A stretch of 64,000 bases of DNA. Origin: Acidobacteriaceae bacterium (GTDB lineage: Bacteria > Acidobacteriota > Terriglobia > Terriglobales > Acidobacteriaceae). Every line of letters starts with the position of its first letter. Within the stretch, counting starts at the first letter, position 1. Shown here in pieces: positions 1 to 64,000 of the stretch. The translations under genes were made by a program, and so were the position numbers. The notes below the pieces were generated by a model. The model had not been told where the DNA came from. It ran no database searches and worked only from the letters and a program-made list of their open reading frames with translations. The stretch is taken from the NCBI GenBank assembly GCA_027452245.1, contig DAIDGW010000154.1:1-64000 (forward strand), written 5' to 3'.

Positions 1-1443
1 CACATTGTCTTCATGCTCGCCACCACGCAACCGGAAGATATTCCCCAAACCATTCGCTCGCGCTGCCAGCACTTCAGTTTTCGTGCGGTCAAGTTCGACG
101 ACATCGTCGGCCAGTTGACCGATCTCGTTGGCCGGGAAAAGATCCAGGCCGACGACGATGCGCTGGCTCTGCTCGCTGAAGCTGGGGATGGCTCCATGCG
201 TGACGCTCTCTCCATCCTTGATCAGGCGATTGCCTCGTCAAGCGGAAAGCTCACCGCCGACGCCGTTCGTAATCTCGTTGGGGCCGCTCCCGCACATCTT
301 CTCGAAGAGCTCATGAAGGCCGTCGCCGCGAGCAAGAGCGACGAAATTCTACGGCAAGTCGATCACTTGATCAGCGAAGGACACAGTCCGACTCACTTTA
401 CCCGACAACTTGTGCGTTTTCTGCGGAACTCGACTGTCGCCAAAATTGCCGGCAAAGATTCTCCACTATTGCAAATTTCCGCCGAGGAGCGCGAACGGGT
501 CGGCCGCGTCGCCGATCTCTTCAGCGAAGAAGACCTTGCCCGTCATCTGCAGATCATGCTGCGCACGCACTCCGAGTTGGGTTACAAACAGGAACAGCGA
601 TTCCATCTCGAACTCGGGCTATTGAAGATGGCACACGCCCAGCGGTTGCTTCCGATGGAGCAATTGCTGAGCAATGCAGTCGTCGTATCAGCACCGCAGG
701 ACGGTTCGAACGTAAAACCCACAGCGCGTCCCTCCATTGTCGGCGGATCACCCGAACCACGCCGCAACGAGCCGCCGGCACGCTCGAACTACGTGTCACC
801 ATTCGCTGCTGATTCGGCCCGTAAAGGCACGCCTCGGCAGGAAGCGACCGTCGATCCCGTTCCCGTCCCTGGCCCTCGCATCGTTGCTGGAGCGACTACC
901 GCGCCCCCTGTAGTGATGGGATCGGTTGCGCCGGTTCGGGACCCGGTTTCCGTGCCTGTGGCCGTTGCTGACTCCGAGCAGAAAGATCGAGTACATTACC
1001 CAGCATCCGCAACAGCAATCGAACCGCAATCTCAGCCCGCCCTAGATGACATAACTTTGCTGCAATCGGCCGTTCTACAAGCGCTTGTTGAAGGTAACCA
1101 GCGTATCCTCGCGTCGATGCTGGAAAGCGGGGAGTGGAGCGTGCATGGCAACGAACTCGTCATCAGAATCGCCGAATCGCAAACGATCGTAGACATGTCA
1201 CTCGGTGCAGAAGCCAAACGGCTTGCCATCGCCTCCGCCAGCGGAGTTCTCGGGCGTGCCATCAAATTAAAAGTCATTCCCGGGGCGAACGTAGCCGAAC
1301 TGGAGAAGCGCAACGCCGCCCCCAAACTGAACGGTGGTCCTGGCGGCCGCGGACGAGCGGAGCAGGATCCGGTCGTCCGCCGCATGCGCGAAAAATTTGG
1401 CGCAGAAATTCGTACTGTTATCGACTACCGCGAGAAGCGCTGA
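1..1443 (+). CDS. dnaX: DNA polymerase III subunit gamma/tau, C-terminal part (5' truncated by window)
   Basis: The frame is open from base 1, so the gene starts upstream. The fragment opens in the AAA+ clamp-loader ATPase with a sensor-1-like segment (LATTQPEDIP) followed at once by the SRC arginine-finger motif (TIRSRCQHF). It continues through the lid and collar helices (DGSMRDALSILDQ, about residues 58-75). A proline-rich linker (roughly residues 220-350) and a C-terminal tau-like globular domain ending near RTVIDYREKR complete it. The product is the clamp-loader motor that loads the beta clamp on primed DNA. The next genes are ybaB and recR; dnaX-ybaB-recR is a widely conserved order in bacteria, which supports all three calls. 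Confidence 0.95.
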   Translation, partial: HIVFMLATTQPEDIPQTIRSRCQHFSFRAVKFDDIVGQLTDLVGREKIQADDDALALLAEAGDGSMRDALSILDQAIASSSGKLTADAVRNLVGAAPAHLLEELMKAVAASKSDEILRQVDHLISEGHSPTHFTRQLVRFLRNSTVAKIAGKDSPLLQISAEERERVGRVADLFSEEDLARHLQIMLRTHSELGYKQEQRFHLELGLLKMAHAQRLLPMEQLLSNAVVVSAPQDGSNVKPTARPSIVGGSPEPRRNEPPARSNYVSPFAADSARKGTPRQEATVDPVPVPGPRIVAGATTAPPVVMGSVAPVRDPVSVPVAVADSEQKDRVHYPASATAIEPQSQPALDDITLLQSAVLQALVEGNQRILASMLESGEWSVHGNELVIRIAESQTIVDMSLGAEAKRLAIASASGVLGRAIKLKVIPGANVAELEKRNAAPKLNGGPGGRGRAEQDPVVRRMREKFGAEIRTVIDYREKR

Positions 1444-1564
1444 AAGGAATCGTATTTGGGGAAGTTTGTAATTCTTGAATGGGAGACATAGCAAAGTTCC
1501 ATACTGATCGGCGGATTCCCATTTCAAATCACTAAATTACAAAATTCCTCAATTGCACAATCTT

Positions 1565-1870
1565 ATGGGCGGATTCAATCTTCAAGATTTAATGGCCAAG
1601 GCCAAATCGCAATACGAAGCTCTGCAGAAGAAAATGCAGGAGACTGTCGTCGAGGCATCGTCCGGCGGAGGCACTGTAACAGCCAAAATGGACGGCCGCA
1701 AGCAACTACTTAGCTTGCGCATCGATCCCGAAGCGGTCAAGAGCGGTGATGTCGAAATGCTGCAGGACCTCGTCCTGGCCGCCGTCAACGAGGCTGCTCG
1801 TAAAGTAGATGCCCAGATGCAATCGACCGTCGGCGGTATGCTCGGAGGCATGGGGATTCCCGGGATGTAA
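1565..1870 (+). CDS. YbaB/EbfC family nucleoid-associated protein
   Basis: A protein of about 101 residues with the family features: an N-terminal amphipathic helix (LMAKAKSQYEALQKKMQET), the central SGGGTVTAKMDGRKQL beta region and a glycine/methionine-rich tail (GGMLGGMGIPGM). These dimeric proteins bind DNA and are classed as nucleoid-associated. An in-frame TTG lies four codons upstream at 1553, but the ATG at 1565 gives the usual family N-terminus; neither has an obvious Shine-Dalgarno. It sits between dnaX and recR, the standard context. The short AT-rich spacer upstream (about 1523-1553) belongs to a repeated type discussed in the findings. Confidence 0.9.
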   Translation: MGGFNLQDLMAKAKSQYEALQKKMQETVVEASSGGGTVTAKMDGRKQLLSLRIDPEAVKSGDVEMLQDLVLAAVNEAARKVDAQMQSTVGGMLGGMGIPGM

Positions 1871-1930
1871 TAATCCCAGCGGCGATTTGCTGCTAGACTT
1901 TTGCCGTACTCAATGCTGGTACTCACAAAC

Positions 1931-2398
1931 ATGCGTCTGATCGCAATCTTCTTTCTTCTCCCACTCCTCGCCTCTGCGCAATCACCGAAAGAGGTCCGCA
2001 TGCATCACGCCACTGGATTGTTCGACGTAAAGATATCGCCACAAGACAATTCCACCCAGACGTCAACTGTCGGTCGTTTCTTGCTCGATAAACAATACAA
2101 GGGCGGCCTGGAAGGCGAAGGTAAGGGGCAGATGCTTTCAGCCGGCACGGACGTCAAAGGCTCCGGCGCCTACGTGGCCATCGAACGTGTTACCGGAACC
2201 CTCGACGGTCGGCACGGATCGTTTACCCTCCAGCATACCGGGACGATGACGCAGGGCCATCCCAGCATGAGCGTCACGGTCGTTCCCGATTCCGGAACCA
2301 GCCAGCTCGCTGGAATTGCAGGCACGATGAAGATAAGCATCGCTCCCGATGGCAAGCACAGCTACAACTTCGAATACACGCTACCGGAACACAACTGA
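1931..2398 (+). CDS. Secreted DUF3224-domain protein
   Basis: A 155-residue protein from the ATG at 1931, which gives a compact signal peptide (MRLIAIFFLLPLLASAQS, cleavage likely after ASA). In-frame TTG (1901) and ATG (1913) would only lengthen the leader. The mature part has the alternating small-residue strands of a DUF3224 lipocalin-like barrel, including GLEGEGKGQML and GRHGSFTLQHTGTM. The function of the family is unknown. The gene is a periplasmic or secreted insert between ybaB and recR on the same strand, with gaps of about 60 and 110 bp, so it may be co-transcribed with them. Confidence 0.7.
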   Translation: MRLIAIFFLLPLLASAQSPKEVRMHHATGLFDVKISPQDNSTQTSTVGRFLLDKQYKGGLEGEGKGQMLSAGTDVKGSGAYVAIERVTGTLDGRHGSFTLQHTGTMTQGHPSMSVTVVPDSGTSQLAGIAGTMKISIAPDGKHSYNFEYTLPEHN

Positions 2399-2509
2399 AC
2401 GATCGCCTCATAGTTGAAATGAATAACTTCAGTGTGGAAGCAGATACAATATTCACCAGACTGATTTCCAATTACCCAATAACAAAAACTGTCCATTTAC
2501 TCAACTCCC

Positions 2510-3109
2510 ATGTCCAAGTTCGCCGAACCCATGTCGCGCTTGATCGAGGAACTCAAGAAGCTCCCCGGCATTGGAAGTAAGAGCGCGCAACGCTTGGCCT
2601 TTCATATTCTCCGCTCCAGCGACGACGATGCCGAAGCGCTCGCTACCGCTGTCCGAGACGTCAAGGCCAACCTGCGCCTGTGCTCGGTTTGCAACAACGT
2701 AACCGACGTGGATCCATGCGCCTACTGCAGCAGTCCAACCCGCAACCAGCGCCTCGTCTGCGTCGTCGAGGAACCTACAAACATCGCCGCCATCGAAAAG
2801 ACCAAGCACTTCAACGGAGTCTTCCACGTCCTCCACGGAGCCATATCTCCCTTGCACGGAGTTGGCCCGGAGCAGCTTCGCATTAGCAATCTCATCTCTC
2901 GCGTGGATTCCGGAGATGTCGACGAAGTCATCCTCGCAACGAATCCCACCGTAGAGGGCGAAGCCACTGCGACGTACTTGTCTCAGCAATTACGCCGGAC
3001 GGGGATAAGAATCACTCGTATCGCGATGGGCATCCCGGTCGGCAGCGATATCGAGTACACCGACGAGATCACGATGCTGAAAGCGATGGAAGGCCGCCGT
3101 GAACTCTAG
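2510..3109 (+). CDS. recR: Recombination mediator protein RecR
   Basis: 199 residues, the normal family length. Helix-hairpin-helix near the N-terminus ([20 protein letters not shown]), then a four-cysteine zinc finger ([16 protein letters not shown]) and a TOPRIM domain beginning [16 protein letters not shown]-terminal Walker-B-like segment (ATYLSQQL...[12 protein letters not shown]) closes the protein. RecR acts with RecF/RecO to load RecA onto SSB-coated gapped DNA. It is downstream of dnaX and ybaB as in many bacteria. The ATG at 2510 follows an AT-rich spacer without a strong ribosome site. Confidence 0.96.
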
Positions 3110-3177
3110 TACCTCGAAATAGACACGCTCCTGCGTTCACGGCTGTCGTAAACTCTTCAGGAACCCCCAGGAGCACT

Positions 3178-4332
3178 ATGCCCCTCAATCGGATACTTTC
3201 GATCGCCACCGTAGCCTTTTCACTTACTGTAATTACTGCCGCCCAAACCAAACCTCGTGCTCGCGATTTGGGAGTTCCCTTCGATGGAACGACCGGCCAA
3301 TACAATGCCATCACCGACGTCAAAGGCGTCGAAGTCGGCAATACGACTCTCATTTCGGGCGAGGGCAAACTGGTTATCGGAAAAGGACCGGTGCGCACCG
3401 GCGTTACCGCCATCCATTCTCGTGGAAAGGCCAGCAATGACGCTGTGTTCGCGGCATGGTTCACCCTGAACGGCAACGGAGAGATGACCGGCACTACTTG
3501 GGTAAATGACTCCGGATTTCTCAACGGGCCCATCATGATCACCAACACTCATAGCGTCGGCGTTGTGCGCGACGCCGTGATTGCGTGGAAGGTCAAGCAC
3601 GGCACGCCTGATATGGAAGGCTACTGGTGGTCGTTGCCCGTCGTCGCCGAAACCTGGGACGGATGGCTCAATGACATCAATGGATTCCATGTGAAGCCCG
3701 AGGATGCCTGGCATGCGCTCGATACCGCACGCTCTGGTCCAGTCGAAGAGGGCAATGTTGGCGGAGGCACCGGAATGATCTGCAACGAATTCAAGGGAGG
3801 CATTGGCACCTCATCCCGTGTGCTCGACGCTAAGGAGGGCGGCTACACCGTCGGGGTACTCGTGCAGTGCAATTATGGTCGCCGCGATCAACTCCGCATC
3901 GCCGGCGTTCCCGTCGGCAAAGAGATTCCTGAGCATCCCGCGTACGGCAGCGATACCGGATCGATCATCGTTATCGTTGCCACCGACGCGCCCCTCATTC
4001 CTACGCAACTCAAGCGGGTTGCCCGCAAGGTTTCGCTTGGCCTCGGACGCGACGGCAGCTACTCCGGCGACGGTTCTGGAGACATCTTCCTTGCGTTCTC
4101 CACGGCCAATCCTGGGGCGGATGGCAGCCATGGCCTGCACCATCTCACCATGCTGCCCAATGATTCCCTCGATCCAATTTTTCTGGCGACCGTGCAGGCT
4201 ACAGAAGAGGCCGTAATTAACGCCATGGTCGCTGCGGAAACCATGAAGGGCATCGACGATCATGTTGTCATCGCGCTGCCGCACGACAGGTTGCGTGAGG
4301 TCCTGAAAAAATACAATCGCCTTGCGAAGTGA
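3178..4332 (+). CDS. P1 family (DmpA/S58) peptidase, secreted
   Basis: 384 residues with an N-terminal signal peptide (ILSIATVAFSLTVITAAQ). The Ntn-hydrolase hallmark GGGTGM is followed by KGGIGTSSR at about residues 205-214. In DmpA-type aminopeptidases the chain self-cleaves before the serine of this GTSSR segment, which becomes the N-terminal nucleophile. ITDVKGVEVGNTTL and TGVTAIHSRG match the family N-terminal strands. It probably hydrolyses N-terminal residues or beta-peptides in the periplasm; the substrate cannot be read from sequence. An AGGAG lies 5-10 bases before the ATG. It stands alone after recR. Confidence 0.88.
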   Translation: MPLNRILSIATVAFSLTVITAAQTKPRARDLGVPFDGTTGQYNAITDVKGVEVGNTTLISGEGKLVIGKGPVRTGVTAIHSRGKASNDAVFAAWFTLNGNGEMTGTTWVNDSGFLNGPIMITNTHSVGVVRDAVIAWKVKHGTPDMEGYWWSLPVVAETWDGWLNDINGFHVKPEDAWHALDTARSGPVEEGNVGGGTGMICNEFKGGIGTSSRVLDAKEGGYTVGVLVQCNYGRRDQLRIAGVPVGKEIPEHPAYGSDTGSIIVIVATDAPLIPTQLKRVARKVSLGLGRDGSYSGDGSGDIFLAFSTANPGADGSHGLHHLTMLPNDSLDPIFLATVQATEEAVINAMVAAETMKGIDDHVVIALPHDRLREVLKKYNRLAK

Positions 4333-4381
4333 TTTGCTGCAAACTGGTACATCGATTTTGGCGTAGTCCGTCACCCCGCTG

Positions 4382-4732
4382 TCAGCACTGCTCTCGGGCT
4401 CGTCGGAAATACTGCGCCGACTCAGGACGGAATAGGATCCACGCGAACAGGGCGCATAACGCAGCATGAGCCGCTAGCGGACCCGGTTGACCGACACTCA
4501 GAACAACGTGAAAGGCAATCCAGGCGACCGCCAGCCAGCGCGCCCAATTTCTGCCACGCAGAAGAAACACTCCTCCAAGCAGAGCAAGAACTTCGGTTAG
4601 TTCAATCCAAATACCCTCATGCCAGCTCGCCATCGACTCCCGGAAGTGAGCGATGAATCCGATCAAGCCCACGGCAATATAGAGCCACGCAACGATCGTC
4701 ACGGCGAATGGACGTTTCCGAAATTCAACCAT
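4382..4732 (-). CDS. Small multi-pass membrane protein, unknown function
   Basis: 116 residues from the ATG at 4732 (MVEFRKRPFAVTIVAWLYIA), with GGAAAC just upstream; an upstream in-frame start would add 16 unconvincing residues. Three or four hydrophobic segments are visible: the N-terminal one, EVLALLGGVFLLRG, WLAVAWIAFHVVLSV and a final AALCALFAWILFR. No catalytic motif is present. Small proteins of this shape are common and uncharacterised in Acidobacteria. It is convergent with the P1 peptidase gene (50 bp apart). The roughly 180 bases between it and the terminator at 4917 hold nothing I recognise. Confidence 0.6.
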   Translation of the reverse strand: MVEFRKRPFAVTIVAWLYIAVGLIGFIAHFRESMASWHEGIWIELTEVLALLGGVFLLRGRNWARWLAVAWIAFHVVLSVGQPGPLAAHAALCALFAWILFRPESAQYFRRAREQC

Positions 4733-4916
4733 GTTTCCAGGCCATCCTATACCAAGCCACGTTGTTCGAGAAGCTTGCAACCAGGTACGCGGTCAGAACC
4801 CATGTGGCTTCATCGACGGAAGCGGAAACTTTCCCGCAATGTAGGCCAGGCTAACATTCACCGCCGAGGTATCAACGAGGTCCATGACGACCTAGGAACA
4901 ACCGATCCCCAGACAC

Positions 4917-4949
4917 AAAAATCCCCGCACAAGCCAAGCCTGTGCGGGG
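4917..4949 (-). terminator. Rho-independent terminator of the minus-strand catabolic run
   Basis: A perfect 9-bp stem (CCCCGCACA at 4923-4931 with TGTGCGGGG at 4941-4949) and a 9-base loop, followed on the minus strand by a run of five T. It lies 27-59 bases beyond the stop codon of the aminotransferase gene ending at 4976, and so closes the run of minus-strand genes starting at 17839. Confidence 0.85.
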
Positions 4950-4975
4950 CAACCCTCAAGGAGAATTTAAATCAA

Positions 4976-6313
4976 TCAGTCCTTTACCGCCCTATCGGTT
5001 ATCTCGAGGCCTTTGTCGATAATGGCGAATGCCTCCCGCAGTTGCTGTTCATTAATGCACAGTGGCGGATTGGTAAAGAACGTGTTCCAACGGACAAGCG
5101 TATAGAGCCCTTGCTCGCGGAAGAAGCGGGCAAGCGCCGTCATCTCTTCCGACGCGCCATTGAACGGAGCCATCGGCTGCATCGTTTTGCGGCTGCGCAC
5201 TAGTTCGAAAATTCCGAAAAGCCCAATCGAACGCATTGCTCCAACCGACGGATGCTTCTTCTGCATCTCGACGCCCCATTCCTTGAGGATTGCACCCATG
5301 TTGCGCGTGTTCTCGATCAAACGATCTTCTTCATACACGCGGATGGTCGCAAGAGCCGTTGCACATCCCATGGGATGGCTGTTATACGTGAGGCCTCCGT
5401 AGAACACTTTGTCCTGGAAGTGCTGCGCAATGTGATGCCGCATCCCCACGCAGCCGAGGGGAAGATAGCTGCTGGTCAGGCCCTTCGCCATGCAGATCAG
5501 GTCGGGCACCACTTTCCAGTGATCGATGGCGAACCACTCGCCCGTGCGGCCAAATCCCGCCATCACTTCATCGGCGATCATCAGGATGCCATACTTATCG
5601 CACAGCTTCCGCACACCCTGCATGTATCCGTCCGGCGGGATCAAAATGCCGTTCGTCCCGACGACACTTTCGAGAATGAAGGCCGCGATCGTGTGCGCGC
5701 CTTCGAGTTGAATGACTTCCTCAATCATAGCCAGCGACTCTTCCGCGGAATCCCATCCCCGCTCGATGCCATGATATGGATCCAGCACACGCACCACTCC
5801 CGGAATGCCGGGTTCGGCGGCCCATCGGCGCGGATCGCCCGTCAGCGTAATGCTTCCCGCCGTCGCGCCATGATACGACCGGTACCGCGCCATGATTTTG
5901 TGACGTCCCGTGAAGAAACGCGCCAGTTTGATCGCGTTTTCGTTGGCCTCGGCGCCGCCATTGGTGAAGAAGAATGTGTCGATATCGCCGGGTGCGATCT
6001 CGGCGAGCTTGGCTCCAAGTCGGGCTCGTGGCTCGTGCGCCATGAACGGATTAGCGTAAGCCAGCGTTTCTGCCTGCTCTTTGATCGCTTGAATGACACG
6101 CTCGTCACCGTGGCCGATGTTCACGGACATGAGTTGGCTATTGAAGTCGATGAAGCGCTTGCCCTCGGGTGTCCAAAAGTAGATGCCCTTCGCACGCGCG
6201 ACCGGAATGGGATCGACCTTAGATTGTGCCGACCATTCGAATAGGGTGTGCTTCTTCGTGAGATCGACCATTTCCTGGCCAGTCATCGTGGGAGTGCTAA
6301 GTGTAGTAGTCAT
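4976..6313 (-). CDS. Class III aminotransferase, omega-amino acid:pyruvate type
   Basis: 445 residues, PLP fold type I. The phosphate-binding segment NGGAEANENAIKLAR is near residues 118-132 and the SYHGAT motif near 146-151. ADEV (247-250) places the aspartate that pairs with the pyridine nitrogen, and Lys277 (MAKGLTSSYLPLG) is the Schiff-base lysine. The variant resembles taurine- or beta-alanine-pyruvate aminotransferases. Next upstream is methylmalonate-semialdehyde dehydrogenase, which would oxidise the malonate semialdehyde formed from beta-alanine. Last gene of the run before the terminator at 4917. The exact amine substrate is inferred from neighbours, not from sequence. Confidence 0.85.
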   Translation of the reverse strand: MTTTLSTPTMTGQEMVDLTKKHTLFEWSAQSKVDPIPVARAKGIYFWTPEGKRFIDFNSQLMSVNIGHGDERVIQAIKEQAETLAYANPFMAHEPRARLGAKLAEIAPGDIDTFFFTNGGAEANENAIKLARFFTGRHKIMARYRSYHGATAGSITLTGDPRRWAAEPGIPGVVRVLDPYHGIERGWDSAEESLAMIEEVIQLEGAHTIAAFILESVVGTNGILIPPDGYMQGVRKLCDKYGILMIADEVMAGFGRTGEWFAIDHWKVVPDLICMAKGLTSSYLPLGCVGMRHHIAQHFQDKVFYGGLTYNSHPMGCATALATIRVYEEDRLIENTRNMGAILKEWGVEMQKKHPSVGAMRSIGLFGIFELVRSRKTMQPMAPFNGASEEMTALARFFREQGLYTLVRWNTFFTNPPLCINEQQLREAFAIIDKGLEITDRAVKD

Positions 6314-6443
6314 TTATGACCTCAGTATTCAGTGCCAAAAGATCGCAGATATTTGCTGATCGGGTGACCAAGTAATTGAGTGATTGAAAAACAAGGTACG
6401 AACTTCGATCACACAATTACATAATTCAATCACCCAATGCCTT

Positions 6444-7934
6444 CTAAAATTTCCGGCTGTGTTCTTTCGCCCAGCGCTCGATCACAACCTTCTTATCAGT
6501 ATAAAACTCAATCGCGTCTCGCCCCTGTCCGTGCAGATCGCCGAAAAAGCTATTCTTCCATCCGCTGAAGGGGAAATAGGCCATGGGAGCGGCGACTCCA
6601 ATATTGATGCCGATATTTCCGGCCGGAGCTTCGTACCGGAAGCGCCGTGCGGCCGCTCCGCTCGACGTAAAGAGCGATGCCTGGTTGCCATAGGCGCTGC
6701 GTTCCAGAAATGCCAGCGCTTCATCCATGTCATTCGCGTGAATCAGGCTTAGTACTGGACCGAAGATTTCCGTGTCAGCCAACTCGCTCGTAGCAGGCAC
6801 GCCATCAAGAATTGTCGGCTTTACAAAATTTCCGGATTCGTAGCTGGGGATTTTCGAGTTGCGCCCGTCGAGCAGAACTTTCGCCCCTTGCTTTTCGCCA
6901 GCGCCGATCAGCGATTCAATCCGGTTCTTGCTTTCCTTTGTAATGACGGGGCCCATCTGCACCCCGGCATCAAGCCCGTTACCGACCTTCAAGCTGGCAG
7001 CAGATTCTGTAATCGAATCTCGAAATGTCTTCTGCGCTTCGCCGATCGTGACAGCAACCGATACCGCCAGGCAGCGCTGGCCGGCGCATCCGAACGCACT
7101 GTCGCTGATGATCTGCGTCGCCATCTGCATATCCGCGTCCGGAAGAACAATGACGTGATTTTTGGCTCCGCCCTGACATTGACATCGCTTCCCCTTTTCG
7201 CCGGACCGCGCATAGATGTAGCGCGCAACCGGTGTCGATCCGACAAAGCTAATGGCGCGAACTTTGGGATGATCGATCAGCGCATCAACGACTGCCTTTC
7301 CACCATTGATCAACGTCACCACGCCTTTTGGCAAGCCCGTCTTTTCCAGCAGTTCGAACCCGAAACGCATGGTGAGCGGCACGCGCTCGCTGGGCTTCAG
7401 GATGAATGTGTTGCCCGTCGCAATCGCATACGGCAGAAACCAGAACGGAATCATCCCCGGAAAATTGAACGGCGTGATCGCGGCCACCACTCCCAGCGGC
7501 TGGCGCACCATCGTCTCATCAATTCCGCGCGCCACATCCTCCAGGTTGTAGCCCTGCATCATCATTGGGATACCGCATGCAACTTCCACATTCTCGATCG
7601 CACGGCGCATCTCGGCCTTGGCTTCGGCGAACGTCTTTCCGTTTTCCTGAGAGATGATGCGCCCAAAGTCATCCAGATGCTCTTCCATCAGCATCTTCAG
7701 CTTGAACAGTGGCTGAATCCGGTCTTCCGGGGGAGTGCGCCGCCACTCGGGCCACGCCACTGCAGCCGCCTCAATCGCCGCATTCACTTCGGAGGCTTCG
7801 GCTAGCGGCACTGAGGCGATCGCCTCGCCAGTCGCTGGATTCACCACATCGCGCCATTCGCGGGATTTCGATTCCGTCCACTGGCCGTTGATGTAATGCG
7901 TGAGTCGGTTCACGGAAGGTGCGGCTACGGTCAT
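6444..7934 (-). CDS. mmsA: CoA-acylating (methyl)malonate-semialdehyde dehydrogenase
   Basis: 496 residues of aldehyde dehydrogenase fold. NAD-binding [14 protein letters not shown] is near residue 155. The nucleophile lies in [10 protein letters not shown]: the second cysteine, about Cys288, is at the position of the catalytic Cys of characterised MMSDH/IolA. As in that family, the general-base glutamate region of hydrolytic ALDHs is replaced ([15 protein letters not shown]). The reaction is malonate or methylmalonate semialdehyde + CoA + NAD to acetyl- or propionyl-CoA, CO2 and NADH. I prefer the ATG at 7934, preceded by AAAGG 10 bases away, over a GTG six codons upstream. Upstream and downstream genes are aminotransferases that would supply its substrate. 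Confidence 0.9.
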
Positions 7935-8039
7935 GGTTGTCGTGCCTTTCACTCTCGCGAGGATTAGATATTAATTGCTGTTGATGAAAGTCTAGCCGAG
8001 CTTTGCTCTGTGCGAGAAGACGGGTAGACCGCACGGCCT

Positions 8040-9401
8040 CTAAACCATCTGTTCCACGGCTCTCTTCTTCTCGCAAACTGATGCTATCGCTGATTCGAGC
8101 ACGTCGAGTGCTTCGTCCATTTGCTCGGTCGCGATCACCAGCGGGACCAGTACTCGAATCACATTTGAATACGATCCAGCCGTAATCGTAATAAGGCCAT
8201 GTTCGTAGCAATACTGGCTAATCTTCTTCGTTTCCTCGGATGCTGGAACCTTGGTCTCCTGCGATTGTACGAGTTCAATCGCCTGCATGCCGCCAAGCCC
8301 TCGAACGTCTCCGATGAGCGGCCAGCGCCTCTGCCACTCACGCGCACGGCGTTGAAAGTGATCTCCCAGCCTATTGGCCCGAGCCAACAGATCTTCTTTC
8401 TCGAATAGATCCATCACAGCCAACGCCGCAGCACACGAGAGTGGATTGCCGGCAAATGTGCCTCCGAGGCCGCCGGGACCAGGGGCATCCATAATCTCCG
8501 CGCGTCCCGTCACTGCTGCAAGAGGAAGCCCGCCGCCGAGCGATTTTGCCGCGACAATCAGGTCCGGGGCGATCCCGTACCGCTCGCACGCAAACATTGC
8601 ACCGGTGCGCCCAAATCCCGATTGCACTTCGTCAGCAATAAACAGAATGCCATGCTTGTGGCAGAGTTCCAGTAACACTTTAAAGTAATCGGCGGGCGGA
8701 GCAACGAATCCTCCTTCCCCGAGTACTGGTTCGGCAATTACAGCAGCCACTTGTTCGTTAGCAACTACGCGCTTGAACGTGTCTTCCAGATGCTGTACGC
8801 AGTAAAGATCACATTCGGGATACTTCATCGAATACGAGCAGCGATAACAATAGGCGAATGGAACCCTGTAGACCTCGCTCGGAAACGGGGCAAAGCCGGC
8901 CTTGTAGGGATGTGTCTTGCTGGTCAGGGCCAGCGTCATCATTGTGCGCCCATGAAACGCGTCCTCGAAAGCAATGATCGACGGACGCTTCGTATACGCA
9001 CGCGCAATCTTCACTGCATTCTCGACCGCCTCCGCGCCGCTGTTGACGAAAAAAGTCTTCTTGGCGAACTTGCCGGGCGTAACCTCGTTCATCCGCTCCG
9101 CGAGCCGAACATAGCTCTCGTAAGGCGTAACCTGAACGCAGGTGTGCAGGTATCGGTCAAGCTGCTCCTTCACTGCCTCAACAACTTCATCCCGTCGGTG
9201 GCCGACGTTGATGCATCCGATTCCGCCGGCAAAATCAAGATAGCGATTGCCATCGACATCCTCAATCCATGCGCCTTCCGCCTTCGCCACGTAAATTGGC
9301 GTTCCGTGAGAAAGGCCGCGCGGCACCGCTTGTTCCCGCCGATTCGACAGGCTGCGCGACTTCGGTCCCGGAATTTCACTGCGAAGCTTGATCGTTGACA
9401 T
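8040..9401 (-). CDS. gabT: 4-aminobutyrate aminotransferase-type class III aminotransferase
   Basis: 453 residues. FVNSGAEAVENAVKIAR binds PLP phosphate, DAFHGRTMMTLALTSK is the GABA-aminotransferase-like SFHGRT segment, ADEVQSGFGRTG carries the pyridine-nitrogen aspartate and AAKSLGGGLPLAAV the Schiff-base lysine. These are the residues expected of GABA or 5-aminovalerate transaminases, which make succinate or glutarate semialdehyde. Cysteines in YCYRCSYSMKYPECDLYC are unusual in density but occur in this branch. Start chosen at the ATG with GGGGA just upstream; an upstream ATG at 9437 would add 12 residues. Followed upstream by an aldehyde dehydrogenase. Confidence 0.85.
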   Translation of the reverse strand: MSTIKLRSEIPGPKSRSLSNRREQAVPRGLSHGTPIYVAKAEGAWIEDVDGNRYLDFAGGIGCINVGHRRDEVVEAVKEQLDRYLHTCVQVTPYESYVRLAERMNEVTPGKFAKKTFFVNSGAEAVENAVKIARAYTKRPSIIAFEDAFHGRTMMTLALTSKTHPYKAGFAPFPSEVYRVPFAYCYRCSYSMKYPECDLYCVQHLEDTFKRVVANEQVAAVIAEPVLGEGGFVAPPADYFKVLLELCHKHGILFIADEVQSGFGRTGAMFACERYGIAPDLIVAAKSLGGGLPLAAVTGRAEIMDAPGPGGLGGTFAGNPLSCAAALAVMDLFEKEDLLARANRLGDHFQRRAREWQRRWPLIGDVRGLGGMQAIELVQSQETKVPASEETKKISQYCYEHGLITITAGSYSNVIRVLVPLVIATEQMDEALDVLESAIASVCEKKRAVEQMV

Positions 9402-9451
9402 CGTCTTCCCCGTCCTTAGTCTTTGTTCGTCGGTCATTAGCCGCAGACAAC

Positions 9452-9472
9452 CCGCGCGGTTTTCCCGCGCGG
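9452..9472 (-). other. Intercistronic hairpin
   Basis: CCGCGCGG at 9452-9459 and again at 9465-9472 form an 8-bp stem over a 5-base loop between the aldehyde dehydrogenase and gabT genes. It has no T-run, so it is more likely an mRNA-processing or attenuation element than a full terminator. Confidence 0.45.
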
Positions 9473-9500
9473 CTCGAAAATCCTTGACTCGGGACTCTCA

Positions 9501-10982
9501 TCAGTACCAGCCAATCGGCGCCTCATTCAAATTGATGTGTACCTGCTTGGTTTCCAGATATTCCTCAATCCCCCAAGGCCCCAGTTCGCGGCCAAAACCA
9601 GATTGTTTGTAGCCTCCCCATGGAGCCTCAACGTAGGTTGGCTGCATATGGTTCACCCAAACAATCCCAGCTCGTAATGACTTTACTGCTCTCATCGCCT
9701 TGAAGATATCGCGCGTCCAGACCGCCGCAGCCAGTCCGTACGGTGAATCGTTGGCAATCTTCATTGCGTCTTTCTCATCCTCAAACGGAATCACCGCCGC
9801 CACCGGCCCAAAAATCTCTTCCCGTGCGATGCGAGCGCTATTCGAAACGTCGTAGAAAATTGTGGGTAGAACGTAGTACCCTTTCCCGATCTGCTCCGGA
9901 CGGCCGCCGCCCGAAGCCAGTTTCGCCTCTTTCTTGCCGATTGCTACATATTCGTTCACGCGCTCGTATTGCTCTTTGCTGACCAGCGGGCCCATCTTCG
10001 TCTCGCGTTCCAATGGTGGACCAAGCTTGATCTTCTTGGCCTTCTCGGTCATGGCCTCGACAAACTTTCTGTAGATTGATTTTTGTACCAGGATGCGGCT
10101 GCCCGCCGAACAGACTTCACCCTGATTGATGAAGACACCGAACAGCGCGCCATCAATCGCCGCCTCGAAATCTGCGTCGGCAAAAAAGATATTCGGTGAT
10201 TTGCCGCCAAGTTCCAGCGTCACGCGCTTTACCGTGTCAGCCGCCTGCTTCACAATGATCTTCCCAACCGCAGCGCTCCCGGTAAATGCAATCTTGTTCA
10301 CGTCAGGATGTTGCACGATGGGAGCACCGCAGGTTTCTCCAAAGCCAGTGACGACATTCACCACTCCCGGCGGAAGGCCGCAATCCGCAAAGTGTTTCGC
10401 AAACTCGAGTGCCGTGAGCGGCGTTTGCTCGGCAGGCTTCAGAACGCAGGTGCAACCTGCGGCCAACGCTGGTGCGAGCTTCCAGGCCGCCATGAGAAGC
10501 GGATAATTCCAGGGAATGATTTGCCCTGCAACTCCCACTGGCTCTTTCAGCGAGAGCGACATCGCATTGTCTGGCACGGGATTTACGTAACCAACAACCT
10601 TCGTGGCTTGGCCCCCATAGTATTCGAAGCAGGTCGCGACATCATTGAGATCGAATTCGGCTTCGACAATTGGCTTCCCCGTGTTGCGACATTCCAGTTC
10701 CGCCAGCGCCGCCAGATTCTGCCGCACTTTGTCCGCCAACCGAAACAGCACGCGTCCCCGTTCTTGCGCCGTCGTCGACGCCCAAGGCCCCTCTTCGAAT
10801 GCCGCTTTCGCCGCAGCCACAGCCCGGTTCACGTCTTCTGCGCTGGCATCAGGAACCTGCGCGATGACTTCTTCCGTGGAGGGATCGTAGACGGGGAAAG
10901 TCTTCGCCGACTTGCTCCCAACCCACTCCCCATTGATGAACATCTGGTAAGGTTTCACTTCAGTTTGAACACCACCTGGCAT
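9501..10982 (-). CDS. NAD-dependent aldehyde dehydrogenase (aminoaldehyde/betaine-aldehyde type)
   Basis: 493 residues, the normal length. Asn159 in PWNYPLLMAAWKLAPA stabilises the oxyanion, Glu257 in LELGGKSPNI is the general base and Cys291 in QGEVCSAGSR is the nucleophile; all are intact. The family oxidises aldehydes to acids with NAD. The nearest characterised relatives appear to be betaine-aldehyde and gamma-aminobutyraldehyde dehydrogenases. The position between an amino-acid permease and gabT suggests it makes GABA from 4-aminobutanal or succinate from its semialdehyde. A strong GGAGGT stands 4 bases before the ATG at 10982. Confidence 0.88.
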   Translation of the reverse strand: MPGGVQTEVKPYQMFINGEWVGSKSAKTFPVYDPSTEEVIAQVPDASAEDVNRAVAAAKAAFEEGPWASTTAQERGRVLFRLADKVRQNLAALAELECRNTGKPIVEAEFDLNDVATCFEYYGGQATKVVGYVNPVPDNAMSLSLKEPVGVAGQIIPWNYPLLMAAWKLAPALAAGCTCVLKPAEQTPLTALEFAKHFADCGLPPGVVNVVTGFGETCGAPIVQHPDVNKIAFTGSAAVGKIIVKQAADTVKRVTLELGGKSPNIFFADADFEAAIDGALFGVFINQGEVCSAGSRILVQKSIYRKFVEAMTEKAKKIKLGPPLERETKMGPLVSKEQYERVNEYVAIGKKEAKLASGGGRPEQIGKGYYVLPTIFYDVSNSARIAREEIFGPVAAVIPFEDEKDAMKIANDSPYGLAAAVWTRDIFKAMRAVKSLRAGIVWVNHMQPTYVEAPWGGYKQSGFGRELGPWGIEEYLETKQVHINLNEAPIGWY

Positions 10983-11027
10983 GATGACCTCCTCGGCGCA
11001 CAGAGTGCCGCCTGCTCTACTCCCGGC

Positions 11028-12479
11028 TTATATGTTGCCCGGACTGACGTCCCGAGCCAATGCATGCTGTCCTTCGTGGGACTCCGTAGCTGTTTTGCGG
11101 CGGCCGTACACAAAGAAGAAAAATGCGGCCAGCCCTACAAAGAAGATGGTTCCACCAAACATCCAGAGTTCGTAGGACCACAACGACGTGATCTGTTGTG
11201 CCGGAAAAAATACCAGTGCGATTCCCAGGGTCGTCATCAGCAGACCGCTGCTTCCTGCCAAAAACATCGTCCTCCGGCTGTATTGGCCGCGAGGCGCTGG
11301 CTCCGTAATTGCAAATTTCACCAGAGCTCCAAAGGCGTAGATGAATGGGACAAGTTGCAGCACGACGGCTAACGAGAGCATTTTCTGAAACGTTTCCTGC
11401 ACGCCTGCGCCAACGAAGTTCATAAGTACGAGGAGTGCGGAAACAATTCCCTGAACGATCAGTGCCGCGTAAGGAGTCGCATACCGCGGGTGCACTCGCC
11501 CAAGCCACGACGGCATGTATGAATCGAGTCCAGCCACAAACGGGATGCGGGCCGACCCTCCCATCCACGCCGAACCGATTCCTGCAATCGATAAGCTGAG
11601 TAGGATCGCAAACGGAATTGTGATGAAGCCCAGACCAACCCGGGCAGCCATGTGCGTGACGGCTTGCACGACGCCTTGAAGCACATTGACATCCTTGCCA
11701 ATCGCGATGAGCAGTGTGAGCGTGACCGCGATATAGAGAGTTCCCGAAAGGACGCCACCCCACGCAACCGCCCCTGGCAAAGTACGGCGAGGCTCTTGAA
11801 TCTCATCTCCCATTACGGATGCCAGTTCAAGGCCGACCAGCCCGAAGCAGATCACGCCGAAAGAGTTGAGAACAAATTTCGGATCGGCGGGAATCTTGAA
11901 ATCGGCAGCCGTAATGGTCGTGCCAAATTTCTCCCAGATGACCGCTCCCAACCCGATCAGAACCGCGGCCGCCACGAACGTCCCGATCGCGCCCAGATTG
12001 TTGATCCACTTCCCTACGCCGAGACCCAAAATATTCAGCACCGTGAGGAAGATGAGCAGCGAGATAGACACAGCCGCGGCAAAAATCTTGTTATCGGCGA
12101 GTCCGTGATGGCTGGGCCCGAGCACATAAACTGACACGCCCACGAAATAAAGCATGACCGTGGGCACGTAAAGCATGTTGTTGGTCCAGTAGCACCAGCC
12201 GGAGAGGAAGCCGTGGAAGTCACCGAACACTTCTTTGGCCCACAGGTAAACGCCGCCCTCTCCGGGATACCGATGCGCCAATTCGATGACTGCGATCCCC
12301 TGCGGCCAGAAGAATAGTAGAAGGGAAAGGATCCAGAGCCAGACGGTCACCCCGCCATTGGCCGCAATCGAAGGCACAACATTCAGATTGAAAACCGCGA
12401 CGACAAACAGCAAAACGAGGTCGCGGCGTCCCAGAACGCGTTTCAGGTGCGGAGAATCGGTTTGGCTCGTATCGTGCAA
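11028..12479 (-). CDS. APC superfamily amino-acid permease
   Basis: 483 residues with about twelve hydrophobic helices. It begins LGRRDLVLLFVVAVFNLNVVPSIAANGG, the first-helix region of the amino acid-polyamine-organocation superfamily, followed by PGEGGVYLWAKEVFGDFHGFLSGW, typical of the glutamate:GABA antiporter or basic-amino-acid branch. The only usable start is the TTG at 12479, because an in-frame TGA lies three codons upstream. It is probably the inner-membrane importer of the amine or amino acid degraded by its neighbours. A 12-bp stem-loop (12502-12541) precedes it in the transcript. Confidence 0.85.
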   Translation of the reverse strand: MHDTSQTDSPHLKRVLGRRDLVLLFVVAVFNLNVVPSIAANGGVTVWLWILSLLLFFWPQGIAVIELAHRYPGEGGVYLWAKEVFGDFHGFLSGWCYWTNNMLYVPTVMLYFVGVSVYVLGPSHHGLADNKIFAAAVSISLLIFLTVLNILGLGVGKWINNLGAIGTFVAAAVLIGLGAVIWEKFGTTITAADFKIPADPKFVLNSFGVICFGLVGLELASVMGDEIQEPRRTLPGAVAWGGVLSGTLYIAVTLTLLIAIGKDVNVLQGVVQAVTHMAARVGLGFITIPFAILLSLSIAGIGSAWMGGSARIPFVAGLDSYMPSWLGRVHPRYATPYAALIVQGIVSALLVLMNFVGAGVQETFQKMLSLAVVLQLVPFIYAFGALVKFAITEPAPRGQYSRRTMFLAGSSGLLMTTLGIALVFFPAQQITSLWSYELWMFGGTIFFVGLAAFFFFVYGRRKTATESHEGQHALARDVSPGNI

Positions 12480-12501
12480 TTCCGGTCATGGAGCATTAGT
12501 A

Positions 12502-12541
12502 TCGGTCGTCGGCAGAAGTTTGGAGGGTAGCCGACGACCGA
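12502..12541 (-). other. Intercistronic 12-bp inverted repeat
   Basis: TCGGTCGTCGGC (12502-12513) and its exact complement GCCGACGACCGA (12530-12541) flank a 16-base loop between the aminotransferase ending at 12557 and the permease starting at 12479. There is no adjacent T-run. Possible attenuator or RNA-stability element in the operon. Confidence 0.5.
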
Positions 12542-12556
12542 GACCAACGGTTTTCG

Positions 12557-13939
12557 TTAATGCGCCACTTCGGCTGGGACGCGCTCGCCGCGCTCCTGTT
12601 GTGCTTTGGCCAGCGAGGCCGCGATGTCGTCGAAAGCAGCAATATGTTTGTCGATGTCCGCCTCGGTGTGCTGCACAGAGATGGTCCACTGCTCATCCCA
12701 CCAATAAGGCTGCGCCATGACGCCGCGATTGACCATGCCAAACCAATAATGACGCCAGAGATCGACATCGATCGTCGTCCAATCACGATAGTTGCGAATC
12801 TCCTGCGGATAGAACATCAATGCTCCATTAGCTCCGGCTTGCATGATGTAGGCTTGCAGGCCAACCTTCGCGATGATGCGGCGATACCCGTCCACAAGCT
12901 TCTTGCTGAGCTTGTCGACATGCGCATAATTTTCGCGCGTCAGCACTTCCCGAAAGGTAGCAAGGCCGGCAGCCATCGAAACCGGATTCGTGTTGTACGT
13001 TCCGCCGTGGAAGACCTTATGTTGCGAGATCAGGTCCATCACGGCTCTACTCGTTCCAAATGCCGCCAGTGGCAGACCTCCGCCAATCGACTTGGCGAGG
13101 CAGATCATGTCGGGCTTCACGCCAAAGTATTCCGATGCGCCACCCCAGCCCAGCTTTGCCCCAGTCTTAACCTCATCGAAGATAAGCAGCGCACCATGCT
13201 TACTGCAAACTTCCCGCAATCCTTCCAAAAAGCCCTTCTGCGGCATGCACAGTCCTACGTTCATAAGAATCGGCTCAAGAATGACGGCCGCGATCTCTCC
13301 CGGATTTTCCTTGAACCTCCGCTCCACCGTATTCAGGTCGTTGAAGGTCGCAATCACCACATTCGCCAGCGAGGCCTTGGGAACCCCGAGCCCTCCCGGA
13401 ACCGAAGTCGGAGCGTGGATGTCGCCGTACTCCGGCGCATGCGGCTTCACGCTGACCAGTGCACTATCGTGCAGCCCGTGGTACGCACCTTCAAATTTAA
13501 CTATCTTGTCACGTCCAGTAGCCGCACGGGCCAGCCGGATCGCGTGCATTGTGGCCTCCGTACCGCTGTTCCCAAACCGGCACATCTCTACTGGGAACCG
13601 GTTACAGATTTCCTCAGCCAACTCCCACTCCATATCGTGAGGCATGCCGAACATCGTTCCAGTGCTGAGCCGTTTCTCTACAGCCTTCATCACCGCCGGA
13701 TGGCAGTGTCCTGCCATTAGCGCGCCGAAACATAGATTGTGATCGATGTACTCATTGCCATCGAGATCACGGAACTTGCTGCCGCTTCCCTCTTTCACAA
13801 AAATCGGCCATGGATCATACGCCCGGTAGTTGCTGGCAACTCCCAGCGGAATACGCTTGAGATTTTTTTTGTGCGCTTCTGCCGACTTCGACGTGCGGCG
13901 CTCAAAGGTGTTCAGTTCTTTCTGCAGATCGGGGTACAT
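12557..13939 (-). CDS. Class III aminotransferase, glutamate-1-semialdehyde aminomutase-like
   Basis: About 460 residues. GNSGTEATMHAIRLARAATGR, FEGAYHGLHDSALVSVKP and FDEVKTGAKLGWGG match the GSAM-like branch of class III aminotransferases; Lys in CLAKSIGGGLPLAAFG binds PLP. The context of amine catabolism, not haem genes, argues against a true HemL. I expect an omega-amino acid transaminase. The ATG at 13939 has GGAG seven bases upstream; a TTG at 13960 is in frame but lacks a site. First catabolic gene after the TonB receptor, separated by about 105 bases with a GC hairpin. Confidence 0.82.
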   Translation of the reverse strand: MYPDLQKELNTFERRTSKSAEAHKKNLKRIPLGVASNYRAYDPWPIFVKEGSGSKFRDLDGNEYIDHNLCFGALMAGHCHPAVMKAVEKRLSTGTMFGMPHDMEWELAEEICNRFPVEMCRFGNSGTEATMHAIRLARAATGRDKIVKFEGAYHGLHDSALVSVKPHAPEYGDIHAPTSVPGGLGVPKASLANVVIATFNDLNTVERRFKENPGEIAAVILEPILMNVGLCMPQKGFLEGLREVCSKHGALLIFDEVKTGAKLGWGGASEYFGVKPDMICLAKSIGGGLPLAAFGTSRAVMDLISQHKVFHGGTYNTNPVSMAAGLATFREVLTRENYAHVDKLSKKLVDGYRRIIAKVGLQAYIMQAGANGALMFYPQEIRNYRDWTTIDVDLWRHYWFGMVNRGVMAQPYWWDEQWTISVQHTEADIDKHIAAFDDIAASLAKAQQERGERVPAEVAH

Positions 13940-13993
13940 CGTAGTCTCCGTAGGACTCAAGCCGGTGCATCGTGGCCCCGGCCATTAGATTCT

Positions 13994-14015
13994 CCGGGCG
14001 GCCGAAACCGCCCGG
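13994..14015 (-). other. GC-rich hairpin between receptor and catabolic genes
   Basis: CCGGGCGG (13994-14001) pairs exactly with CCGCCCGG (14008-14015) over a 6-base loop. It sits just after the TonB receptor stop and could reduce read-through from the highly structured receptor gene into the enzymes. No T-run follows on the minus strand. Confidence 0.45.
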
Positions 14016-14044
14016 GTAACACCGTGTCTCAGATTTCTATTGCA

Positions 14045-17000
14045 CTAGAAGTAGAACTTCAAAGCAAACTGCACCAGGCGAGGATCCCGGGCCTGCTGCA
14101 CCTGGCCGAAGGTTGAATCCGAGAAGTTGCCGTCCGGGTTAAAAAATTGGGTCTTGTTAAAGATGTTGAACACGTCGGCACGGAACTGGAAGTATCGCGC
14201 CTCATCGAGCGCAATGCGCTTTGAAAGCGTAAGGTCGGTATTGTTCAGACCCGGCCCGCAGCAGATCGAACGCGGTGTCGTCGAGAATGTTCCCAGCGCG
14301 GGATCGGTGAATTTCGATTGGCTCGCGTTGAAATAATAGTTACCCGTCACCGGGCCATAATTGGCGGTGTTGAACGTTTGCAAACCCTTCGGACTCACGG
14401 TTTGGAACGAACCATGGAGTTGTGGCGCAAAAGCCCCCAGGAAAAAGAGGCTGCTGATCAACTCGTAGTCGTCTTGGGTTTGCAGGCGGATGGGAAATCC
14501 GCTTTGCAGCTGCGTAATGCCTGAGATCTGCCAGTCATCCAGCAGTCTGCCTTTGAACCCGTCATACCTGCGCGCAGGAATGTCCCAGATGTAGTTGATC
14601 ACGAAGCGCTGCGCCGAATTGAACAGCGAGAGTGCGCGGCTCGCCCTGTAGTTAAAGGGATTTACCGTCTCTTCGAAGCTCGAAGCCCAGTCGAGCGATT
14701 TGCTGAAAGTGTATGCCGCCTGAAACTGCAACCCTCCGGAGAAGCGCTTTTCTAGGGAGGTCTGGAATGAGTTGTATGCCGAGGCGGCAATCGTATCTTC
14801 CGCAAAAATGTTAGTAAATACCGGCACGCCGTCGTACGGGCATCCCACCCCGGTGAACGGTGCGCAGTTCGGCGAAGAATAAGGACGCAAACCGACGAGC
14901 GTGATCCCCTTGGCGCCCACCACGGTCCCGCCGGGAAGGAACGTGCCGCCGGAGCCGGCATTGTACGGCAAATGCAGCCCCTGCGGCGCAATGACCGTCC
15001 CCGCTGGGATGAAGAAGCTATTGTCTTCAGCAAACGGTCCGCAAGTTCCATTCCCCAAGGTGTAGTTGAGGTCCTGGCAGGTTGTCGGATTGGCGGCGTT
15101 GATGTCATGTGAGGCCAACAGACGATGGCCTTGCGACCCGACATAACCGAACTGCCAGACCAAATCCTTCGCCAATTCTCGTTGCACCGTCAAGTTGTAC
15201 TGCGCCGTGTATTGCGTCCGCATTTTTGGCTGGAAGTCGCCGTACAGCAACATGGGACGGAAACTCGCCCAGTCGGTCTGAGTTCCGGGGGGCGGACTCA
15301 AGATGCCATGGAACGGATTGGGGTTGATAGTTCCGTTCTGGCCGATGAACGGAGTATTGAAGAAGGTTCCCGGCAGATACGTGCTGCCCCCAAAGGGCGG
15401 CTCAGCTCCGAATTGCTCGAGCACTAGTTGCTCCATGGGGTTATAGAACAAGCCCCAGCCAGCGCGGATGCTGGTTTTGCCATTCTCGCCAAAAATTCTG
15501 TTCATGGGACCGCTGGCGAAATTCGGGCTGTAAGCGATTCCAATACGCGGTGCAAAGGCTTTGTAATAGGTCTGAGTCATGCCCGGCGGAACGCCCTTGT
15601 CCCCCGGCACGACCAATCCGGTCGGCTGCACGCCCGCTTGCAGGCAGGTCGTGGCCCCGGAACCGGCCTGCTCGCCAGGCGTTAGGTAGCATGGATATTG
15701 CGTCGAGTTTTGTCCCGGCCGGAAGGTTTCGACGTGATGCAGCACGTCCGTGAGAGGGGTATCGAGTTCCCATCGCAAGCCGTAGTTCAGGGTCAAACTG
15801 GGCTTGAGTTTCCAGCTGTCTTGCGCAAAGAGATACACGCCGGTAGTCCGGACATTTTCGCGCTGCGCTGATCCCTGCGAATAGCTGTCGGCCAATCCCA
15901 GAAGATATTCCGGGTAGTTATCCGTCGAGGTGATCGAGTTTGTGGTCGTCCCATTGAAAGTGAAATCTCCGTTCACGTTGTAGTACAGCGTCTGGTCGAA
16001 GCGGTCGCGACGTACATCGACACCGAATTTGGTAGTATGGCTCCCCTTCACCCAAGTCAAATTGTCGGACCACTGGAATGAATTGCCCACCTGCGGTAAT
16101 TCGCCTTCCCAGCCGTTACCGAGGGCAACGCCCCCGCTCACGCTGACGAAGGGGACCCCTGTGTGACTTGCCGGTAGACCGGTGGTAATGCCGAAGCTCG
16201 GGTTGCTGCCATACTGGCTCGTAATGTAAGAAGAATCCGAGGTTCCGTTGAAGCAGACCGCCTGTGATGCCGGCGAAGTGCACGAACTTTGGATAGACCC
16301 GGTAACCTGCGGGTGCTGGAAGGTCAACTGGCCTTCTCGCATGTAGGTAAACCTGGCTTCATTGACTAGCGAGTTGCTGATGGTCCAGGTATGGCTGGGA
16401 TTGTATTGCTGATAACGCGATCCAACGTTCGCGCCAAAGCCTGGGATGTTGGCACCCGATGCCTGGAAGTTGTAGAACGGCTGCAGCAGTTTGTCATCCG
16501 TATAGTAGTAGTAGAAGGTGAAGTTCTGGCGGCTATTAATACGGTGGTCGAAACGAACTGTAAATTGATCCTGATTGTCGGCCTGCGCAGGAACACCTTG
16601 AAACAGGCCGCCCGGACGGTTCGCCGCAGGCACAAACCGCAGCAGATTCACAGCTACTGGATCCATACATTGCGTCGGAATTACGTTCGTGGGAAATACG
16701 CCGCCAGGTCCACCCCAATTGACGCCCGAGGCCGGAGTCGCCCCGCCCATCGCCTTGATGGCGTTGCCGCATCCGGGACGGCCAAGCAGCGTTTGCGCCA
16801 GGAATGGATCAGAGATGGACCCACCAAACGTGCTCTGGGCAGCGAAGTTTCCCGTCCTCTCCAAAGGCGTCGGCACTACCACCGTTTGGCCAGAAATCCC
16901 TTGTCGGATACGCCGCCCTTCGTAGGTCACAAAAAAGAACGTGCGGTCCTTCAAAATCGGCCCGCCAAAGGTTCCTCCAAACTGGTTCTGATTTTCTTGA

Positions 17001-17839
17001 GGCTTGACTGTGTTAAAGAAACCCTGAGCGTTAAGCACCGTATTCCGGAAATACTCGTACACGTTGCCGTGCCACTGATTGGTTCCAGACTTGGTGATGA
17101 CATTCACCACTGAACCCGAGTTGCGTCCATACTCCGCATCAAAGGTATTGCTGATGACACGAAATTCTTCGATCGCATCCGGCGTCGGCTGGATGGTTGG
17201 CAAATTCACGAAGGCATCATTGGCATCCCCGCCGTTCACGCTGAAGTTATTCATCCGGTCGCGTCCGCCGTTCACAGATACCGCTCCCGGGCTGTCGCTA
17301 CCGTAAAACGTACCGCCGCTCGATCCCAATTGCGATTGCACGCCCGGCTGCAGTTGCAGGAACTGGTAGGTATCACGGGCATTCAGCGGCAGTTCGTTCA
17401 CCGATCGGTTGTTGACGACCGCGCCCAGTTGTGTACTACTGGTGTCCACCAACGGTGCCTCCGAGGTCACATCCACCACCTCTTTCGCCTCGCCGAGTTG
17501 CATGGTCATGTTCAGCGTGATGACCTGGTTGACGTCAAGTTTGATGCTTCGGCGCACATCCTTCTTGAACCCGCTGAGCTCGAAGCTCAACGTATACGTT
17601 CCCACCGGAAGGTCGGGAAACACGTAGTCTCCGCTTCCATTACTCTGCGCATTTCGGCTCACTCCGGTCGCCTCGTTGGTGGCGGTCACGTTGACACCGC
17701 TGATGACAGCGCCGCTTGGGTCGGCGATACGGCCCAGTATGCGTCCTCCCGTGCCTTGGGCAAAAACAAAGGCTGGGATGAGGAGTGAGAAGGCAAATAA
17801 CAGGCCCACTGCTGAGAAGCGGTTTCTCGACAACGCCAT
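14045..17839 (-). CDS. TonB-dependent receptor, Oar-like with carboxypeptidase-regulatory N-terminal domain
   Basis: 1264 residues. Signal peptide (SAVGLLFAFSLLIPAFVFAQ), then a carboxypeptidase-D-regulatory-like fold (GGRILGRIADPSGAVISGVNV...YVFPDLPVGTYTLSFELSGFKK), a plug domain (ELPLNARDTYQFLQLQPGV; VNGGRDRMNNFSVNGG) and a long beta-barrel ending in aromatic FALKFYF, the usual C-terminal signature of an outer-membrane barrel. Strong GGAGG 5 bases before the ATG at 17839; an in-frame GTG at 17881 lacks one. Acidobacteria carry dozens of these receptors with unknown ligands. Divergent from the regulator/ABC-transporter operon and heading the catabolic run, so it may import an oligomeric or conjugated amine. 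Confidence 0.9.
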   Translation of the reverse strand: MALSRNRFSAVGLLFAFSLLIPAFVFAQGTGGRILGRIADPSGAVISGVNVTATNEATGVSRNAQSNGSGDYVFPDLPVGTYTLSFELSGFKKDVRRSIKLDVNQVITLNMTMQLGEAKEVVDVTSEAPLVDTSSTQLGAVVNNRSVNELPLNARDTYQFLQLQPGVQSQLGSSGGTFYGSDSPGAVSVNGGRDRMNNFSVNGGDANDAFVNLPTIQPTPDAIEEFRVISNTFDAEYGRNSGSVVNVITKSGTNQWHGNVYEYFRNTVLNAQGFFNTVKPQENQNQFGGTFGGPILKDRTFFFVTYEGRRIRQGISGQTVVVPTPLERTGNFAAQSTFGGSISDPFLAQTLLGRPGCGNAIKAMGGATPASGVNWGGPGGVFPTNVIPTQCMDPVAVNLLRFVPAANRPGGLFQGVPAQADNQDQFTVRFDHRINSRQNFTFYYYYTDDKLLQPFYNFQASGANIPGFGANVGSRYQQYNPSHTWTISNSLVNEARFTYMREGQLTFQHPQVTGSIQSSCTSPASQAVCFNGTSDSSYITSQYGSNPSFGITTGLPASHTGVPFVSVSGGVALGNGWEGELPQVGNSFQWSDNLTWVKGSHTTKFGVDVRRDRFDQTLYYNVNGDFTFNGTTTNSITSTDNYPEYLLGLADSYSQGSAQRENVRTTGVYLFAQDSWKLKPSLTLNYGLRWELDTPLTDVLHHVETFRPGQNSTQYPCYLTPGEQAGSGATTCLQAGVQPTGLVVPGDKGVPPGMTQTYYKAFAPRIGIAYSPNFASGPMNRIFGENGKTSIRAGWGLFYNPMEQLVLEQFGAEPPFGGSTYLPGTFFNTPFIGQNGTINPNPFHGILSPPPGTQTDWASFRPMLLYGDFQPKMRTQYTAQYNLTVQRELAKDLVWQFGYVGSQGHRLLASHDINAANPTTCQDLNYTLGNGTCGPFAEDNSFFIPAGTVIAPQGLHLPYNAGSGGTFLPGGTVVGAKGITLVGLRPYSSPNCAPFTGVGCPYDGVPVFTNIFAEDTIAASAYNSFQTSLEKRFSGGLQFQAAYTFSKSLDWASSFEETVNPFNYRASRALSLFNSAQRFVINYIWDIPARRYDGFKGRLLDDWQISGITQLQSGFPIRLQTQDDYELISSLFFLGAFAPQLHGSFQTVSPKGLQTFNTANYGPVTGNYYFNASQSKFTDPALGTFSTTPRSICCGPGLNNTDLTLSKRIALDEARYFQFRADVFNIFNKTQFFNPDGNFSDSTFGQVQQARDPRLVQFALKFYF

Positions 17840-17889
17840 AGGTCCTCCAACGCTCTTCCGTGCTGGGGGTTTCTGTTTCACAATGCTGA

Positions 17890-17928
17890 TTGATTCCGGA
17901 CAGAACCTTGCTATAATCCGGCAAGGTT
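17890..17928 (+). promoter_or_regulatory. Promoter with overlapping palindromic operator
   Basis: TTGATT (17890-17895), a 16-base spacer and TATAAT (17912-17917) with an extended TGC, reading toward the regulator gene. AACCTTGC (17904-17911) and GCAAGGTT (17921-17928) form a perfect 8-9-8 inverted repeat centred on the -10 box. A bound dimer there would block transcription, which suggests autorepression by the regulator encoded next and possibly joint control of the divergent receptor gene. Confidence 0.65.
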
Positions 17929-17939
17929 AGTGAACAGGG

Positions 17940-18821
17940 ATGCAAACTGTCAAGGAGAAAAATTCATTGCATCCCGTCACTCTTCCAACCTTCACTCTGG
18001 GCGGCGCATCAGTGGGGCAAATGGGTACCGGCGGTTCTGAGGCATTTCTGAAAATCGGCGATGTCGCACGCCAGGTTGGCGTGTCCCCCTCCGTGATCCG
18101 CGGATGGGAAAGCCTCGGCTTGACCCGGCCACGCCGCAGCAACAGTAAATATCGCTTGTATTCCAGCGATGACGTCAAATTACTCAAGCGCGCTCGTTTC
18201 CTGCGCCGGGTGCGCGGCCTCAACGCTGTCGCCATTGTCGAACTGCTGAAACGCGAAGGTCGCGTGCCCCGGGCGGTCGACGGCAACGCTGCCGCAGTTG
18301 GAGCCCAACTCCGGCAACTTCGCTTAAAGCGTGGCCTCTCTCTGGCCCAGGTCGCGAAATCCGTGGGCATTTCCGTCGGATTCCTCAGCGCCATGGAACG
18401 CTCCCAGATGAGCGGCTCCGTCGGCACGCTGCGCAAACTGGCACGCTTTTATAAAACCAACATCCTCGGATTCTTCGATGCCCAGGGAGCCAGCACTCGC
18501 CAGATTCGTCCACGAGAACGGAAAGTGCTTGAGGCTGGCCCGGGTGTTCGCATGGAACTCCTGGCCTGGGGCAATGCCGTCATGGAACCGCACCTGTTCC
18601 GCATCGCACCTGAAGCTGGAAGTGGCGATTCGTATGCACACGAAGGCGAAGAATTCATATACGTGCTCCGGGGAGAGCTATTGATTAGCCTCGATCGTGA
18701 AGAGTTTCAGCTTAAGGCCGGCGATAGTTTCTATTTTGAGAGCGCCTTGCCGCATCGCTGGAAAAATCCCGGCCGCCGCGAAACCTTGTTGCTGTGGGTC
18801 AACACGCCACCGACATTTTAG
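17940..18821 (+). CDS. MerR-HTH / XRE-HTH / cupin three-domain transcriptional regulator
   Basis: 293 residues. Residues about 36-95 form a MerR-type winged helix (LKIGDVARQVGVSPSVIRGW...KYRLYSSDDVKLLKRARFL). Residues about 122-175 are an XRE helix-turn-helix (LRLKRGLSLAQVAKSVGISV), and about 215-290 a cupin (YAHEGEEFIYVLRGEL...LKAGDSFYFESALPHRW). XRE-cupin is the architecture of PuuR, the putrescine repressor; the added MerR module is unusual. Expected to sense an amine-derived ligand in the cupin. Starts: ATG at 17940; TTG at 17967 has AAGGAG 8 bases upstream and may be the true one; ATG at 18021 is also possible. First gene of the Pot-like operon. Confidence 0.85.
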   Translation: MQTVKEKNSLHPVTLPTFTLGGASVGQMGTGGSEAFLKIGDVARQVGVSPSVIRGWESLGLTRPRRSNSKYRLYSSDDVKLLKRARFLRRVRGLNAVAIVELLKREGRVPRAVDGNAAAVGAQLRQLRLKRGLSLAQVAKSVGISVGFLSAMERSQMSGSVGTLRKLARFYKTNILGFFDAQGASTRQIRPRERKVLEAGPGVRMELLAWGNAVMEPHLFRIAPEAGSGDSYAHEGEEFIYVLRGELLISLDREEFQLKAGDSFYFESALPHRWKNPGRRETLLLWVNTPPTF

Positions 18822-18868
18822 GCAAACCCCAAGACGCTCAACGTTCGCAATAACAACTAGGAGAACCC

Positions 18869-19936
18869 ATGAATTGGCGTCGGAAAGGGCAATTGGGTGC
18901 AATCATCGCCGTCGTTCTTTTCACAGCATCCTGCGCAAAAAAGACACCGACCCTCAACCTTCTCGTCTGGGAAGGCTATGCCGATCCTTCTTATGTGAAG
19001 GCTTTCGAGGATGCTCATCACTGCAAAGTCTCCGCTTCCTATATGGGTTCCAGCGATGAACTCATGGCCAAACTTCGTGGCGGCAGCGCAGGCAACTACG
19101 ATGTGATTTCTCCGTCGAGTGACGTGGCCACCTCGGTCGCCAATGCGGCTCTGGCTGCTCCTCTGGACCTCGCAAAATTTCCCGCCTACAAGCAACTTTC
19201 GGCGCAACTCACTGCCCTGCCACTCGTTCGGGTTAACGGGCAAGTCTTCGGCGTGCCGTTCATGTGGGGACCCGACCCCCTCATCTACGACACAGCAGCA
19301 TTCTCGAATCCACCCGATAGCTGGAATGTCCTCTGGGATCCAAAATACAAAGGCAAGATCTCTGTCTGGGATGACCTTTCCACCGTTTACATGGCAGCTC
19401 AGGTCCTCGGATTCGATAAGCCCGATCCGGCCCAACTCTATAACTTAACGGATGAACAACTCGACGCCGTCAAGAAGAAGTTGCTCGAACTCAAGCCCAA
19501 CATTAGAAAAATGTGGTCCACTGGCGGGGAACTGACCAACCTGTTTCAGAATCACGAAGTCATCGCCGCCATGGGATGGCCGCTCATGACCAATCAACTC
19601 CGCAAAATTAATTTCCCCGTCGGCGAGACCATCCCCAAGGAGAATACGACCGGCTGGATCGATCACCTCATGATCACCGCAGCCAGCGACAACAAGGAAC
19701 TCGCTGCCGAATTTCTGGAATACATGATCGAGGCCAAAACCCAAAAGCAGGTCACCGACGTGACCGGATACACGCCCGCGAATCCGCAGGCGGCGCAGTT
19801 CATGACCCCGGACCAGGTCCGGAACCTTCACCTCGACGATGTGGACGCCTACCAAAAACACATTTACTTTTGGCAAAATGTGCCTCGGCGGGCAAAATAC
19901 AACGAGATTTGGAACGAAGTCAAAGCGGCACAGTAA
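18869..19936 (+). CDS. potD: Spermidine/putrescine-type ABC transporter substrate-binding lipoprotein
   Basis: 355 residues, PotD/PotF-like. The N-terminus (GAIIAVVLFTASCAKK) looks like a lipoprotein signal with the cysteine about residue 22. LNLLVWEGYADPSYVKAFED is the typical first strand and helix of polyamine-binding proteins, and NYDVISPSSDVATSV and GVPFMWGPDPLIYDT match their binding-cleft regions. It should capture polyamines in the periplasm for the permease encoded downstream. 47 bases after the regulator and 24 before the ATPase gene, so one operon. An AGGAG precedes the ATG. Confidence 0.88.
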   Translation: MNWRRKGQLGAIIAVVLFTASCAKKTPTLNLLVWEGYADPSYVKAFEDAHHCKVSASYMGSSDELMAKLRGGSAGNYDVISPSSDVATSVANAALAAPLDLAKFPAYKQLSAQLTALPLVRVNGQVFGVPFMWGPDPLIYDTAAFSNPPDSWNVLWDPKYKGKISVWDDLSTVYMAAQVLGFDKPDPAQLYNLTDEQLDAVKKKLLELKPNIRKMWSTGGELTNLFQNHEVIAAMGWPLMTNQLRKINFPVGETIPKENTTGWIDHLMITAASDNKELAAEFLEYMIEAKTQKQVTDVTGYTPANPQAAQFMTPDQVRNLHLDDVDAYQKHIYFWQNVPRRAKYNEIWNEVKAAQ

Positions 19937-19960
19937 AAATTCTTGGATGCGTAGTTCACT

Positions 19961-21061
19961 ATGTCTTCCATCACAACATCCGCAACGGCTTCCGCGCTCG
20001 ATTCTCCGCGAGATCCCGCCTCCCTGCTCAGCATTCGCAGCATCGCCAAGAGCTTCGGCTCGCATACCGTGCTGCGCAACATCTCTCTCGAGATCGGCCA
20101 AGCGGAATTCCTGACCGTCCTCGGAGAGAGCGGTTCAGGCAAAACCACGCTCCTCCGCATCGTCGCCGGATTCGAGAATGCCACCTCCGGCGAAGTCTGG
20201 ATGCACGGCCAGCGTCTCGACCGTCAGCCTCCGTATAAAAGACGTGTCAACACGGTCTTCCAGAACTACGCTTTATTCCCCCATCTCACGGTCGAAGAAA
20301 ACGTCGCCTACGGATTGCGCGTTGCCAAACACCCGGCCGATGAAATTCGCACCCGCGTCCACGAGGCTCTTGCGAAAGTGAAGATGACCGCGCACGCGAA
20401 AAAGAAGCCAGCCAAGATCAGCGGAGGCCAGCAGCAGCGTGTGGCCCTGGCACGCGCGCTCGTCAATCGTCCTCAACTCCTGCTGCTCGATGAACCGCTC
20501 TCCGCGCTCGACGCCAATTTGCGCCGCCAGATGCAGGTAGAACTCAAATCCCTGCAGCGCGAAGTCGGCATCGCCTTCGTCTTCGTCACCCACGATCAGG
20601 AAGAGGCCATGGTCATGTCCGACCGCATCGCCCTGCTACGGTCCGGAGAACTGGAGCAGGTGGCCTCGCCGCGTGAGATCTATTCCCGTCCGGCAACAGC
20701 CTATGCGGCCCAATTCATCGGACACACGAATTTACTGAAAGCTCTGGTCCGCGGCGGGATCGCCCAATGCGGAAGTCTGTCCTGGCCCGTCGATCTTCCT
20801 GATGGCAGTGCATTCTTTTCGCTACGCCCGGAATCGTTGCGCGTGATCATCGCAGGAAGTCCGTCGCCAGGAAGCCTCCCGCTGCAAGGCCGCGTCGTGC
20901 ATCAGGCCTTCCATGGAGCCACTCAATTGGCTCGCGTCGAATGTAGCGGCGGATTCGAATTGACCCTGAGAACGGCACGCGAATTGAACGACGGCATCAT
21001 CGCCCTGGAATTTTCCCCTCCCGATGCCATCCCCGTGCGCGAGTCTCCGGAGAGGCTCTGA
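19961..21061 (+). CDS. potA: Polyamine-type ABC transporter ATP-binding protein
   Basis: 366 residues. Walker A GESGSGKTT (about 54-62), Q-loop in VFQNYALFPHLTVEENV, signature SGGQQQRVALARAL, Walker B LLLLDEPLSALD and H-loop VTHDQEEAM are all intact. The C-terminal 110 residues are a TOBE-type regulatory domain (FFSLRPESLRVI, LQGRVVHQAFHGATQ), as in PotA and other CUT1/polyamine ATPases. It powers the importer formed with the two following permeases. The stop codon overlaps the next ATG by one base (TGATG), indicating translational coupling. Confidence 0.92.
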   Translation: MSSITTSATASALDSPRDPASLLSIRSIAKSFGSHTVLRNISLEIGQAEFLTVLGESGSGKTTLLRIVAGFENATSGEVWMHGQRLDRQPPYKRRVNTVFQNYALFPHLTVEENVAYGLRVAKHPADEIRTRVHEALAKVKMTAHAKKKPAKISGGQQQRVALARALVNRPQLLLLDEPLSALDANLRRQMQVELKSLQREVGIAFVFVTHDQEEAMVMSDRIALLRSGELEQVASPREIYSRPATAYAAQFIGHTNLLKALVRGGIAQCGSLSWPVDLPDGSAFFSLRPESLRVIIAGSPSPGSLPLQGRVVHQAFHGATQLARVECSGGFELTLRTARELNDGIIALEFSPPDAIPVRESPERL

Positions 21062-21909
21062 TGTTTTCCCGCGCCTACAAACTCGCCGTCACCGTTCCGC
21101 CTCTCGCCTGGGTCGCGCTCTTTCTTCTCACTCCTTACCTTTTGATGTTCTGCTACAGCTTCTGGTCCATCTCGCCAGCGCAGACCATCGTTCATTCGTG
21201 GAACGTTCAAAATTATCGCGAACTCGTCACCGTCAGTGTCTATTGGCAAACTCTGCTCCGCTCCATGTGGATCGCGGCCCGCGTCACCCTGTTCTCCCTG
21301 CTCCTCGGATATCCTCTCGCCTATTTCTTGTCTTTTTACGGAGGCAGCAGAAAAGACCTGCTCTATCAACTCGTCATCATTCCGCTCTGGGTCAGCTATC
21401 TGGTGCGCGCCTACGCTTGGAAAACCATTCTCGGCTCCGACGGCGTCCTCAACACGCTCTTGCAATACGTTCACCTGGCGAAACACCCTCTGGAATTCCT
21501 CTTGTACAGCCCGTTCGCCGTCGTCCTCACGCTCACTCACATCTACACGCCGTTCACCTTCCTTCCGATCTATGCTTCGCTCGAACACATTCCTCGAAAC
21601 TTGGTTGAAGCATCCCACGATCTCGGGGCCACTCCCGCCCAAACTTTTTGGAAAGTGATCTTCCCGCTTTCGATTCCCGGAGTCCTCGCGGGTGCGACTT
21701 TCGCCTTCGTCCTCAGCCTCGGGGACTTTCTCGCTCCTCTTTTACTCGGCGGACCCAGCGGCATCATGATCTCCAATGTCGTCGTCAGCCTGTTTGGCGC
21801 GGCCTACAACTGGCCGCTCGGCGCCGCTATTTCCTTCTGCATGCTTGTGCTGGTGGTCGCACTCCTCTTCGTCTCCGAGCGCCTCGAAAAGAAATGGAGC
21901 TTCTCGTGA
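21061..21909 (+). CDS. potB: Polyamine-type ABC transporter permease, PotB-like
   Basis: 282 residues with six hydrophobic helices starting LAVTVPPLAWVALFLLTPYLLMF. The EAA loop, which docks on the ATPase, is LVEASHDLGATPAQTFWKVIFPLSIPG. One of two permease subunits of the importer; coupled to the ATPase gene in front (TGATG) and overlapping the next gene by four bases (GTGA). Confidence 0.9.
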   Translation: MFSRAYKLAVTVPPLAWVALFLLTPYLLMFCYSFWSISPAQTIVHSWNVQNYRELVTVSVYWQTLLRSMWIAARVTLFSLLLGYPLAYFLSFYGGSRKDLLYQLVIIPLWVSYLVRAYAWKTILGSDGVLNTLLQYVHLAKHPLEFLLYSPFAVVLTLTHIYTPFTFLPIYASLEHIPRNLVEASHDLGATPAQTFWKVIFPLSIPGVLAGATFAFVLSLGDFLAPLLLGGPSGIMISNVVVSLFGAAYNWPLGAAISFCMLVLVVALLFVSERLEKKWSFS

Positions 21910-22757
21910 CCAGCCGTTCCAGTTCGAATTCGCGCTCGCCATGGCTGCTGGCCCACGCTTTCCTCGTGTTCGGATTCCTCTATCTCCCCATCGGCGTCCT
22001 CATCGTCTATTCCTTCAACGGCGAAGGCGTCGGCGGATTTCCTCCGCATCATCTGACGCTCGACTGGTATCGCACCCTCTTCAACGACGGCGCCATTTGG
22101 GACTCCGTGATAAACAGCCTCGAAGTTGCCTGCGCCGCCATGATCATCGCGCTGGCCTTCGGCGTTCCCGCCGCGCTCGCGCTCGATCGCGCCCAGTTTC
22201 CCGGCAAGGCGCTGTTCCGCCGTCTCGTGCTGCTTCCCCTGATTCTTCCCGGCATCATCACCGGCCTTTCGCTCCTCATGCTCTTCGATCTCGCCCACAC
22301 AAAATTGAGCTTGCTCACGATCGTCCTTGGACACGGTACCGCTCTGATTTCTGTCGCCACCACCGAAGTTTTCGCTGGACTGCAGAAGTTCGATCGCGCT
22401 CAGGAAGAAGCTTCCCTCGATCTCGGCGCAAATTATTGGCAGACCTTCTGGCGCATCACGGTGCCCAATCTCAAGCTGCCCATCATTGGCGCCGCCCTCC
22501 TCATCTTCACGCTCTCGATGGACGAAATCGCCGTCAGCTTCTTCCTCATCGGCCGCGACAACACACTTCCGCTGGAAATCTGGGGACGCCTCCGCCGCGG
22601 CATCACTCCCGAGATCAACGCCATCTCCGCCATCATCTTCCTCTTCTCCCTCGCCGCTATCGTGCTCTGGTACCGCCTGCGCGTGAAGGCGGAAGGCAGC
22701 GTGGAAGTGGGTGCAGAACTTCTCGAAACACAAGAAAACTACACACTTGAGCGGTAG
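21906..22757 (+). CDS. potC: Polyamine-type ABC transporter permease, PotC-like
   Basis: 283 residues. First helix LLAHAFLVFGFLYLPIGVLIVYSF, EAA loop EEASLDLGANYWQTFWRITVPNLK, then TLSMDEIAVSFFLIGRDNTLP, typical of PotC. The frame stays open far upstream inside potB. I choose the GTG at 21906 because GGAG (21896-21899) lies six bases before it and it overlaps the potB stop by four bases; an ATG at 21894 is the alternative. Last gene of the regulator-pot operon; no clear terminator follows. Confidence 0.88.
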   Translation: MTSRSSSNSRSPWLLAHAFLVFGFLYLPIGVLIVYSFNGEGVGGFPPHHLTLDWYRTLFNDGAIWDSVINSLEVACAAMIIALAFGVPAALALDRAQFPGKALFRRLVLLPLILPGIITGLSLLMLFDLAHTKLSLLTIVLGHGTALISVATTEVFAGLQKFDRAQEEASLDLGANYWQTFWRITVPNLKLPIIGAALLIFTLSMDEIAVSFFLIGRDNTLPLEIWGRLRRGITPEINAISAIIFLFSLAAIVLWYRLRVKAEGSVEVGAELLETQENYTLER

Positions 22758-23053
22758 AAGACTTTTTCACTGCATACAAATCTGGCGAAAGAATATTGTC
22801 TAACTGAAAATCCATCAAAGAGTATGAGACACATATCGGTGCCGAAGATCGACTCTGCGTCCAGAGCCCCCGCTAACCATCCCCTGCGCCCCCCGCGTGA
22901 GCGTTCCGGAGGAACTCCCGACAATAGCCCGCAAGTTCACTCGCGGGTTACGGTAACCAAGATCTAGCCGCGCGCCGGCGGCACGCCTGAACAACGTAGA
23001 TGGTAGTCGTCCCGATTCGCCGCATAGTAAAGTGGTAGTAGAAAGGTTTCCTT
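22758..23053 (+). other. Intergenic region upstream of typA
   Basis: About 300 bases without a credible gene. It contains a short GC-rich palindromic stretch (GCGCGCCGGC near 22973) and, at its end, the AAAGG (23042-23046) that serves the TTG start of typA. I see no consensus sigma-70 promoter, though one must lie here or just upstream. Confidence 0.4.
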
Positions 23054-24877
23054 TTGAATTCAAGCATTCGCAATATCGCCATCATCGCGCACGTCGACCA
23101 CGGCAAGACTACCCTCGTCGACGCCATGCTCAACCAAAGCGGCACATTCCGCTCCAACGAGCACCACGTCGACCGTGTCATGGACTCCAACGAACTTGAG
23201 CGTGAGCGCGGCATCACCATCCTCGCCAAGAACACGGCCATCTTTTACCACCACGTCAAGATCAATATCGTCGACACCCCCGGCCATAGCGATTTCGGCG
23301 GAGAAGTCGAACGCGCCCTCAAAATGGTCGATGGCGTTATGCTGCTCGTCGATGCTAGCGAAGGTCCGCTGCCCCAGACCCGTTACGTGCTCGGCAAGGC
23401 GCTCGAAGCCAAGCTTCCCCCCATCGTCGTCATTAACAAGATCGACCGCGCCGACGCCCGCGCCCAGGAAGTCCTCAACGAAATCTACGACCTCTTCATC
23501 GATCTCGACGCTAAAGAAGATCAACTCGACTTCCCCGTGCTCTACACCAACGCCAAGGCGGGCACTGCGACCACCAACATTCAAGGCGGAGGCGAAGATC
23601 TCCGTCCCCTCTTCGACGCAATCCTCAACACCATCCCTGAACCAAAAGGCGAAGCCGCCGGTCCGCTTCAGATTCTCGTCGCGAACCTTGATTACAGTGA
23701 CTATCTCGGTCGTATCGCCATCGCCCGTGTCTTCAATGGCACTCTGCACTCCGGTGAAGAAGTCGGCATCGCCAAGCGCGACGGCTCTCTGCAAAAAACC
23801 AAAATCACAAAATTGTTTTCCTTCTCCGGACTCAAGCGCACCGACATCACCGCCACCGATCTCGGAGATATCGTCGCCGTCGCCGGAGTCGAGGGCATCA
23901 CCATCGGCGAAACCATCACCAACGCCGAAACTCCCGCGCCCCTGCCTCCCATCATCATCGATGAGCCCACCATCGCCATGCAGTTCACCGTGAACAATTC
24001 CCCGTTCTCCGGACGCGAAGGCACCTACGTCACCTCGCGCAACTTGCGCGATCGCCTGCAGAAAGAACTGCTGACCAACGTCTCTTTGCGCGTGGAAGAA
24101 ACCGGATCGACCGACGTCTTTAAAGTCCTCGGCCGCGGCGAACTCCAGCTCTCCATCCTGATCGAGATGATGCGCCGCGAGGGCTACGAACTCATGGTCG
24201 GCAAGCCCGAGATTGTCACCCGCCGCATTGAAGGCAAGCTGATGGAACCGGTCGAGCGCCTCACCATCGACGTTCCCGAAGAATTTGTCGGTGTCGTCAT
24301 GGAACAACTTGGTGCCCGCAAGGGCGAAGTCGTCAACATGCATAATCACGGCTACGGACGCGTACGCATAGAATTCCGCGTCCCCAGCCGCGGATTAATC
24401 GGCCTCCGCAGCCAGCTCCTTACCGACACCCGCGGCACCATCGTCATGAATTCCCTCTTCGATGGCTACACCGAATGGCAGGGAGAAATTCCCCACCGCC
24501 TCACCGGCGCGCTCATCGCCGACCGCCCCGGCGTCACCACCGCCTACGCGCTGTGGGGATTGCAGGAGCGTGGCGAACTTTTCGTCGGACCCGGCGTCGA
24601 TGTTTATGAAGGCATGATCGTCGGCGAAAACGCCAAAGACAACGATCTCGACGTCAACGCAGTCCGCGAAAAAAAACTGACCAACATGCGCGCCTCCACG
24701 GCCGACGAAGCAATCCGGCTCGTTCCCTTCCGGCAGCTGAATCTGGAACAGGCGATCGAGTTCATCGCTGAAGATGAATTCGTCGAAGTCACTCCTAAAT
24801 CTCTTCGCCTGCGCAAGAAAGTCCTGCAGGCGAATCGGCGAAAAAAGAGCGCTCTGGCCGCCATGGAAGAGGCGTAA
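23054..24877 (+). CDS. typA: Translational GTPase TypA/BipA
   Basis: 607 residues, the family length. G1 [15 protein letters not shown] (about 12-26), G2 around [12 protein letters not shown]3 [14 protein letters not shown] and G4 NKIDR are intact, followed by EF-G-like domains II, III and V and the TypA-specific C-terminal domain. TypA binds ribosomes and helps assembly and translation under stress or cold. The TTG start is supported by AAAGG seven bases upstream and by the conserved N-terminus; no ATG is available before the G1 motif. Confidence 0.95.
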
Positions 24878-24928
24878 TATTCCTTTGTCACAAGTTTTCG
24901 TCTCACATCCCAGATCGACGACGTACCT

Positions 24929-25180
24929 GTGAAAACCACATCTGCATCGCGGCCCCGTAAGCTCACCACAAAACGCGACAAAACGGAACATCCCCGCATG
25001 TTTCTTGTCCCCTGTAGTTGTGGGACAACCTTCGCCGTGGCCGAAAACTATGACCGCAAAGGCACTTCATGGTCTCGTTATCTCATCTGCCCCGGCTGTG
25101 GCAAGCGCCATGATCCCAAGAACCGCTTGTTACAAATTGGTTACCAGAAAGAAGGTTATTGGAAAGTGGACGCCTGCTGA
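24929..25180 (+). CDS. Small zinc-ribbon protein, unknown function
   Basis: 83 residues from the GTG at 24929, or 60 from the ATG at 24998 (MFLVPCSCGTTF). Two Cys pairs, CSC and CPGC about 23 residues apart, suggest a zinc ribbon; the rest is basic and aromatic. No family is recognised. It lies 50 bases after typA on the same strand and could be co-transcribed. The unusual lack of a Shine-Dalgarno at either start keeps the confidence moderate. Confidence 0.5.
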   Translation: MKTTSASRPRKLTTKRDKTEHPRMFLVPCSCGTTFAVAENYDRKGTSWSRYLICPGCGKRHDPKNRLLQIGYQKEGYWKVDAC

Positions 25181-25256
25181 CAAACAGGCTATTTCCCGCG
25201 ACTGGAGCGCGGTCCGGCCCCACCCTCCCATTCCGGAACCCGGACAACAATTCTCT

Positions 25257-25289
25257 TTGACAATGCCTTTCCAATAAACCTGCTATACT
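25257..25289 (+). promoter_or_regulatory. Putative promoter of the RRM-protein gene
   Basis: TTGACA at 25257-25262 and an extended -10 (TGC-TATACT, hexamer 25284-25289). The 21-base spacing is longer than ideal, so the extended -10 may be the main determinant. It would give a 5' leader of about 105 bases before the ATG at 25401, as is common in cold-responsive RNA-binding-protein genes. Confidence 0.45.
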
Positions 25290-25400
25290 TCTCGCCGCAT
25301 TCGACTGTCGCCAGCTCGAGATCGGTTCTCAGGAAGTGTTTGCTCCTGCCAAGTCCGTACGCTAGCTTGCAATTTGACAGTTCAATGCAGAGGCGGAGCG

Positions 25401-25733
25401 ATGAAAAATATCTTTGTCGGCAACCTGAGTTTCAACACGAATGAAGATGAACTGCGGCAGCTCTTCGAACCCTATGGCCCCGTTGATCGCGTCAGCATCA
25501 TGACCGATCGCGATACCGGACGCTCCCGCGGATTCGGCTTCGTGGAGATGACCAATAACGAAGATGGCGACAAAGCGATTGCGGCTTTGAACGGTTCGCA
25601 GATCGGCGGCCGCAGCCTCAACGTCAATGAGGCACGTCCGAAAACCGAGCGCGTGGGCGGCGGAGGTGGCGGGCGCGATCGCGGTGGACGCGATCGTGGC
25701 GGACGCGGCGGCGGTCGTCGCGATCGTTACTAG
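25401..25733 (+). CDS. RNA-binding protein with single RRM and RG-rich tail
   Basis: 110 residues. RNP2 is IFVGNLSF at the N-terminus, and RNP1 is RGFGFVEM about 40 residues later, within GRSRGFGFVEMTNNEDGDKAI. The last 30 residues are glycine/arginine-rich (RDRGGRDRGGRGGG). This matches the small bacterial glycine-rich RNA-binding proteins best known in cyanobacteria, where they act in cold adaptation and mRNA handling. The start is set by GGCGGAG just before the ATG; an earlier in-frame start (25374) adds nothing conserved. Confidence 0.92.
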   Translation: MKNIFVGNLSFNTNEDELRQLFEPYGPVDRVSIMTDRDTGRSRGFGFVEMTNNEDGDKAIAALNGSQIGGRSLNVNEARPKTERVGGGGGGRDRGGRDRGGRGGGRRDRY

Positions 25734-25883
25734 ATCCTGAATCCACGCCAGACGATCGGGAATCGTGCTTCTGATCGAGCAAAGGGCGAGCTATACGCTT
25801 ACGCGCTCACGCTCCGATCTCCTCACGCCCTTCTCACGGCTATTTCCGTTCTCGCGTGGGACATGTAAACTGTCAGTAGGCGC

Positions 25884-25960
25884 GCGCCCGTAGCTCAGCT
25901 GGATAGAGCACCAGCCTCCGGAGCTGGGTGTCGGGAGTTCGAATCTCTCCGGGCGCGCCA
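25884..25960 (+). tRNA. tRNA-Arg (anticodon CCG)
   Basis: Complete cloverleaf: acceptor GCGCCCG pairs with CGGGCGC, D-arm GCTC..GAGC, anticodon stem CCAGC/GCTGG around loop CTCCGGA (anticodon CCG, reads CGG), and T-loop TTCGAAT with a GGGAG/CTCTC stem. The 3' CCA is encoded. Confidence 0.97.
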
Positions 25961-26028
25961 TCTCCCGATCAAGTCTTTTCGCTTAGAGATCCCTCGCAGA
26001 ACGCTCGGGTTTTCCGGCCACGCTGCTG

Positions 26029-26490
26029 CTATCTCTGCACGGAAATAACCGGCACCGCCATCTTCAGCTGGGAATTCAGGCTCTGCAGCTTTCCCAAGGC
26101 GCAATCCACCGACTTGACCTCCGCTGCGGCATGCAACTCCGCCATCGCCGACTCGAATTCCCCCCGTTGCAGCTCAAATTTCGCTCTTGCAACTTCAGGC
26201 AGGACTGAATCCTCCTCCAGCACCGCCGGCAAAGCTCGTACTCGCAGCGCCCGGTCGCGATTCGAACTCCGCGCACAGGCATACCGGCGGCCATTCGCCG
26301 ATATCTGGCTAGCTTCGGCCACAAACCGATCGGCGCTTCCCGTCGCCAATGCCACTACGGCCGCCGAGCGATGCACAAACTGGCCAAGCGCCTCGTGCGC
26401 CCACTGCATTCCACCATCCTGGTAAAAGCCATTCAATCCCAGGGCGAGCACCCCGGCGGTCAACCATCCCCATGCTTGTGCACTTTTCAT
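26029..26490 (-). CDS. Hypothetical protein with N-terminal membrane segment
   Basis: 153 residues from the ATG at 26490, chosen because AAGG lies 3-6 bases upstream. One hydrophobic segment near the start (WGWLTAGVLALGLNGFY), then an alanine-rich, helical region. The basic central part (RRYACARSSNRDRALRVRALPAVL) and the helix ARAKFELQRGEFESAMAELHA could form coiled-coil contacts. No family recognised; probably a membrane-anchored periplasmic protein. It lies between tRNA-Arg and murC, both unrelated, on the minus strand. Confidence 0.55.
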   Translation of the reverse strand: MKSAQAWGWLTAGVLALGLNGFYQDGGMQWAHEALGQFVHRSAAVVALATGSADRFVAEASQISANGRRYACARSSNRDRALRVRALPAVLEEDSVLPEVARAKFELQRGEFESAMAELHAAAEVKSVDCALGKLQSLNSQLKMAVPVISVQR

Positions 26491-26750
26491 AACCTTCTCT
26501 CCCACTTCCAGATAGACGAGGGCACTCGACATCGGTTAGCAGTCAAAGATACGTAACCGAGGGAAAATTCGTTCGCCGAAACTAGGCCATTTTGCGATAG
26601 AAATGCCGCCTTCAAAGTCTCTGGCAACCGCAAAGTTTTGATGGGGTGGACTCTGGCGGGAAATTCCCAGCTTGATGTCTGTCTGTTATCAGGCCCGGTA
26701 TCAGGCCCGGCTGCCGTTGAGCGCGGATAACGATGCAATCAGCACCAGAT

Positions 26751-28148
26751 TTACGTAGGCACCTTCTCCTTCAATTTCTCCAGGATCAACGGCCCAATCT
26801 GCGAAACGCTGCCGGCTCCCAGCGTCAAGATCATATCTCCCGCTTGCGCCGCCGTGACCGCTCTGTTGACCGCATCGGCAAATGACGCAACATATTCCGT
26901 TCGAGTCCCAGCCTCGCTGATCTTGTGCGCCAGCGCTTCTCCGGAGATTCCCTCAATCGGCATTTCACTCGCCGCATAGATATCAAGAACGTACAAGGAG
27001 TCCGCATCGCGAAATGCCGTCGTGAACTCTTCCATCAGATCGCGCGTTCGAGTGTACCGGTGCGGCTGAAAGATGACATGAATTTTCCCGAACCCGCATT
27101 GCCGCGCCGCAGCCAGCGTGGCCTTAATCTCTGTCGGATGGTGCCCATAATCATCAATAACGCTGATTCCCGCCGCCCGTCCCCGCAACTGAAAACGCCG
27201 GTCTACTCCCCGGAAGTGATCAAGCGCACTACGAATCGAGTCAGGAGGAATATCCAATCCGATTCCCACCGCAATCGCCGACGTCGCGTTCAGGACATTG
27301 TGAACGCCGGGAACGTGCAGCGTAAACTCGCCTAAATCCTGCTTGCGATATGTCACCTGGAACCGGCTGAGCGGGGAGCCTTCGTTTCGCGCACCGTTCG
27401 TCTTATGCTGGGCAACTAGAAAATCCGATCCCCGCCTCGTCCCATACGTCGCCACCCGCCGCTTCGCTTCCGGAAGAATCCGCCGCAGCAGCGGATCGTC
27501 GTTACACGCCACCACCATTCCGTAAAACGGTACCCGGTCCATGAACTCCAGAAATGTCTTTTTGACATCCCTCATGTTCCGATAGCAGTCCATGTGCTCG
27601 CGGTCGATGTTGGTCACTACCGACAAAATGGGCGAGAGCTTCAGAAACGATCGGTCGCTTTCATCGGCTTCGGCCACCAGGTATTGCGATTTTCCCAGCC
27701 GCGCGTTCGATCCCATGGCATCCACGCGCCCACCCACAACCACCGTAGGATCCAGCCCTCCCGCCGCCAACACGGCCGCCACCATCGATGTCGTCGTCGT
27801 CTTTCCGTGCATGCCCGCGATCGCGATTCCGTACTTCAGTCGCATCAACTCCGCCAGCATCTCGGCTCTCTGGATCACCGGCATGTGCAGCTTATGCGCC
27901 TCGGCCACCTCCGGATTTTCCATCGCAATCGCGGAACTCGTGACCACCACCTCCGCTCCTGCGATGTTTTCCGCGCAATGCCCTTCAAACGTCATCGCTC
28001 CCAATGCCGCGAGCCGCTGCGTCACGGCAGAGCTTTTCAAATCGGATCCGGAAACCTTGTAACCAAGGTTCAGCAGCACCTCGGCAATCCCGCTCATTCC
28101 GATCCCGCCGATGCCGACAAAATGTATGCGTTGAATCTTGGCAAACAT
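26751..28148 (-). CDS. murC: UDP-N-acetylmuramate--L-alanine ligase
   Basis: 465 residues. N-terminal Rossmann-like IHFVGIGGIGMSGIAEVL, ATP-binding GMHGKTTTTSMVAAVL and the central VVTNIDREHMD and DDYGHHPTEIKATL motifs of MurC are all present. It adds the first amino acid of the peptidoglycan stem peptide in the cytoplasm. It is the distal gene of the minus-strand cell-wall run (murG is 69 bases upstream in transcription). The usual followers murB, ddl, ftsQ, ftsA and ftsZ are absent here. A 12-bp sequence (TATCAGGCCCGG) is tandemly duplicated at 26687-26710 just after the stop. Confidence 0.96.
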   Translation of the reverse strand: MFAKIQRIHFVGIGGIGMSGIAEVLLNLGYKVSGSDLKSSAVTQRLAALGAMTFEGHCAENIAGAEVVVTSSAIAMENPEVAEAHKLHMPVIQRAEMLAELMRLKYGIAIAGMHGKTTTTSMVAAVLAAGGLDPTVVVGGRVDAMGSNARLGKSQYLVAEADESDRSFLKLSPILSVVTNIDREHMDCYRNMRDVKKTFLEFMDRVPFYGMVVACNDDPLLRRILPEAKRRVATYGTRRGSDFLVAQHKTNGARNEGSPLSRFQVTYRKQDLGEFTLHVPGVHNVLNATSAIAVGIGLDIPPDSIRSALDHFRGVDRRFQLRGRAAGISVIDDYGHHPTEIKATLAAARQCGFGKIHVIFQPHRYTRTRDLMEEFTTAFRDADSLYVLDIYAASEMPIEGISGEALAHKISEAGTRTEYVASFADAVNRAVTAAQAGDMILTLGAGSVSQIGPLILEKLKEKVPT

Positions 28149-28217
28149 AAAAAGAATTTAGTGATTGAGTAATTTGGCCATCGGGCGAATTGTTCTATTC
28201 CTAATTCGCTCGATCTC

Positions 28218-29294
28218 TCAATCGCTCAATGGATCAACTCCCCCGATTTCGGCCGCCATCTTCGCAATCTCGCTCGCAGCATTCGGATGCGCCATCTCCC
28301 GCGCCGCCCGGCTCATCTGCTGCAAGCGTCGCGAGTCCTGCAATAACGCTGCAATCGTCTCGGCCAGCCAGACTCCTTCCAGTTTCGACTCTTCCACCAC
28401 CACGGCTGCACCCGCATTCGCCAGCGCCTCCGCGTTCACCCGCTGATGATCGTCTGCCGCTCGCGGAAACGGCACAAAAATGGCCGGCTTTCCTGCTGCA
28501 GCAATCTCCGCAACCGTGCTCGCGCCCGACCGGCAAACCACCAGATCCACTCGCGCGAACGCCGCCGGCATATCTTCGATGAACTTATAAACCTCCGCCG
28601 CTTCGCCCATCTCGCGATACGCCGCTACCGCGTCATTGTAGTCTCGCTCGCCCGTCTGATGAATGATGCGAATGCCCGGCGCCTCTCGCCGTAATACCGG
28701 CAGGCACCGCAGCATAGCCCGGTTAATCGCATGCGCCCCCTGGCTCCCGCCAAACACCAGCAGCGTCGGCGTCCCTCCATGCTTCCCTGCGATCTCAAAG
28801 AACGCCTGTCGTACCGGAACCCCTGTCACTTTCGCATTCCTGAAATAGCCTGAGGTCTGCTCGAAGTGGACAGCCGCCGCCGAAACAAATCGCGCTACCA
28901 GGCGATTCGCGAACCCCGGAACCGCATTGGGTTCAAACGCCAGCGTCGGAATGTGCTTGGCGATTGCCGCTATCATAGCCGGACCCGACGCATATCCACC
29001 CACGCCAATCACTACGTCCGGCGCAAACTCATTCAGCATCCGAGCTGCATCCCAGATAGCTCGCGGCAAGTCGAAGGCCGTCTTCGCGCGTGTCATCAAA
29101 CTCACATTCTTGAGAGCACCCACGCGCACCAGTTGTAATGGATATCCCGCCGCTGGCACCAGGCGGTTCTCGATCCCTCGCGCCGTCCCAATAAATAAGA
29201 CTTCAGCGCCGTAATCTTTGTTGAGTTGATTGGCGATGGCCAGTGCCGGAATCACGTGCCCGCCGGTGCCGCCGCCTGCCAGAATGGCCCTCAT
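28218..29294 (-). CDS. murG: UDP-GlcNAc--lipid I N-acetylglucosaminyltransferase
   Basis: 358 residues, GT28/GT-B fold. N-terminal [15 protein letters not shown] binds the lipid diphosphate, [16 protein letters not shown] and [29 protein letters not shown] are the MurG signature loops of the UDP-GlcNAc domain. It makes lipid II on the inner face of the membrane. The gap to murC holds an AT-rich spacer (about 28149-28217) of the repeated kind seen before other genes. Confidence 0.96.
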
Positions 29295-29332
29295 GAGCTG
29301 ACTATAAACAACAGCAATCGACTTTGCCGCAT

Positions 29333-29917
29333 TTAATGCTTCGTGACAAACGCCTTCGGCAGCGGATTATCCGGCCGCTCCGCATCCCACAGGATGGAAA
29401 CCACCCACCACCGCTTGCCATCGTTCAGCAACTGCACCGAGTTGATCCCACGGGCAAACGGCTTCTCGCCGGGTGCGTGCCGCGATTCATAGCTGCTGAA
29501 TACCTGTGCGACATTCCCGAACGATTCCGTTTTATTCACCATCCCATTCTCATAAAAGCCTTCCTGCGCAAAAACCATCCCCGCGTCGTGCGCGAATTCA
29601 TCCACGCTCCACGTGTGCATCACAATGGATCCATCGGGCTTCTTCCCGGTGTCGGTGAATCGCGCGCTTGGAAGAAACAGCGACCGGAAGCGATCCCAGT
29701 CCCGTGCGCCCGCCGGCCCGGAAATCGCGCCATAAATGGCATGCATGATCGCGTCGATCGATTTCACGTCTTCCGGCTTCGGGGCCGGAACTTTGGCCGC
29801 GAGATCCTCCGCAGAAAAACTTGGCACAAATGGCGCCGACTTCGCCGCCTGCGAATTCTGTGCGGCAACTGGCGACAAGACCAGGGCCACGAAGACTGCG
29901 ATCCACACAGCTCTCAT
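29333..29917 (-). CDS. Secreted NTF2/SnoaL-like domain protein
   Basis: 194 residues from the ATG at 29917, which has GGGAGG five bases upstream. Signal peptide [18 protein letters not shown]. The mature part resembles a SnoaL/NTF2-like cone fold: helix with [28 protein letters not shown], then strands [13 protein letters not shown] and [22 protein letters not shown]. Such domains bind small molecules or serve as polyketide-cyclase-like enzymes; no catalytic call is possible. Inserted between ftsW (11 bases) and murG, so co-transcribed with the cell-wall genes, but not a standard division gene. Confidence 0.7.
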
Positions 29918-29928
29918 TGCTGCCTCCC

Positions 29929-31020
29929 TTATTCCGCTTGCTTCGTGATATTCAGCAACACCCCGATACACGCCAGCGTCACAAACAGCGACGACCCTCC
30001 ATACGACACCAGGGGCAGAGGAATGCCCTTTGTCGGCATCATGCCCAGCACCACACTGATATTAATGAATGCCTGCAACACCACCATGCTCGTAATTCCC
30101 ACCGCCAGATACCGTCCGAACAGATCTTCCGTTCGCCACGATGTCCGCATGCCTCGCCATAGAAAGATCGCAAATAGTGACACGATAAACACCGCGCCCA
30201 CCAGTCCCAATTCCTCCGCCGTCACCGCGAAGATGAAATCGGTATGCGGCTCCGGAAGATAGAACAGCTTCTGCTTCCCTTCCATCAAGCCCCGTCCGGT
30301 AATGCCGCCGGTCGCCACCGCAATCAGCGATTGAATAATGTGGAACCCGGCGCGCTGCCGGTCGGCATACGGATTCAGAAATGCCAGAATCCGGTCCCGC
30401 CGGAACGCGACATGAAAAATCAAAAAATACAGCGGCGGCAGCGAGGCCGCGAACGCATACCCAAAATACCGCAACTGCATCCCGGCCACGTAGAAGATGC
30501 ACGCCGAAATTCCAGCGCATGCAATCGCAGTCCCGAGATCCGGCTGCAACACGATGAGTCCCAGAAAAACGATCAGCGGTATAGCTGCCGGCAGCAGCGT
30601 GTTGCGCCAATCCTCCATCGTCTTCGCGCGGCCTTCCAGAAAATAAGCGAGAAAAAGGATCAGTGCCGGCTTGGCCAACTCCGATGGCTGGAACGAGAAT
30701 CCGCCCGCGTGAATCCATCGATGTGTGTTATGGGACCGGTCGAGAAAGAAAACCGAAATCAGCAGCAGCGTTGTCGTCCCTAAAAACGAAAAAACCAGCC
30801 CGGGATGCTTGTAGCGCCTGTAATCGACCCGCATCGTCACGATCATCGTGGCGATCCCCGCCACCGCCCACATCAACTGCTTCGATAAGAACGCGTAGGC
30901 CGAACCAAAGCGCTCCCGCGCCATCACAGCTGATGCCGAAAACACCATCACCAGCCCGATGAACACCAGCAGCATGGTCACGGTAAACAGCCAGCGATCC
31001 ACACTCACGCGCTTCGCCAT
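29929..31020 (-). CDS. ftsW: SEDS-family lipid II flippase/glycosyltransferase FtsW
   Basis: 363 residues with about ten membrane helices. SEDS motifs: MVFSASAVMARE, WIHAGGFSFQPSELAKPALILFLAYFLE, DLGTAIACAGISA and the C-terminal GIPLPLVSYGGSSL. The position next to murG identifies FtsW rather than RodA. It polymerises septal peptidoglycan with FtsI. Downstream are the SnoaL-like gene, murG and murC; upstream, the cluster is interrupted by a plus-strand MFS gene before murD. Confidence 0.94.
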   Translation of the reverse strand: MAKRVSVDRWLFTVTMLLVFIGLVMVFSASAVMARERFGSAYAFLSKQLMWAVAGIATMIVTMRVDYRRYKHPGLVFSFLGTTTLLLISVFFLDRSHNTHRWIHAGGFSFQPSELAKPALILFLAYFLEGRAKTMEDWRNTLLPAAIPLIVFLGLIVLQPDLGTAIACAGISACIFYVAGMQLRYFGYAFAASLPPLYFLIFHVAFRRDRILAFLNPYADRQRAGFHIIQSLIAVATGGITGRGLMEGKQKLFYLPEPHTDFIFAVTAEELGLVGAVFIVSLFAIFLWRGMRTSWRTEDLFGRYLAVGITSMVVLQAFINISVVLGMMPTKGIPLPLVSYGGSSLFVTLACIGVLLNITKQAE

Positions 31021-31269
31021 CGACTTTCATTTCACCATGCATTGCGGGAGAACCGTGAAACTCTTCTTGTGGAATTCCCGCAGCGAGAGTGACTGATTTG
31101 ATTCCTTCCCAATCATCACTTCCAATGTCCAACCAGCATCCCTGGGAGAAGGCAGCCGGCGATGAAATTCTCCCATCGCCCTAACTCGCCGTCCTCGCAA
31201 ACCTCCGCGACTCTCAACTCACTCTGATATCCTACGAGACCAACTAACTTGCGATTCACCGGGAGTTCC

Positions 31270-33069
31270 ATGAGCCCTGAAGGCGCCATTGCAGCCACCG
31301 CTCCGGCAAGCCAGAACAAGACTCTTTACAACCTTTTTCTTCTTCTGGTCTCCGGGCTCGGCGGTCTGCTCTACGGCGTCGATGTCGGCATCATCGCCGG
31401 GGCTCTGCCCTATCTTGAATCTACTTCCGGACTCAATGCCCAACAGCTCTCGGTCATCGTCGCCGCAGTTCTTCTGGGCAGCGTAATCTCCACCCTCTTC
31501 GCCGGCCTCCTCGCCGACTGGATGGGTCGCCGTCTCCTGATGACTTTGAGCGGCGTGATGTTCGTCCTCAGCATTCCCGTCATTGCTCTCTCGCACGGAT
31601 ATGGACCGCTTGTGCTTGGCCGTTTGCTTCAAGGCGTGAGTGCCGGACTGATCGGGGTTGTCGTACCCCTCTACTTGGCGGAATGCCTTTCCGCATCCAG
31701 CCGCGGCAAGGGAACCGGCATCTTCCAATGGCTGCTCACATTGGGCATCGTCACCGCGGCTCTGGTGGGAATGTATTTCAGCATCCGCGTGGATCAGGTC
31801 GCGAAGCTCGGCAATCCATCCCAGTTGTTCGCCTTCAAAGATCATGCCTGGCGCAGCATCTTCTGGGTCTCCCTGCCGCCAGGAATCCTGTTCGTCATTG
31901 GAAGTTTAATCGTCGCCGAATCCCCCCGCTGGCTTTTCCGCCAAGGCAAACGCGATGCTGCCCTGGCGGCATTGTTGCGTTCCCGCTCTACCGAGCAGGC
32001 CAATATAGAACTACGTGAGATCGAGCAGAACGCTGCCGCCGAAAAAGCCGTCACGGCCACAGGAAAACAGAAGAAAGAATCGCTTCTTCACCGCAAATAC
32101 GTCATCCCCTTCTTCCTGGCCTGCATAATCCTTGCCTTCAATCAGGCCACCGGAATCAACTCCATCATCGGATACAACACCAACATTCTGCTGCAAAGTG
32201 GACTCTCCGATGTCCAGTCTCATTGGGGATACGTGATCTTCACCATCGTCAACTTCCTCATGACCATGGGTGGAGTTGCGCTGGTTGACCGCCGCGGTCG
32301 CAAGTTCCTGCTCTCGCTCGGGACAGCTGGAATCATCGCCTCTTTGGTCAGCACAGCGTTTCTCTTCCGCATCACCGAAACCCAACGCGTGGATTCAAAC
32401 CACGCCGTCCAATCGTTGGTCACAGACAACCAGACGCTATCGCTGCTTTACAACCAGTCTGCGGCCGGGAAACTGCTCGCCGCCAGCCGTGCGAACCATC
32501 AGATCGAGAGCGCTCCGACCTCGCTGGTCGTCATCTATTCTTACGGCGACTTCCGCGCTGCCACCAAGGCCGTGCGCTCCGACGATCCCGGCACAACTCC
32601 CATCGTTATCTCCCGCGAAACTGCTGTGCCCGCCAACAAAGTCGTCGCCTTCTTCTCCAATCCATTCGGGGACCTTGACGCCGCCCGCACCGCGCCTCTC
32701 ACTATCGATAATGCACTCATTACCCCATTGCCGAGCCATCGCACCGGGGTGCTCGTTGCACTCACCCTCTTCGCCTTCATGGCCTTCTATGCCATCGGCC
32801 CCGGAGTCTGCGTCTGGCTCGCCCTGTCGGAACTCATGCCCACACGCATCCGCTCCAACGGCATGAGCATCGCCCTGCTCCTGAACCAGGCCGTCTCCAC
32901 AACCATTGCAGCCGTCTTCCTGCCCACAGTCGGCAAGTTCGGATACTCCACCATCTTCTTCGCATTCGCGGGATGCACGGTGATCTATTTCGTCACCGCT
33001 GCTTTCTTGCTGCCGGAAACTAAGGGGAAAACTCTGGAAGAAATCGAGATGTACTTCGAAAAGCCGTAG
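31270..33069 (+). CDS. Sugar-porter family MFS transporter with a large internal loop
   Basis: 599 residues from the ATG at 31270 (GGGAG 5 bases upstream). Sugar-porter marks: GGLLYGVDVGIIAGALPYL in helix 1, loop 2-3 GLLADWMGRRLLM, GRLLQGVSAGLIGVVVPLYLAE in helix 4, and the later ATGINSIIGYN and ETKGKTLEEIE, as in XylE/GLUT-like proteins. It is about 100 residues longer than usual because a hydrophilic segment of about 125 residues (about 370-490) lies between predicted helices 9 and 10. It interrupts the mur/fts cluster on the opposite strand and is likely a later insertion. Substrate unknown, probably a hexose or pentose with H+. Confidence 0.85.
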   Translation: MSPEGAIAATAPASQNKTLYNLFLLLVSGLGGLLYGVDVGIIAGALPYLESTSGLNAQQLSVIVAAVLLGSVISTLFAGLLADWMGRRLLMTLSGVMFVLSIPVIALSHGYGPLVLGRLLQGVSAGLIGVVVPLYLAECLSASSRGKGTGIFQWLLTLGIVTAALVGMYFSIRVDQVAKLGNPSQLFAFKDHAWRSIFWVSLPPGILFVIGSLIVAESPRWLFRQGKRDAALAALLRSRSTEQANIELREIEQNAAAEKAVTATGKQKKESLLHRKYVIPFFLACIILAFNQATGINSIIGYNTNILLQSGLSDVQSHWGYVIFTIVNFLMTMGGVALVDRRGRKFLLSLGTAGIIASLVSTAFLFRITETQRVDSNHAVQSLVTDNQTLSLLYNQSAAGKLLAASRANHQIESAPTSLVVIYSYGDFRAATKAVRSDDPGTTPIVISRETAVPANKVVAFFSNPFGDLDAARTAPLTIDNALITPLPSHRTGVLVALTLFAFMAFYAIGPGVCVWLALSELMPTRIRSNGMSIALLLNQAVSTTIAAVFLPTVGKFGYSTIFFAFAGCTVIYFVTAAFLLPETKGKTLEEIEMYFEKP

Positions 33070-33117
33070 GCAACTGAGCGGAACAACGATAGCCCAGCCC
33101 CGCAGGGGCAGGATAAG

Positions 33118-33137
33118 CCCAGGACATAAGTCCTGGG
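33118..33137. repeat. Hairpin between convergent MFS and murD genes
   Basis: CCCAGGAC (33118-33125) and GTCCTGGG (33130-33137) form a perfect 8-bp stem over ATAA. Just before it is a second small GC palindrome (CCCCGCAGGGG). Both genes end toward this site, so it may end transcription from both sides. The wording resembles dispersed AGCCCAG..GTCCTGGG elements of Acidobacteria, but only one copy is in this window. Confidence 0.5.
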
Positions 33138-33142
33138 GAAAG

Positions 33143-34513
33143 CTACACCTTTACCTTCTCCGCCTCTAACGCCAGCGTTCGCACAATTTCTTTGAACGTC
33201 TGCCCGCGGTGCTCATAACTCTTGAACTGGTCGAAGCTCGCGCAGGCCGGAGCCAATAGCACAATATCGCCCGCGTGCGCCACGCTGCTCGCTTTCCGCA
33301 ACGCATTCTCCAATGTCTCGGCGTGTACGACTTCAGGGCCCTTGATCTGTCCCTCGATCTTCGCCGCCGCCGCCCCGATCGTGTAGACCCGTTTCACGCG
33401 CTTGCGCAAAAGCTCATTCAGAACCGTGTAATCGCTGCCCTTGTCTTTGCCGCCCAGTATCAATTGGATATTGTTCGGAAACGACTCCAACGCCTTGATC
33501 GTGGCATCCACATTGGTCGCCTTCGAGTCGTTGTAGTAATCCACACCTTGGATCGTCGCCACGTACTCCAACCGGTGCTCTACTGCTTTGAACTTGCTCA
33601 CTGCCTCGCGAATTTTCCCCGCTTCGCATCCCATCAACGCGCTCGCACAAACCGCCGCCAACACATTCTCCAGGTTATGCGCGCCCTTCAGCGGGATCTC
33701 TGCCACTTTCATGATTTGCTTCTGCCCGTGACCATCCCGCAAGACAATCTCGCCTTCGTGCACCCACGCGCCTCGGGCTACTTCCTTTTGCCGGCTGAAC
33801 CAGAACACCTGCGCCTTGGTCCGCTGCCCCAGTTGCACGCATGTGGGATCGTCCAGGTTCAGCACCGCAAAATCATTCTGCGACTGATTCTCGAAAATGC
33901 GCGCCTTCGCGTTCACGTAGATCTCGAACGTCCGGTGCCGGTCCAGATGATCGGGCGTCACATTCAACACCACCGCCACCTTCGGACGGAATGCCTGAAT
34001 CGTCTCCAGTTGAAAGCTTGAAACTTCCAGGACAATCGCAGTTTCCGCCGTGGCGCGCTCCACCAGCGAGATTGCTGGCGTACCGATATTTCCTCCAACT
34101 AGCGTCGGAATCCCTCCAGCCGCAAGGATTTCCCCAACCAGCGTCGTCGTCGTGGTTTTCCCGTTCGATCCCGTGATGCCGACAATCGGTCCGGGCAAAT
34201 ACTGCGCCGCCAACTCAACTTCCCCGATCACCGCCTCGCCCCGCGCTCGCGACTGCGTCAGTGGCGGAGCATCCACCGGAACTCCCGGGCTCACCACGAT
34301 CAAATCCTGTTCGTGAAATGTCCGCTCGCCATGGCCGCCAGTCTCAACTGTAATCCCATGATCGAGCAGTACTGGGATTTCCTTGCGTAACTCGTCGCCG
34401 CTCTTGGTGTCCGAGACCGTCACCCGCGCTCCCTGCTTCTTCAAAAACAAAGCCGAGGCCACGCCGGATTTCCCCAGTCCTACCACCAGAACGCGCTTAC
34501 CTTCCAGGTTCAT
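33143..34513 (-). CDS. murD: UDP-N-acetylmuramoyl-L-alanine--D-glutamate ligase
   Basis: 456 residues. N-terminal KRVLVVGLGKSGVASALFL, P-loop GITGSNGKTTTTTLVGEIL, VLNVTPDHLDRH and YYNDSKATNVDATIKALESF are MurD signatures. Adds D-glutamate to UDP-MurNAc-L-Ala. Placed 90 bases after mraY in transcription. Ends convergently with the inserted MFS transporter gene, so the transcript from murE probably stops here and ftsW-murG-murC must have their own promoter. Confidence 0.95.
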   Translation of the reverse strand: MNLEGKRVLVVGLGKSGVASALFLKKQGARVTVSDTKSGDELRKEIPVLLDHGITVETGGHGERTFHEQDLIVVSPGVPVDAPPLTQSRARGEAVIGEVELAAQYLPGPIVGITGSNGKTTTTTLVGEILAAGGIPTLVGGNIGTPAISLVERATAETAIVLEVSSFQLETIQAFRPKVAVVLNVTPDHLDRHRTFEIYVNAKARIFENQSQNDFAVLNLDDPTCVQLGQRTKAQVFWFSRQKEVARGAWVHEGEIVLRDGHGQKQIMKVAEIPLKGAHNLENVLAAVCASALMGCEAGKIREAVSKFKAVEHRLEYVATIQGVDYYNDSKATNVDATIKALESFPNNIQLILGGKDKGSDYTVLNELLRKRVKRVYTIGAAAAKIEGQIKGPEVVHAETLENALRKASSVAHAGDIVLLAPACASFDQFKSYEHRGQTFKEIVRTLALEAEKVKV

Positions 34514-34603
34514 GAGAATATTTCACCACAGACTTCTCCCGCCGCAGACCAGATTCGTTCCCGTCCACCGGGCTTGTGTCTCGATAGTCCTGTTTTGGGC
34601 TTC

Positions 34604-35737
34604 TTATCTCAATTTCAACGTCGTCAGCGCAAACAGCGCGAACACCAGCGACGCAATCCAGAAGCGCACAATGATCTTCGATTCCGACCAGCCCATCAAT
34701 TCGAAATGATGGTGGATCGGCGCCATCTTGAAAATACGCTTCTTGCGTAGCTTGTACGATCCCACCTGCAGCATCACCGACAGCGCCTCGATCACAAACA
34801 CCCCGCCGATGAACGGCAGCAGCAACTCCTGCTTGATCATGACCGCGACCGTACCGATCGCCCCGCCCAGCGCCAATGATCCCACGTCGCCCATGAACAC
34901 TTCCGCTGGATGCGCGTTGTACCACAAAAATCCGATCGCCGATCCGACCATGGCTCCGCAAAAAATCGTCAACTCGCCGATCTGCGGCATGCGCTGCAAC
35001 TCGAGGTATGTCGCAAACGTCGCATGCCCGCTTACGTAGGTCAGCACTGTCAGCGCCCCCGCCGCAATCACCGTACATCCAATCGCCAGCCCGTCCAGCC
35101 CGTCGGTAAGATTCACGGCATTACTCGATCCCACCACCACCAAAGCCACAAACGCGATAAACGGCAGGAATGCCAGCGGCCACAAATGCGGATTCCTCTC
35201 CAGCGTTCCAATCACCAGGTCCGGACGGAACTGCTTGAAGAACGGCACGATCAGCTTTGTGGAATACATTCCGTACGTCTGCATGGCGATCAGGGCGATC
35301 GCCACCAGCACACCCGTGGCAAACTGCAACGCCAATTTCTGCCGCGCGGTCAATCCCAGATTCCGCCGGTTCGCCACCTTCGTATAGTCGTCGCTAAAGC
35401 CAATCGCCGCGAACGCAACCGTCGCCCCGACCGCGATCCACACAAATCGATTGCTTAAGTCGGCCCAAAGCAGCGTCGGCACTACAATCGCAATTACGAT
35501 CAGCAACCCTCCCATGGTGGGAGTTCCGGCCTTTTTTTGATGTGCCTTCGGGCCTTCTTCGCGGATGTATTGTCCAATCTGGAATTCGCGCAAGCGCGCG
35601 ATCACCAGCGGACCGACGATCAACGCTGTGAACAATGCGGTCAGGCTGGCAAATGCGGTACGAAAAGTCAGATAGCGGAAGATGCGAAACGGCGGGACGT
35701 AGTGCTGCAGTTTCAGGAATAACAGCCAGTAGAGCAA
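34604..35737 (-). CDS. mraY: Phospho-N-acetylmuramoyl-pentapeptide-transferase
   Basis: 377 residues with about ten membrane helices. [34 protein letters not shown] and the C-terminal [14 protein letters not shown] are the MraY-defining loops, including the catalytic aspartates and the HHH segment. Makes lipid I. The start is a TTG at 35737 preceded by an excellent GGGAGG; there is no suitable ATG. Between murF and murD as in standard clusters. Confidence 0.96.
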
Positions 35738-35794
35738 TTTACCTCCCGTCCCCTTGGAGCGCTAAATTCAACTGCATTGACCGTGATATCCCCG

Positions 35795-37165
35795 CTACCT
35801 TCGCCGCGACTGCCAGGTCTCCAGCGCCTTTTCCAGTTTCACGCCTCGCGACGCTTTCAGCAAAACCACGTCCCCATCTTTCGCATGGGCCGCCAACCAC
35901 TCGCCCGCATCTTCCGGAGTCGCCACAAATTCCGCCCGCACTCCCCGCGCTCGCGCACCATCCACAATCTTTTCCGCCAGGCCGCGAACCCCAACCACTA
36001 CGTCCATCTTCTTCTCCGCCGCATGCTCTCCCGAGGCGCGGTGCATCTCCTCTGCTGCGGGACCAAGTTCCAGCATCTCGCCCGCAACCACAATCCGCCG
36101 GCTCGCCGGCATCGCCGCCAGCGCATCCACCATCGCATCCAGTGCTTTCGGATTCGAATTGTAGCAATCATTAATGACCGTGATGTTGCCCAACTGGAGA
36201 ACCTGCCCGCGTTTGTCCGCAGGACGCAGGGATCCCAGCGCCTCCGCCGCCTCGCTCACACTGAATCCGCGCTGCATTCCAACCGCGATCGCCGCCAGCG
36301 CATTCAAAATGTTGTGTTCTCCCACCAGCGGGAGACGCGCACGCACTCTCTTGCCGCCAGCCACCACGTCAAACTCTGATCCGTCCGTTCCCCGCGCCTC
36401 TATGTTTTCCACGCAAACATCCGCCGTCGATCGCGTCCCGTACATCACCACCCGTCCCTTGAATCCGCGCCCGAACTGCGACACATACGGGTCGTCTGCA
36501 TTCAGCACGGCAACTCCGTTGCTCGGCAGCGATTCCACCAGTTCGTACTTCGCGCGCGCAATGTCTGCAATGGACGCAAAAAATTCCAAGTGCACGGGCG
36601 CCACCATGGTCACCACTCCCATCTCCGGCTGCGCAATCTTCGCCAGCGCCCGGATCTCTCCCGCGTGCGACATTCCCATCTCGATCACCGCCACCTCGTG
36701 CTCCGACTCCAGTTTCAGCAGCATGAGCGGCAAGCCGAAATGATTATTGAAATTGCCTTCCGACTTCAGCACCCGCGACTTCGCGCTCAGTACATGCGCT
36801 ATCGCTTCTTTCGTAGTGGTCTTTCCCGCCGATCCAGTCACGCCAATCAGCGTTTTTCCCCACAGCTTCCGCACTGCGGTCGCCAGGGTCTGTAACCCAC
36901 TCAGCGTGTCATCCACGCCCAGCAACCGCTGGCCGCTTTTGTAACGGGGAAGCTGATCTTTCTGCACCACCGCCGCCACAGCGCCCTTCTCCAGCGCCGA
37001 GTCCACAAAGTCGTGTCCATCCAGCCGTTCGCCTTTCACGGCAAAAAAAAGCTGCCCCCGACCGATCGTCCGCGAATCGATCCCGTAAGCCTGCGCCACA
37101 TCGTCGCCAAGGAAGGTTTTCTGCGCGGAAAGAAATTCCGCAATTCTGGAAAGGGACAGCTTCAT
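35795..37165 (-). CDS. murF: UDP-N-acetylmuramoyl-tripeptide--D-alanyl-D-alanine ligase
   Basis: 456 residues. GVTGSAGKTTTKEAIAHVL is the P-loop, GNFNNHFGLPLMLLKL and NDCYNSNPKALDAMVDAL are MurF motifs. It completes the pentapeptide precursor. The ATG overlaps the murE stop (ATGA at 37162-37165), so the two are translationally coupled; a longer in-frame start upstream would run deep into murE and is unlikely. Confidence 0.95.
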   Translation of the reverse strand: MKLSLSRIAEFLSAQKTFLGDDVAQAYGIDSRTIGRGQLFFAVKGERLDGHDFVDSALEKGAVAAVVQKDQLPRYKSGQRLLGVDDTLSGLQTLATAVRKLWGKTLIGVTGSAGKTTTKEAIAHVLSAKSRVLKSEGNFNNHFGLPLMLLKLESEHEVAVIEMGMSHAGEIRALAKIAQPEMGVVTMVAPVHLEFFASIADIARAKYELVESLPSNGVAVLNADDPYVSQFGRGFKGRVVMYGTRSTADVCVENIEARGTDGSEFDVVAGGKRVRARLPLVGEHNILNALAAIAVGMQRGFSVSEAAEALGSLRPADKRGQVLQLGNITVINDCYNSNPKALDAMVDALAAMPASRRIVVAGEMLELGPAAEEMHRASGEHAAEKKMDVVVGVRGLAEKIVDGARARGVRAEFVATPEDAGEWLAAHAKDGDVVLLKASRGVKLEKALETWQSRRR

Positions 37166-38679
37166 GGTTGCGCCCCGGCCCGGGCCGTCCGGCATTCAAA
37201 CCCCGCCGCTCGCAGCGCCTCGTGCGCAACCTCCACATCGTCGAATGGATGAGATCCATCCCGCGCGACCTGCACCTTCTCATGCCCTTTTCCTGCCAGC
37301 AGCACAATGTCGCCCGGTCGCGCTTCGTTGATGGCGAATGCAATGGCCTTCCTGCGGTCCGGTTCTACCGTATATTTCACGCCCGTCTTCTGCAGTCCGA
37401 CCAGAGCATCATTAATAATCGCCCGCGGATCTTCACTCCGGGGATTATCCGACGTCAGCACGACAAAATCGCTTCCCCGCCCTGCCGCCTCGCCCATCAT
37501 CGGACGCTTGGCGCGATCCCGGTCGCCCCCGCATCCAAATACCGTCAACACCCTCCCGCTCGCGCCCGGACGCGACACAAACTCCCGTGCCAGCGCCGTC
37601 AGGTTCCGCAGCGCGTCGTCGGTGTGCGCGTAATCGACCACCACCGTGAAGGGCTGCTTGCAATCGACCCTCTGGAATCTTCCGGGAACGTGCGCCAGTT
37701 GACCGATCCCACTCGCCATCGCCTCCCCTTTACACCCGCGGGAAAAAGCTGCGGCGGAAGCGGCCAGTATGTTGTACACGTTCACCCGGCCAATCAGCGG
37801 CGAAAATACGGGAACTTTCCCCTCGGGCGTAATCAGGTCGAACCGCGTTCCATTCGGCGTAACCTCTGGTTTCTCGGCGTGAAAGTCACCACGCTCCCAG
37901 CCATAGGTCACCACTTTCGAACCCTGCTTCTGACCGAAGCCGGTCAAACTCGCCCCGTGTTCATCGTCGATGTTCGTCACTGCGACTCGTGGAGCGTCCG
38001 TACCGCAGCCTTCAAACAGCACGCGCTTCGCCAGGAAATAGTCGTCCATTGTCTTGTGATAATCGAGGTGATCCCGGCTCAGGTTCGTGAAGACTGCAAC
38101 GTCGAAAGGCACGCCATAGACTCGCTGTTGCGCCAGCGCGTGCGACGAAACTTCCATCACCGCATCGCTCGCGCCCTGTCCCAGGGCCTCGTTCAGAATG
38201 CGATTCACTTCCAGTGCTTCCGGCGTGGTGTGCGGCGCGGACAACACCTTCCCCGCCACGTGATACTCGATCGTTCCGATCAGTGCGCTCTTGCGTCCGG
38301 CCGCGCTCAGTATCGATTCCACCAGAAATGCCGTGGTGCTCTTTCCATTCGTCCCGGTAATTCCGGTGATCGCGATGCGTTCGGCCGGCCTCTTATAAAA
38401 GTTTGCGCTGATCCGCGCCAGCGCCCGCCTTCCATGCGGCACTACCGCCCACCCAACCCCCACGCGCGGCCGCTGCGATGTCGAATCCGTGACGATCGCT
38501 ACCGCTCCCGCTCCAATCGCTGCGTCAATAAATCGATTTCCGTCCGAACTCTCGCCCAGCATCGCCACAAAAAGCGATCCCGGCCTTACCTGCCGGGAAT
38601 CGTATTCGACACTGGTCACATCCGGATTCCCGCTCAGTGCGAGGTACTCCGCACCATCCAGCAACTGTTGCAAGGTCAT
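37162..38679 (-). CDS. murE: UDP-MurNAc-L-Ala-D-Glu--meso-diaminopimelate ligase
   Basis: 505 residues. GITGTNGKSTTAFLVESIL is the P-loop, TNLSRDHLDYHKTMDDYF and VVDYAHTDDALRNL are family motifs. The DNPR in LTSDNPRSEDPRAI is the meso-diaminopimelate-specific loop (lysine-type enzymes have DDPR/N variants), so the organism makes m-DAP peptidoglycan, as Gram-negative Acidobacteria do. First gene of the visible cell-wall run. mraZ, mraW, ftsL and ftsI, which usually precede it, are not in front of it. The ATG at 38679 lies one codon after an in-frame GTG. Confidence 0.95.
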   Translation of the reverse strand: MTLQQLLDGAEYLALSGNPDVTSVEYDSRQVRPGSLFVAMLGESSDGNRFIDAAIGAGAVAIVTDSTSQRPRVGVGWAVVPHGRRALARISANFYKRPAERIAITGITGTNGKSTTAFLVESILSAAGRKSALIGTIEYHVAGKVLSAPHTTPEALEVNRILNEALGQGASDAVMEVSSHALAQQRVYGVPFDVAVFTNLSRDHLDYHKTMDDYFLAKRVLFEGCGTDAPRVAVTNIDDEHGASLTGFGQKQGSKVVTYGWERGDFHAEKPEVTPNGTRFDLITPEGKVPVFSPLIGRVNVYNILAASAAAFSRGCKGEAMASGIGQLAHVPGRFQRVDCKQPFTVVVDYAHTDDALRNLTALAREFVSRPGASGRVLTVFGCGGDRDRAKRPMMGEAAGRGSDFVVLTSDNPRSEDPRAIINDALVGLQKTGVKYTVEPDRRKAIAFAINEARPGDIVLLAGKGHEKVQVARDGSHPFDDVEVAHEALRAAGFECRTARAGAQP

Positions 38680-38828
38680 CACTGGAAATTATATGGCACC
38701 CCATTCGCTGCAGGACTCCACAAATAGCCGCCAGCGAACCATTTCGGAAATCATCTCCCCTGTCCAACCACGTTCCCATTACCAATGTCACGTTCTCCAA
38801 CCCGCCCGGCTGCGCTACATTTCAAAGC

Positions 38829-39011
38829 ATGTCCACCGGAACTGGTACTGCCAAATATCGCTGCATGCAATGCGAGCAGCCCGAAGATCACTGCACCTGC
38901 GAGAAATTTTGCTGCCTCTGCCAGTCGGTCATTGATGTCCGCATCTGTGCTGACGGCCTCATGTACTGTGAACCCTGCCGCACCGCCTGCGAATACAAAA
39001 CCTCCGATTAG
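38829..39011 (+). CDS. Small cysteine-rich (zinc-ribbon-like) protein
   Basis: 60 residues with nine cysteines: CMQCEQ, CTC, CCLCQ, CADG and CEPCRTAC. The spacing of CxxC pairs suggests one or two zinc sites. Functionally unknown. It is divergent from murE and 48 bases before another small ORF on the same strand. A minus-strand ORF overlaps it (38751-39134) with a plausible hydrophobic stretch, but the Cys-pair pattern here makes the plus strand more convincing. Confidence 0.55.
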   Translation: MSTGTGTAKYRCMQCEQPEDHCTCEKFCCLCQSVIDVRICADGLMYCEPCRTACEYKTSD

Positions 39012-39059
39012 CAGCAACAGCACTCCGCCCGCCCGCACTCTAATCACAGAGGTGCGACC

Positions 39060-39398
39060 ATGGCTGAGAATCGACAACCCCGCGACCCGCTTCCCGAACG
39101 CGACCCAACCCTGAAAGGGGACAACCAGGCTCAACTCGATGATCTAGGCAACGACCCCGCTCAGGTAGGACCCGACAGCGCCGGTCAATCCGGAGATCCG
39201 CAGCGCCTTTCCGAAATTGAGGAAACCAACGACGAGAGCGTCGAAGAACTCGCCGACACCGATCAGGCATGGGAAGCTGCCGCTGTCGATGGCAGCGAAG
39301 ACGCCGGCAATCATCCGGAACGGCCGACGCATACTCACGAAGAGTATGGCGATCCCGGCGACCTCCCGCCCGAGCGCAATAAAGACCGCGCTGCGTGA
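39060..39398 (+). CDS. Acidic, probably disordered small protein
   Basis: 112 residues, very rich in Glu, Asp, Gln, Pro and Asn with almost no hydrophobic core (RDPLPERDPTLKGDNQAQ; ETNDESVEELADTDQAWE; HPERPTHTHEEYGDPGDLPP). GAGG stands 8 bases before the ATG. Composition suggests an intrinsically disordered or stress-type protein; no family recognised. Tail to tail with the mutase gene, 6 bases apart. Confidence 0.55.
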   Translation: MAENRQPRDPLPERDPTLKGDNQAQLDDLGNDPAQVGPDSAGQSGDPQRLSEIEETNDESVEELADTDQAWEAAAVDGSEDAGNHPERPTHTHEEYGDPGDLPPERNKDRAA

Positions 39399-39404
39399 GA
39401 TGCG

Positions 39405-40988
<1,584 letters not shown>

Positions 40989-41085
40989 GGGCGTTTCGTC
41001 TTTGCTTTGAGTGCTCAGAAATGCGATGCCTCATTCAAATCAGGTGCCATACGTCTCGCCGCCGTTGCGAGACAATGGGCATTCC

Positions 41086-41490
41086 CTACTGTTTCTTCCG
41101 TACCTTCATGAACGAACTCACCCCAAACCACGTAAACATCAGGGTGAACCCGACCGCCAGCATCACTCGCCCGGCAGTCGTGTGTCCTGTTTCATATTTC
41201 GCATACTCTCGGGCAAACGCGAGCGCGCCCACCGCCGCGATAAACAGGAACACCGCTCCCGTCACTTCCAGCCAGAGCTGATGCAACACATTTCCAAACG
41301 ACCGCAGCGTCGCCCGGCCCGCGCTCAGCGCGGCATTCACCGTGCGGCTTCGCTCCGCCTGGCTCTTGGCCACCCGCGTCGCAACTCGCGTCACCACGCC
41401 GGCTTTTCGCATCGTAGACGCTAAACTCACGTCCTCGATTTTAACAGCCTGTGGCGCTACAATGGCCCGACTCTGTGGGATGGTAGTCAC
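41086..41490 (-). CDS. Two-helix membrane protein, unknown function
   Basis: 134 residues from a GTG. A basic, alanine-rich N-terminal half (RATLRSFGNVLHQLW) leads to two membrane helices (VTGAVFLFIAAVGALAFA and AGRVMLAVGFTLMFTWFGVSSF). No recognised domain. It is divergent from the methyltransferase gene, with about 38 bases between. A shorter start near residue 28 (MRKAG) is possible. Confidence 0.6.
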   Translation of the reverse strand: MTTIPQSRAIVAPQAVKIEDVSLASTMRKAGVVTRVATRVAKSQAERSRTVNAALSAGRATLRSFGNVLHQLWLEVTGAVFLFIAAVGALAFAREYAKYETGHTTAGRVMLAVGFTLMFTWFGVSSFMKVRKKQ

Positions 41491-41528
41491 ATTTACCCCG
41501 CCCGGGGCATCTAACTGGGGGAAGCCGC

Positions 41529-42344
41529 ATGCATATCACGCCGGATTTCGCGCAACTCAAAGAGAAACTGAAAGCCTCATGGATCGCCGGTGACTTCGGC
41601 CAGATCGGCAAGTTTATCGCCAAGGAAGGCGAGCACTTCGTGCAGCGCCTGGCCCTTCAGCCCGGCATGATGGTTCTCGACGTAGCCTGCGGAACGGGAA
41701 ACTCGGCCGTCCCCGCAGCCCATCACGGCGCCATCGTCACCGGAATCGACATCGCTCCCAATCTGCTGGAGCAAGCCCGGCACCGGGCCGCAGCCGAGCA
41801 TCTCACAATTCAATTCGATGAAGGGGACGCTGAAAACCTGCCCTATCCCGACCAGTCGTTCGACGCCGTCATCTCGATGTACGGCGCCATGTTCGCTCCC
41901 CGTCCCGAGCGCGTCGCCTCCGAATTCGCTCGCGTCTGCAAGCCCGGTGGCCTGATCGCCATGGCCAACTGGACTCCCGATGGCTACGTCGGCAAGAGCT
42001 TCCGCGTAACTTCGCAGGTTGCTCCGCCCCCATCGGGAATACCGGCTCCCACGCTCTGGGGAGATACGTCCACCGTTCAGCAACGCCTCGGACCTTATAC
42101 CTCCAGCCTGACTTTGACCCGGCAGATCGCCCGCATGCGCTATCCCTTCAGCCCGAAGGAAACCGTGGCGTTCTTTCGGCAATACTTCGGCCCGACTCGT
42201 ACAACATTCTCTCGACTCGATCCCCCCGCGCAGGCCGACCTTAGTCAGCAACTCGAAGCGCTCTGGATCGAACACAATCTGGCTTCTGATGGAACGACCG
42301 AAGTCGAAGCCGAATACCTCGAAATTCATGGCATTCGGCGATGA
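41529..42344 (+). CDS. Class I SAM-dependent methyltransferase
   Basis: 271 residues. Motif I MVLDVACGTGNSAVPAA binds SAM (about residues 50-60), motif II is GIDIAPNLLEQAR, the acidic loop is EGDAENLPYPDQSFDAVIS (as in UbiE-like enzymes), followed by VCKPGGLIAMANW. The C-terminal part lacks a recognisable substrate domain. Target unknown. GGGGGAAG precedes the ATG. Followed at 33 bases by a small ORF and then the pqqD-pqqE pair. Confidence 0.85.
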   Translation: MHITPDFAQLKEKLKASWIAGDFGQIGKFIAKEGEHFVQRLALQPGMMVLDVACGTGNSAVPAAHHGAIVTGIDIAPNLLEQARHRAAAEHLTIQFDEGDAENLPYPDQSFDAVISMYGAMFAPRPERVASEFARVCKPGGLIAMANWTPDGYVGKSFRVTSQVAPPPSGIPAPTLWGDTSTVQQRLGPYTSSLTLTRQIARMRYPFSPKETVAFFRQYFGPTRTTFSRLDPPAQADLSQQLEALWIEHNLASDGTTEVEAEYLEIHGIRR

Positions 42345-42376
42345 CTGGGAATTGATAAAATAACTTGGGGGGCCCC

Positions 42377-42661
42377 GTGGACCAGCAACTGAAGCAACTC
42401 ATGAAAGAGCTCGGAGAAGCCATCAACGAATCCCTGTCCGATTCCGAGCAGATTGCCGAAGTCGTCTCGCGCATCAAGGAAGGCGGCTACGACATCTTTC
42501 TGGTCCTCGAAGCCACCATCGGCGTAAGCAAGCAGGGTGACAAGCCCACTGACAAGACATCTCTAATCACCACCCTCTCCACCAACCCCGAATTCAAGAT
42601 CAGTGACCAGGATCTCAAGTTCCTGAAATCTCTCCGCATCAAAATCGAAGACGAAACATAG
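42377..42661 (+). CDS. Small helical protein, unknown function
   Basis: 94 residues from a GTG at 42377, preceded by a run of G that can act as a Shine-Dalgarno; an in-frame TTG at 42365 is less likely. Sequence is mostly charged helix (QQLKQLMKELGEAINES) with GGYDIFLVLEATIGV in the middle. No family recognised. The gap before pqqD is about 80 bases, so it may share their transcript. Confidence 0.55.
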   Translation: MDQQLKQLMKELGEAINESLSDSEQIAEVVSRIKEGGYDIFLVLEATIGVSKQGDKPTDKTSLITTLSTNPEFKISDQDLKFLKSLRIKIEDET

Positions 42662-42738
42662 AAATATTCGCCCGCCAGTCCTTGCAGGCAAATGCAATCC
42701 GCCTTCACGGAACCTGCTGTTCCGCTAAACTAACCAGG

Positions 42739-43014
42739 ATGCCATCTCCCACAGACACCAGCCAGCCTCGCCTCGCTCCCGGATGCCGTTGGGGAGGCAC
42801 GGAACAGGACCGCGTCATTCTCTACCCCGAGGGCGCTCTCAAGCTCAAAGGCCCCGGACGCCTGATCCTCGAACGTTGCGACGGCCAGCGCACATTCGCC
42901 GAACTCCTTTCAGAATTGCAAGGCGAATTCGCCAGCACCGACCCGGATAAGATCCGTTCCGATATCAGCACCTTCCTCGAACAACTGAACAATAAACGCA
43001 TCGTCGACTACTAA
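42739..43014 (+). CDS. pqqD: PqqD-like RiPP recognition protein
   Basis: 91 residues. The PqqD fold is readable: a basic N-terminal strand (RWGGTEQDRVILYPEGALKL), GPGRLILERCDGQRTFAELLSELQGEF and the helical end RSDISTFLEQLNNKRIVDY. In PQQ synthesis PqqD binds the PqqA peptide and presents it to PqqE. The ATG at 42739 follows CAGG. 320 bases before the PqqE-like gene, with two very small ORFs between; pqqA, pqqB and pqqC are not in this window. Confidence 0.82.
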   Translation: MPSPTDTSQPRLAPGCRWGGTEQDRVILYPEGALKLKGPGRLILERCDGQRTFAELLSELQGEFASTDPDKIRSDISTFLEQLNNKRIVDY

Positions 43015-43083
43015 GGGCAGATGCCACCGCTCAAGAGCTAGGTTTACTTGCAGGCCTATTGATCGATGTCTAAACCTAGGTCC

Positions 43084-43164
43084 ATGAACAAATACGAGCA
43101 ATTCACCAAAATCACCCTAGTACTTAATCGCTGTCGAACCTTGCTCATTGACTACACGCGCTAA
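43084..43164 (+). CDS. Tiny ORF 1 between pqqD and pqqE (26 aa)
   Basis: Encodes 26 residues beginning MNKYEQFTKITL and ending LLIDYTR. A weak AGG sits before the ATG. PqqA precursors are 20-30 residues with Glu-x3-Tyr; this ORF has no such motif, though it ends Asp-Tyr. It lies where a precursor peptide would be expected, between PqqD and PqqE. Reality unproven. Confidence 0.25.
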   Translation: MNKYEQFTKITLVLNRCRTLLIDYTR

Positions 43165-43173
43165 CACCCATCA

Positions 43174-43257
43174 ATGCACGACCTGCTCCGCAAGCGTCTG
43201 ATAAGCGAGGTCACAGAGTTACAAGAACGCTGGTGGCGCATACTGGAGGGACGTTAA
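43174..43257 (+). CDS. Tiny ORF 2 between pqqD and pqqE (27 aa)
   Basis: Encodes 27 residues beginning MHDLLRKRLI and ending ERWWRILEGR. The segment SEVTELQ recalls the EVT start of the PqqA motif (EVTxY) but the Tyr is missing; two Trp follow instead. It has no clear Shine-Dalgarno. Sits 76 bases before the PqqE ATG. Candidate peptide substrate by position only. Confidence 0.28.
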   Translation: MHDLLRKRLISEVTELQERWWRILEGR

Positions 43258-43333
43258 CTTCGTAACCTACTGGGTGAGGGAGCAGCTAGCAGGCGATCGG
43301 AACGCTCACTTCCGTATAAAATCAACCCAGCGC

Positions 43334-44464
43334 ATGTCCAACCCTCTCGCCCTCATTGCCGAGATCACGCACCGCTGCCCGCTGCACTGCGTGTACTGTT
43401 CCAATCCTCTGCAACTTTCGGCAACTGACACCGAACTCTCCACGGCTCAATGGATTTCCGTCCTGCAGCAAGCCGGAAAGCTCGGCATGTTGCACGTGCA
43501 CTTTACCGGAGGCGAACCACTCGCCCGCCCCGATCTCACCGAGTTAATCGCGGCCGCGCGCCAATCCGGCCTCTACACCAACCTCATCACTTCCGGGGTG
43601 GGGCTGAAAGGCGACCGACTGCAAGCTCTGGTCGATGCCGGACTCGATCACATCCAGATCAGTTTTCAGGATTCGCGCGAAGGTGCCGCCAACTGGATCG
43701 CCGGAGCCCGCGCACATGTCCACAAGATCGATCTTTCCCGCGCCATCCGTGGCCACAAACTAGCTTTTACCGTCAATCTCGTGGTACATCGCCAGAATCT
43801 CGATCACCTCGAAGAGATGATCGATTTCATCGAGCAACTCAATCCCGACCGCATTGAGATCGCTAATGCGCAGTACTACGGATGGGCGCTTGCTAATCGT
43901 GCCGCGCTCATTCCCACACAAGAGCAGGTTAGTCGCGCCGTTGAAATCGTCGCCGCCGCCGAGAAGCGCCTCGCCGGACGCATGCGCATCGATTCCGTCG
44001 TCCCCGACTATTACGCACAATATCCCAAAGCTTGCATGGGTGGCTGGGGACGCCGCCTCGTGCTTATCAATCCTGCCGGCAAAGCTCTCCCCTGCCATGC
44101 CGCGGAAGTCATCCCCGGCCTCATCTTCGATAATGTGCGGGAGAAAACTCTCTACTGGATATGGAACGAATCGTCTTCGTTCCGGCAGTTTCGCGGAGAA
44201 GATTGGATGCCGGTACCTTGCCGCAGTTGCGATCGGCGCGCCGAAGATTTTGGCGGTTGCCGCTGTCAGGCTCTCCTGCTCACCGGAGATGCCGCAGCCA
44301 CCGATCCCACCTGCGCCCTGTCACCCATGCACGCCAGGATTCAAGCTGCCGTCGCTCAGGCCAACTCTAACGCCTTCATCGCACGCCCCGCCGCCACTCC
44401 CAGCCTCGTACAACTGCAACACTCCCAAAAGGATCTCTGGAGCTACCGTACGAACCCGGAATAA
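43334..44464 (+). CDS. pqqE: Radical SAM enzyme PqqE
   Basis: 376 residues from the ATG at 43334 (an in-frame GTG at 43274 is less consistent with the family). CX3CX2C of the radical-SAM cluster is RCPLHCVYC (Cys15, Cys19, Cys22), followed by FTGGEPLARPDL. The C-terminal SPASM part, PCRSCDRRAEDFGGCRCQA, then LLTGDAAATDPTCALSPMH, matches PqqE specifically rather than generic radical-SAM RiPP maturases. PqqE makes the Glu-Tyr carbon-carbon bond of PQQ in PqqA. Only pqqD accompanies it; pqqABC may be elsewhere or the substrate may differ. Confidence 0.85.
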   Translation: MSNPLALIAEITHRCPLHCVYCSNPLQLSATDTELSTAQWISVLQQAGKLGMLHVHFTGGEPLARPDLTELIAAARQSGLYTNLITSGVGLKGDRLQALVDAGLDHIQISFQDSREGAANWIAGARAHVHKIDLSRAIRGHKLAFTVNLVVHRQNLDHLEEMIDFIEQLNPDRIEIANAQYYGWALANRAALIPTQEQVSRAVEIVAAAEKRLAGRMRIDSVVPDYYAQYPKACMGGWGRRLVLINPAGKALPCHAAEVIPGLIFDNVREKTLYWIWNESSSFRQFRGEDWMPVPCRSCDRRAEDFGGCRCQALLLTGDAAATDPTCALSPMHARIQAAVAQANSNAFIARPAATPSLVQLQHSQKDLWSYRTNPE

Positions 44465-44488
44465 TGACGGCCTCAATCGCACCCATCC

Positions 44489-45313
44489 CTACCAGCGCAC
44501 TCCTAGTGTCAGCGTGCGGAAGTCGGTGGTTACTCCTTGTTCCGTACCGTGCAGTGCCCGGAAATCCAGGTAGATCTGATGATTGTTCTCAAACCTGCGG
44601 TAAAGGCCCGCTCCGTAGTTGTACCCATACTGATCCACGCTGGTGCTGAGGAAGGTCCGGTTGGGAGGCAATCCGAACACATTGCAGTTTCCCCACCATG
44701 TCCAGAACGCATTGCAGAAGCCGCCCACCGCGCCCACCGATTTGGTCAGGCTTCCCGAGCGGTGAATATAATCGGGACCGAGGATCAGGTACCCTCCATA
44801 GTGCTGCGAGACTGGTATGTTGAAGATCGGATCCAGCGTGAATGCAAACGCCCGGTTCGTGCCTGTGCTGGCCTGCGCAATCTGCAGCGCGTTGGCTCGC
44901 AGCGGCAGGTCCGCATAAAAGAAGTCCAGCCGGAAGCCAAAAATATGATTGAAGTTCCGCGCCGCTCCCGCGTTCAGAGTCAGAGCTCCACCTTTGATGA
45001 AGTCCTGCGTCACTCCCGCCCCCAGGTCTGCACCCACCCCGACGTTGAACTCGTACTTCGAGAAAACCGGCGCGCGCCTCCTTCTCGCTGTGATCTCCGG
45101 TTCCTCGCTCGCCTGGCCTGCGGATGAACTGGTGGGCTGTTGCCCGGCCGCCGAGCCTGACGAAGACTGCTGCTCCGGCGCCGTCTGCGACGTGGACGGC
45201 TGCGTCGCCGGCTGCTGGGCCGCTGGCTGCTGGTCTTGGGGAGCATCCTGGGCCGGCAGCACGCCCGCCGCCATGATGGCCAACACTGCTCCCATCACAA
45301 ACTTTCGAATCAT
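44489..45313 (-). CDS. Secreted outer-membrane beta-barrel protein
   Basis: 274 residues. Signal peptide (MGAVLAIMAAGVLPAQ), a low-complexity Gln/Ser/Pro/Ala linker about residues 24-70, then a barrel-like region of alternating aromatic strands (FSKYEFNVGVGADLGAGV; FGFRLDFFYADLPLR; YGYNYGAGLYRRF) ending in LTLGVRW with a terminal aromatic. No ligand or enzyme motif. AGGAGAAGGA stands immediately before the ATG. It is convergent with pqqE. Porin-like or OmpA-like structural role is only a guess. Confidence 0.7.
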   Translation of the reverse strand: MIRKFVMGAVLAIMAAGVLPAQDAPQDQQPAAQQPATQPSTSQTAPEQQSSSGSAAGQQPTSSSAGQASEEPEITARRRRAPVFSKYEFNVGVGADLGAGVTQDFIKGGALTLNAGAARNFNHIFGFRLDFFYADLPLRANALQIAQASTGTNRAFAFTLDPIFNIPVSQHYGGYLILGPDYIHRSGSLTKSVGAVGGFCNAFWTWWGNCNVFGLPPNRTFLSTSVDQYGYNYGAGLYRRFENNHQIYLDFRALHGTEQGVTTDFRTLTLGVRW

Positions 45314-45512
45314 TCCTTCTCCTGGGACCGCTGCCGGTCACGACTCCCTTAGCAGCGGGACGCATTATCTTAACAGCTTGGATGCATTACGCGTTCTATC
45401 TCGCCGCCTGACAAGGATCTGGAACCAGTCCCCCTTGGCTGTCCAGCGGCACGGATCTGTCCGGGCGCTTCTTTGCGACGCTTGACCGCGCGGTTAGATG
45501 GCTTCTTCTTAA

Positions 45513-46934
45513 GTGTCTCCTGGCCCCGCCCCACCTTTCCTGTTCCCCAATCCGCCCCTGCCCACGTATCATGTTGCCCATCGTTCCTCGCGAGAATCCC
45601 AGACCTTGCCTGAAACTGATCTGACTCTCGACCCCGCTCCTGCCGCCCGTTCCCGCGGTACAGGCACTCGTGTGGCTCTCATCGGTTTTGGAACCGTCGG
45701 CCGCTCCGTCGTCAAAATTCTCTGCGAAACGCAGCCCCGCGGCCTGCAACTCACCCACATCTGCAACCGCAATGTGGAGCGTAAAAAGCAGCCGTGGGTC
45801 CCCACTCACGTGATCTGGACCTCCGACATCGACTCGGTTCTGGCCTCTGACGCCGACATCATCATCGAACTGATCGGCGGCCTGTCTCCCGCCGGGCAGA
45901 TCGTGCGCCGCGCCCTTGAATCCGGCAAGTCGGTCGTCACCGCTAACAAGCAACTCATCGCGCGCCACGGTTCGGACCTGCTTCAACTTGCCGCGTCCAA
46001 GGGATGCCAGCTCGAATTTGGCGCGTCCGTCGCCGGCGGCGTTCCCGTGCTCCCTGCGCTCCGTACCGGCCTTTGCGGAGACCGACTGCACGGCATCGCC
46101 GGCATTCTCAACGGCACCTGCAATTACATCCTCAGCCGCATCGAAGGCGCCCGCATTCCCTTCATCGAGGCGCTGGAAGAAGCCCAGGCCCGCGGATACG
46201 CCGAAGCCGATGCCTCCGAAGACCTCGACGGCGGCGACGCCCGCGCCAAACTCGCCATTCTCGCCCTCGCCGGACTTCGCTCCCGCGTCACTCCCGAATC
46301 CATTCGTGCCCGCACCATCCGCGCCATTGATGCCGTCGATTTCGAATATGCCGCAGAACTCGAGTGCACCATCCGCCAGATCTCTCGCGCCCGCCTCGAC
46401 CGCGAGACGCTTTACGCCGAGGTCGGCCCCAGCCTTGTTCCCGTCACCTCGCCCTTCGGACGCGTGCAGTCCAACCAGAATCTCGTGCTCACCTCCGGCC
46501 GCTATGGCGGAGACATGGCCTTCCTCGGTGCCGGAGCCGGTGGCGATCCCACTGCGGTCGCCGTCGTTTCTGATCTGATGTTTGTGGCCGCAAGCCTGCA
46601 GGTCCGCGCCACTTCGCAACAAAACGCCGATTCCTCGCCGGAACCCGCCAACTTCTCCACCCCGCAAGTCTCCAGCGATTTTGAAACTCCCTGGTACCTG
46701 CGCTTTTTCGTCCGCGACCAGCCCGGCATCGTCGCCCGCCTGGCCCAGATCATGTCGGAGCATCAACTCAACATCGATTCCCTGCTCCAGCAGCCCGGGT
46801 GCGACAAGTCCGCATTGCCCTTCGTCATCACGCTCGAACCCTGCCGCGACTCCATGCTCCATCCCGCCCTCGAGAAAATGGCTTCGCTCGAATTCCTCAC
46901 CCGCCCCTGCCTCTGCTTGCCAATTCTGCGTTAG
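45513..46934 (+). CDS. hom: Homoserine dehydrogenase with C-terminal ACT domain
   Basis: About 473 residues from the GTG at 45513; the true start may be later (for example TTG at 45606) because the first 50 residues are poorly conserved. VALIGFGTVGRSVVKIL is the NAD(P)-binding motif. NKQLIARHG, GASVAGGVPVLPALR, GILNGTCNYILSRI and YAEADASEDLDGGDARAKLAILA are the family substrate and active-site regions. The last 75 residues form an ACT domain (YLRFFVRDQPGIVARLAQIM), which binds threonine or another end product. It reduces aspartate semialdehyde to homoserine for Met/Thr synthesis. Stands alone before tRNA-His. Confidence 0.92.
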   Translation: MSPGPAPPFLFPNPPLPTYHVAHRSSRESQTLPETDLTLDPAPAARSRGTGTRVALIGFGTVGRSVVKILCETQPRGLQLTHICNRNVERKKQPWVPTHVIWTSDIDSVLASDADIIIELIGGLSPAGQIVRRALESGKSVVTANKQLIARHGSDLLQLAASKGCQLEFGASVAGGVPVLPALRTGLCGDRLHGIAGILNGTCNYILSRIEGARIPFIEALEEAQARGYAEADASEDLDGGDARAKLAILALAGLRSRVTPESIRARTIRAIDAVDFEYAAELECTIRQISRARLDRETLYAEVGPSLVPVTSPFGRVQSNQNLVLTSGRYGGDMAFLGAGAGGDPTAVAVVSDLMFVAASLQVRATSQQNADSSPEPANFSTPQVSSDFETPWYLRFFVRDQPGIVARLAQIMSEHQLNIDSLLQQPGCDKSALPFVITLEPCRDSMLHPALEKMASLEFLTRPCLCLPILR

Positions 46935-46994
46935 CTCTTCCCCGCATCCGCCCTCGATTGCATCCTGATTCCGTTGCTATAATCAATCAGCGCG

Positions 46995-47070
46995 GTGGGA
47001 ATAGCTCAACTGGCAGAGCATCGGACTGTGGCTCCGACGGTTGCGGGTTCGATTCCCGTTTCCCACCCCA
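46995..47070 (+). tRNA. tRNA-His (anticodon GTG)
   Basis: Acceptor GTGGGAA pairs with TTCCCAC, followed by C73 and an encoded CCA. The base before the acceptor (46994) is G, so the His-specific G-1:C73 pair is genome-encoded. Anticodon loop CTGTGGC within stem TCGGA/TCCGA gives GTG. T-loop TTCGATT. Confidence 0.97.
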
Positions 47071-47086
47071 ATTCCTTCCGCTCCTC

Positions 47087-47509
47087 GTGAAGCGAATCTT
47101 CCATTTTCGCGGCGACTCCGGCCAACTCGGCCCTCTCGAACAGCGCTTGCTCGAGGCTCTCTGGACCCGCGGCCATGCCACCGTTCGCGAACTTCTCGAC
47201 GAGGATTGCGCCGGTCTCGCCTACACCACGCTCATGACCACGCTCGATCGCCTCTACAAAAAAGGTCTGCTTGCACGCGAGCCCGAGGGACGCGCCTTCC
47301 GCTACACTCCTCGCGTTACCCGCGAAGAATTGCACCGCGAAATTGCCGGAGAAGCCTTCCGCCAGATGCTCGACGCCAGTTCGGAAAAATCGCTCCCGCT
47401 TTCTTATCTCGTCGAAATTGTGAGCCAGCGCGACGCGCAACTGCTTGACGACCTGCGTCGCCTGGTCGATTCCAAACGCCGCGAACTCCGCGACAAGGAG
47501 AACTCCTGA
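47087..47509 (+). CDS. BlaI/MecI/CopY-family transcriptional repressor
   Basis: 140 residues from a GTG just after tRNA-His (the frame is open through the tRNA, but that part is not coding). Winged helix with LEQRLLEALWTRGHATVRELL and TTLMTTLDRLYKKGLLAR, then the family dimerisation helices (FRQMLDASSEKSLPLSYLVE). These repressors are inactivated by proteolysis by a BlaR/MecR-like M56 peptidase, and such a gene follows directly with a TGATG overlap. Typical targets are beta-lactamase or metal-homeostasis genes; none is adjacent, so the regulon is unknown. Confidence 0.85.
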   Translation: MKRIFHFRGDSGQLGPLEQRLLEALWTRGHATVRELLDEDCAGLAYTTLMTTLDRLYKKGLLAREPEGRAFRYTPRVTREELHREIAGEAFRQMLDASSEKSLPLSYLVEIVSQRDAQLLDDLRRLVDSKRRELRDKENS

Positions 47510-48459
47510 TGTTCGCCCTCCGCGGCTTCGCCATCGCCTTCTCGGTCTTCTCGCTGTTCTACGTCGCGCTTTCGCTCGTCGTTTCGACAACTTGGCGAAC
47601 CTTCGTCCGCTCCCTTCACCCTCACCCCGCGGGCAGGCAGGCCAATTTACTTTTTCTTCTCCGGATCTCGCCCTTGGTCATCGCTCTGTCCGTCACCGTA
47701 GCATTCGCGGTTCCCTCGTTTCTCCTGCTTGAGCCGCGCGCAATCAGTGAACCACTGGGCATCGCTCCGGTTGTCCTCGGAATTCTGGGAGCGCTGCTGA
47801 TCGCCGCCGGAATCTTTCGCGCCACCCTCTCTTGGACACGCGCCCGCCGCGCCGTCTCCCGCTGGAATCGCTCTCGCGATTTCGTCCCATTCTCCGGCCC
47901 AGCCACGGTCACCCGGATCTTCGGAACTGTTCCGCCGCTGAGCACCGTCGGTATCCTCCGCCCGCGCATCCTGCTTTCCCAAGGGATCGAGTCTCAACTG
48001 ACCGGAAGCGAACTCCGCGTGACGCTTCAGCATGAAGGCGCGCACGTTCGCCGCCGCGACAATCTCAGGAAGCTGCTCCTTCGTTGCGCACCCTTTCCCC
48101 GAATGTCTGAATTCGAAAGCACGCTCTTCGACGCTTTTGAGATCGCCGCCGACAATGCCGCCGTCTCTACTCGGCAGGAAGCGCTCGACCTCGCCGCAGC
48201 CATCCTCAAGGTCTCGCAATCCGCCGCTCTCGTACCCCTTCCCCAGCTCAGCACCGGGCTCGTTCACAGCCAGGCCTCCATCTTGAGCGCCCGCATCGAA
48301 CGCCTGCTTGCCTGGAATGAAAGCCCCCGGGAGCCACGCCGGACCTTTTCCGCCATCTACGTCTCAATCGCCACCATCGCCACCCTGGCCGGATTTACCC
48401 TGACCTATACTTCGCTGCTCGTGCACATCCACACCGCCACCGAATGGCTCGTCCACTAA
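47509..48459 (+). CDS. M56 family metallopeptidase (BlaR1-like, no sensor domain)
   Basis: 316 residues. Four hydrophobic segments (first FAIAFSVFSLFYVALSLVV, last TIATLAGFTLTYTSLLV). The zinc site is HEGAH (about His175-His179) inside LQHEGAHVRRRDN, with the downstream glutamate region FEIAADNAAV. M56 peptidases cleave their partner BlaI-type repressor on signal. The extracellular penicillin-binding sensor of BlaR1 is absent and the chain ends shortly after the last helix, so the signal must be sensed otherwise. Coupled to the repressor gene in front. Confidence 0.85.
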   Translation: MFALRGFAIAFSVFSLFYVALSLVVSTTWRTFVRSLHPHPAGRQANLLFLLRISPLVIALSVTVAFAVPSFLLLEPRAISEPLGIAPVVLGILGALLIAAGIFRATLSWTRARRAVSRWNRSRDFVPFSGPATVTRIFGTVPPLSTVGILRPRILLSQGIESQLTGSELRVTLQHEGAHVRRRDNLRKLLLRCAPFPRMSEFESTLFDAFEIAADNAAVSTRQEALDLAAAILKVSQSAALVPLPQLSTGLVHSQASILSARIERLLAWNESPREPRRTFSAIYVSIATIATLAGFTLTYTSLLVHIHTATEWLVH

Positions 48460-48505
48460 TCTTTTGTCCTTCCGGGAAGCGGCAAGGATCCTGCTTTTCG
48501 CATTG

Positions 48506-48635
48506 TCATCCTGAGCGAGGATAAGAGCGCTCCGCTCATCCTGAGCGACGATAAGAACACTCCACTGTCATCCTGAGCGAGGATTTTGCTTCGCGAAGCG
48601 AAGCAAAACCGCAGTCGAAGGACCTGCTGTTCCGC
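48506..48635 (+). repeat. Dispersed repeat with tandem TCATCCTGAGCGA units and terminal hairpin
   Basis: TCATCCTGAGCGA occurs at 48506, 48536 and 48568, giving degenerate tandem units of 30 and 32 bases. The third unit runs into a hairpin (TTTTGCTTCGC/GCGAAGCAAAA) and ends with GGACCTGCTGTTCCGC. The same overall plan recurs at 51655, 52853 and (inverted) 60708. Confidence 0.75.
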
Positions 48636-48654
48636 TTCCGCAACGAGCGCCCGC

Positions 48655-51573
48655 CTAGAACGTCACCCTCATCCCCAACTGCGCCGCAAACGGAGTTCCC
48701 ACCGTCGTCCCCGGACCAAAGAAATCTCCCAGCGCGCCCGCCGGAATTTCCAGCTGCCTCAGGCTCGTAATCGGCTGCAACATCGCGCATGTCGGAAAGT
48801 CCGCACAAATATTCATTGCGTTTCCCGACGCAATGTCGCCCGCCGGCAACGGCAGCGACGCGATATTCGCCACAAAATTCGCCCCCGGATTATTCCGGTT
48901 GAACAAATTGAAAAATTCCACAAACGGCATCACCTGCCACCGTTCTCCAATCTTCGTCGGACGGCTCACCCGCAAATCCACCTGGATGTACGCCGTCCCG
49001 CGAAATTCATCCAGGCTCGTCGGCACTCCGTTCACCGCGATGCGCTGGCTGTTATCCGCCGTCGTAATCGTGAACGGACGCGCCGATTCCGCCTGCGTCA
49101 GCGTACTCACCTCGATCCCGCCCGGCACGTGCAACGTGCCCGCCAGCACAAATCGATGCCGCACGTCTTCTCCCGACGGACCGTAGTCTCCCGGCCCGAA
49201 CGGATCCCGCGGATTACACACGCCATTCACGTAATCGAACAACTCGCCCAGCACGCATCCCCAGGTCTGCGCCTTCGAAAACGTATAGTTCGCGATCAGG
49301 TCGAATCGCTGCGAAACATTGCCCTGCAGGTGCAGCATCAGCGCGTTATAGCTCGACCGGTTGTCTGACTTGAATACCGTCGCCTGCGGAAATGCATACG
49401 CCCGGTACCCATGATTCCCTTCTTCATGCGTGAAGTCGGCACTCCCCGTCCAGTGCGCATTGAACGCGTGCTGCGCTCCCGCCGTCGCATGCAACGCATA
49501 AGGCGTCTTGTAATTTGGCGCAATCAGCGATGGAGGACCCGTGTTCAATCCGTTCACCGCCTGAAACGCCGTCGCCCATCCATTCTGCGCGAGGTCGTTG
49601 TAGTACATCCCAAACCCCGTGCGCAGCACTGTTTTCCCGCTGTTCCCCGGCGCATACGCCAGCCCCAGCCGCGGCCCAAGCTGCGCGTGATCATCGTGCG
49701 GAACCGCCTCCGGCAATCCAAATTGCGGTAGCAATGTGAACGACGGATTCGCCGCCTGGTTCCTCCCTTCCGCAGTGAACAACCCAAATGTCGTCTGGTA
49801 GCGCAGACCGAAGTCGAACGTCAGGTGCCGCGTCACGCGCCACGAATCCTGCGCGTACAAAGCCAGCCGCTGCACATTCTGCGAAAATCCTCCCCCCAGA
49901 TTCGTCGTGCTCGCGCCGCTTGTATAATCCGCCGCAAACTGTCCCGGGTTCGCCAGGTAGTACGTCGGGTTCTGCGGAAACGAATACAGCGTCTCCGTAT
50001 TTCCCGGATACGCTCCGCCCAGCACCGGCTCATGAATGAAATTCACCCCGAATTTGATCGAGTGATCGCCGGTCGCATGGCTCACGTCGTAGCGAAACTG
50101 ATATTTCTCCTGATTGCGCAGCGATGGGAAAAACGTGATCGGCGTGGCGAACTGATTATCGCCATACGTCTCGAATCCTGAAACCGTCAGCGACGTCGAA
50201 CTGAACGGGAACGCCAGCGCAAATCCCAGGTTTGAATTGCGCGCCTGCGTCAGGTGCAGCGTGCCCGCGCCAAATACAAACGTCCCCAGCCACTTCGGAT
50301 TGAACACATACGTATTACTGAGAACGCCATTCCAATAACTGTTATGCGTCGTCAGCCCCGTCGAAGGCAGCGTCGCCTGCTGCACCAGGTTATTGTGTGT
50401 CACGTAATTGTCTTCCGAGAGGCGCAGGAACCACTGCGATTTCTCCGACTGCATCCAATCAAACCGCAGCGATCCAATCGCATCGCGAAACGGAATCGGC
50501 ACGTTCGCCGGAGCCGTGATCGCCGAAACCCCGGGAATCAAGCCGTCGGCCGCAAGTTGCGACAACGCATCGAACTGCGTCGTGCTCGCCGGACTGTAAG
50601 CGATGCTGGCATTCTCATCCACATACTCGAATGACGAGAAGAAAAACAGCTTGTCTTTCTTGATCGGGCCGCCCAGCGTGCCCACATAATTCTGCCGCGA
50701 AAACGGCTGTTTCGGATTCGGCGCAGGATTCTCGATTGGAAAGCGCGCATTCAGCCCCGCCGCCCGCTCATAGAACGCGCCATCCCCGTGCCACTGGTTC
50801 GTGCCCTGCTTGGTCGTGATGACCACCGACCCGGCCGTCGTGTTGCCCGTGTCCGCATTCTCGTTCGCGGTCCGCATGGCAAATTCCTGAATCGCATCGG
50901 GAGAAAAATTCTGCAGGAATCCCCCAATCCAATCATCGGAATTGTCCGCGCCATCCACCGACAGCTCGTTGTTCAGCCCCGAACTTCCGCCCGTCGAAAC
51001 CGCCGTGATCCTCGCCTTCGTCGGATCCGATGGTTCCACCGGCTCCGTTCCCGGCGCGAGATACGCAATATTCGCAAAGCTGCGGTTCGCCAGCGGAAGC
51101 GTCTCCAGGTCCCGGCTGCTGACCACTCCCTGATGCACCACATCGGCCACATCAATCGGCTCCGTCGTAATCGACGACGGCTGCGCCTTCACCACTACCG
51201 TCTCGTGCGTCAACGGACGCAGCCGGACCGTCACATCCCGCACTGAACTGACCGCGACGTCTACCTCCGCCTGCGCCTCGGCAAATCCCGCCGCACTGGC
51301 CGTGACCCGGTACCGTCCCGGCGCCAGATCGTCCAGGCGAAACTCGCCGCGGTCTTCCGTCGTCGTGTCGCGCTTCCCCCCGGAAGCGACCGCCTGCACA
51401 ACGATGTTCGCTCCCGGAATGCGCGCGCCGGTTTCGTCTTCCACTGCGCCCCGCAACGCTCCCCGCGGATTCTGAGCCGTCGCCACCAGGGGTAAGAACA
51501 ACACAATGACTGCAAGAAAAGTGGCTACAACAAAAAGGAGAACCGTTTGAATCGCTCTGATCGGAATCTGCAC
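48655..51573 (-). CDS. TonB-dependent receptor, Oar-like (second copy)
   Basis: 972 residues from a GTG. Signal peptide (LLFVVATFLAVIVLFLPLVATAQ), carboxypeptidase-regulatory-like domain (GALRGAVEDETGARIPGANIV...FRLDDLAPGRYRVTASAAGF), plug (LPLANRSFANIAYLAPGTEP; NNELSVDGADNSDDWIGGF) and a barrel ending QLGMRVTF. It is about 290 residues shorter than the receptor at 14 kb and only distantly similar. Ligand unknown. Divergent from the secreted protein at 51961 with a repeat copy between them. It is not coupled to an obvious catabolic operon. Confidence 0.9.
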   Translation of the reverse strand: MQIPIRAIQTVLLFVVATFLAVIVLFLPLVATAQNPRGALRGAVEDETGARIPGANIVVQAVASGGKRDTTTEDRGEFRLDDLAPGRYRVTASAAGFAEAQAEVDVAVSSVRDVTVRLRPLTHETVVVKAQPSSITTEPIDVADVVHQGVVSSRDLETLPLANRSFANIAYLAPGTEPVEPSDPTKARITAVSTGGSSGLNNELSVDGADNSDDWIGGFLQNFSPDAIQEFAMRTANENADTGNTTAGSVVITTKQGTNQWHGDGAFYERAAGLNARFPIENPAPNPKQPFSRQNYVGTLGGPIKKDKLFFFSSFEYVDENASIAYSPASTTQFDALSQLAADGLIPGVSAITAPANVPIPFRDAIGSLRFDWMQSEKSQWFLRLSEDNYVTHNNLVQQATLPSTGLTTHNSYWNGVLSNTYVFNPKWLGTFVFGAGTLHLTQARNSNLGFALAFPFSSTSLTVSGFETYGDNQFATPITFFPSLRNQEKYQFRYDVSHATGDHSIKFGVNFIHEPVLGGAYPGNTETLYSFPQNPTYYLANPGQFAADYTSGASTTNLGGGFSQNVQRLALYAQDSWRVTRHLTFDFGLRYQTTFGLFTAEGRNQAANPSFTLLPQFGLPEAVPHDDHAQLGPRLGLAYAPGNSGKTVLRTGFGMYYNDLAQNGWATAFQAVNGLNTGPPSLIAPNYKTPYALHATAGAQHAFNAHWTGSADFTHEEGNHGYRAYAFPQATVFKSDNRSSYNALMLHLQGNVSQRFDLIANYTFSKAQTWGCVLGELFDYVNGVCNPRDPFGPGDYGPSGEDVRHRFVLAGTLHVPGGIEVSTLTQAESARPFTITTADNSQRIAVNGVPTSLDEFRGTAYIQVDLRVSRPTKIGERWQVMPFVEFFNLFNRNNPGANFVANIASLPLPAGDIASGNAMNICADFPTCAMLQPITSLRQLEIPAGALGDFFGPGTTVGTPFAAQLGMRVTF

Positions 51574-51654
51574 GGGAGTATGCGAAGACCCTTGAGGCTA
51601 TCCCCGCCAACGCCCCTACTACCAGCACTCGTAAATCATCAGGAAACCACGATC

Positions 51655-51719
51655 TCATCCCGCCTGGAGCAGATTCCCGCCGCGAGAATCTGCGCAATGG
51701 AGGGACCTGCTGTTTCCGC
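51655..51719 (+). repeat. Dispersed repeat copy (TCATCC..hairpin..GGACCTGCTG)
   Basis: TCATCC at 51655, near-perfect hairpin GCAGATTCcCG/CGaGAATCTGC (51669-51693) and GGACCTGCTGTTTCCGC ending at 51719. It occupies part of the 387-base gap between the receptor and the secreted protein; the rest of that gap shows no gene. Confidence 0.75.
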
Positions 51720-51960
51720 ATCGGGCACCGCCCGCTCGCGGCTCGTCCGACCGGCTGGGAGACCCCTTCTACCGGCAAGGCACGCCGCACCCCGATTTTG
51801 GTCTATGCTACAGGGATTCGTGTCTATCATCCTGGGGTCTTCTCCCGGCACAAACCGGCGAAGAATTATGATCCGCAATCCCCATATCGATCCTGGCCTG
51901 CGTCGTTCGACCAACTCAGGGGAACGCAGTGAGTTCTCCACCAAAGGGGAATGTGCAACC

Positions 51961-52659
51961 ATGAAATCGAGGTGCCAAGCTCTGAGCTGCCTTATCACGA
52001 TCTCGCTGGTTCTGATCGCCAGCGCCGCCGCGCAAGACCATCCGACTCCCTACCCGAAGATGGCGCCTCTGGACCAATACCTCATGCCCAGTCCTGACGC
52101 CGAGGTCGCACTCGCTCGCAGTGCCGCTCCCGAGGCCATCTCCCGAGACGCTGAGGTTCGGGTTCTCGGCCGCCATGGCTACGAGCTCGCGGTCAAAGGT
52201 ACGAACGGCTGGGCCTGCGTGGTGGAACGGGCTTGGATGTCGCCGTTCGACGCCCCGAACTTCTGGAATCCAAAAATTCGCGGAGCGACCTGCTTCAATC
52301 CGGTCGCCGTCCATTACGTCCTTCCCGCTACCTACAAGCGCACGGAGCTGATACTGGCAGGATTATCCAAGGCCGAGATCATCAAGCAGATGACGGCTGC
52401 CTACGTGAATAAGCAACTGCCCGGCTTTGAACCGGGAGGCATGTCCTACATGATGTCGAAGCAGGCGTACCTTGTCGATCAGGGCGACCATAACCTGGCG
52501 CATCTCATGTTCTACGAACCCATCGGAGCGAATTGGGGATCAGATCTGCCAAAGTCTCCTGTCCTGCTTGGAATCAAGGGCGGCCCCGCCATACCCTTCA
52601 CCCTGTTCATCGTCCCGGTTGGCGTGTGGTCCGACGGATCCCCCGCCCCCGTGCAGTAA
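51961..52659 (+). CDS. Secreted protein, unknown function
   Basis: 232 residues from the ATG at 51961; the frame extends upstream but that part is not coding-like. Signal peptide CLITISLVLIASAAAQ. AAGGGGA lies about 10 bases before the start. Mature region: YELAVKGTNGWACVVERAWM and RGATCFNPVAVHYVLPATYKRTEL, possibly an alpha/beta domain; the two cysteines could form a periplasmic disulfide. No family is recognised. Repeat copies flank it on both sides. Confidence 0.65.
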   Translation: MKSRCQALSCLITISLVLIASAAAQDHPTPYPKMAPLDQYLMPSPDAEVALARSAAPEAISRDAEVRVLGRHGYELAVKGTNGWACVVERAWMSPFDAPNFWNPKIRGATCFNPVAVHYVLPATYKRTELILAGLSKAEIIKQMTAAYVNKQLPGFEPGGMSYMMSKQAYLVDQGDHNLAHLMFYEPIGANWGSDLPKSPVLLGIKGGPAIPFTLFIVPVGVWSDGSPAPVQ

Positions 52660-52852
52660 AAGCGTAGAAAGTTATAAGTGGGCTCAAGCTAGAATGGGTC
52701 CGTCCCCCGGCGTCATCTCGAAGCTCCGCGCTTTTACCAGCGGAGCGGGAGATCTCTTCAGCAACGGCTACGTCCGGCGAGCCCGGACATTCCCGCACTT
52801 GCAAGCTACGCGCCCATTTCATTTCCGCCGTCCGCCTTGCAGCCACTCTTTG

Positions 52853-52919
52853 TCATCCCGACCGGAGCAGATTCTCGCGCCGCGAGAATCTGCGCAATGG
52901 AGGGACCTGCTGTTCCCGC
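52853..52919 (+). repeat. Dispersed repeat copy with perfect 13-bp hairpin
   Basis: TCATCCCG at 52853, perfect inverted repeat GCAGATTCTCGCG (52867-52879) / CGCGAGAATCTGC (52881-52893) and GGACCTGCTGTTCCCGC ending at 52919. Nearly identical to the copy at 51655. The surrounding gap (52660-53112) otherwise contains only short GC palindromes and no credible gene. Confidence 0.8.
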
Positions 52920-53112
52920 TGACAAGCTGGTTTGTTCCATACATTACCGCTGAGCCACACGAACCAACTCCACAGACTGGTAGAACCGTTCCCACCAGAG
53001 CAGCTTCAGTTGGAACTCAGAAGCTATTCACGTCCTATGGCACGCCGTGGTCTTAGAAAATGGGGTTCGTCCCGTTAGAGGGTGACAAGATTATGCAGCT
53101 AAGACCTGTGCC

Positions 53113-53120
53113 GACATTTC
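53113..53120. repeat. Left target-site duplication GACATTTC
   Basis: GACATTTC directly outside the left terminal inverted repeat, matching exactly the 8 bases outside the right end (56189-56196). Eight-base duplications are typical of IS1595-family transposition. Confidence 0.92.
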
Positions 53121-53143
53121 GGTAATAATATAGATGACTGACT
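53121..53143 (+). repeat. Left terminal inverted repeat
   Basis: GGTAATAATATA-GA-TGACTGACT. Matches the right repeat (56166-56188, reverse) at 21 of 23 positions. The TAG stop of the TOPRIM gene (53142-53144) overlaps its inner edge. Confidence 0.92.
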
Positions 53144-53816
53144 ACGGAGTGGAGAAGGCGGTAAGAAAATCAGCTAATTCTTTGAATGCAGGACTGGCAA
53201 TATCGATTGGATTATTGGGCCTGTGCCAGATGTAGGCTAGGGAACTGGTAGGGTCGTCCTTGCAGAAACCCGCTATTGCACATTGCACTCTCAGTTTCGC
53301 TTTCTTATTGTCGGTCCATCCAGCAACGTATGCATTACATTCCTCAAATCGTTTGATGCATTCCGCTAAAGGGGCATGAGCGGCGGAGATTGCCTCAAGG
53401 AATAGATGTTCCAGTGCCCCAGTTTTCCCCTTCCCCGGTATGAGGAATACGGCGCTACGCTTCTTGCCTTGCTCAACGACAAAAGGCGCTTTTGGAGCGA
53501 CGAAGGGCTTAGTGTATCCAGTGCAAGCCTTTTTGAAAGAATCGCCCACATCTAGGTCCGCATCGCGGACTACTGCTATTCCCTCTACCGCGTCAACGGC
53601 TGAGAGAAGCCTAACCATGGTGGCTATACCACTTTCGCCATCCGCCCCTTCATCCCTTCCTTGTTGCGGAAATGTGATGTCGCAGTTACTTATGTTTAGT
53701 CGATCAAGAAGGGCGCAAACAAACTTAGCATCTCGATAGCCTTCGCAAACTATCACAAAAGGACTTTCTGGCTTGAAGTTCTCGCTGCGCGTTTTCGGCT
53801 TCTCATCGCACTTCAA
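53142..53816 (-). CDS. TOPRIM (DUF3226-like) protein, putative defence nuclease
   Basis: 224 residues. First TOPRIM motif FVIVCEGYRDAKFVCALLDRL with Glu25; second motif AVVRDADLD with Asp85 and Asp87. These are the metal-binding Glu and DxD residues of TOPRIM nucleases and topoisomerases. C-terminal half is helical (LEHLFLEAISAAHAPLAECI), as in DUF3226. Starts with TTG inside the end of the ATPase gene (14-bp overlap) and its stop overlaps the transposon's left inverted repeat. With the ATPase it resembles split OLD, AbiL or PARIS-type ATPase/TOPRIM pairs; I infer an anti-phage effector nuclease or tRNA/DNA-targeting toxin. Not experimentally assigned. Confidence 0.75.
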   Translation of the reverse strand: MKCDEKPKTRSENFKPESPFVIVCEGYRDAKFVCALLDRLNISNCDITFPQQGRDEGADGESGIATMVRLLSAVDAVEGIAVVRDADLDVGDSFKKACTGYTKPFVAPKAPFVVEQGKKRSAVFLIPGKGKTGALEHLFLEAISAAHAPLAECIKRFEECNAYVAGWTDNKKAKLRVQCAIAGFCKDDPTSSLAYIWHRPNNPIDIASPAFKELADFLTAFSTP

Positions 53817-54885
53817 ATTCTTGCTCCAAGGCGGATTCTAGGTAACTTCCCGGTAAAGACGTAACCGTACATCCAACCGCTTCCGTGCGAGAGGCCCTTA
53901 ATAGGCAAAAATCGTCTTCATTGCCTTTTACGACTGGGAGCATTGCGTCCATACATTCCTTGCTATGGGTGCTTATGAATAGTTGAACTCTGAATTCAGT
54001 CGCTAACTTGTAAATAGAGTTCCATATAGATGGGAGCAATGAATAATGGAAGCCGTCTTCAAATTGGTCGATTAACATCGTGCCGCCCGCAAAATATCCT
54101 AAGCTAATACATATCCCCAGAAGTCTGTTGATGCCGTCAGAGAGCAACGAGATGGGCATTTTGCGTGGCCTATCCTCTAGCTCAGCAAACATCATGGGAA
54201 CGCTAGCATGATATTGGATGGACAGGTCTCTTATGAATGGGAACTCCTTGTTAATCGCGGCTTTAATTAAATCAATTTTGCTGTCGCCGCGCTTCTCTAG
54301 TTCTGAGAATCTTTTGGGGTTCTCGTCCGGTAGCTCGCCTGCTCCAGGCGTGTACCAGATACACGGAAAGAAGCTCACTTCCTTGGTATCGGTTTCAAGC
54401 CCAGTATTGGTAAACCTTGGTTGTGACAGTATTTCTGCGTAGCCTTCTCGCTTCCACCTGAATTCTATCTGCGGCATTGCAGTAATCTGTTCCAGACTCA
54501 CACTCGACACGGGACTATTACCAAACGGTAACTCTTGCGCTTGACTACGAGTGTATTCAATCGCCAGCTTGCGACTGTCTGAATTTGGGTTTCCAGCAAC
54601 CTTGATTGATATTCTTTTATCGTTGAAGTCATAAAATAAATCCTCCCACAGACCACGATACGACTGGGCATCGGTCGGCCTTATCACTTGATTGCCCATT
54701 CGTCGCGTGGCTCGGAGCGTAAATACGGAATGCGCCGCGAGAGAGCCTGAAGCCAGAAATAACGCTTCGAGAAACGAACTTTTGCCGCTTGAGTTCCGTC
54801 CCACGAGAAGGTTAATCTTCTTCAAGTTCGGGACTTCCAAGCTACGAAATCCGCGAAAATTAGTGATATTTACGGAGTCGATCAT
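53803..54885 (-). CDS. OLD/AAA_15-like ATPase, putative defence sensor
   Basis: 360 residues from the ATG at 54885 (IDSVNITNFRGFRSLEV is the normal start of SMC/RecF-like ATPases). Walker A GRNSSGKSS (29-37), signature-like SLLSDGINRLL (246-256), Walker B LIDQFEDGFH (271-280) and H-loop FISTHS (304-308). The residue after the Walker B Asp is Gln where Glu is usual; Glu276 nearby could take part. No nuclease domain in the same chain: the TOPRIM is the next gene, overlapping by 14 bp. Such ATPases sense phage proteins or control the nuclease in OLD, Gabija, AbiL and PARIS systems. Passenger of the IS1595 transposon. Confidence 0.82.
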   Translation of the reverse strand: MIDSVNITNFRGFRSLEVPNLKKINLLVGRNSSGKSSFLEALFLASGSLAAHSVFTLRATRRMGNQVIRPTDAQSYRGLWEDLFYDFNDKRISIKVAGNPNSDSRKLAIEYTRSQAQELPFGNSPVSSVSLEQITAMPQIEFRWKREGYAEILSQPRFTNTGLETDTKEVSFFPCIWYTPGAGELPDENPKRFSELEKRGDSKIDLIKAAINKEFPFIRDLSIQYHASVPMMFAELEDRPRKMPISLLSDGINRLLGICISLGYFAGGTMLIDQFEDGFHYSLLPSIWNSIYKLATEFRVQLFISTHSKECMDAMLPVVKGNEDDFCLLRASRTEAVGCTVTSLPGSYLESALEQEFEVR

Positions 54886-54953
54886 AAAGTGGTCGCCTGA
54901 TTTCTCGGGAATAGATTGACTTTTCTCGCACAACACGGCATCCTTCCTTCTAG

Positions 54954-55151
54954 GTGAAGGAACAGACGCCGCATCGCCCCAAGGCTCCCGCGAAGAATCC
55001 CACGGGTGATTTCGGCCAGTTCACAGATTTTATGCGGAGACTTGTAGCCGTTCCGCATTCCGAAATAAAAGCTAAGCTCGACGCCGAGAAGCAAGCGAAG
55101 CAACGGCAGAAGAAACGCGCTTCTTCCCGCGCTGCCCACGGTAAAGATTAG
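54954..55151 (+). CDS. IS1595-associated small accessory protein
   Basis: 65 residues from a GTG. Central FTDFMRRLVAVPHSEIKAKL followed by a strongly basic tail (KQAKQRQKKRASSRAA). Proteins of this type are often found next to IS1595-family transposases, probably part of the element; function unknown (perhaps DNA binding or transposition control). Divergent from the ATPase gene (68 bases) and convergent with the transposase, overlapping its stop by four bases. Confidence 0.6.
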   Translation: MKEQTPHRPKAPAKNPTGDFGQFTDFMRRLVAVPHSEIKAKLDAEKQAKQRQKKRASSRAAHGKD

Positions 55152-56140
55152 AACGGCGTTTCACCCACCTTGCCAGTCACCTCCGCAAAGGTTAACCGCT
55201 TCCCCGCGATCTGCGATAAGGCTAAAGTGAATCTTTCCGCGTCGGACAGTTTACGCCCATTCTCATCTTTGCGGTTATTGAATCGGAACATTTGTTCGTC
55301 AAGGTAACGATGCAAATGGAATGGTTCTACGGCAACGTAGGTTCCATTCAATCCGCGCTTGAGCAAACTCCAGAAATTCTCTAATCCATTGGTGTGAACC
55401 TGACCGCTGACGTGTCGCTCCACGTGGTTAACGAACTCATGAGTATATTCCTTCGGAAGCGAGCGATAGACTTTGGCTTCATCGGTATAGATTTTCGATC
55501 CGGGCGCTACGTGATCCAGCACGGCAGTCTGGAGAGACGCGCGATTTACTTTAGGAACTACCGTAGCACGGACCTTACGCTGTTCACGCTCCAGCACGCC
55601 CCACACCGCAGTTTTATTAACCAGAGCCGCATCACCGAGCGAGCTTTCCCGTGCAACCTTGAACTGTGCACGACGTTTCGCGCTCATGTTTCGCGCCTTG
55701 CCACCAATGAAGGTTTCATCCGATTCGACTTCGCTTCCCGGCCCACCCATCTTGACGAAGGTTCCGCTCTGCATTGCAAGGCGAATGCGATGCATCATGA
55801 ACCACGCGGATTTCTGGGTAATCCCCAGAGCGCGACTGATTTCGTAGGACGAAATTCCATTCCGGCAAGTGGAAAGCAACCAAGTAGCAGGGAGCCACTT
55901 TTCTAAGGCAATCGGCGAATCCTCAAAAACGGTTCCGATCTTGAGCGAGAACTTTTGCTTGGGATGCTCGCCGTAGCAGCGATAGAGCCGCGCTTTCTCA
56001 AGGTAGGTGACTTTTTCGGAGCCGCAGTAGGGGCAGCGCACCTTACCATCCGACCAGCGCACGGAGATCATGAACTGGCGGCAGTTCTCATATTCGGAGA
56101 AGAACTGGATTGCTTCTTGGAGAGTCTGTGGGCCTTTCAT
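55148..56140 (-). CDS. IS1595 family transposase
   Basis: 330 residues, full length. N-terminal zinc ribbon CPYCGSEKV...YRCYGEHPKQKF, an HTH-like SSYEISRALGITQKSAWFMMHRIRL in two overlapping pieces, and the ISXO2-like catalytic core: SDETFIGGKARN, IYTDEAKVYRSL and HTNGLENFWSLLKRGLNGTY supply the DDE-type acidic residues. No frameshift or missing motif, so probably active. Starts 26 bases inside the right inverted repeat. Confidence 0.93.
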   Translation of the reverse strand: MKGPQTLQEAIQFFSEYENCRQFMISVRWSDGKVRCPYCGSEKVTYLEKARLYRCYGEHPKQKFSLKIGTVFEDSPIALEKWLPATWLLSTCRNGISSYEISRALGITQKSAWFMMHRIRLAMQSGTFVKMGGPGSEVESDETFIGGKARNMSAKRRAQFKVARESSLGDAALVNKTAVWGVLEREQRKVRATVVPKVNRASLQTAVLDHVAPGSKIYTDEAKVYRSLPKEYTHEFVNHVERHVSGQVHTNGLENFWSLLKRGLNGTYVAVEPFHLHRYLDEQMFRFNNRKDENGRKLSDAERFTLALSQIAGKRLTFAEVTGKVGETPF

Positions 56141-56165
56141 GTGCTTAAAGTAGCACGCTGACCAC

Positions 56166-56188
56166 AGTCAGTCAAGTATATTATTACC
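56166..56188 (-). repeat. Right terminal inverted repeat
   Basis: Reads GGTAATAATATA-CT-TGACTGACT on the minus strand; two mismatches to the left end. Lies 26 bases upstream of the transposase ATG and may hold its promoter. Confidence 0.92.
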
Positions 56189-56196
56189 GACATTTC
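56189..56196. repeat. Right target-site duplication GACATTTC
   Basis: Exact copy of 53113-53120, directly outside the right inverted repeat. The empty site would have read GTGCC-GACATTTC-CATTGACA. Confidence 0.92.
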
Positions 56197-56198
56197 CA

Positions 56199-56227
56199 TT
56201 GACAAACCTAAAATAAAATGGTAACTA
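56199..56227 (+). promoter_or_regulatory. Sigma-70-like promoter for the 56266 gene
   Basis: TTGACA (56199-56204), exact 17-base spacer, TAACTA (56222-56227). The 5' leader of about 30 bases contains a small CTACTT/AAGTAG hairpin and then GGAAGGAAG before the ATG. The transposon's target duplication ends only two bases before the -35. Confidence 0.65.
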
Positions 56228-56265
56228 CTTCCAACCAAGTAGACCAGCCACTAGGAAGGAAGTTT

Positions 56266-57225
56266 ATGCGGCTTTATTACTTGCGTACGCTGTTTGTGAT
56301 CTTTCTTCTGACCTGCTGGTGCCGAGCAGCAAATGTACAGATTGCCGGTCATTACGACGCTGTCAAGGCCGAAAACGGATTGATAATAGCTTGGCAGATG
56401 GCTTCGGAAGACCGAACGACTCAGCAGGTTCGCATATATGACACGGGAGGGAAATTTCTGGTTGGGGTTGCCCCTCTTCGACTGGTGTCGGAGGCGAAAC
56501 GTGCTACCGTCCACGACGTCTCGGCTGTGCCCGGACGCCTTATAGCCATTGCAGCGGTATACCGCAAGTCCGAGGATAGCGTCCCAGCCGCTTCGCTCTT
56601 ATATTTCGATTTTCGAGGGAATCTGCTGCTGGCGTTGGCGTTAGACCCGTCACGCGAGGCTGCGCGTCTTACCATTGACGACGAATCGAACGTTTGGACT
56701 CTGCTGGAGGGCGTGGGGGACCGGAACCCGGCCGACGAGCCTATGGTGGTAGGCTATGACGCTTCGGGGAACGTGCTAAAAGAAATAAGTCGGCGTTCCC
56801 AATTCCCCTATCACGCGGTTGAACTTCGGGATAGCGACCCGGTCGGTGCGGTAGGGTTTGGGCACTCTTCCGACTCAGTCTGGTTTTGGCTTCCGGGGTC
56901 GACGGACTTGGTAACGTTTGGAATATCTAGTTCTTTGCTCGAAAGGTCCATCACCGGTCTTCCGAATCGATCGGCGAGAGAGATACCCGAGAAGGTTTTG
57001 CTCACAGACAAAGGAACTTTGCTTGTAGAAATCAGAAGTAGCCGGGATGAGCGGGATCCTGGCCAGATCAATTTCCTTTCCAAACCGCCTGCAACAAACC
57101 AGTGGAAGCCTTTTCGCTCGCCCTGCTCGTCATGCCGACTGATAGGAACGGATGGTAACCAGGCGCTGTTTATGAGGGCACAGCAGGGCGGGATTCAGAT
57201 TTATGCGGCTTCCATGCCTGAGTAA
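56266..57225 (+). CDS. Secreted protein, possibly beta-propeller, unknown function
   Basis: 319 residues from the ATG at 56266, fixed by GGAAGGAAG three bases upstream; an in-frame ATG at 56218 lies in the promoter. Signal peptide (LRTLFVIFLLTCWCRAA). Repeated units of the style LLYFDFRGNLLLALAL, DDESNVWTLLEG and MVVGYDASGNVLKEISR look like blades of a beta-propeller, as in secreted 6-bladed NHL-like proteins, but no family can be named. Four cysteines. It stands alone next to the transposon. Confidence 0.6.
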   Translation: MRLYYLRTLFVIFLLTCWCRAANVQIAGHYDAVKAENGLIIAWQMASEDRTTQQVRIYDTGGKFLVGVAPLRLVSEAKRATVHDVSAVPGRLIAIAAVYRKSEDSVPAASLLYFDFRGNLLLALALDPSREAARLTIDDESNVWTLLEGVGDRNPADEPMVVGYDASGNVLKEISRRSQFPYHAVELRDSDPVGAVGFGHSSDSVWFWLPGSTDLVTFGISSSLLERSITGLPNRSAREIPEKVLLTDKGTLLVEIRSSRDERDPGQINFLSKPPATNQWKPFRSPCSSCRLIGTDGNQALFMRAQQGGIQIYAASMPE

Positions 57226-57371
57226 GAAATGAGCCTTCGGGAGACTGACCCAGCTTTGTCGGTTCCTGCCTGGATTACCTCGCTGATTAGATAACCGTGT
57301 CGGCTCCAGACTGCCGAGTAAACTTGGATGCGCTCAAGCAAACCAAGGCTCGGAGGAAAGGAGCCGAGCAC

Positions 57372-57590
57372 ATGAAGATTGAAGGTTGTGATTTACACAG
57401 ACGCTACCAGCAAGTAGCCATGCTGGACGACGAAACGGGTGAGTTGCTTGAACGTCGCTTGGAGCACGAGAGTGGCGAGGCGCAAGTTTTCTACGCCACG
57501 CTAAGCGGTGCCGTGCGAGTTGGGGATCGAAGCCACGGGGCACACCCGCTGGTTCGAGCGAATGCTGCGGGAGTTGGCGGCTGGCTTAAC
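57372..57590 (+). pseudogene. IS110-family transposase N-terminal remnant, frameshifted
   Basis: Begins MKIEGCDLHRRYQQVAMLDD, then TGELLERRLEHE, the DEDD-type N-terminus of IS110 transposases, behind AGGAAAGGAG. At GVRVG the frame shifts by one base: the expected GIEATGHTRWFERMLREL is readable only in another frame (about 57512-57580). Everything after about 57590 is missing, replaced by a different repeat. Non-functional. Confidence 0.75.
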
Positions 57591-57592
57591 TT

Positions 57593-57643
57593 AAAATCGG
57601 ACATTTCACTTGCTACAAAAACCGGACATTCTAACTTGCTACA
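57593..57643 (+). repeat. Tandem repeat resembling an IS21-type end
   Basis: Two direct copies of about 25 bases: AAAATCGGACATTTCACTTG..CTACA (57593-57617) and AAAACCGGACATTCTAACTTG..CTACA (57618-57643). Multiple short repeats with GGACATT/AATGTCC are typical of IS21-family termini. No istA or istB gene is present, so this appears to be a solo end at the point where the IS110 remnant breaks off. Confidence 0.5.
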
Positions 57644-57747
57644 GCCACTGCCTAAGAACCGGGCAATCGAGTGACCAGCGCGCCGCTAGCGTCACGACTT
57701 GGCGGAACTGCCCTTCGCATCGTAGAGTAAGCAGGAATCCATCAGCT

Positions 57748-58008
57748 ATGAGCACAATCCTCGAGCAGGACGCAAAAGAACTCTTTCGCGCGTGTACTTT
57801 ACATTCGCGAACAAGAGCCGAGTTGTGGGTGGAATTCATCCAGCGGGTTTTGTCTCGTAAATATTTTCTGCTTCGACGACGCCCTTCTCCCATAGTCTAT
57901 GACGTGCCGCAAGGACTCCACCGTCACTCCGGACACCAGTACCTGCACTTCCTCACCTGCAGTTGCCGCGGGCACGCAATGTTCTATGAGTGGCTGCTAG
58001 CATCCTAA
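57748..58008 (+). CDS. Small hypothetical protein
   Basis: 86 residues beginning MSTILEQDAKELF. It has a basic middle (RVLSRKYFLLRRRPSP) and a His/Cys-containing end (HRHSGHQYLHFLTCSCRGH). Ribosome site weak (AGGAA 13 bases away). No family recognised; it lies between mobile-element debris and the next gene and could be spurious. Confidence 0.3.
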   Translation: MSTILEQDAKELFRACTLHSRTRAELWVEFIQRVLSRKYFLLRRRPSPIVYDVPQGLHRHSGHQYLHFLTCSCRGHAMFYEWLLAS

Positions 58009-58030
58009 GGGCAGAGGGGGAAATGTGGGT

Positions 58031-58666
58031 ATGTGGAATTATGCGATGCTAGCGGTCCTGGCATTCTCGGCGGCGCTTCAGGCCGGGCGGGGTACGAGCG
58101 GCTCAGTTGCAGGAGTGGTGCTTGACGGCGAAGGAAGGCCCCTGGCCGAAGCCACTGTTTTTATTGGCACCCTCGCAAACTCGCCTCGAGCCGTAACGGA
58201 TGCGGATGGGAGATTCAAGCTGGACTCCGTCCCCGCGGGCCTTGTCGGCCTAAATGCTTTCAAGGAGAGTGCCGGCTATCCATACGACATGTTCTCCTTC
58301 TACCTCATGCCGGGAGCCCGCCTGCCCAAGTTCGAGCTTGCCGAAGGCGAAACCAGGCCAAACGTGATCATTCAACTCGGAGCCAAGGCTGCTTACCTTC
58401 GCCTGTATGTCACGACCCAGAATGGCCTGCCGATTGATACGAGCCTCTCGTTCTCTCGACCCGACCTCGGGCGCTACGGTGACTATCAGAGAGGCGCAAA
58501 AAGCGGCGACGTGATACCAGTTCCTCCCGTGCCATTTCGGCTCACAGTCAGCGCACACGGATTCAGAATTTGGCACTACGGCGCGGAAGACGGGCGGGCA
58601 TCCGACGCTCTGATCAGCTTGAAGTCTGGGCAGGTAAAAACAATCGCGGTCACCCTGGAGCGATAG
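58031..58666 (+). CDS. Secreted carboxypeptidase-regulatory-like domain protein
   Basis: 211 residues from the ATG at 58031 (GAGGGGG lies nine or so bases upstream; a GTG two codons earlier is possible). Signal-like start (MLAVLAFSAALQAGRG), then a transthyretin-like/CarboxypepD_reg fold: GSVAGVVLDGEGRPLAEATVFIG, AVTDADGRFKLDSVPAGLVGL. The C-terminal half (PFRLTVSAHGFRIWHYG) may be a second such unit. Binding or structural role in the envelope; Acidobacteria have many. No partner gene. Confidence 0.65.
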   Translation: MWNYAMLAVLAFSAALQAGRGTSGSVAGVVLDGEGRPLAEATVFIGTLANSPRAVTDADGRFKLDSVPAGLVGLNAFKESAGYPYDMFSFYLMPGARLPKFELAEGETRPNVIIQLGAKAAYLRLYVTTQNGLPIDTSLSFSRPDLGRYGDYQRGAKSGDVIPVPPVPFRLTVSAHGFRIWHYGAEDGRASDALISLKSGQVKTIAVTLER

Positions 58667-58759
58667 GAATAACCGGAGTCCGCATGTCGCTCCACCCTTC
58701 CCGCTTGTTCGCGACAGGGCGCGAACCTTATGCACACACCACTGGATTTTCCGGCGAAC

Positions 58760-59731
58760 CTAATCCGACCACGCCGCTGGCTTCCGCTCCCAGCGATGCT
58801 TCTTCAGCTCCATCAGCAGCCCGGAATCCAGCGGCCCCAGGTCACTGACCGTCGTATTCTCCAGTACGTGCTGCTTGCTGCGCATGCCGACGATCTGCGT
58901 GCTCACCGTGGTATTCGATAGCACGAAGCGCAGCGCCATTTCCGCCAGCGTCATGCCCTGCGGCACAATCTTCTTCAACGCCTCTACCCGCGGAATCGTG
59001 TTCTTCAAATTTTCTTCGCCGAAATATTTTGACCGCCAGTCGCTCGACGGGAATCGCGTCTCCAGCGTCATCTTCCCGCCCAGGCTGCCCTCATCGAGCG
59101 GCACCCGCGCAATCACCCCGATGTTCATCTCGCGGCACAATGGAAACAATTCGTCTTCCGGCGACTGATCGAAAATGTTGTAGATCACCTGCACCGTATC
59201 CACCAGCCCCGTGCGGATCGCCTTCATTCCGTTCCACGGCTCCCAGCGATTCAGGCTCAGCCCGAAATACCGGATGTACCCTTCGCGCTTGAGTTTCTCC
59301 ACCGTCGTTCGAAAATCGTATTCATCCGCCCAACTGTCGTCCCACACATGAAACTGCAGCAAATCAATCATGGGGACGCCCAGCTTCCTGCGAATGAACG
59401 TGGTGAACTCGAGCACGTGGTCGGGAGCAAACACGTCGTGATACTTGTAGCTGGGCAGCGCCGGCCACTGATCGTTCGCCGGAGGCACCTTCGACGCCGC
59501 ATACAGCCGCTTTCCCGGATTCCGATGCAGCGTCTCGCCCAGCAACCCATCGGCCTTGCCCGTGCCGTACGCCCACGCCGAATCGAAAAAGTTGCAACCC
59601 AGTTCGATGGATTGCTGCAGGTACTGCAATGAACTCACATCATCGGAACCGGCCCACTCCGCCATCCCCCAGAGTCCATAGCCGATTTCACTGACATCCC
59701 ATCCCGTACGGCCCAGCTTGCGGTATTTCAT
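58760..59731 (-). CDS. Aldo/keto reductase
   Basis: 323 residues from the ATG at 59731, chosen for AAGGGA upstream; longer in-frame starts add non-conserved residues. The catalytic tetrad is readable: Asp in FFDSAWAYG, Tyr in the same segment, Lys in YAASKVPP and His in LLQFHVWDD. GYGLWGMAEWAG and YIRYFGLSLNR are typical of the AKR fold. NADPH-dependent reduction of carbonyls or oxidation of sugars; substrate not deducible. Single gene, divergent from the small ORF at 59953. Confidence 0.9.
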   Translation of the reverse strand: MKYRKLGRTGWDVSEIGYGLWGMAEWAGSDDVSSLQYLQQSIELGCNFFDSAWAYGTGKADGLLGETLHRNPGKRLYAASKVPPANDQWPALPSYKYHDVFAPDHVLEFTTFIRRKLGVPMIDLLQFHVWDDSWADEYDFRTTVEKLKREGYIRYFGLSLNRWEPWNGMKAIRTGLVDTVQVIYNIFDQSPEDELFPLCREMNIGVIARVPLDEGSLGGKMTLETRFPSSDWRSKYFGEENLKNTIPRVEALKKIVPQGMTLAEMALRFVLSNTTVSTQIVGMRSKQHVLENTTVSDLGPLDSGLLMELKKHRWERKPAAWSD

Positions 59732-59952
59732 TCTTGCGTCCCTTTGGTTGTGGCGAAGCTTGCCGGTCATCGGAAACAACTGCTCCACTAACCCTTGCTG
59801 TTAGTTGCAGAAACCTGAACCGGCGTACCCATTCTACGTGGAAGCAATTTTCCCAAAGCCAAATTTTCGATGACCTAAATCATAATTTTGCGGCTCCAAA
59901 CAGTCCATTTGGTGGTTCAATAGAGATAGCTCATAAGCCGTACAGGAGGTCC

Positions 59953-60132
59953 ATGATGAACTCGGGTCAACCCGCACCCTTCTCCCCCGAGGATCGCAAT
60001 AAAAAGAAGGATGAAACCCAGGCCAAGCCCTCGCGTTTCATCGATGAAAAAATTTCTGACGAATCCGATTCGGAGTCGCAGGCCGATAAGGCACACAAGC
60101 CCGCCGGCCTGAATAACCCTTTCTGGAACTGA
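59953..60132 (+). CDS. Small charged protein, unknown function
   Basis: 58-59 residues; AGGAGGT (59944-59950) gives a very strong ribosome site, with ATG at 59953 or 59956. Composition is hydrophilic and probably disordered (PEDRNKKKDETQAKPSRF; ESQADKAHKPAGLNNPFWN). A terminator 12 bases downstream shows that it is an independent transcription unit. Function unknown. Confidence 0.7.
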   Translation: MMNSGQPAPFSPEDRNKKKDETQAKPSRFIDEKISDESDSESQADKAHKPAGLNNPFWN

Positions 60133-60144
60133 CGTATCTCCTCG

Positions 60145-60179
60145 GGCGCAACCTCTGTGTCGGTTGCGCCTTTCTTTTT
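60145..60179 (+). terminator. Rho-independent terminator
   Basis: GGCGCAACC (60145-60153) pairs perfectly with GGTTGCGCC (60162-60170), loop of 8, followed by TTTCTTTTT. Ends the small gene at 59953-60132. Confidence 0.88.
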
Positions 60180-60802
60180 CTCTCTTCCTGCTTCCTCCCC
60201 CTGCCCTACTCACCCTGTGGAAAACCTACCCGTTTTTGTGACGAATGAACATCCGCGATGTGACAACCGGCACAGCGCGCCCCATCCCTATTCGAGTAAT
60301 GTGGAACGCGTAGCCCGGATGTTGGCCGCATGCCTAGGCAACGCGCGGTCCCTGTGTCCCATCCTTTTGGAGCAGGTGGAGCAGGACATCCGTTTCGGAC
60401 GTTTCACCGCATTGGCTGCGACTGGTTCCAGGCTGGCGTCCGCGGTGGGAGTGATCACTCCTCAGGTATTCAAGAAGTCGAGGAGCAGCAAGAGAGAATT
60501 CAGCATGCCCGCAGCGTTCGCGCGCATGTTCCGAAAACAGAACACAACATCAGACAGACAGATAATAGATGGAAAGATAAAAGCTGAAGGAAGCAAAGAG
60601 ACCTTAGAGCAACCATCCTTAAGCCGCAACCATCATCACCATCTCGCCGCCTTAGCGTCATAGTCTCGCCCATTGCCGGGACCGCGCCCACGTCTGCGCC
60701 TCAGAGTGGCAAGCAGGTTCCTGCCCCAGCCTCCCCGCCATGCAGCTGCGGACGCCCGGAATGACAAGACCCAATGTAAGCAGGAAAGAGTGGAGAAACT
60801 TT
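60180..60802 (+). other. Intergenic region with an inverted dispersed repeat
   Basis: About 620 bases between the terminator and the UDP-glucose-dehydrogenase-like gene. Apart from the repeat copy at 60708-60765 I see no gene: an open frame through 60157-60663 begins inside the terminator, lacks a ribosome site and has no recognisable sequence. Confidence 0.4.
60708..60765 (-). repeat. Dispersed repeat copy, inverted
   Basis: On the minus strand it reads GTCATTCCGGGCG near 60765, a GCAGCTGC palindrome in the middle, and GGAACCTGCTTGCC ending at 60708: the same plan (GTCATYC..G, palindrome, GGAACCTGCT) as the copies at 48568, 51655 and 52853 with a divergent interior. Confidence 0.6.
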
Positions 60803-62071
60803 CTACGCTCGCCCGATTCCCACGTATTCGAATCCCAAGGCGCGCAGGCGCGTGGGATCGAGCACATTCTTCGTGTCCACGATGATGGGCTTTTTCAGCA
60901 GGTGCTTGATGCGGTCGAAATCCAGTGCGCGAAATTCCGGCCAGCCGGTCCCAACCACTAATGCATCGACGCCTTCCGCGGCGGCATATGCCGTATCGCA
61001 ATAACGCACCGATCCATTGAGACGCTGTTTCGCTTCCGGAATCGCCACCGGATCGTACGCCCGCACGCGCGCTCCCTTGGAAACCAGCGTTTCGGCCAAC
61101 CGTACTGAAGAAGATCCAGCCACCGAATTCGTGTTCGGCTTGAATGACAATCCCAAAATCCCTACGTCTTTGTTTTCCACCGAATTCAGCGCGATGGCGA
61201 TTTTATCGACCAGACGCTCGGCCAGTGTGTGATTCACATCGCGCGCCGCACTCAGCACGCGCAGCGGAATGCCGTTCGATTGCGCCAGGTCGGCCAGCGA
61301 ATCCATGTCGGATTCGGCAAATAATCCGCCCATGCCTGCGCCCGGCTGCAGGCAGCGCGGAGCGATTTTCTTGTCGAGCCCCAGCGCCAGCGCAAGATTC
61401 ACCGCATCGGCGTTCACGCGCTCGCACAACGAAGCCACTTCGTTGATGAATGAAATCTTGGTGGCCACGAAAGCGGTCGCCGCTTCGCGCACCAATTCCG
61501 CCGTTGCCTGATTCGTGACGATCACGGGAACGCCGCGCATCACCAGCGGATGGAAGATCTGCTTCAGCACCTGCACGGCTTCGCCCGAGGTCGTTCCCAG
61601 GATCAGCCGGTCCGGCCAATTGAAGTCTTCGACGGCGCAGCCATCGGTAAAGAACATCGGTTGCGAAACGATGGTCGCTTGCAGCCCCCCATCGTTCGCC
61701 GCCTTCTGGATGGCATTCGCGGTTCCGACCGCAACCGGGGTGACGATGGTGAGGATCGGAGGTTTGGCGGCCAACTTGGCAATCCGCAACACCAGGTCGC
61801 CGAGGTTGGCCGCACTGTCTTCGGCCAGGAAAATGACTTGGGTCTTACGGGCGAACGATTCGAGGTCGGTCGAATAGGCCAGCCGTCCGGCGCGCACGTT
61901 GCGGCGGATCACTTCCTTTAAGTTTTTTTCGTAAAAGGGGATGTTCCCCTGCGCCAGATCGACCATGCGCGTCCGGTCCGGATGGCAGCATGAGACTGGA
62001 GTACCAAAATCTGCCAAGCACGCCGAAATGACTGTTCCCAGATATCCCGACCCGTAAACGCCGATTTGCAT
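60803..62071 (-). CDS. UDP-glucose 6-dehydrogenase homologue lacking catalytic residues
   Basis: 422 residues from the ATG at 62071 (an upstream frame extension is not conserved). Overall fold matches nucleotide-sugar dehydrogenases: GVYGSGYLG for NAD, NIPFYEKNL, VTPVAVGT, ATKISFINEVASLCE, and KDVGILGLSFKPNTNSV in the UDP-binding part. The active-site stretch GxGGSCFPKD reads GMGGLFAESD: the nucleophilic Cys is Phe251 and the Lys is Ser254. The catalytic Glu loop (PEFLREG in true enzymes) reads PMFFTDG (138-144). So normal UDP-glucuronate synthesis is unlikely; a binding or regulatory protein, or different chemistry, is possible. Single gene. Confidence 0.85.
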   Translation of the reverse strand: MQIGVYGSGYLGTVISACLADFGTPVSCCHPDRTRMVDLAQGNIPFYEKNLKEVIRRNVRAGRLAYSTDLESFARKTQVIFLAEDSAANLGDLVLRIAKLAAKPPILTIVTPVAVGTANAIQKAANDGGLQATIVSQPMFFTDGCAVEDFNWPDRLILGTTSGEAVQVLKQIFHPLVMRGVPVIVTNQATAELVREAATAFVATKISFINEVASLCERVNADAVNLALALGLDKKIAPRCLQPGAGMGGLFAESDMDSLADLAQSNGIPLRVLSAARDVNHTLAERLVDKIAIALNSVENKDVGILGLSFKPNTNSVAGSSSVRLAETLVSKGARVRAYDPVAIPEAKQRLNGSVRYCDTAYAAAEGVDALVVGTGWPEFRALDFDRIKHLLKKPIIVDTKNVLDPTRLRALGFEYVGIGRA

Positions 62072-62245
62072 GCGCCCGATCTCTCCGTGGAAAGCCGCGC
62101 AGGATGTGGCCTCTGCCGGTCGTTTCCCAAAGCCAACCAATATCTTATGTATCGCGGCAGAGGTGCCTTCGCAACGCACGCAAGGGAAATGTACCTGGGA
62201 TCAAGCTGCGGTGCAGAAAGTAATACCGTAACCCGAAAGTAAGTG

Positions 62246-62788
62246 TTACCGGTGGACCAGCTTGCCCAGCTGGAAGGCCGCCAGATCAATCCAGCAATTG
62301 GTGTCTTCTTCCCGCACAAAGCTCAATCGTTCCAGCAGGATGCGGCGATTCCCGTGATATTGCGCCCAGCGCCGGCGGGCGGTCTCATAGGCTTGCTGCG
62401 CGAGCTTCTGCTCAGCCATTTTCACGATGGTGAGGTGGGGAATATAGGGCCACTCTTCGGTGTATACCAGCGCCTGGGTATTGAGCAGGTTGTGCAGCTC
62501 CGTCATCCGCGAGGCGGCATGGTTCACCTTGATAAATACAGTGGGGGTTTTGGGAAAGAAGTTCTCGACGTCTCCTAGATTGACCTCAAACGGCTCTGCC
62601 TGTCCGCACAGGCGCTCCAGTGTTTCCAGGGCCGCCGTTTCGGTTGCGGGCAGCAGCCGGGGAGGCAGGATGGTGAGGTGGGCGGCCAGATGAGGCAGTT
62701 CCGGATGCAGTTCGCGCCGGAGGTTCTCGACGAACTCTCCCACGGGATTCCTGACGTAAGCTACCAGCGAGTAGCGCGGGCTCTGCAT
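62246..62788 (-). CDS. 2'-5' RNA ligase family (2H phosphoesterase) protein
   Basis: 180 residues. The two H-x-T/S-x motifs are HLTILPP (about residue 37) and HLTIVKM (about 118), spaced as in LigT-like 2H phosphoesterases. YSLVAYVRNPVGEFVENLR and FEVNLGDVENFFP fit the two-lobed fold. Members open or form 2'-5' or cyclic phosphodiester bonds in RNA or small nucleotides. Between the UGDH homologue and a small regulator; no functional link seen. Confidence 0.85.
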   Translation of the reverse strand: MQSPRYSLVAYVRNPVGEFVENLRRELHPELPHLAAHLTILPPRLLPATETAALETLERLCGQAEPFEVNLGDVENFFPKTPTVFIKVNHAASRMTELHNLLNTQALVYTEEWPYIPHLTIVKMAEQKLAQQAYETARRRWAQYHGNRRILLERLSFVREEDTNCWIDLAAFQLGKLVHR

Positions 62789-62965
62789 ATCCGACTAAGA
62801 ATTATAAACGGTCTCTCCAACCGCCAGCCTCTGGCGAACGCCAGGAATGCTGAGAACTCCTGCCAGCCAAATAGTCAAGGACTCCTGTCACCTTCTGTTG
62901 TGATCGGAGTTCGCGACCCAAAGCTCCGGCAGGAATTATCCTGCTCCGGATTCCGGAATCATCCA

Positions 62966-63217
62966 ATGAGATCTGGCTCACAGCTCAGAAAACTGCGGCA
63001 GCAGCGTGGCCTCACGCTGCGGCAAGTCCAGTTCCTCACCCAACAGCTGGCCAAGAAACATGGCAACACCCGGCTGGCAATTTCCACCACGCGTCTTCTT
63101 GCCATGGAGAACACGAATGCGGTGCCCAACCTGTTTCGCGTCTGGGCGCTGGCGCGGGTTTACCAATGTGGTGTGCGGGACATTTTCAAATACTATGGCC
63201 TGCGCTTTCCGCGCTAG
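62966..63217 (+). CDS. Small XRE-type HTH regulator
   Basis: 83 residues from the ATG at 62966. XRE helix-turn-helix: LRKLRQQRGLTLRQVQFLTQQL, then TRLLAMENTNAVPNLFRVWALARVY, as in small single-domain repressors. An upstream extension of the frame overlaps the RNA-ligase gene and is not convincing. The 240 bases after it contain several palindromes that could be its operators, in front of the CHASE3 gene. Confidence 0.75.
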   Translation: MRSGSQLRKLRQQRGLTLRQVQFLTQQLAKKHGNTRLAISTTRLLAMENTNAVPNLFRVWALARVYQCGVRDIFKYYGLRFPR

Positions 63218-63314
63218 CGGCCCGAGCGTACCCCTGCATCGAATCCGTCTTTAAGTTCGTGATCTGCAACGTTAACTTCCCTTCCTGCAATTTTTCCTTG
63301 CCGGAAAGCGCTTG

Positions 63315-63361
63315 TTTTCCGGAAAACCGGACAGCTTGTTCCAATTTCGGAACAGAATTGG
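63315..63361. promoter_or_regulatory. Cluster of palindromes upstream of the CHASE3 gene
   Basis: TTTTCCGGAAAA (63315-63326) is a perfect 12-bp palindrome; GTTCC-aatttc-GGAAC (63338-63353) and CCAATT..AATTGG (63341-63346, 63356-63361) are further inverted repeats within 36 bases. They lie between the small XRE gene and the sensor gene and look like binding sites of a dimeric regulator or an mRNA hairpin. Confidence 0.4.
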
Positions 63362-63457
63362 AAAACTTCGTGACCTGCAACGCGATGCGCGGTAAACTGC
63401 GGCTGTCCGATGGGGTAAGAATCCTGATTCACGCCGAGCCATCCGGCTGAGTCATTC

Positions 63458-64000
63458 ATGACGAATTTTCGGTTTCGTTTCATTGTCGCTATGGCGGTGG
63501 CTTTTGCGGCCCTGCTCTCTTCCGGAATTGTTTCTTATCACGAAACCCTTCAGCATCAGCAGACGGAACAATGGGTTTCTCATACCCTAGTAGTCTTGCA
63601 GACGCTCGCGTCCTTTCGCGGGGCGATGATGGCCGCCGAGGCGGATCAGCGAATCTTTCTCTTAAGCCGCGATCCCGGTTACGGCGACGAATACAAAGCG
63701 CAATTCTCGCGCTCGCGGGACCTCCTCGCCCATCTCACACAACTTACCTCCGATAATCCGCGGCAGCAAGATCTGCTACGCCGCATAGACATGTCAGTCG
63801 CGGATTTGCGCCTGGAACTCGAGACAGAAGTTCAAAACCCTAAGGACAAAGCTTCCGCCCAGGCCGCCGTGGCACGATCAGAAACTCCAAGAAACGTCGT
63901 GCTCTCGGGCCTGCAAAGCCTGATCGGCCAGATGGAAAGAGAGGAGAACAGATTACTGCAGCAACGGTCAGCGGATGAAAAGGGTGCCGCGCTGCAGGCC
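63458..64000 (+). CDS. CHASE3-domain sensor protein, N-terminal part (3' truncated by window)
   Basis: Frame open from the ATG at 63458 to the window end (181 residues). N-terminal membrane helix (FIVAMAVAFAALLSSGIVSY), then a periplasmic CHASE3 domain: LQTLASFRGAMMAAEADQRIFL, LSRDPGYGDEYKAQFS and a helix with LTSDNPRQQDLLRRIDMSVADL. CHASE3 is a helical sensory domain of histidine kinases, adenylate cyclases and methyl-accepting proteins. The output domain lies beyond the window; a histidine kinase is the most common outcome. Confidence 0.85.
   Translation, partial: MTNFRFRFIVAMAVAFAALLSSGIVSYHETLQHQQTEQWVSHTLVVLQTLASFRGAMMAAEADQRIFLLSRDPGYGDEYKAQFSRSRDLLAHLTQLTSDNPRQQDLLRRIDMSVADLRLELETEVQNPKDKASAQAAVARSETPRNVVLSGLQSLIGQMEREENRLLQQRSADEKGAALQA

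What the first reader, a model, noticed from the sequence alone, without database searches (positions are those of the whole stretch)
60803..62071. UDP-glucose dehydrogenase homologue without its catalytic cysteine
In the aligned active-site segment the nucleophile Cys is Phe251 and the Lys is Ser254. The Glu of PEFLREG is Met, and the AE..K.xxNAFLA segment has Arg, Glu and Thr (AELVREAATAFVA). The Rossmann and UDP-binding parts and the length are preserved and there is no frameshift. Several active-site losses in an otherwise conserved protein suggest a pseudoenzyme with a new role.
Basis: partly seen in the sequence, partly recalled or inferred. Interest (0 to 1): 0.6.

Follow-up and report, generated by a model that had tools for sequence, protein, structure and literature searches.

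The report
Conserved dead UDP-glucose dehydrogenase relative
A family of soil bacteria has kept, under strong selection, a look-alike of a sugar-oxidising enzyme whose catalytic and cofactor-holding parts are gone, usually next to a gene for an RNA/nucleotide-cleaving enzyme, which suggests it now binds a molecule instead of converting it.

Summary
The gene lies on the minus strand (62071 to 60803, 422 codons, no frameshift), and the catalytic Cys, Lys, Asn and Glu are Phe251, Arg195, Thr199 and Met139. It is not an error or a decaying gene. All 99 full-length members analysed, down to 58% identity and including one from a complete single-contig genome, lack the cysteine (Phe in 99 of 99). They form one fully supported clade within UDP-glucose dehydrogenases, found in 113 of 373 genomes of the window's family; median dN/dS is 0.12. 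(1) The NAD+ side is dismantled as well: Thr83 and Thr118 are lost, Ser117 is Thr, Arg327 is Ala, and the NAD loop is about 9 residues shorter. Fold-holding and UDP-diphosphate residues are kept (Lys311 in 99 of 99). (2) A two-histidine (2H) phosphoesterase gene with intact motifs lies upstream on the same strand in most members; other neighbours are scrambled. Best reading: a nucleotide(-sugar)-binding pseudoenzyme, not a UDP-glucose dehydrogenase, working with the 2H phosphoesterase. Loss of UGDH activity is near certain by sequence; ligand binding and the 2H link are inferred. New variant of a known kind.

The parts
60803..62071 (-). UGDH-like pseudoenzyme gene (here called UGDHL), 422 aa
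   Evidence: ORF; Pfam; model pLDDT 94.2, pTM 0.86
61304..61342 (-). Former catalytic segment, residues 244-256 GAGMGGLFAESDM (canonical GxGFGGSCFPKDx); Phe251 codon 61319-61321 in place of Cys, Ser254 in place of Lys, Asp255 kept
61634..61666 (-). SQPMFFTDGCA, residues 136-146 (canonical SNPEFLREGSA); Met139 for Glu, new invariant Cys145
61469..61501 (-). AELVREAATAF, residues 191-201 (canonical AELIKYAANAF); Arg195 for Lys204, Thr199 for Asn208
61721..61741 (-). TPVAVGT, residues 111-117 (canonical STVPVGT); Thr111 for Ser117, Pro112 for Thr118
61802..61825 (-). Shortened NAD loop, residues 83-90 AEDSAANL (canonical AVGTPPxxDGSADL); Thr83 lost, about 9 residues fewer
61112..61141 (-). KPNTNSVAGS, residues 311-320; Lys311 (diphosphate lysine, Lys320 of SpUDPGDH) kept, Arg327 equivalent is Ala318
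   Evidence: roles from PMC4794789
62246..62788 (-). 2H phosphoesterase (PF13563), 180 aa, directly upstream; both HxTx motifs intact (H37, H118)
62072..62245 (-). Intergenic stretch of 174 nt between the two genes; 133-363 nt in the window and the 63 loci where the two genes lie within 450 nt

Best explanation
The gene encodes a pseudoenzyme that arose once, in or before an ancestor within the window's family of Acidobacteriota (Terriglobia), from a UDP-glucose dehydrogenase. It cannot carry out the two-step NAD+-dependent oxidation: the nucleophile, the lysine and asparagine that stabilise the substrate, the water/nicotinamide threonines and the arginine that grips the NAD+ pyrophosphate are gone, and the NAD loop is shortened. 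The fold and the residues holding the UDP diphosphate and the active-site loops are kept. It most likely acts as a binding protein or sensor for a UDP-nucleotide (sugar) or similar ligand, and so controls or assists a partner; the 2H phosphoesterase encoded upstream is the best candidate. Shown by sequence: the losses, the retention pattern, single origin, purifying selection, linkage. Inferred: loss of activity, UDP-ligand binding, regulatory role, the 2H partner.
For: Losses: of the 18 residues reported as invariant in 229 NDP-sugar dehydrogenases (PMC4794789, section 4 read), the window keeps 11 and changes 7 (T83, S117, T118, E141, K204, N208, C260). Over the 17 that map to one column, clade members keep 9-12 and canonical rows 16-17. 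Arg327, 99% conserved and forming a salt bridge to the NAD+ pyrophosphate in that paper, is Ala in 93 of 99 and Arg in none. Kept: Lys320 (diphosphate) 99/99, Gly257 97/99, Glu201 99/99, Asn219 99/99, Asn287 94/99, Asp264 92/99. Selection: median dN/dS 0.116 over 1,038 pairs with dS < 1.5, of 3,403 pairs of 83 equal-length sequences. Of 23 canonical-conserved positions that changed, 13 are fixed at 95% or more in the clade (background 168 of 422). Single clade with SH-aLRT 100 and a stem of 1.19 changes per site (37 of the 99 members used). Fold: AF2 pLDDT 94.2, pTM 0.86. Partner: 2H gene in the fetched flank of 71 of 80 loci, all same strand, and of 15 of 20 distant loci. In the family survey 96 genomes hold both genes (113 UGDHL, 112 2H, of 373), and 82 of 97 UGDHL copies in those genomes have the 2H gene upstream within 1 kb. 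The next commonest neighbour family occurs in 21 of 101 loci.
Against: No assay exists, and ligand binding is inferred from retained residues alone. UGDHL occurs without a detected 2H gene in 17 of 113 genomes, among them all 9 UGDHL-bearing genomes of one genus (g10) and all 5 of another (g229). 2H occurs without a UGDHL match at the threshold in 16 genomes; of the 12 I read, 10 have a 2H gene standing alone and 2 have a split or cut-off UGDHL beside it. So neither needs the other. The two genes lie 133-363 nt apart where close, so co-transcription is unsure. Some UDP-side residues changed conservatively (Arg244->Lys in 86 of 99; Arg401->Lys in 99 of 99). The NAD ribose aspartate (residue 30) is still Asp in 16 of 99 members, so weak dinucleotide binding cannot be excluded.
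Confidence: 0.55

Rival explanations
1. It is still an enzyme with a different reaction: a relocated thiol (new invariant Cys240 or Cys145, both in loops near the UDP-sugar in UGDHs) or another residue does new chemistry on a UDP-linked substrate, perhaps without NAD.
For: Cys240 is Cys in 98 of 99 members where 71 of 73 canonical rows have Phe or Tyr; Cys145 is Cys in 99 of 99 where 54 of 73 canonical rows have Ser, Ala or Thr. In human UGDH residues 265-280 wrap around UDP-glucose (PMC3184952, passages seen), and the Phe at this place is, by my own reading of the motif, human Phe265. Asp255 is Asp in 92 of 99.
Against: Lys204, Asn208, Thr118 and Thr83 are all lost or replaced, and Asp255 becomes Glu, Asn or Gln in 7 of 99, odd for a catalytic base. 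Distances between the two cysteines could not be measured, since model coordinates are not among the files.
Confidence: 0.15
2. It is a regulatory subunit that joins a catalytic UGDH of the same cell in a mixed oligomer and tunes it.
For: UGDHs are dimers or hexamers with cross-subunit contacts (PMC3184952, passages). The window's genome also encodes five NDP-sugar dehydrogenases with the Cys. The central domain has many invariant columns in 31 members.
Against: No conserved neighbour family besides 2H was seen, so no conserved link to a canonical UGDH gene. Only 34% and 31% identical to the two intact UGDHs of the genome. The cross-subunit Arg244 is Lys in 86 of 99.
Confidence: 0.15
3. Decaying gene or sequencing error.
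For: Several active-site residues lost at once; most sources are metagenome-assembled genomes by record title. One relative (L174) is split over two frames.
Against: 99 full-length members share the change, median dN/dS is 0.116, and one member lies in a complete single-contig genome (G588).
Confidence: 0.01

Closest known systems
UDP-glucose 6-dehydrogenase, bacterial type (PDB 4a7p UgdG, 3gg2, 2y0c-e BceC)
   Same: Three domains in the same order, 33-37% identity, GxGxxG, diphosphate lysine, loop-holding asparagines, Asp264 equivalent
   Different: No catalytic Cys; Lys204, Asn208, Thr118, Thr83 and Arg327 replaced; NAD loop about 9 residues shorter
GDP-mannose 6-dehydrogenase (PDB 1mfz)
   Same: The AF2 model superposes on it over 406 residues at 2.6 A, Z 35.3; UGDHs give about 21 A over about 390 residues, which I read as a different placement of the C-terminal domain
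   Different: 23% identity; the domain placement may be an artefact of single-chain prediction; no catalytic Cys here
2H phosphoesterases (LigT/ThpR, B. subtilis YjcG, PDB 2d4g), for the upstream gene
   Same: PF13563 above cut-off; both HxT/S motifs in 108 of 108 aligned relatives; weak match to 2d4g, E 9e-4
   Different: Below the NCBIfam cut-offs for PRK13679 and TIGR02258; substrate unknown

Membership tests
NDP-sugar dehydrogenase enzymes (UDP-glucose dehydrogenase) | Three UGDH Pfam domains PF03721, PF00984, PF03720 | tested here: met
   all above gathering cut-off
NDP-sugar dehydrogenase enzymes (UDP-glucose dehydrogenase) | Catalytic cysteine (Cys260 of SpUDPGDH) | tested here: not met
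   Phe251, 99 of 99 members
NDP-sugar dehydrogenase enzymes (UDP-glucose dehydrogenase) | Lys204 and Asn208, electrostatic stabilisation of the substrate | tested here: not met
   Arg 98/99 (His 1) and Thr 99/99
NDP-sugar dehydrogenase enzymes (UDP-glucose dehydrogenase) | Thr83, Ser117, Thr118 and Arg327 at the NAD+ site | tested here: not met
   Thr83 column mixed (Thr in 18 of 99, Ser in the window, next to a gap), Ser117 Thr 96/99, Thr118 Pro 99/99, Arg327 Ala 93/99
NDP-sugar dehydrogenase enzymes (UDP-glucose dehydrogenase) | Rossmann GxGxxG | tested here: met
   Met in the window and 79 of 99 in all; third Gly is Ala or Ser in 20 of 99
NDP-sugar dehydrogenase enzymes (UDP-glucose dehydrogenase) | Lys320 binding the UDP diphosphate | tested here: met
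   99 of 99
NDP-sugar dehydrogenase enzymes (UDP-glucose dehydrogenase) | Oxidation of UDP-glucose with 2 NAD+ | not testable with these tools
   needs an assay
Pseudoenzyme | Homologous to an enzyme but lacking its catalytic residues, and conserved by selection | tested here: met
Pseudoenzyme | Measured lack of the parent activity | not testable with these tools
   needs an assay
2H phosphoesterase (upstream gene) | Two H-x-T/S-x motifs | tested here: met
   His37 and His118 108/108; Thr39 99/108 and Ser39 9/108; Thr120 108/108

The most novel reading that the evidence does not exclude
UGDHL and the 2H phosphoesterase form a previously undescribed two-protein module in which a dead NDP-sugar dehydrogenase senses a nucleotide(-sugar) signal and gates an RNA- or cyclic-nucleotide-cleaving 2H enzyme, linking cell-wall precursor state to RNA or nucleotide metabolism in Acidobacteriota.
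Probability: 0.2. Interest if true: 0.72.

Novelty: new variant of a known kind. Interest (0 to 1): 0.5.

Why it matters
The NCBIfam model that names nucleotide sugar dehydrogenases (TIGR03026) scores this protein above its cut-off, so pathway predictions for a widespread soil lineage would count an activity that is very probably absent. My library searches found no described pseudoenzyme of the NDP-sugar dehydrogenase family. This one shows a clean split: the NAD and redox side lost, the UDP side largely kept. Its linkage to a 2H phosphoesterase gives a testable partner in an enzyme family where, for many members, the physiological function is unknown (PMC5283653, start of abstract in the search listing only).

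Tried and rejected
Sequencing error and pseudogene were rejected.

A structured RNA leader ahead of the gene: a GC-rich inverted repeat with a short T run about 30-50 nt before the ATG looked shared by close relatives, but RNAalifold on the window and 35 of them found no consensus pairs, and I did not see it in the divergent members printed. Rfam at gathering threshold found only two tRNAs in the window. Not claimed.

The first structure job, with 31 clade sequences only, was poor (pLDDT 73.8, pTM 0.54) and was not used. The second, with 45 viral canonical homologues and 18 clade sequences, was good.

A search of viral contigs with the clade profile found no relative (17 stretches matched a pattern, none was confirmed). 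Plasmid records hold 702 matches, all under 60% identity; the 8 rows shown were 38.4% or less and were not examined for the Cys.

Papers: no hit for UGDH with catalytic cysteine and thiohemiacetal, UGDH with pseudoenzyme, or UGDH with catalytically inactive and 'lacks the catalytic'; three unrelated reviews for sugar dehydrogenase / pseudoenzyme / Rossmann / catalytic cysteine (listing only). No hit for Acidobacteria + Koribacter + UGDH.

Limits. Canonical rows from viral contigs (45 of 73) were recruited with the patterns GSCFPKD and NPEFLREG, so their Cys and Glu may be conserved by construction. The 26 Acidobacteriota rows came from the clade's own profile and all 26 have Cys; the 229-sequence alignment of PMC4794789 is independent. 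The 99 members leave out loci L088-L090 and L117-L146, fetched from genomes already represented or very close. Taxonomic spread outside Acidobacteriota was tested only by the one pattern scan (80 of 109 relatives kept, all Acidobacteriota by record title; the other 29 were not seen). Genomes of one family are not independent, so the Fisher p is not a fair probability. The tree is a quick search without bootstrap. In one search the 2H family itself shows in only 70 of 101 loci, because longer antisense ORFs were chosen over it in some; searches count it directly.

Full report
What is there. The gene is on the minus strand, from an ATG at 62071 to a stop ending at 60803 (422 aa). All three UGDH Pfam domains score above their cut-offs, NCBIfam TIGR03026 'nucleotide sugar dehydrogenase' is above its cut-off, and the nearest solved protein by sequence is UDP-glucose dehydrogenase 4a7p over residues 2-421.

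Not an accident. One pattern scan of the GTDB genome collection kept 80 loci of 109 relatives, all 80 from Acidobacteriota by record title, at 67-90% identity. Every one has Phe at the Cys position, a hydrophobic residue for the Glu and Thr for the Asn; the Lys is Arg, and His once. Over 99 full-length members (window, 78 of the 80, and the 20 new ones; L063 and L085 dropped as truncated) Cys is Phe in 99, while 73 of 73 canonical rows have Cys. Of those 73, 45 are viral and were recruited partly by the pattern GSCFPKD, so only the 26 Acidobacteriota rows and the two of the window's genome are an unbiased contrast. Median dN/dS is 0.116 over 1,038 pairs with dS below 1.5, out of 3,403 pairs of 83 equal-length sequences (range 0.01-0.60). 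The gene is under purifying selection.

Origin and spread. In a quick tree of 110 rows (37 of the 99 members) the clade is one branch with SH-aLRT 100 and a stem of 1.19 changes per site, set among canonical UGDHs; the nearest canonical row (L096, support 84) keeps the Cys. In 396 Acidobacteriota genomes only 4, all of the window's family, hold a member (675-847 bits); the next best score is 398 bits, and the 26 next-best loci that I read are canonical. In 373 genomes of the family 113 hold it, in 38 of 71 genera. So one loss, then long retention.

What was lost and what was kept. A published comparison of 229 NDP-sugar dehydrogenases gives 18 invariant residues with roles (PMC4794789, section 4 read in full). 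The window keeps 11 (three Rossmann glycines, Pro140, Glu201, Asn219, Gly257, Gly258, Asp264, Asn287, Lys320) and changes 7 (Thr83, Ser117, Thr118, Glu141, Lys204, Asn208, Cys260). Beyond these, Arg327, which grips the NAD+ pyrophosphate, is Ala in 93 of 99, and the stretch that holds Thr83 is about 9 residues shorter (21 against mostly 30-31). The losses fall mainly on the NAD+ and redox side. The residues for the UDP diphosphate (Lys320, 99 of 99) and for the UMP ribose (Gly257, 97 of 99), and most of those that hold the active-site loops, stay; Glu141, which also holds a loop, does not. Several lost positions are fixed to a new residue: Pro112, Thr199 and Phe251 in 99 of 99, Arg195 in 98 of 99. 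Others drift (positions 139, 143, 254). New invariant residues appear in loops of the former active site, above all Cys145 (99 of 99) and Cys240 (98 of 99). Against the simple picture, the NAD ribose Asp29 is still Asp in 16 of 99 (His in 79), and Asp264 is replaced in 7 of 99.

Structure. With viral canonical relatives in the alignment AF2 gives pLDDT 94.2 and pTM 0.86. UGDHs are the top Foldseek hits, but by whole-chain superposition the best match is GDP-mannose dehydrogenase 1mfz (2.6 A over 406 residues), while UGDHs fit at about 21 A. The model thus seems to place the C-terminal domain as in 1mfz. I would not build on this: it is a single-chain prediction of an oligomeric family.

The partner gene. 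The 180-aa gene just upstream (62246-62788, minus strand) is a 2H phosphoesterase, PF13563, with both histidine motifs intact in 108 of 108 aligned relatives. It is in the fetched flank of 71 of 80 loci, always on the same strand. Of the 9 without it, 4 have 263 bases or fewer upstream and 5 have 4.7-6 kb without it. Intergenic lengths are 133-363 nt in the window and 63 of those loci; in the other 8 the gap is 0.5-4.6 kb. Among 20 distant members the 2H gene lies upstream on the same strand in 15. The other neighbours are scrambled: the next commonest family is in 21 of 101 loci, at varied places. In the family survey 113 genomes have UGDHL, 112 the 2H gene and 96 both; 82 of 97 UGDHL copies in genomes with both have it upstream within 1 kb, 6 farther on the same contig and 9 on another contig. 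Against a strict unit: 17 genomes have UGDHL without a detected 2H, and 16 the reverse. I read 12 of those 16: one holds a split UGDHL, one a UGDHL cut by the contig end, and in 10 the 2H gene stands alone; the other 4 were not read.

How it may work. As a UGDH it is almost surely dead: without Cys the second oxidation has no covalent intermediate, and without Lys204, Asn208, Thr118, Thr83 and Arg327 neither substrate stabilisation nor NAD+ binding of the usual kind is expected (roles from PMC4794789, and passages of PMC3184952; that paper reports that loss of Lys alone, or of the Thr, reduces but does not abolish activity). I put this at about 0.93. The pattern of retention suggests it still binds a UDP-nucleotide or UDP-sugar, about 0.55. 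That it acts on or with the 2H enzyme is inferred from linkage alone. The window's genome encodes five further NDP-sugar dehydrogenases with the Cys, so UDP-glucuronate supply need not depend on this gene.

Known or new. I found no paper on a pseudoenzyme of this family nor on this gene in Acidobacteria, in a library that lacks most subscription journals. It is a new variant of a known kind: a pseudoenzyme clade from a family not known to me to have one.

Noticed in passing
window 62077-62155 (-) and the same place in 35 close relatives: GC-rich inverted repeat with a T run and an upstream TGTAAA-like box before the pseudoenzyme gene; seen also in some loci where the 2H gene lies 1-4.6 kb away, but RNAalifold gave no consensus structure.
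   Followed up: partly
L174 (G513:C168), locus 6151-7253: A UGDHL copy split over two frames next to an intact 2H gene: a broken copy or an assembly error.
   Followed up: no
L152, L153, L154, L166 (one genus, g10): Members without a detected 2H gene also lack one residue in the former catalytic loop (GS-LGGSF).
   Followed up: no
window 55148-56140 (-): Looks by eye like an IS1595-type transposase (zinc-finger then DDE-like part); not searched.
   Followed up: no
window 63458-64000 (+): Start of a protein with a CHASE3 sensor domain, running off the window.
   Followed up: no
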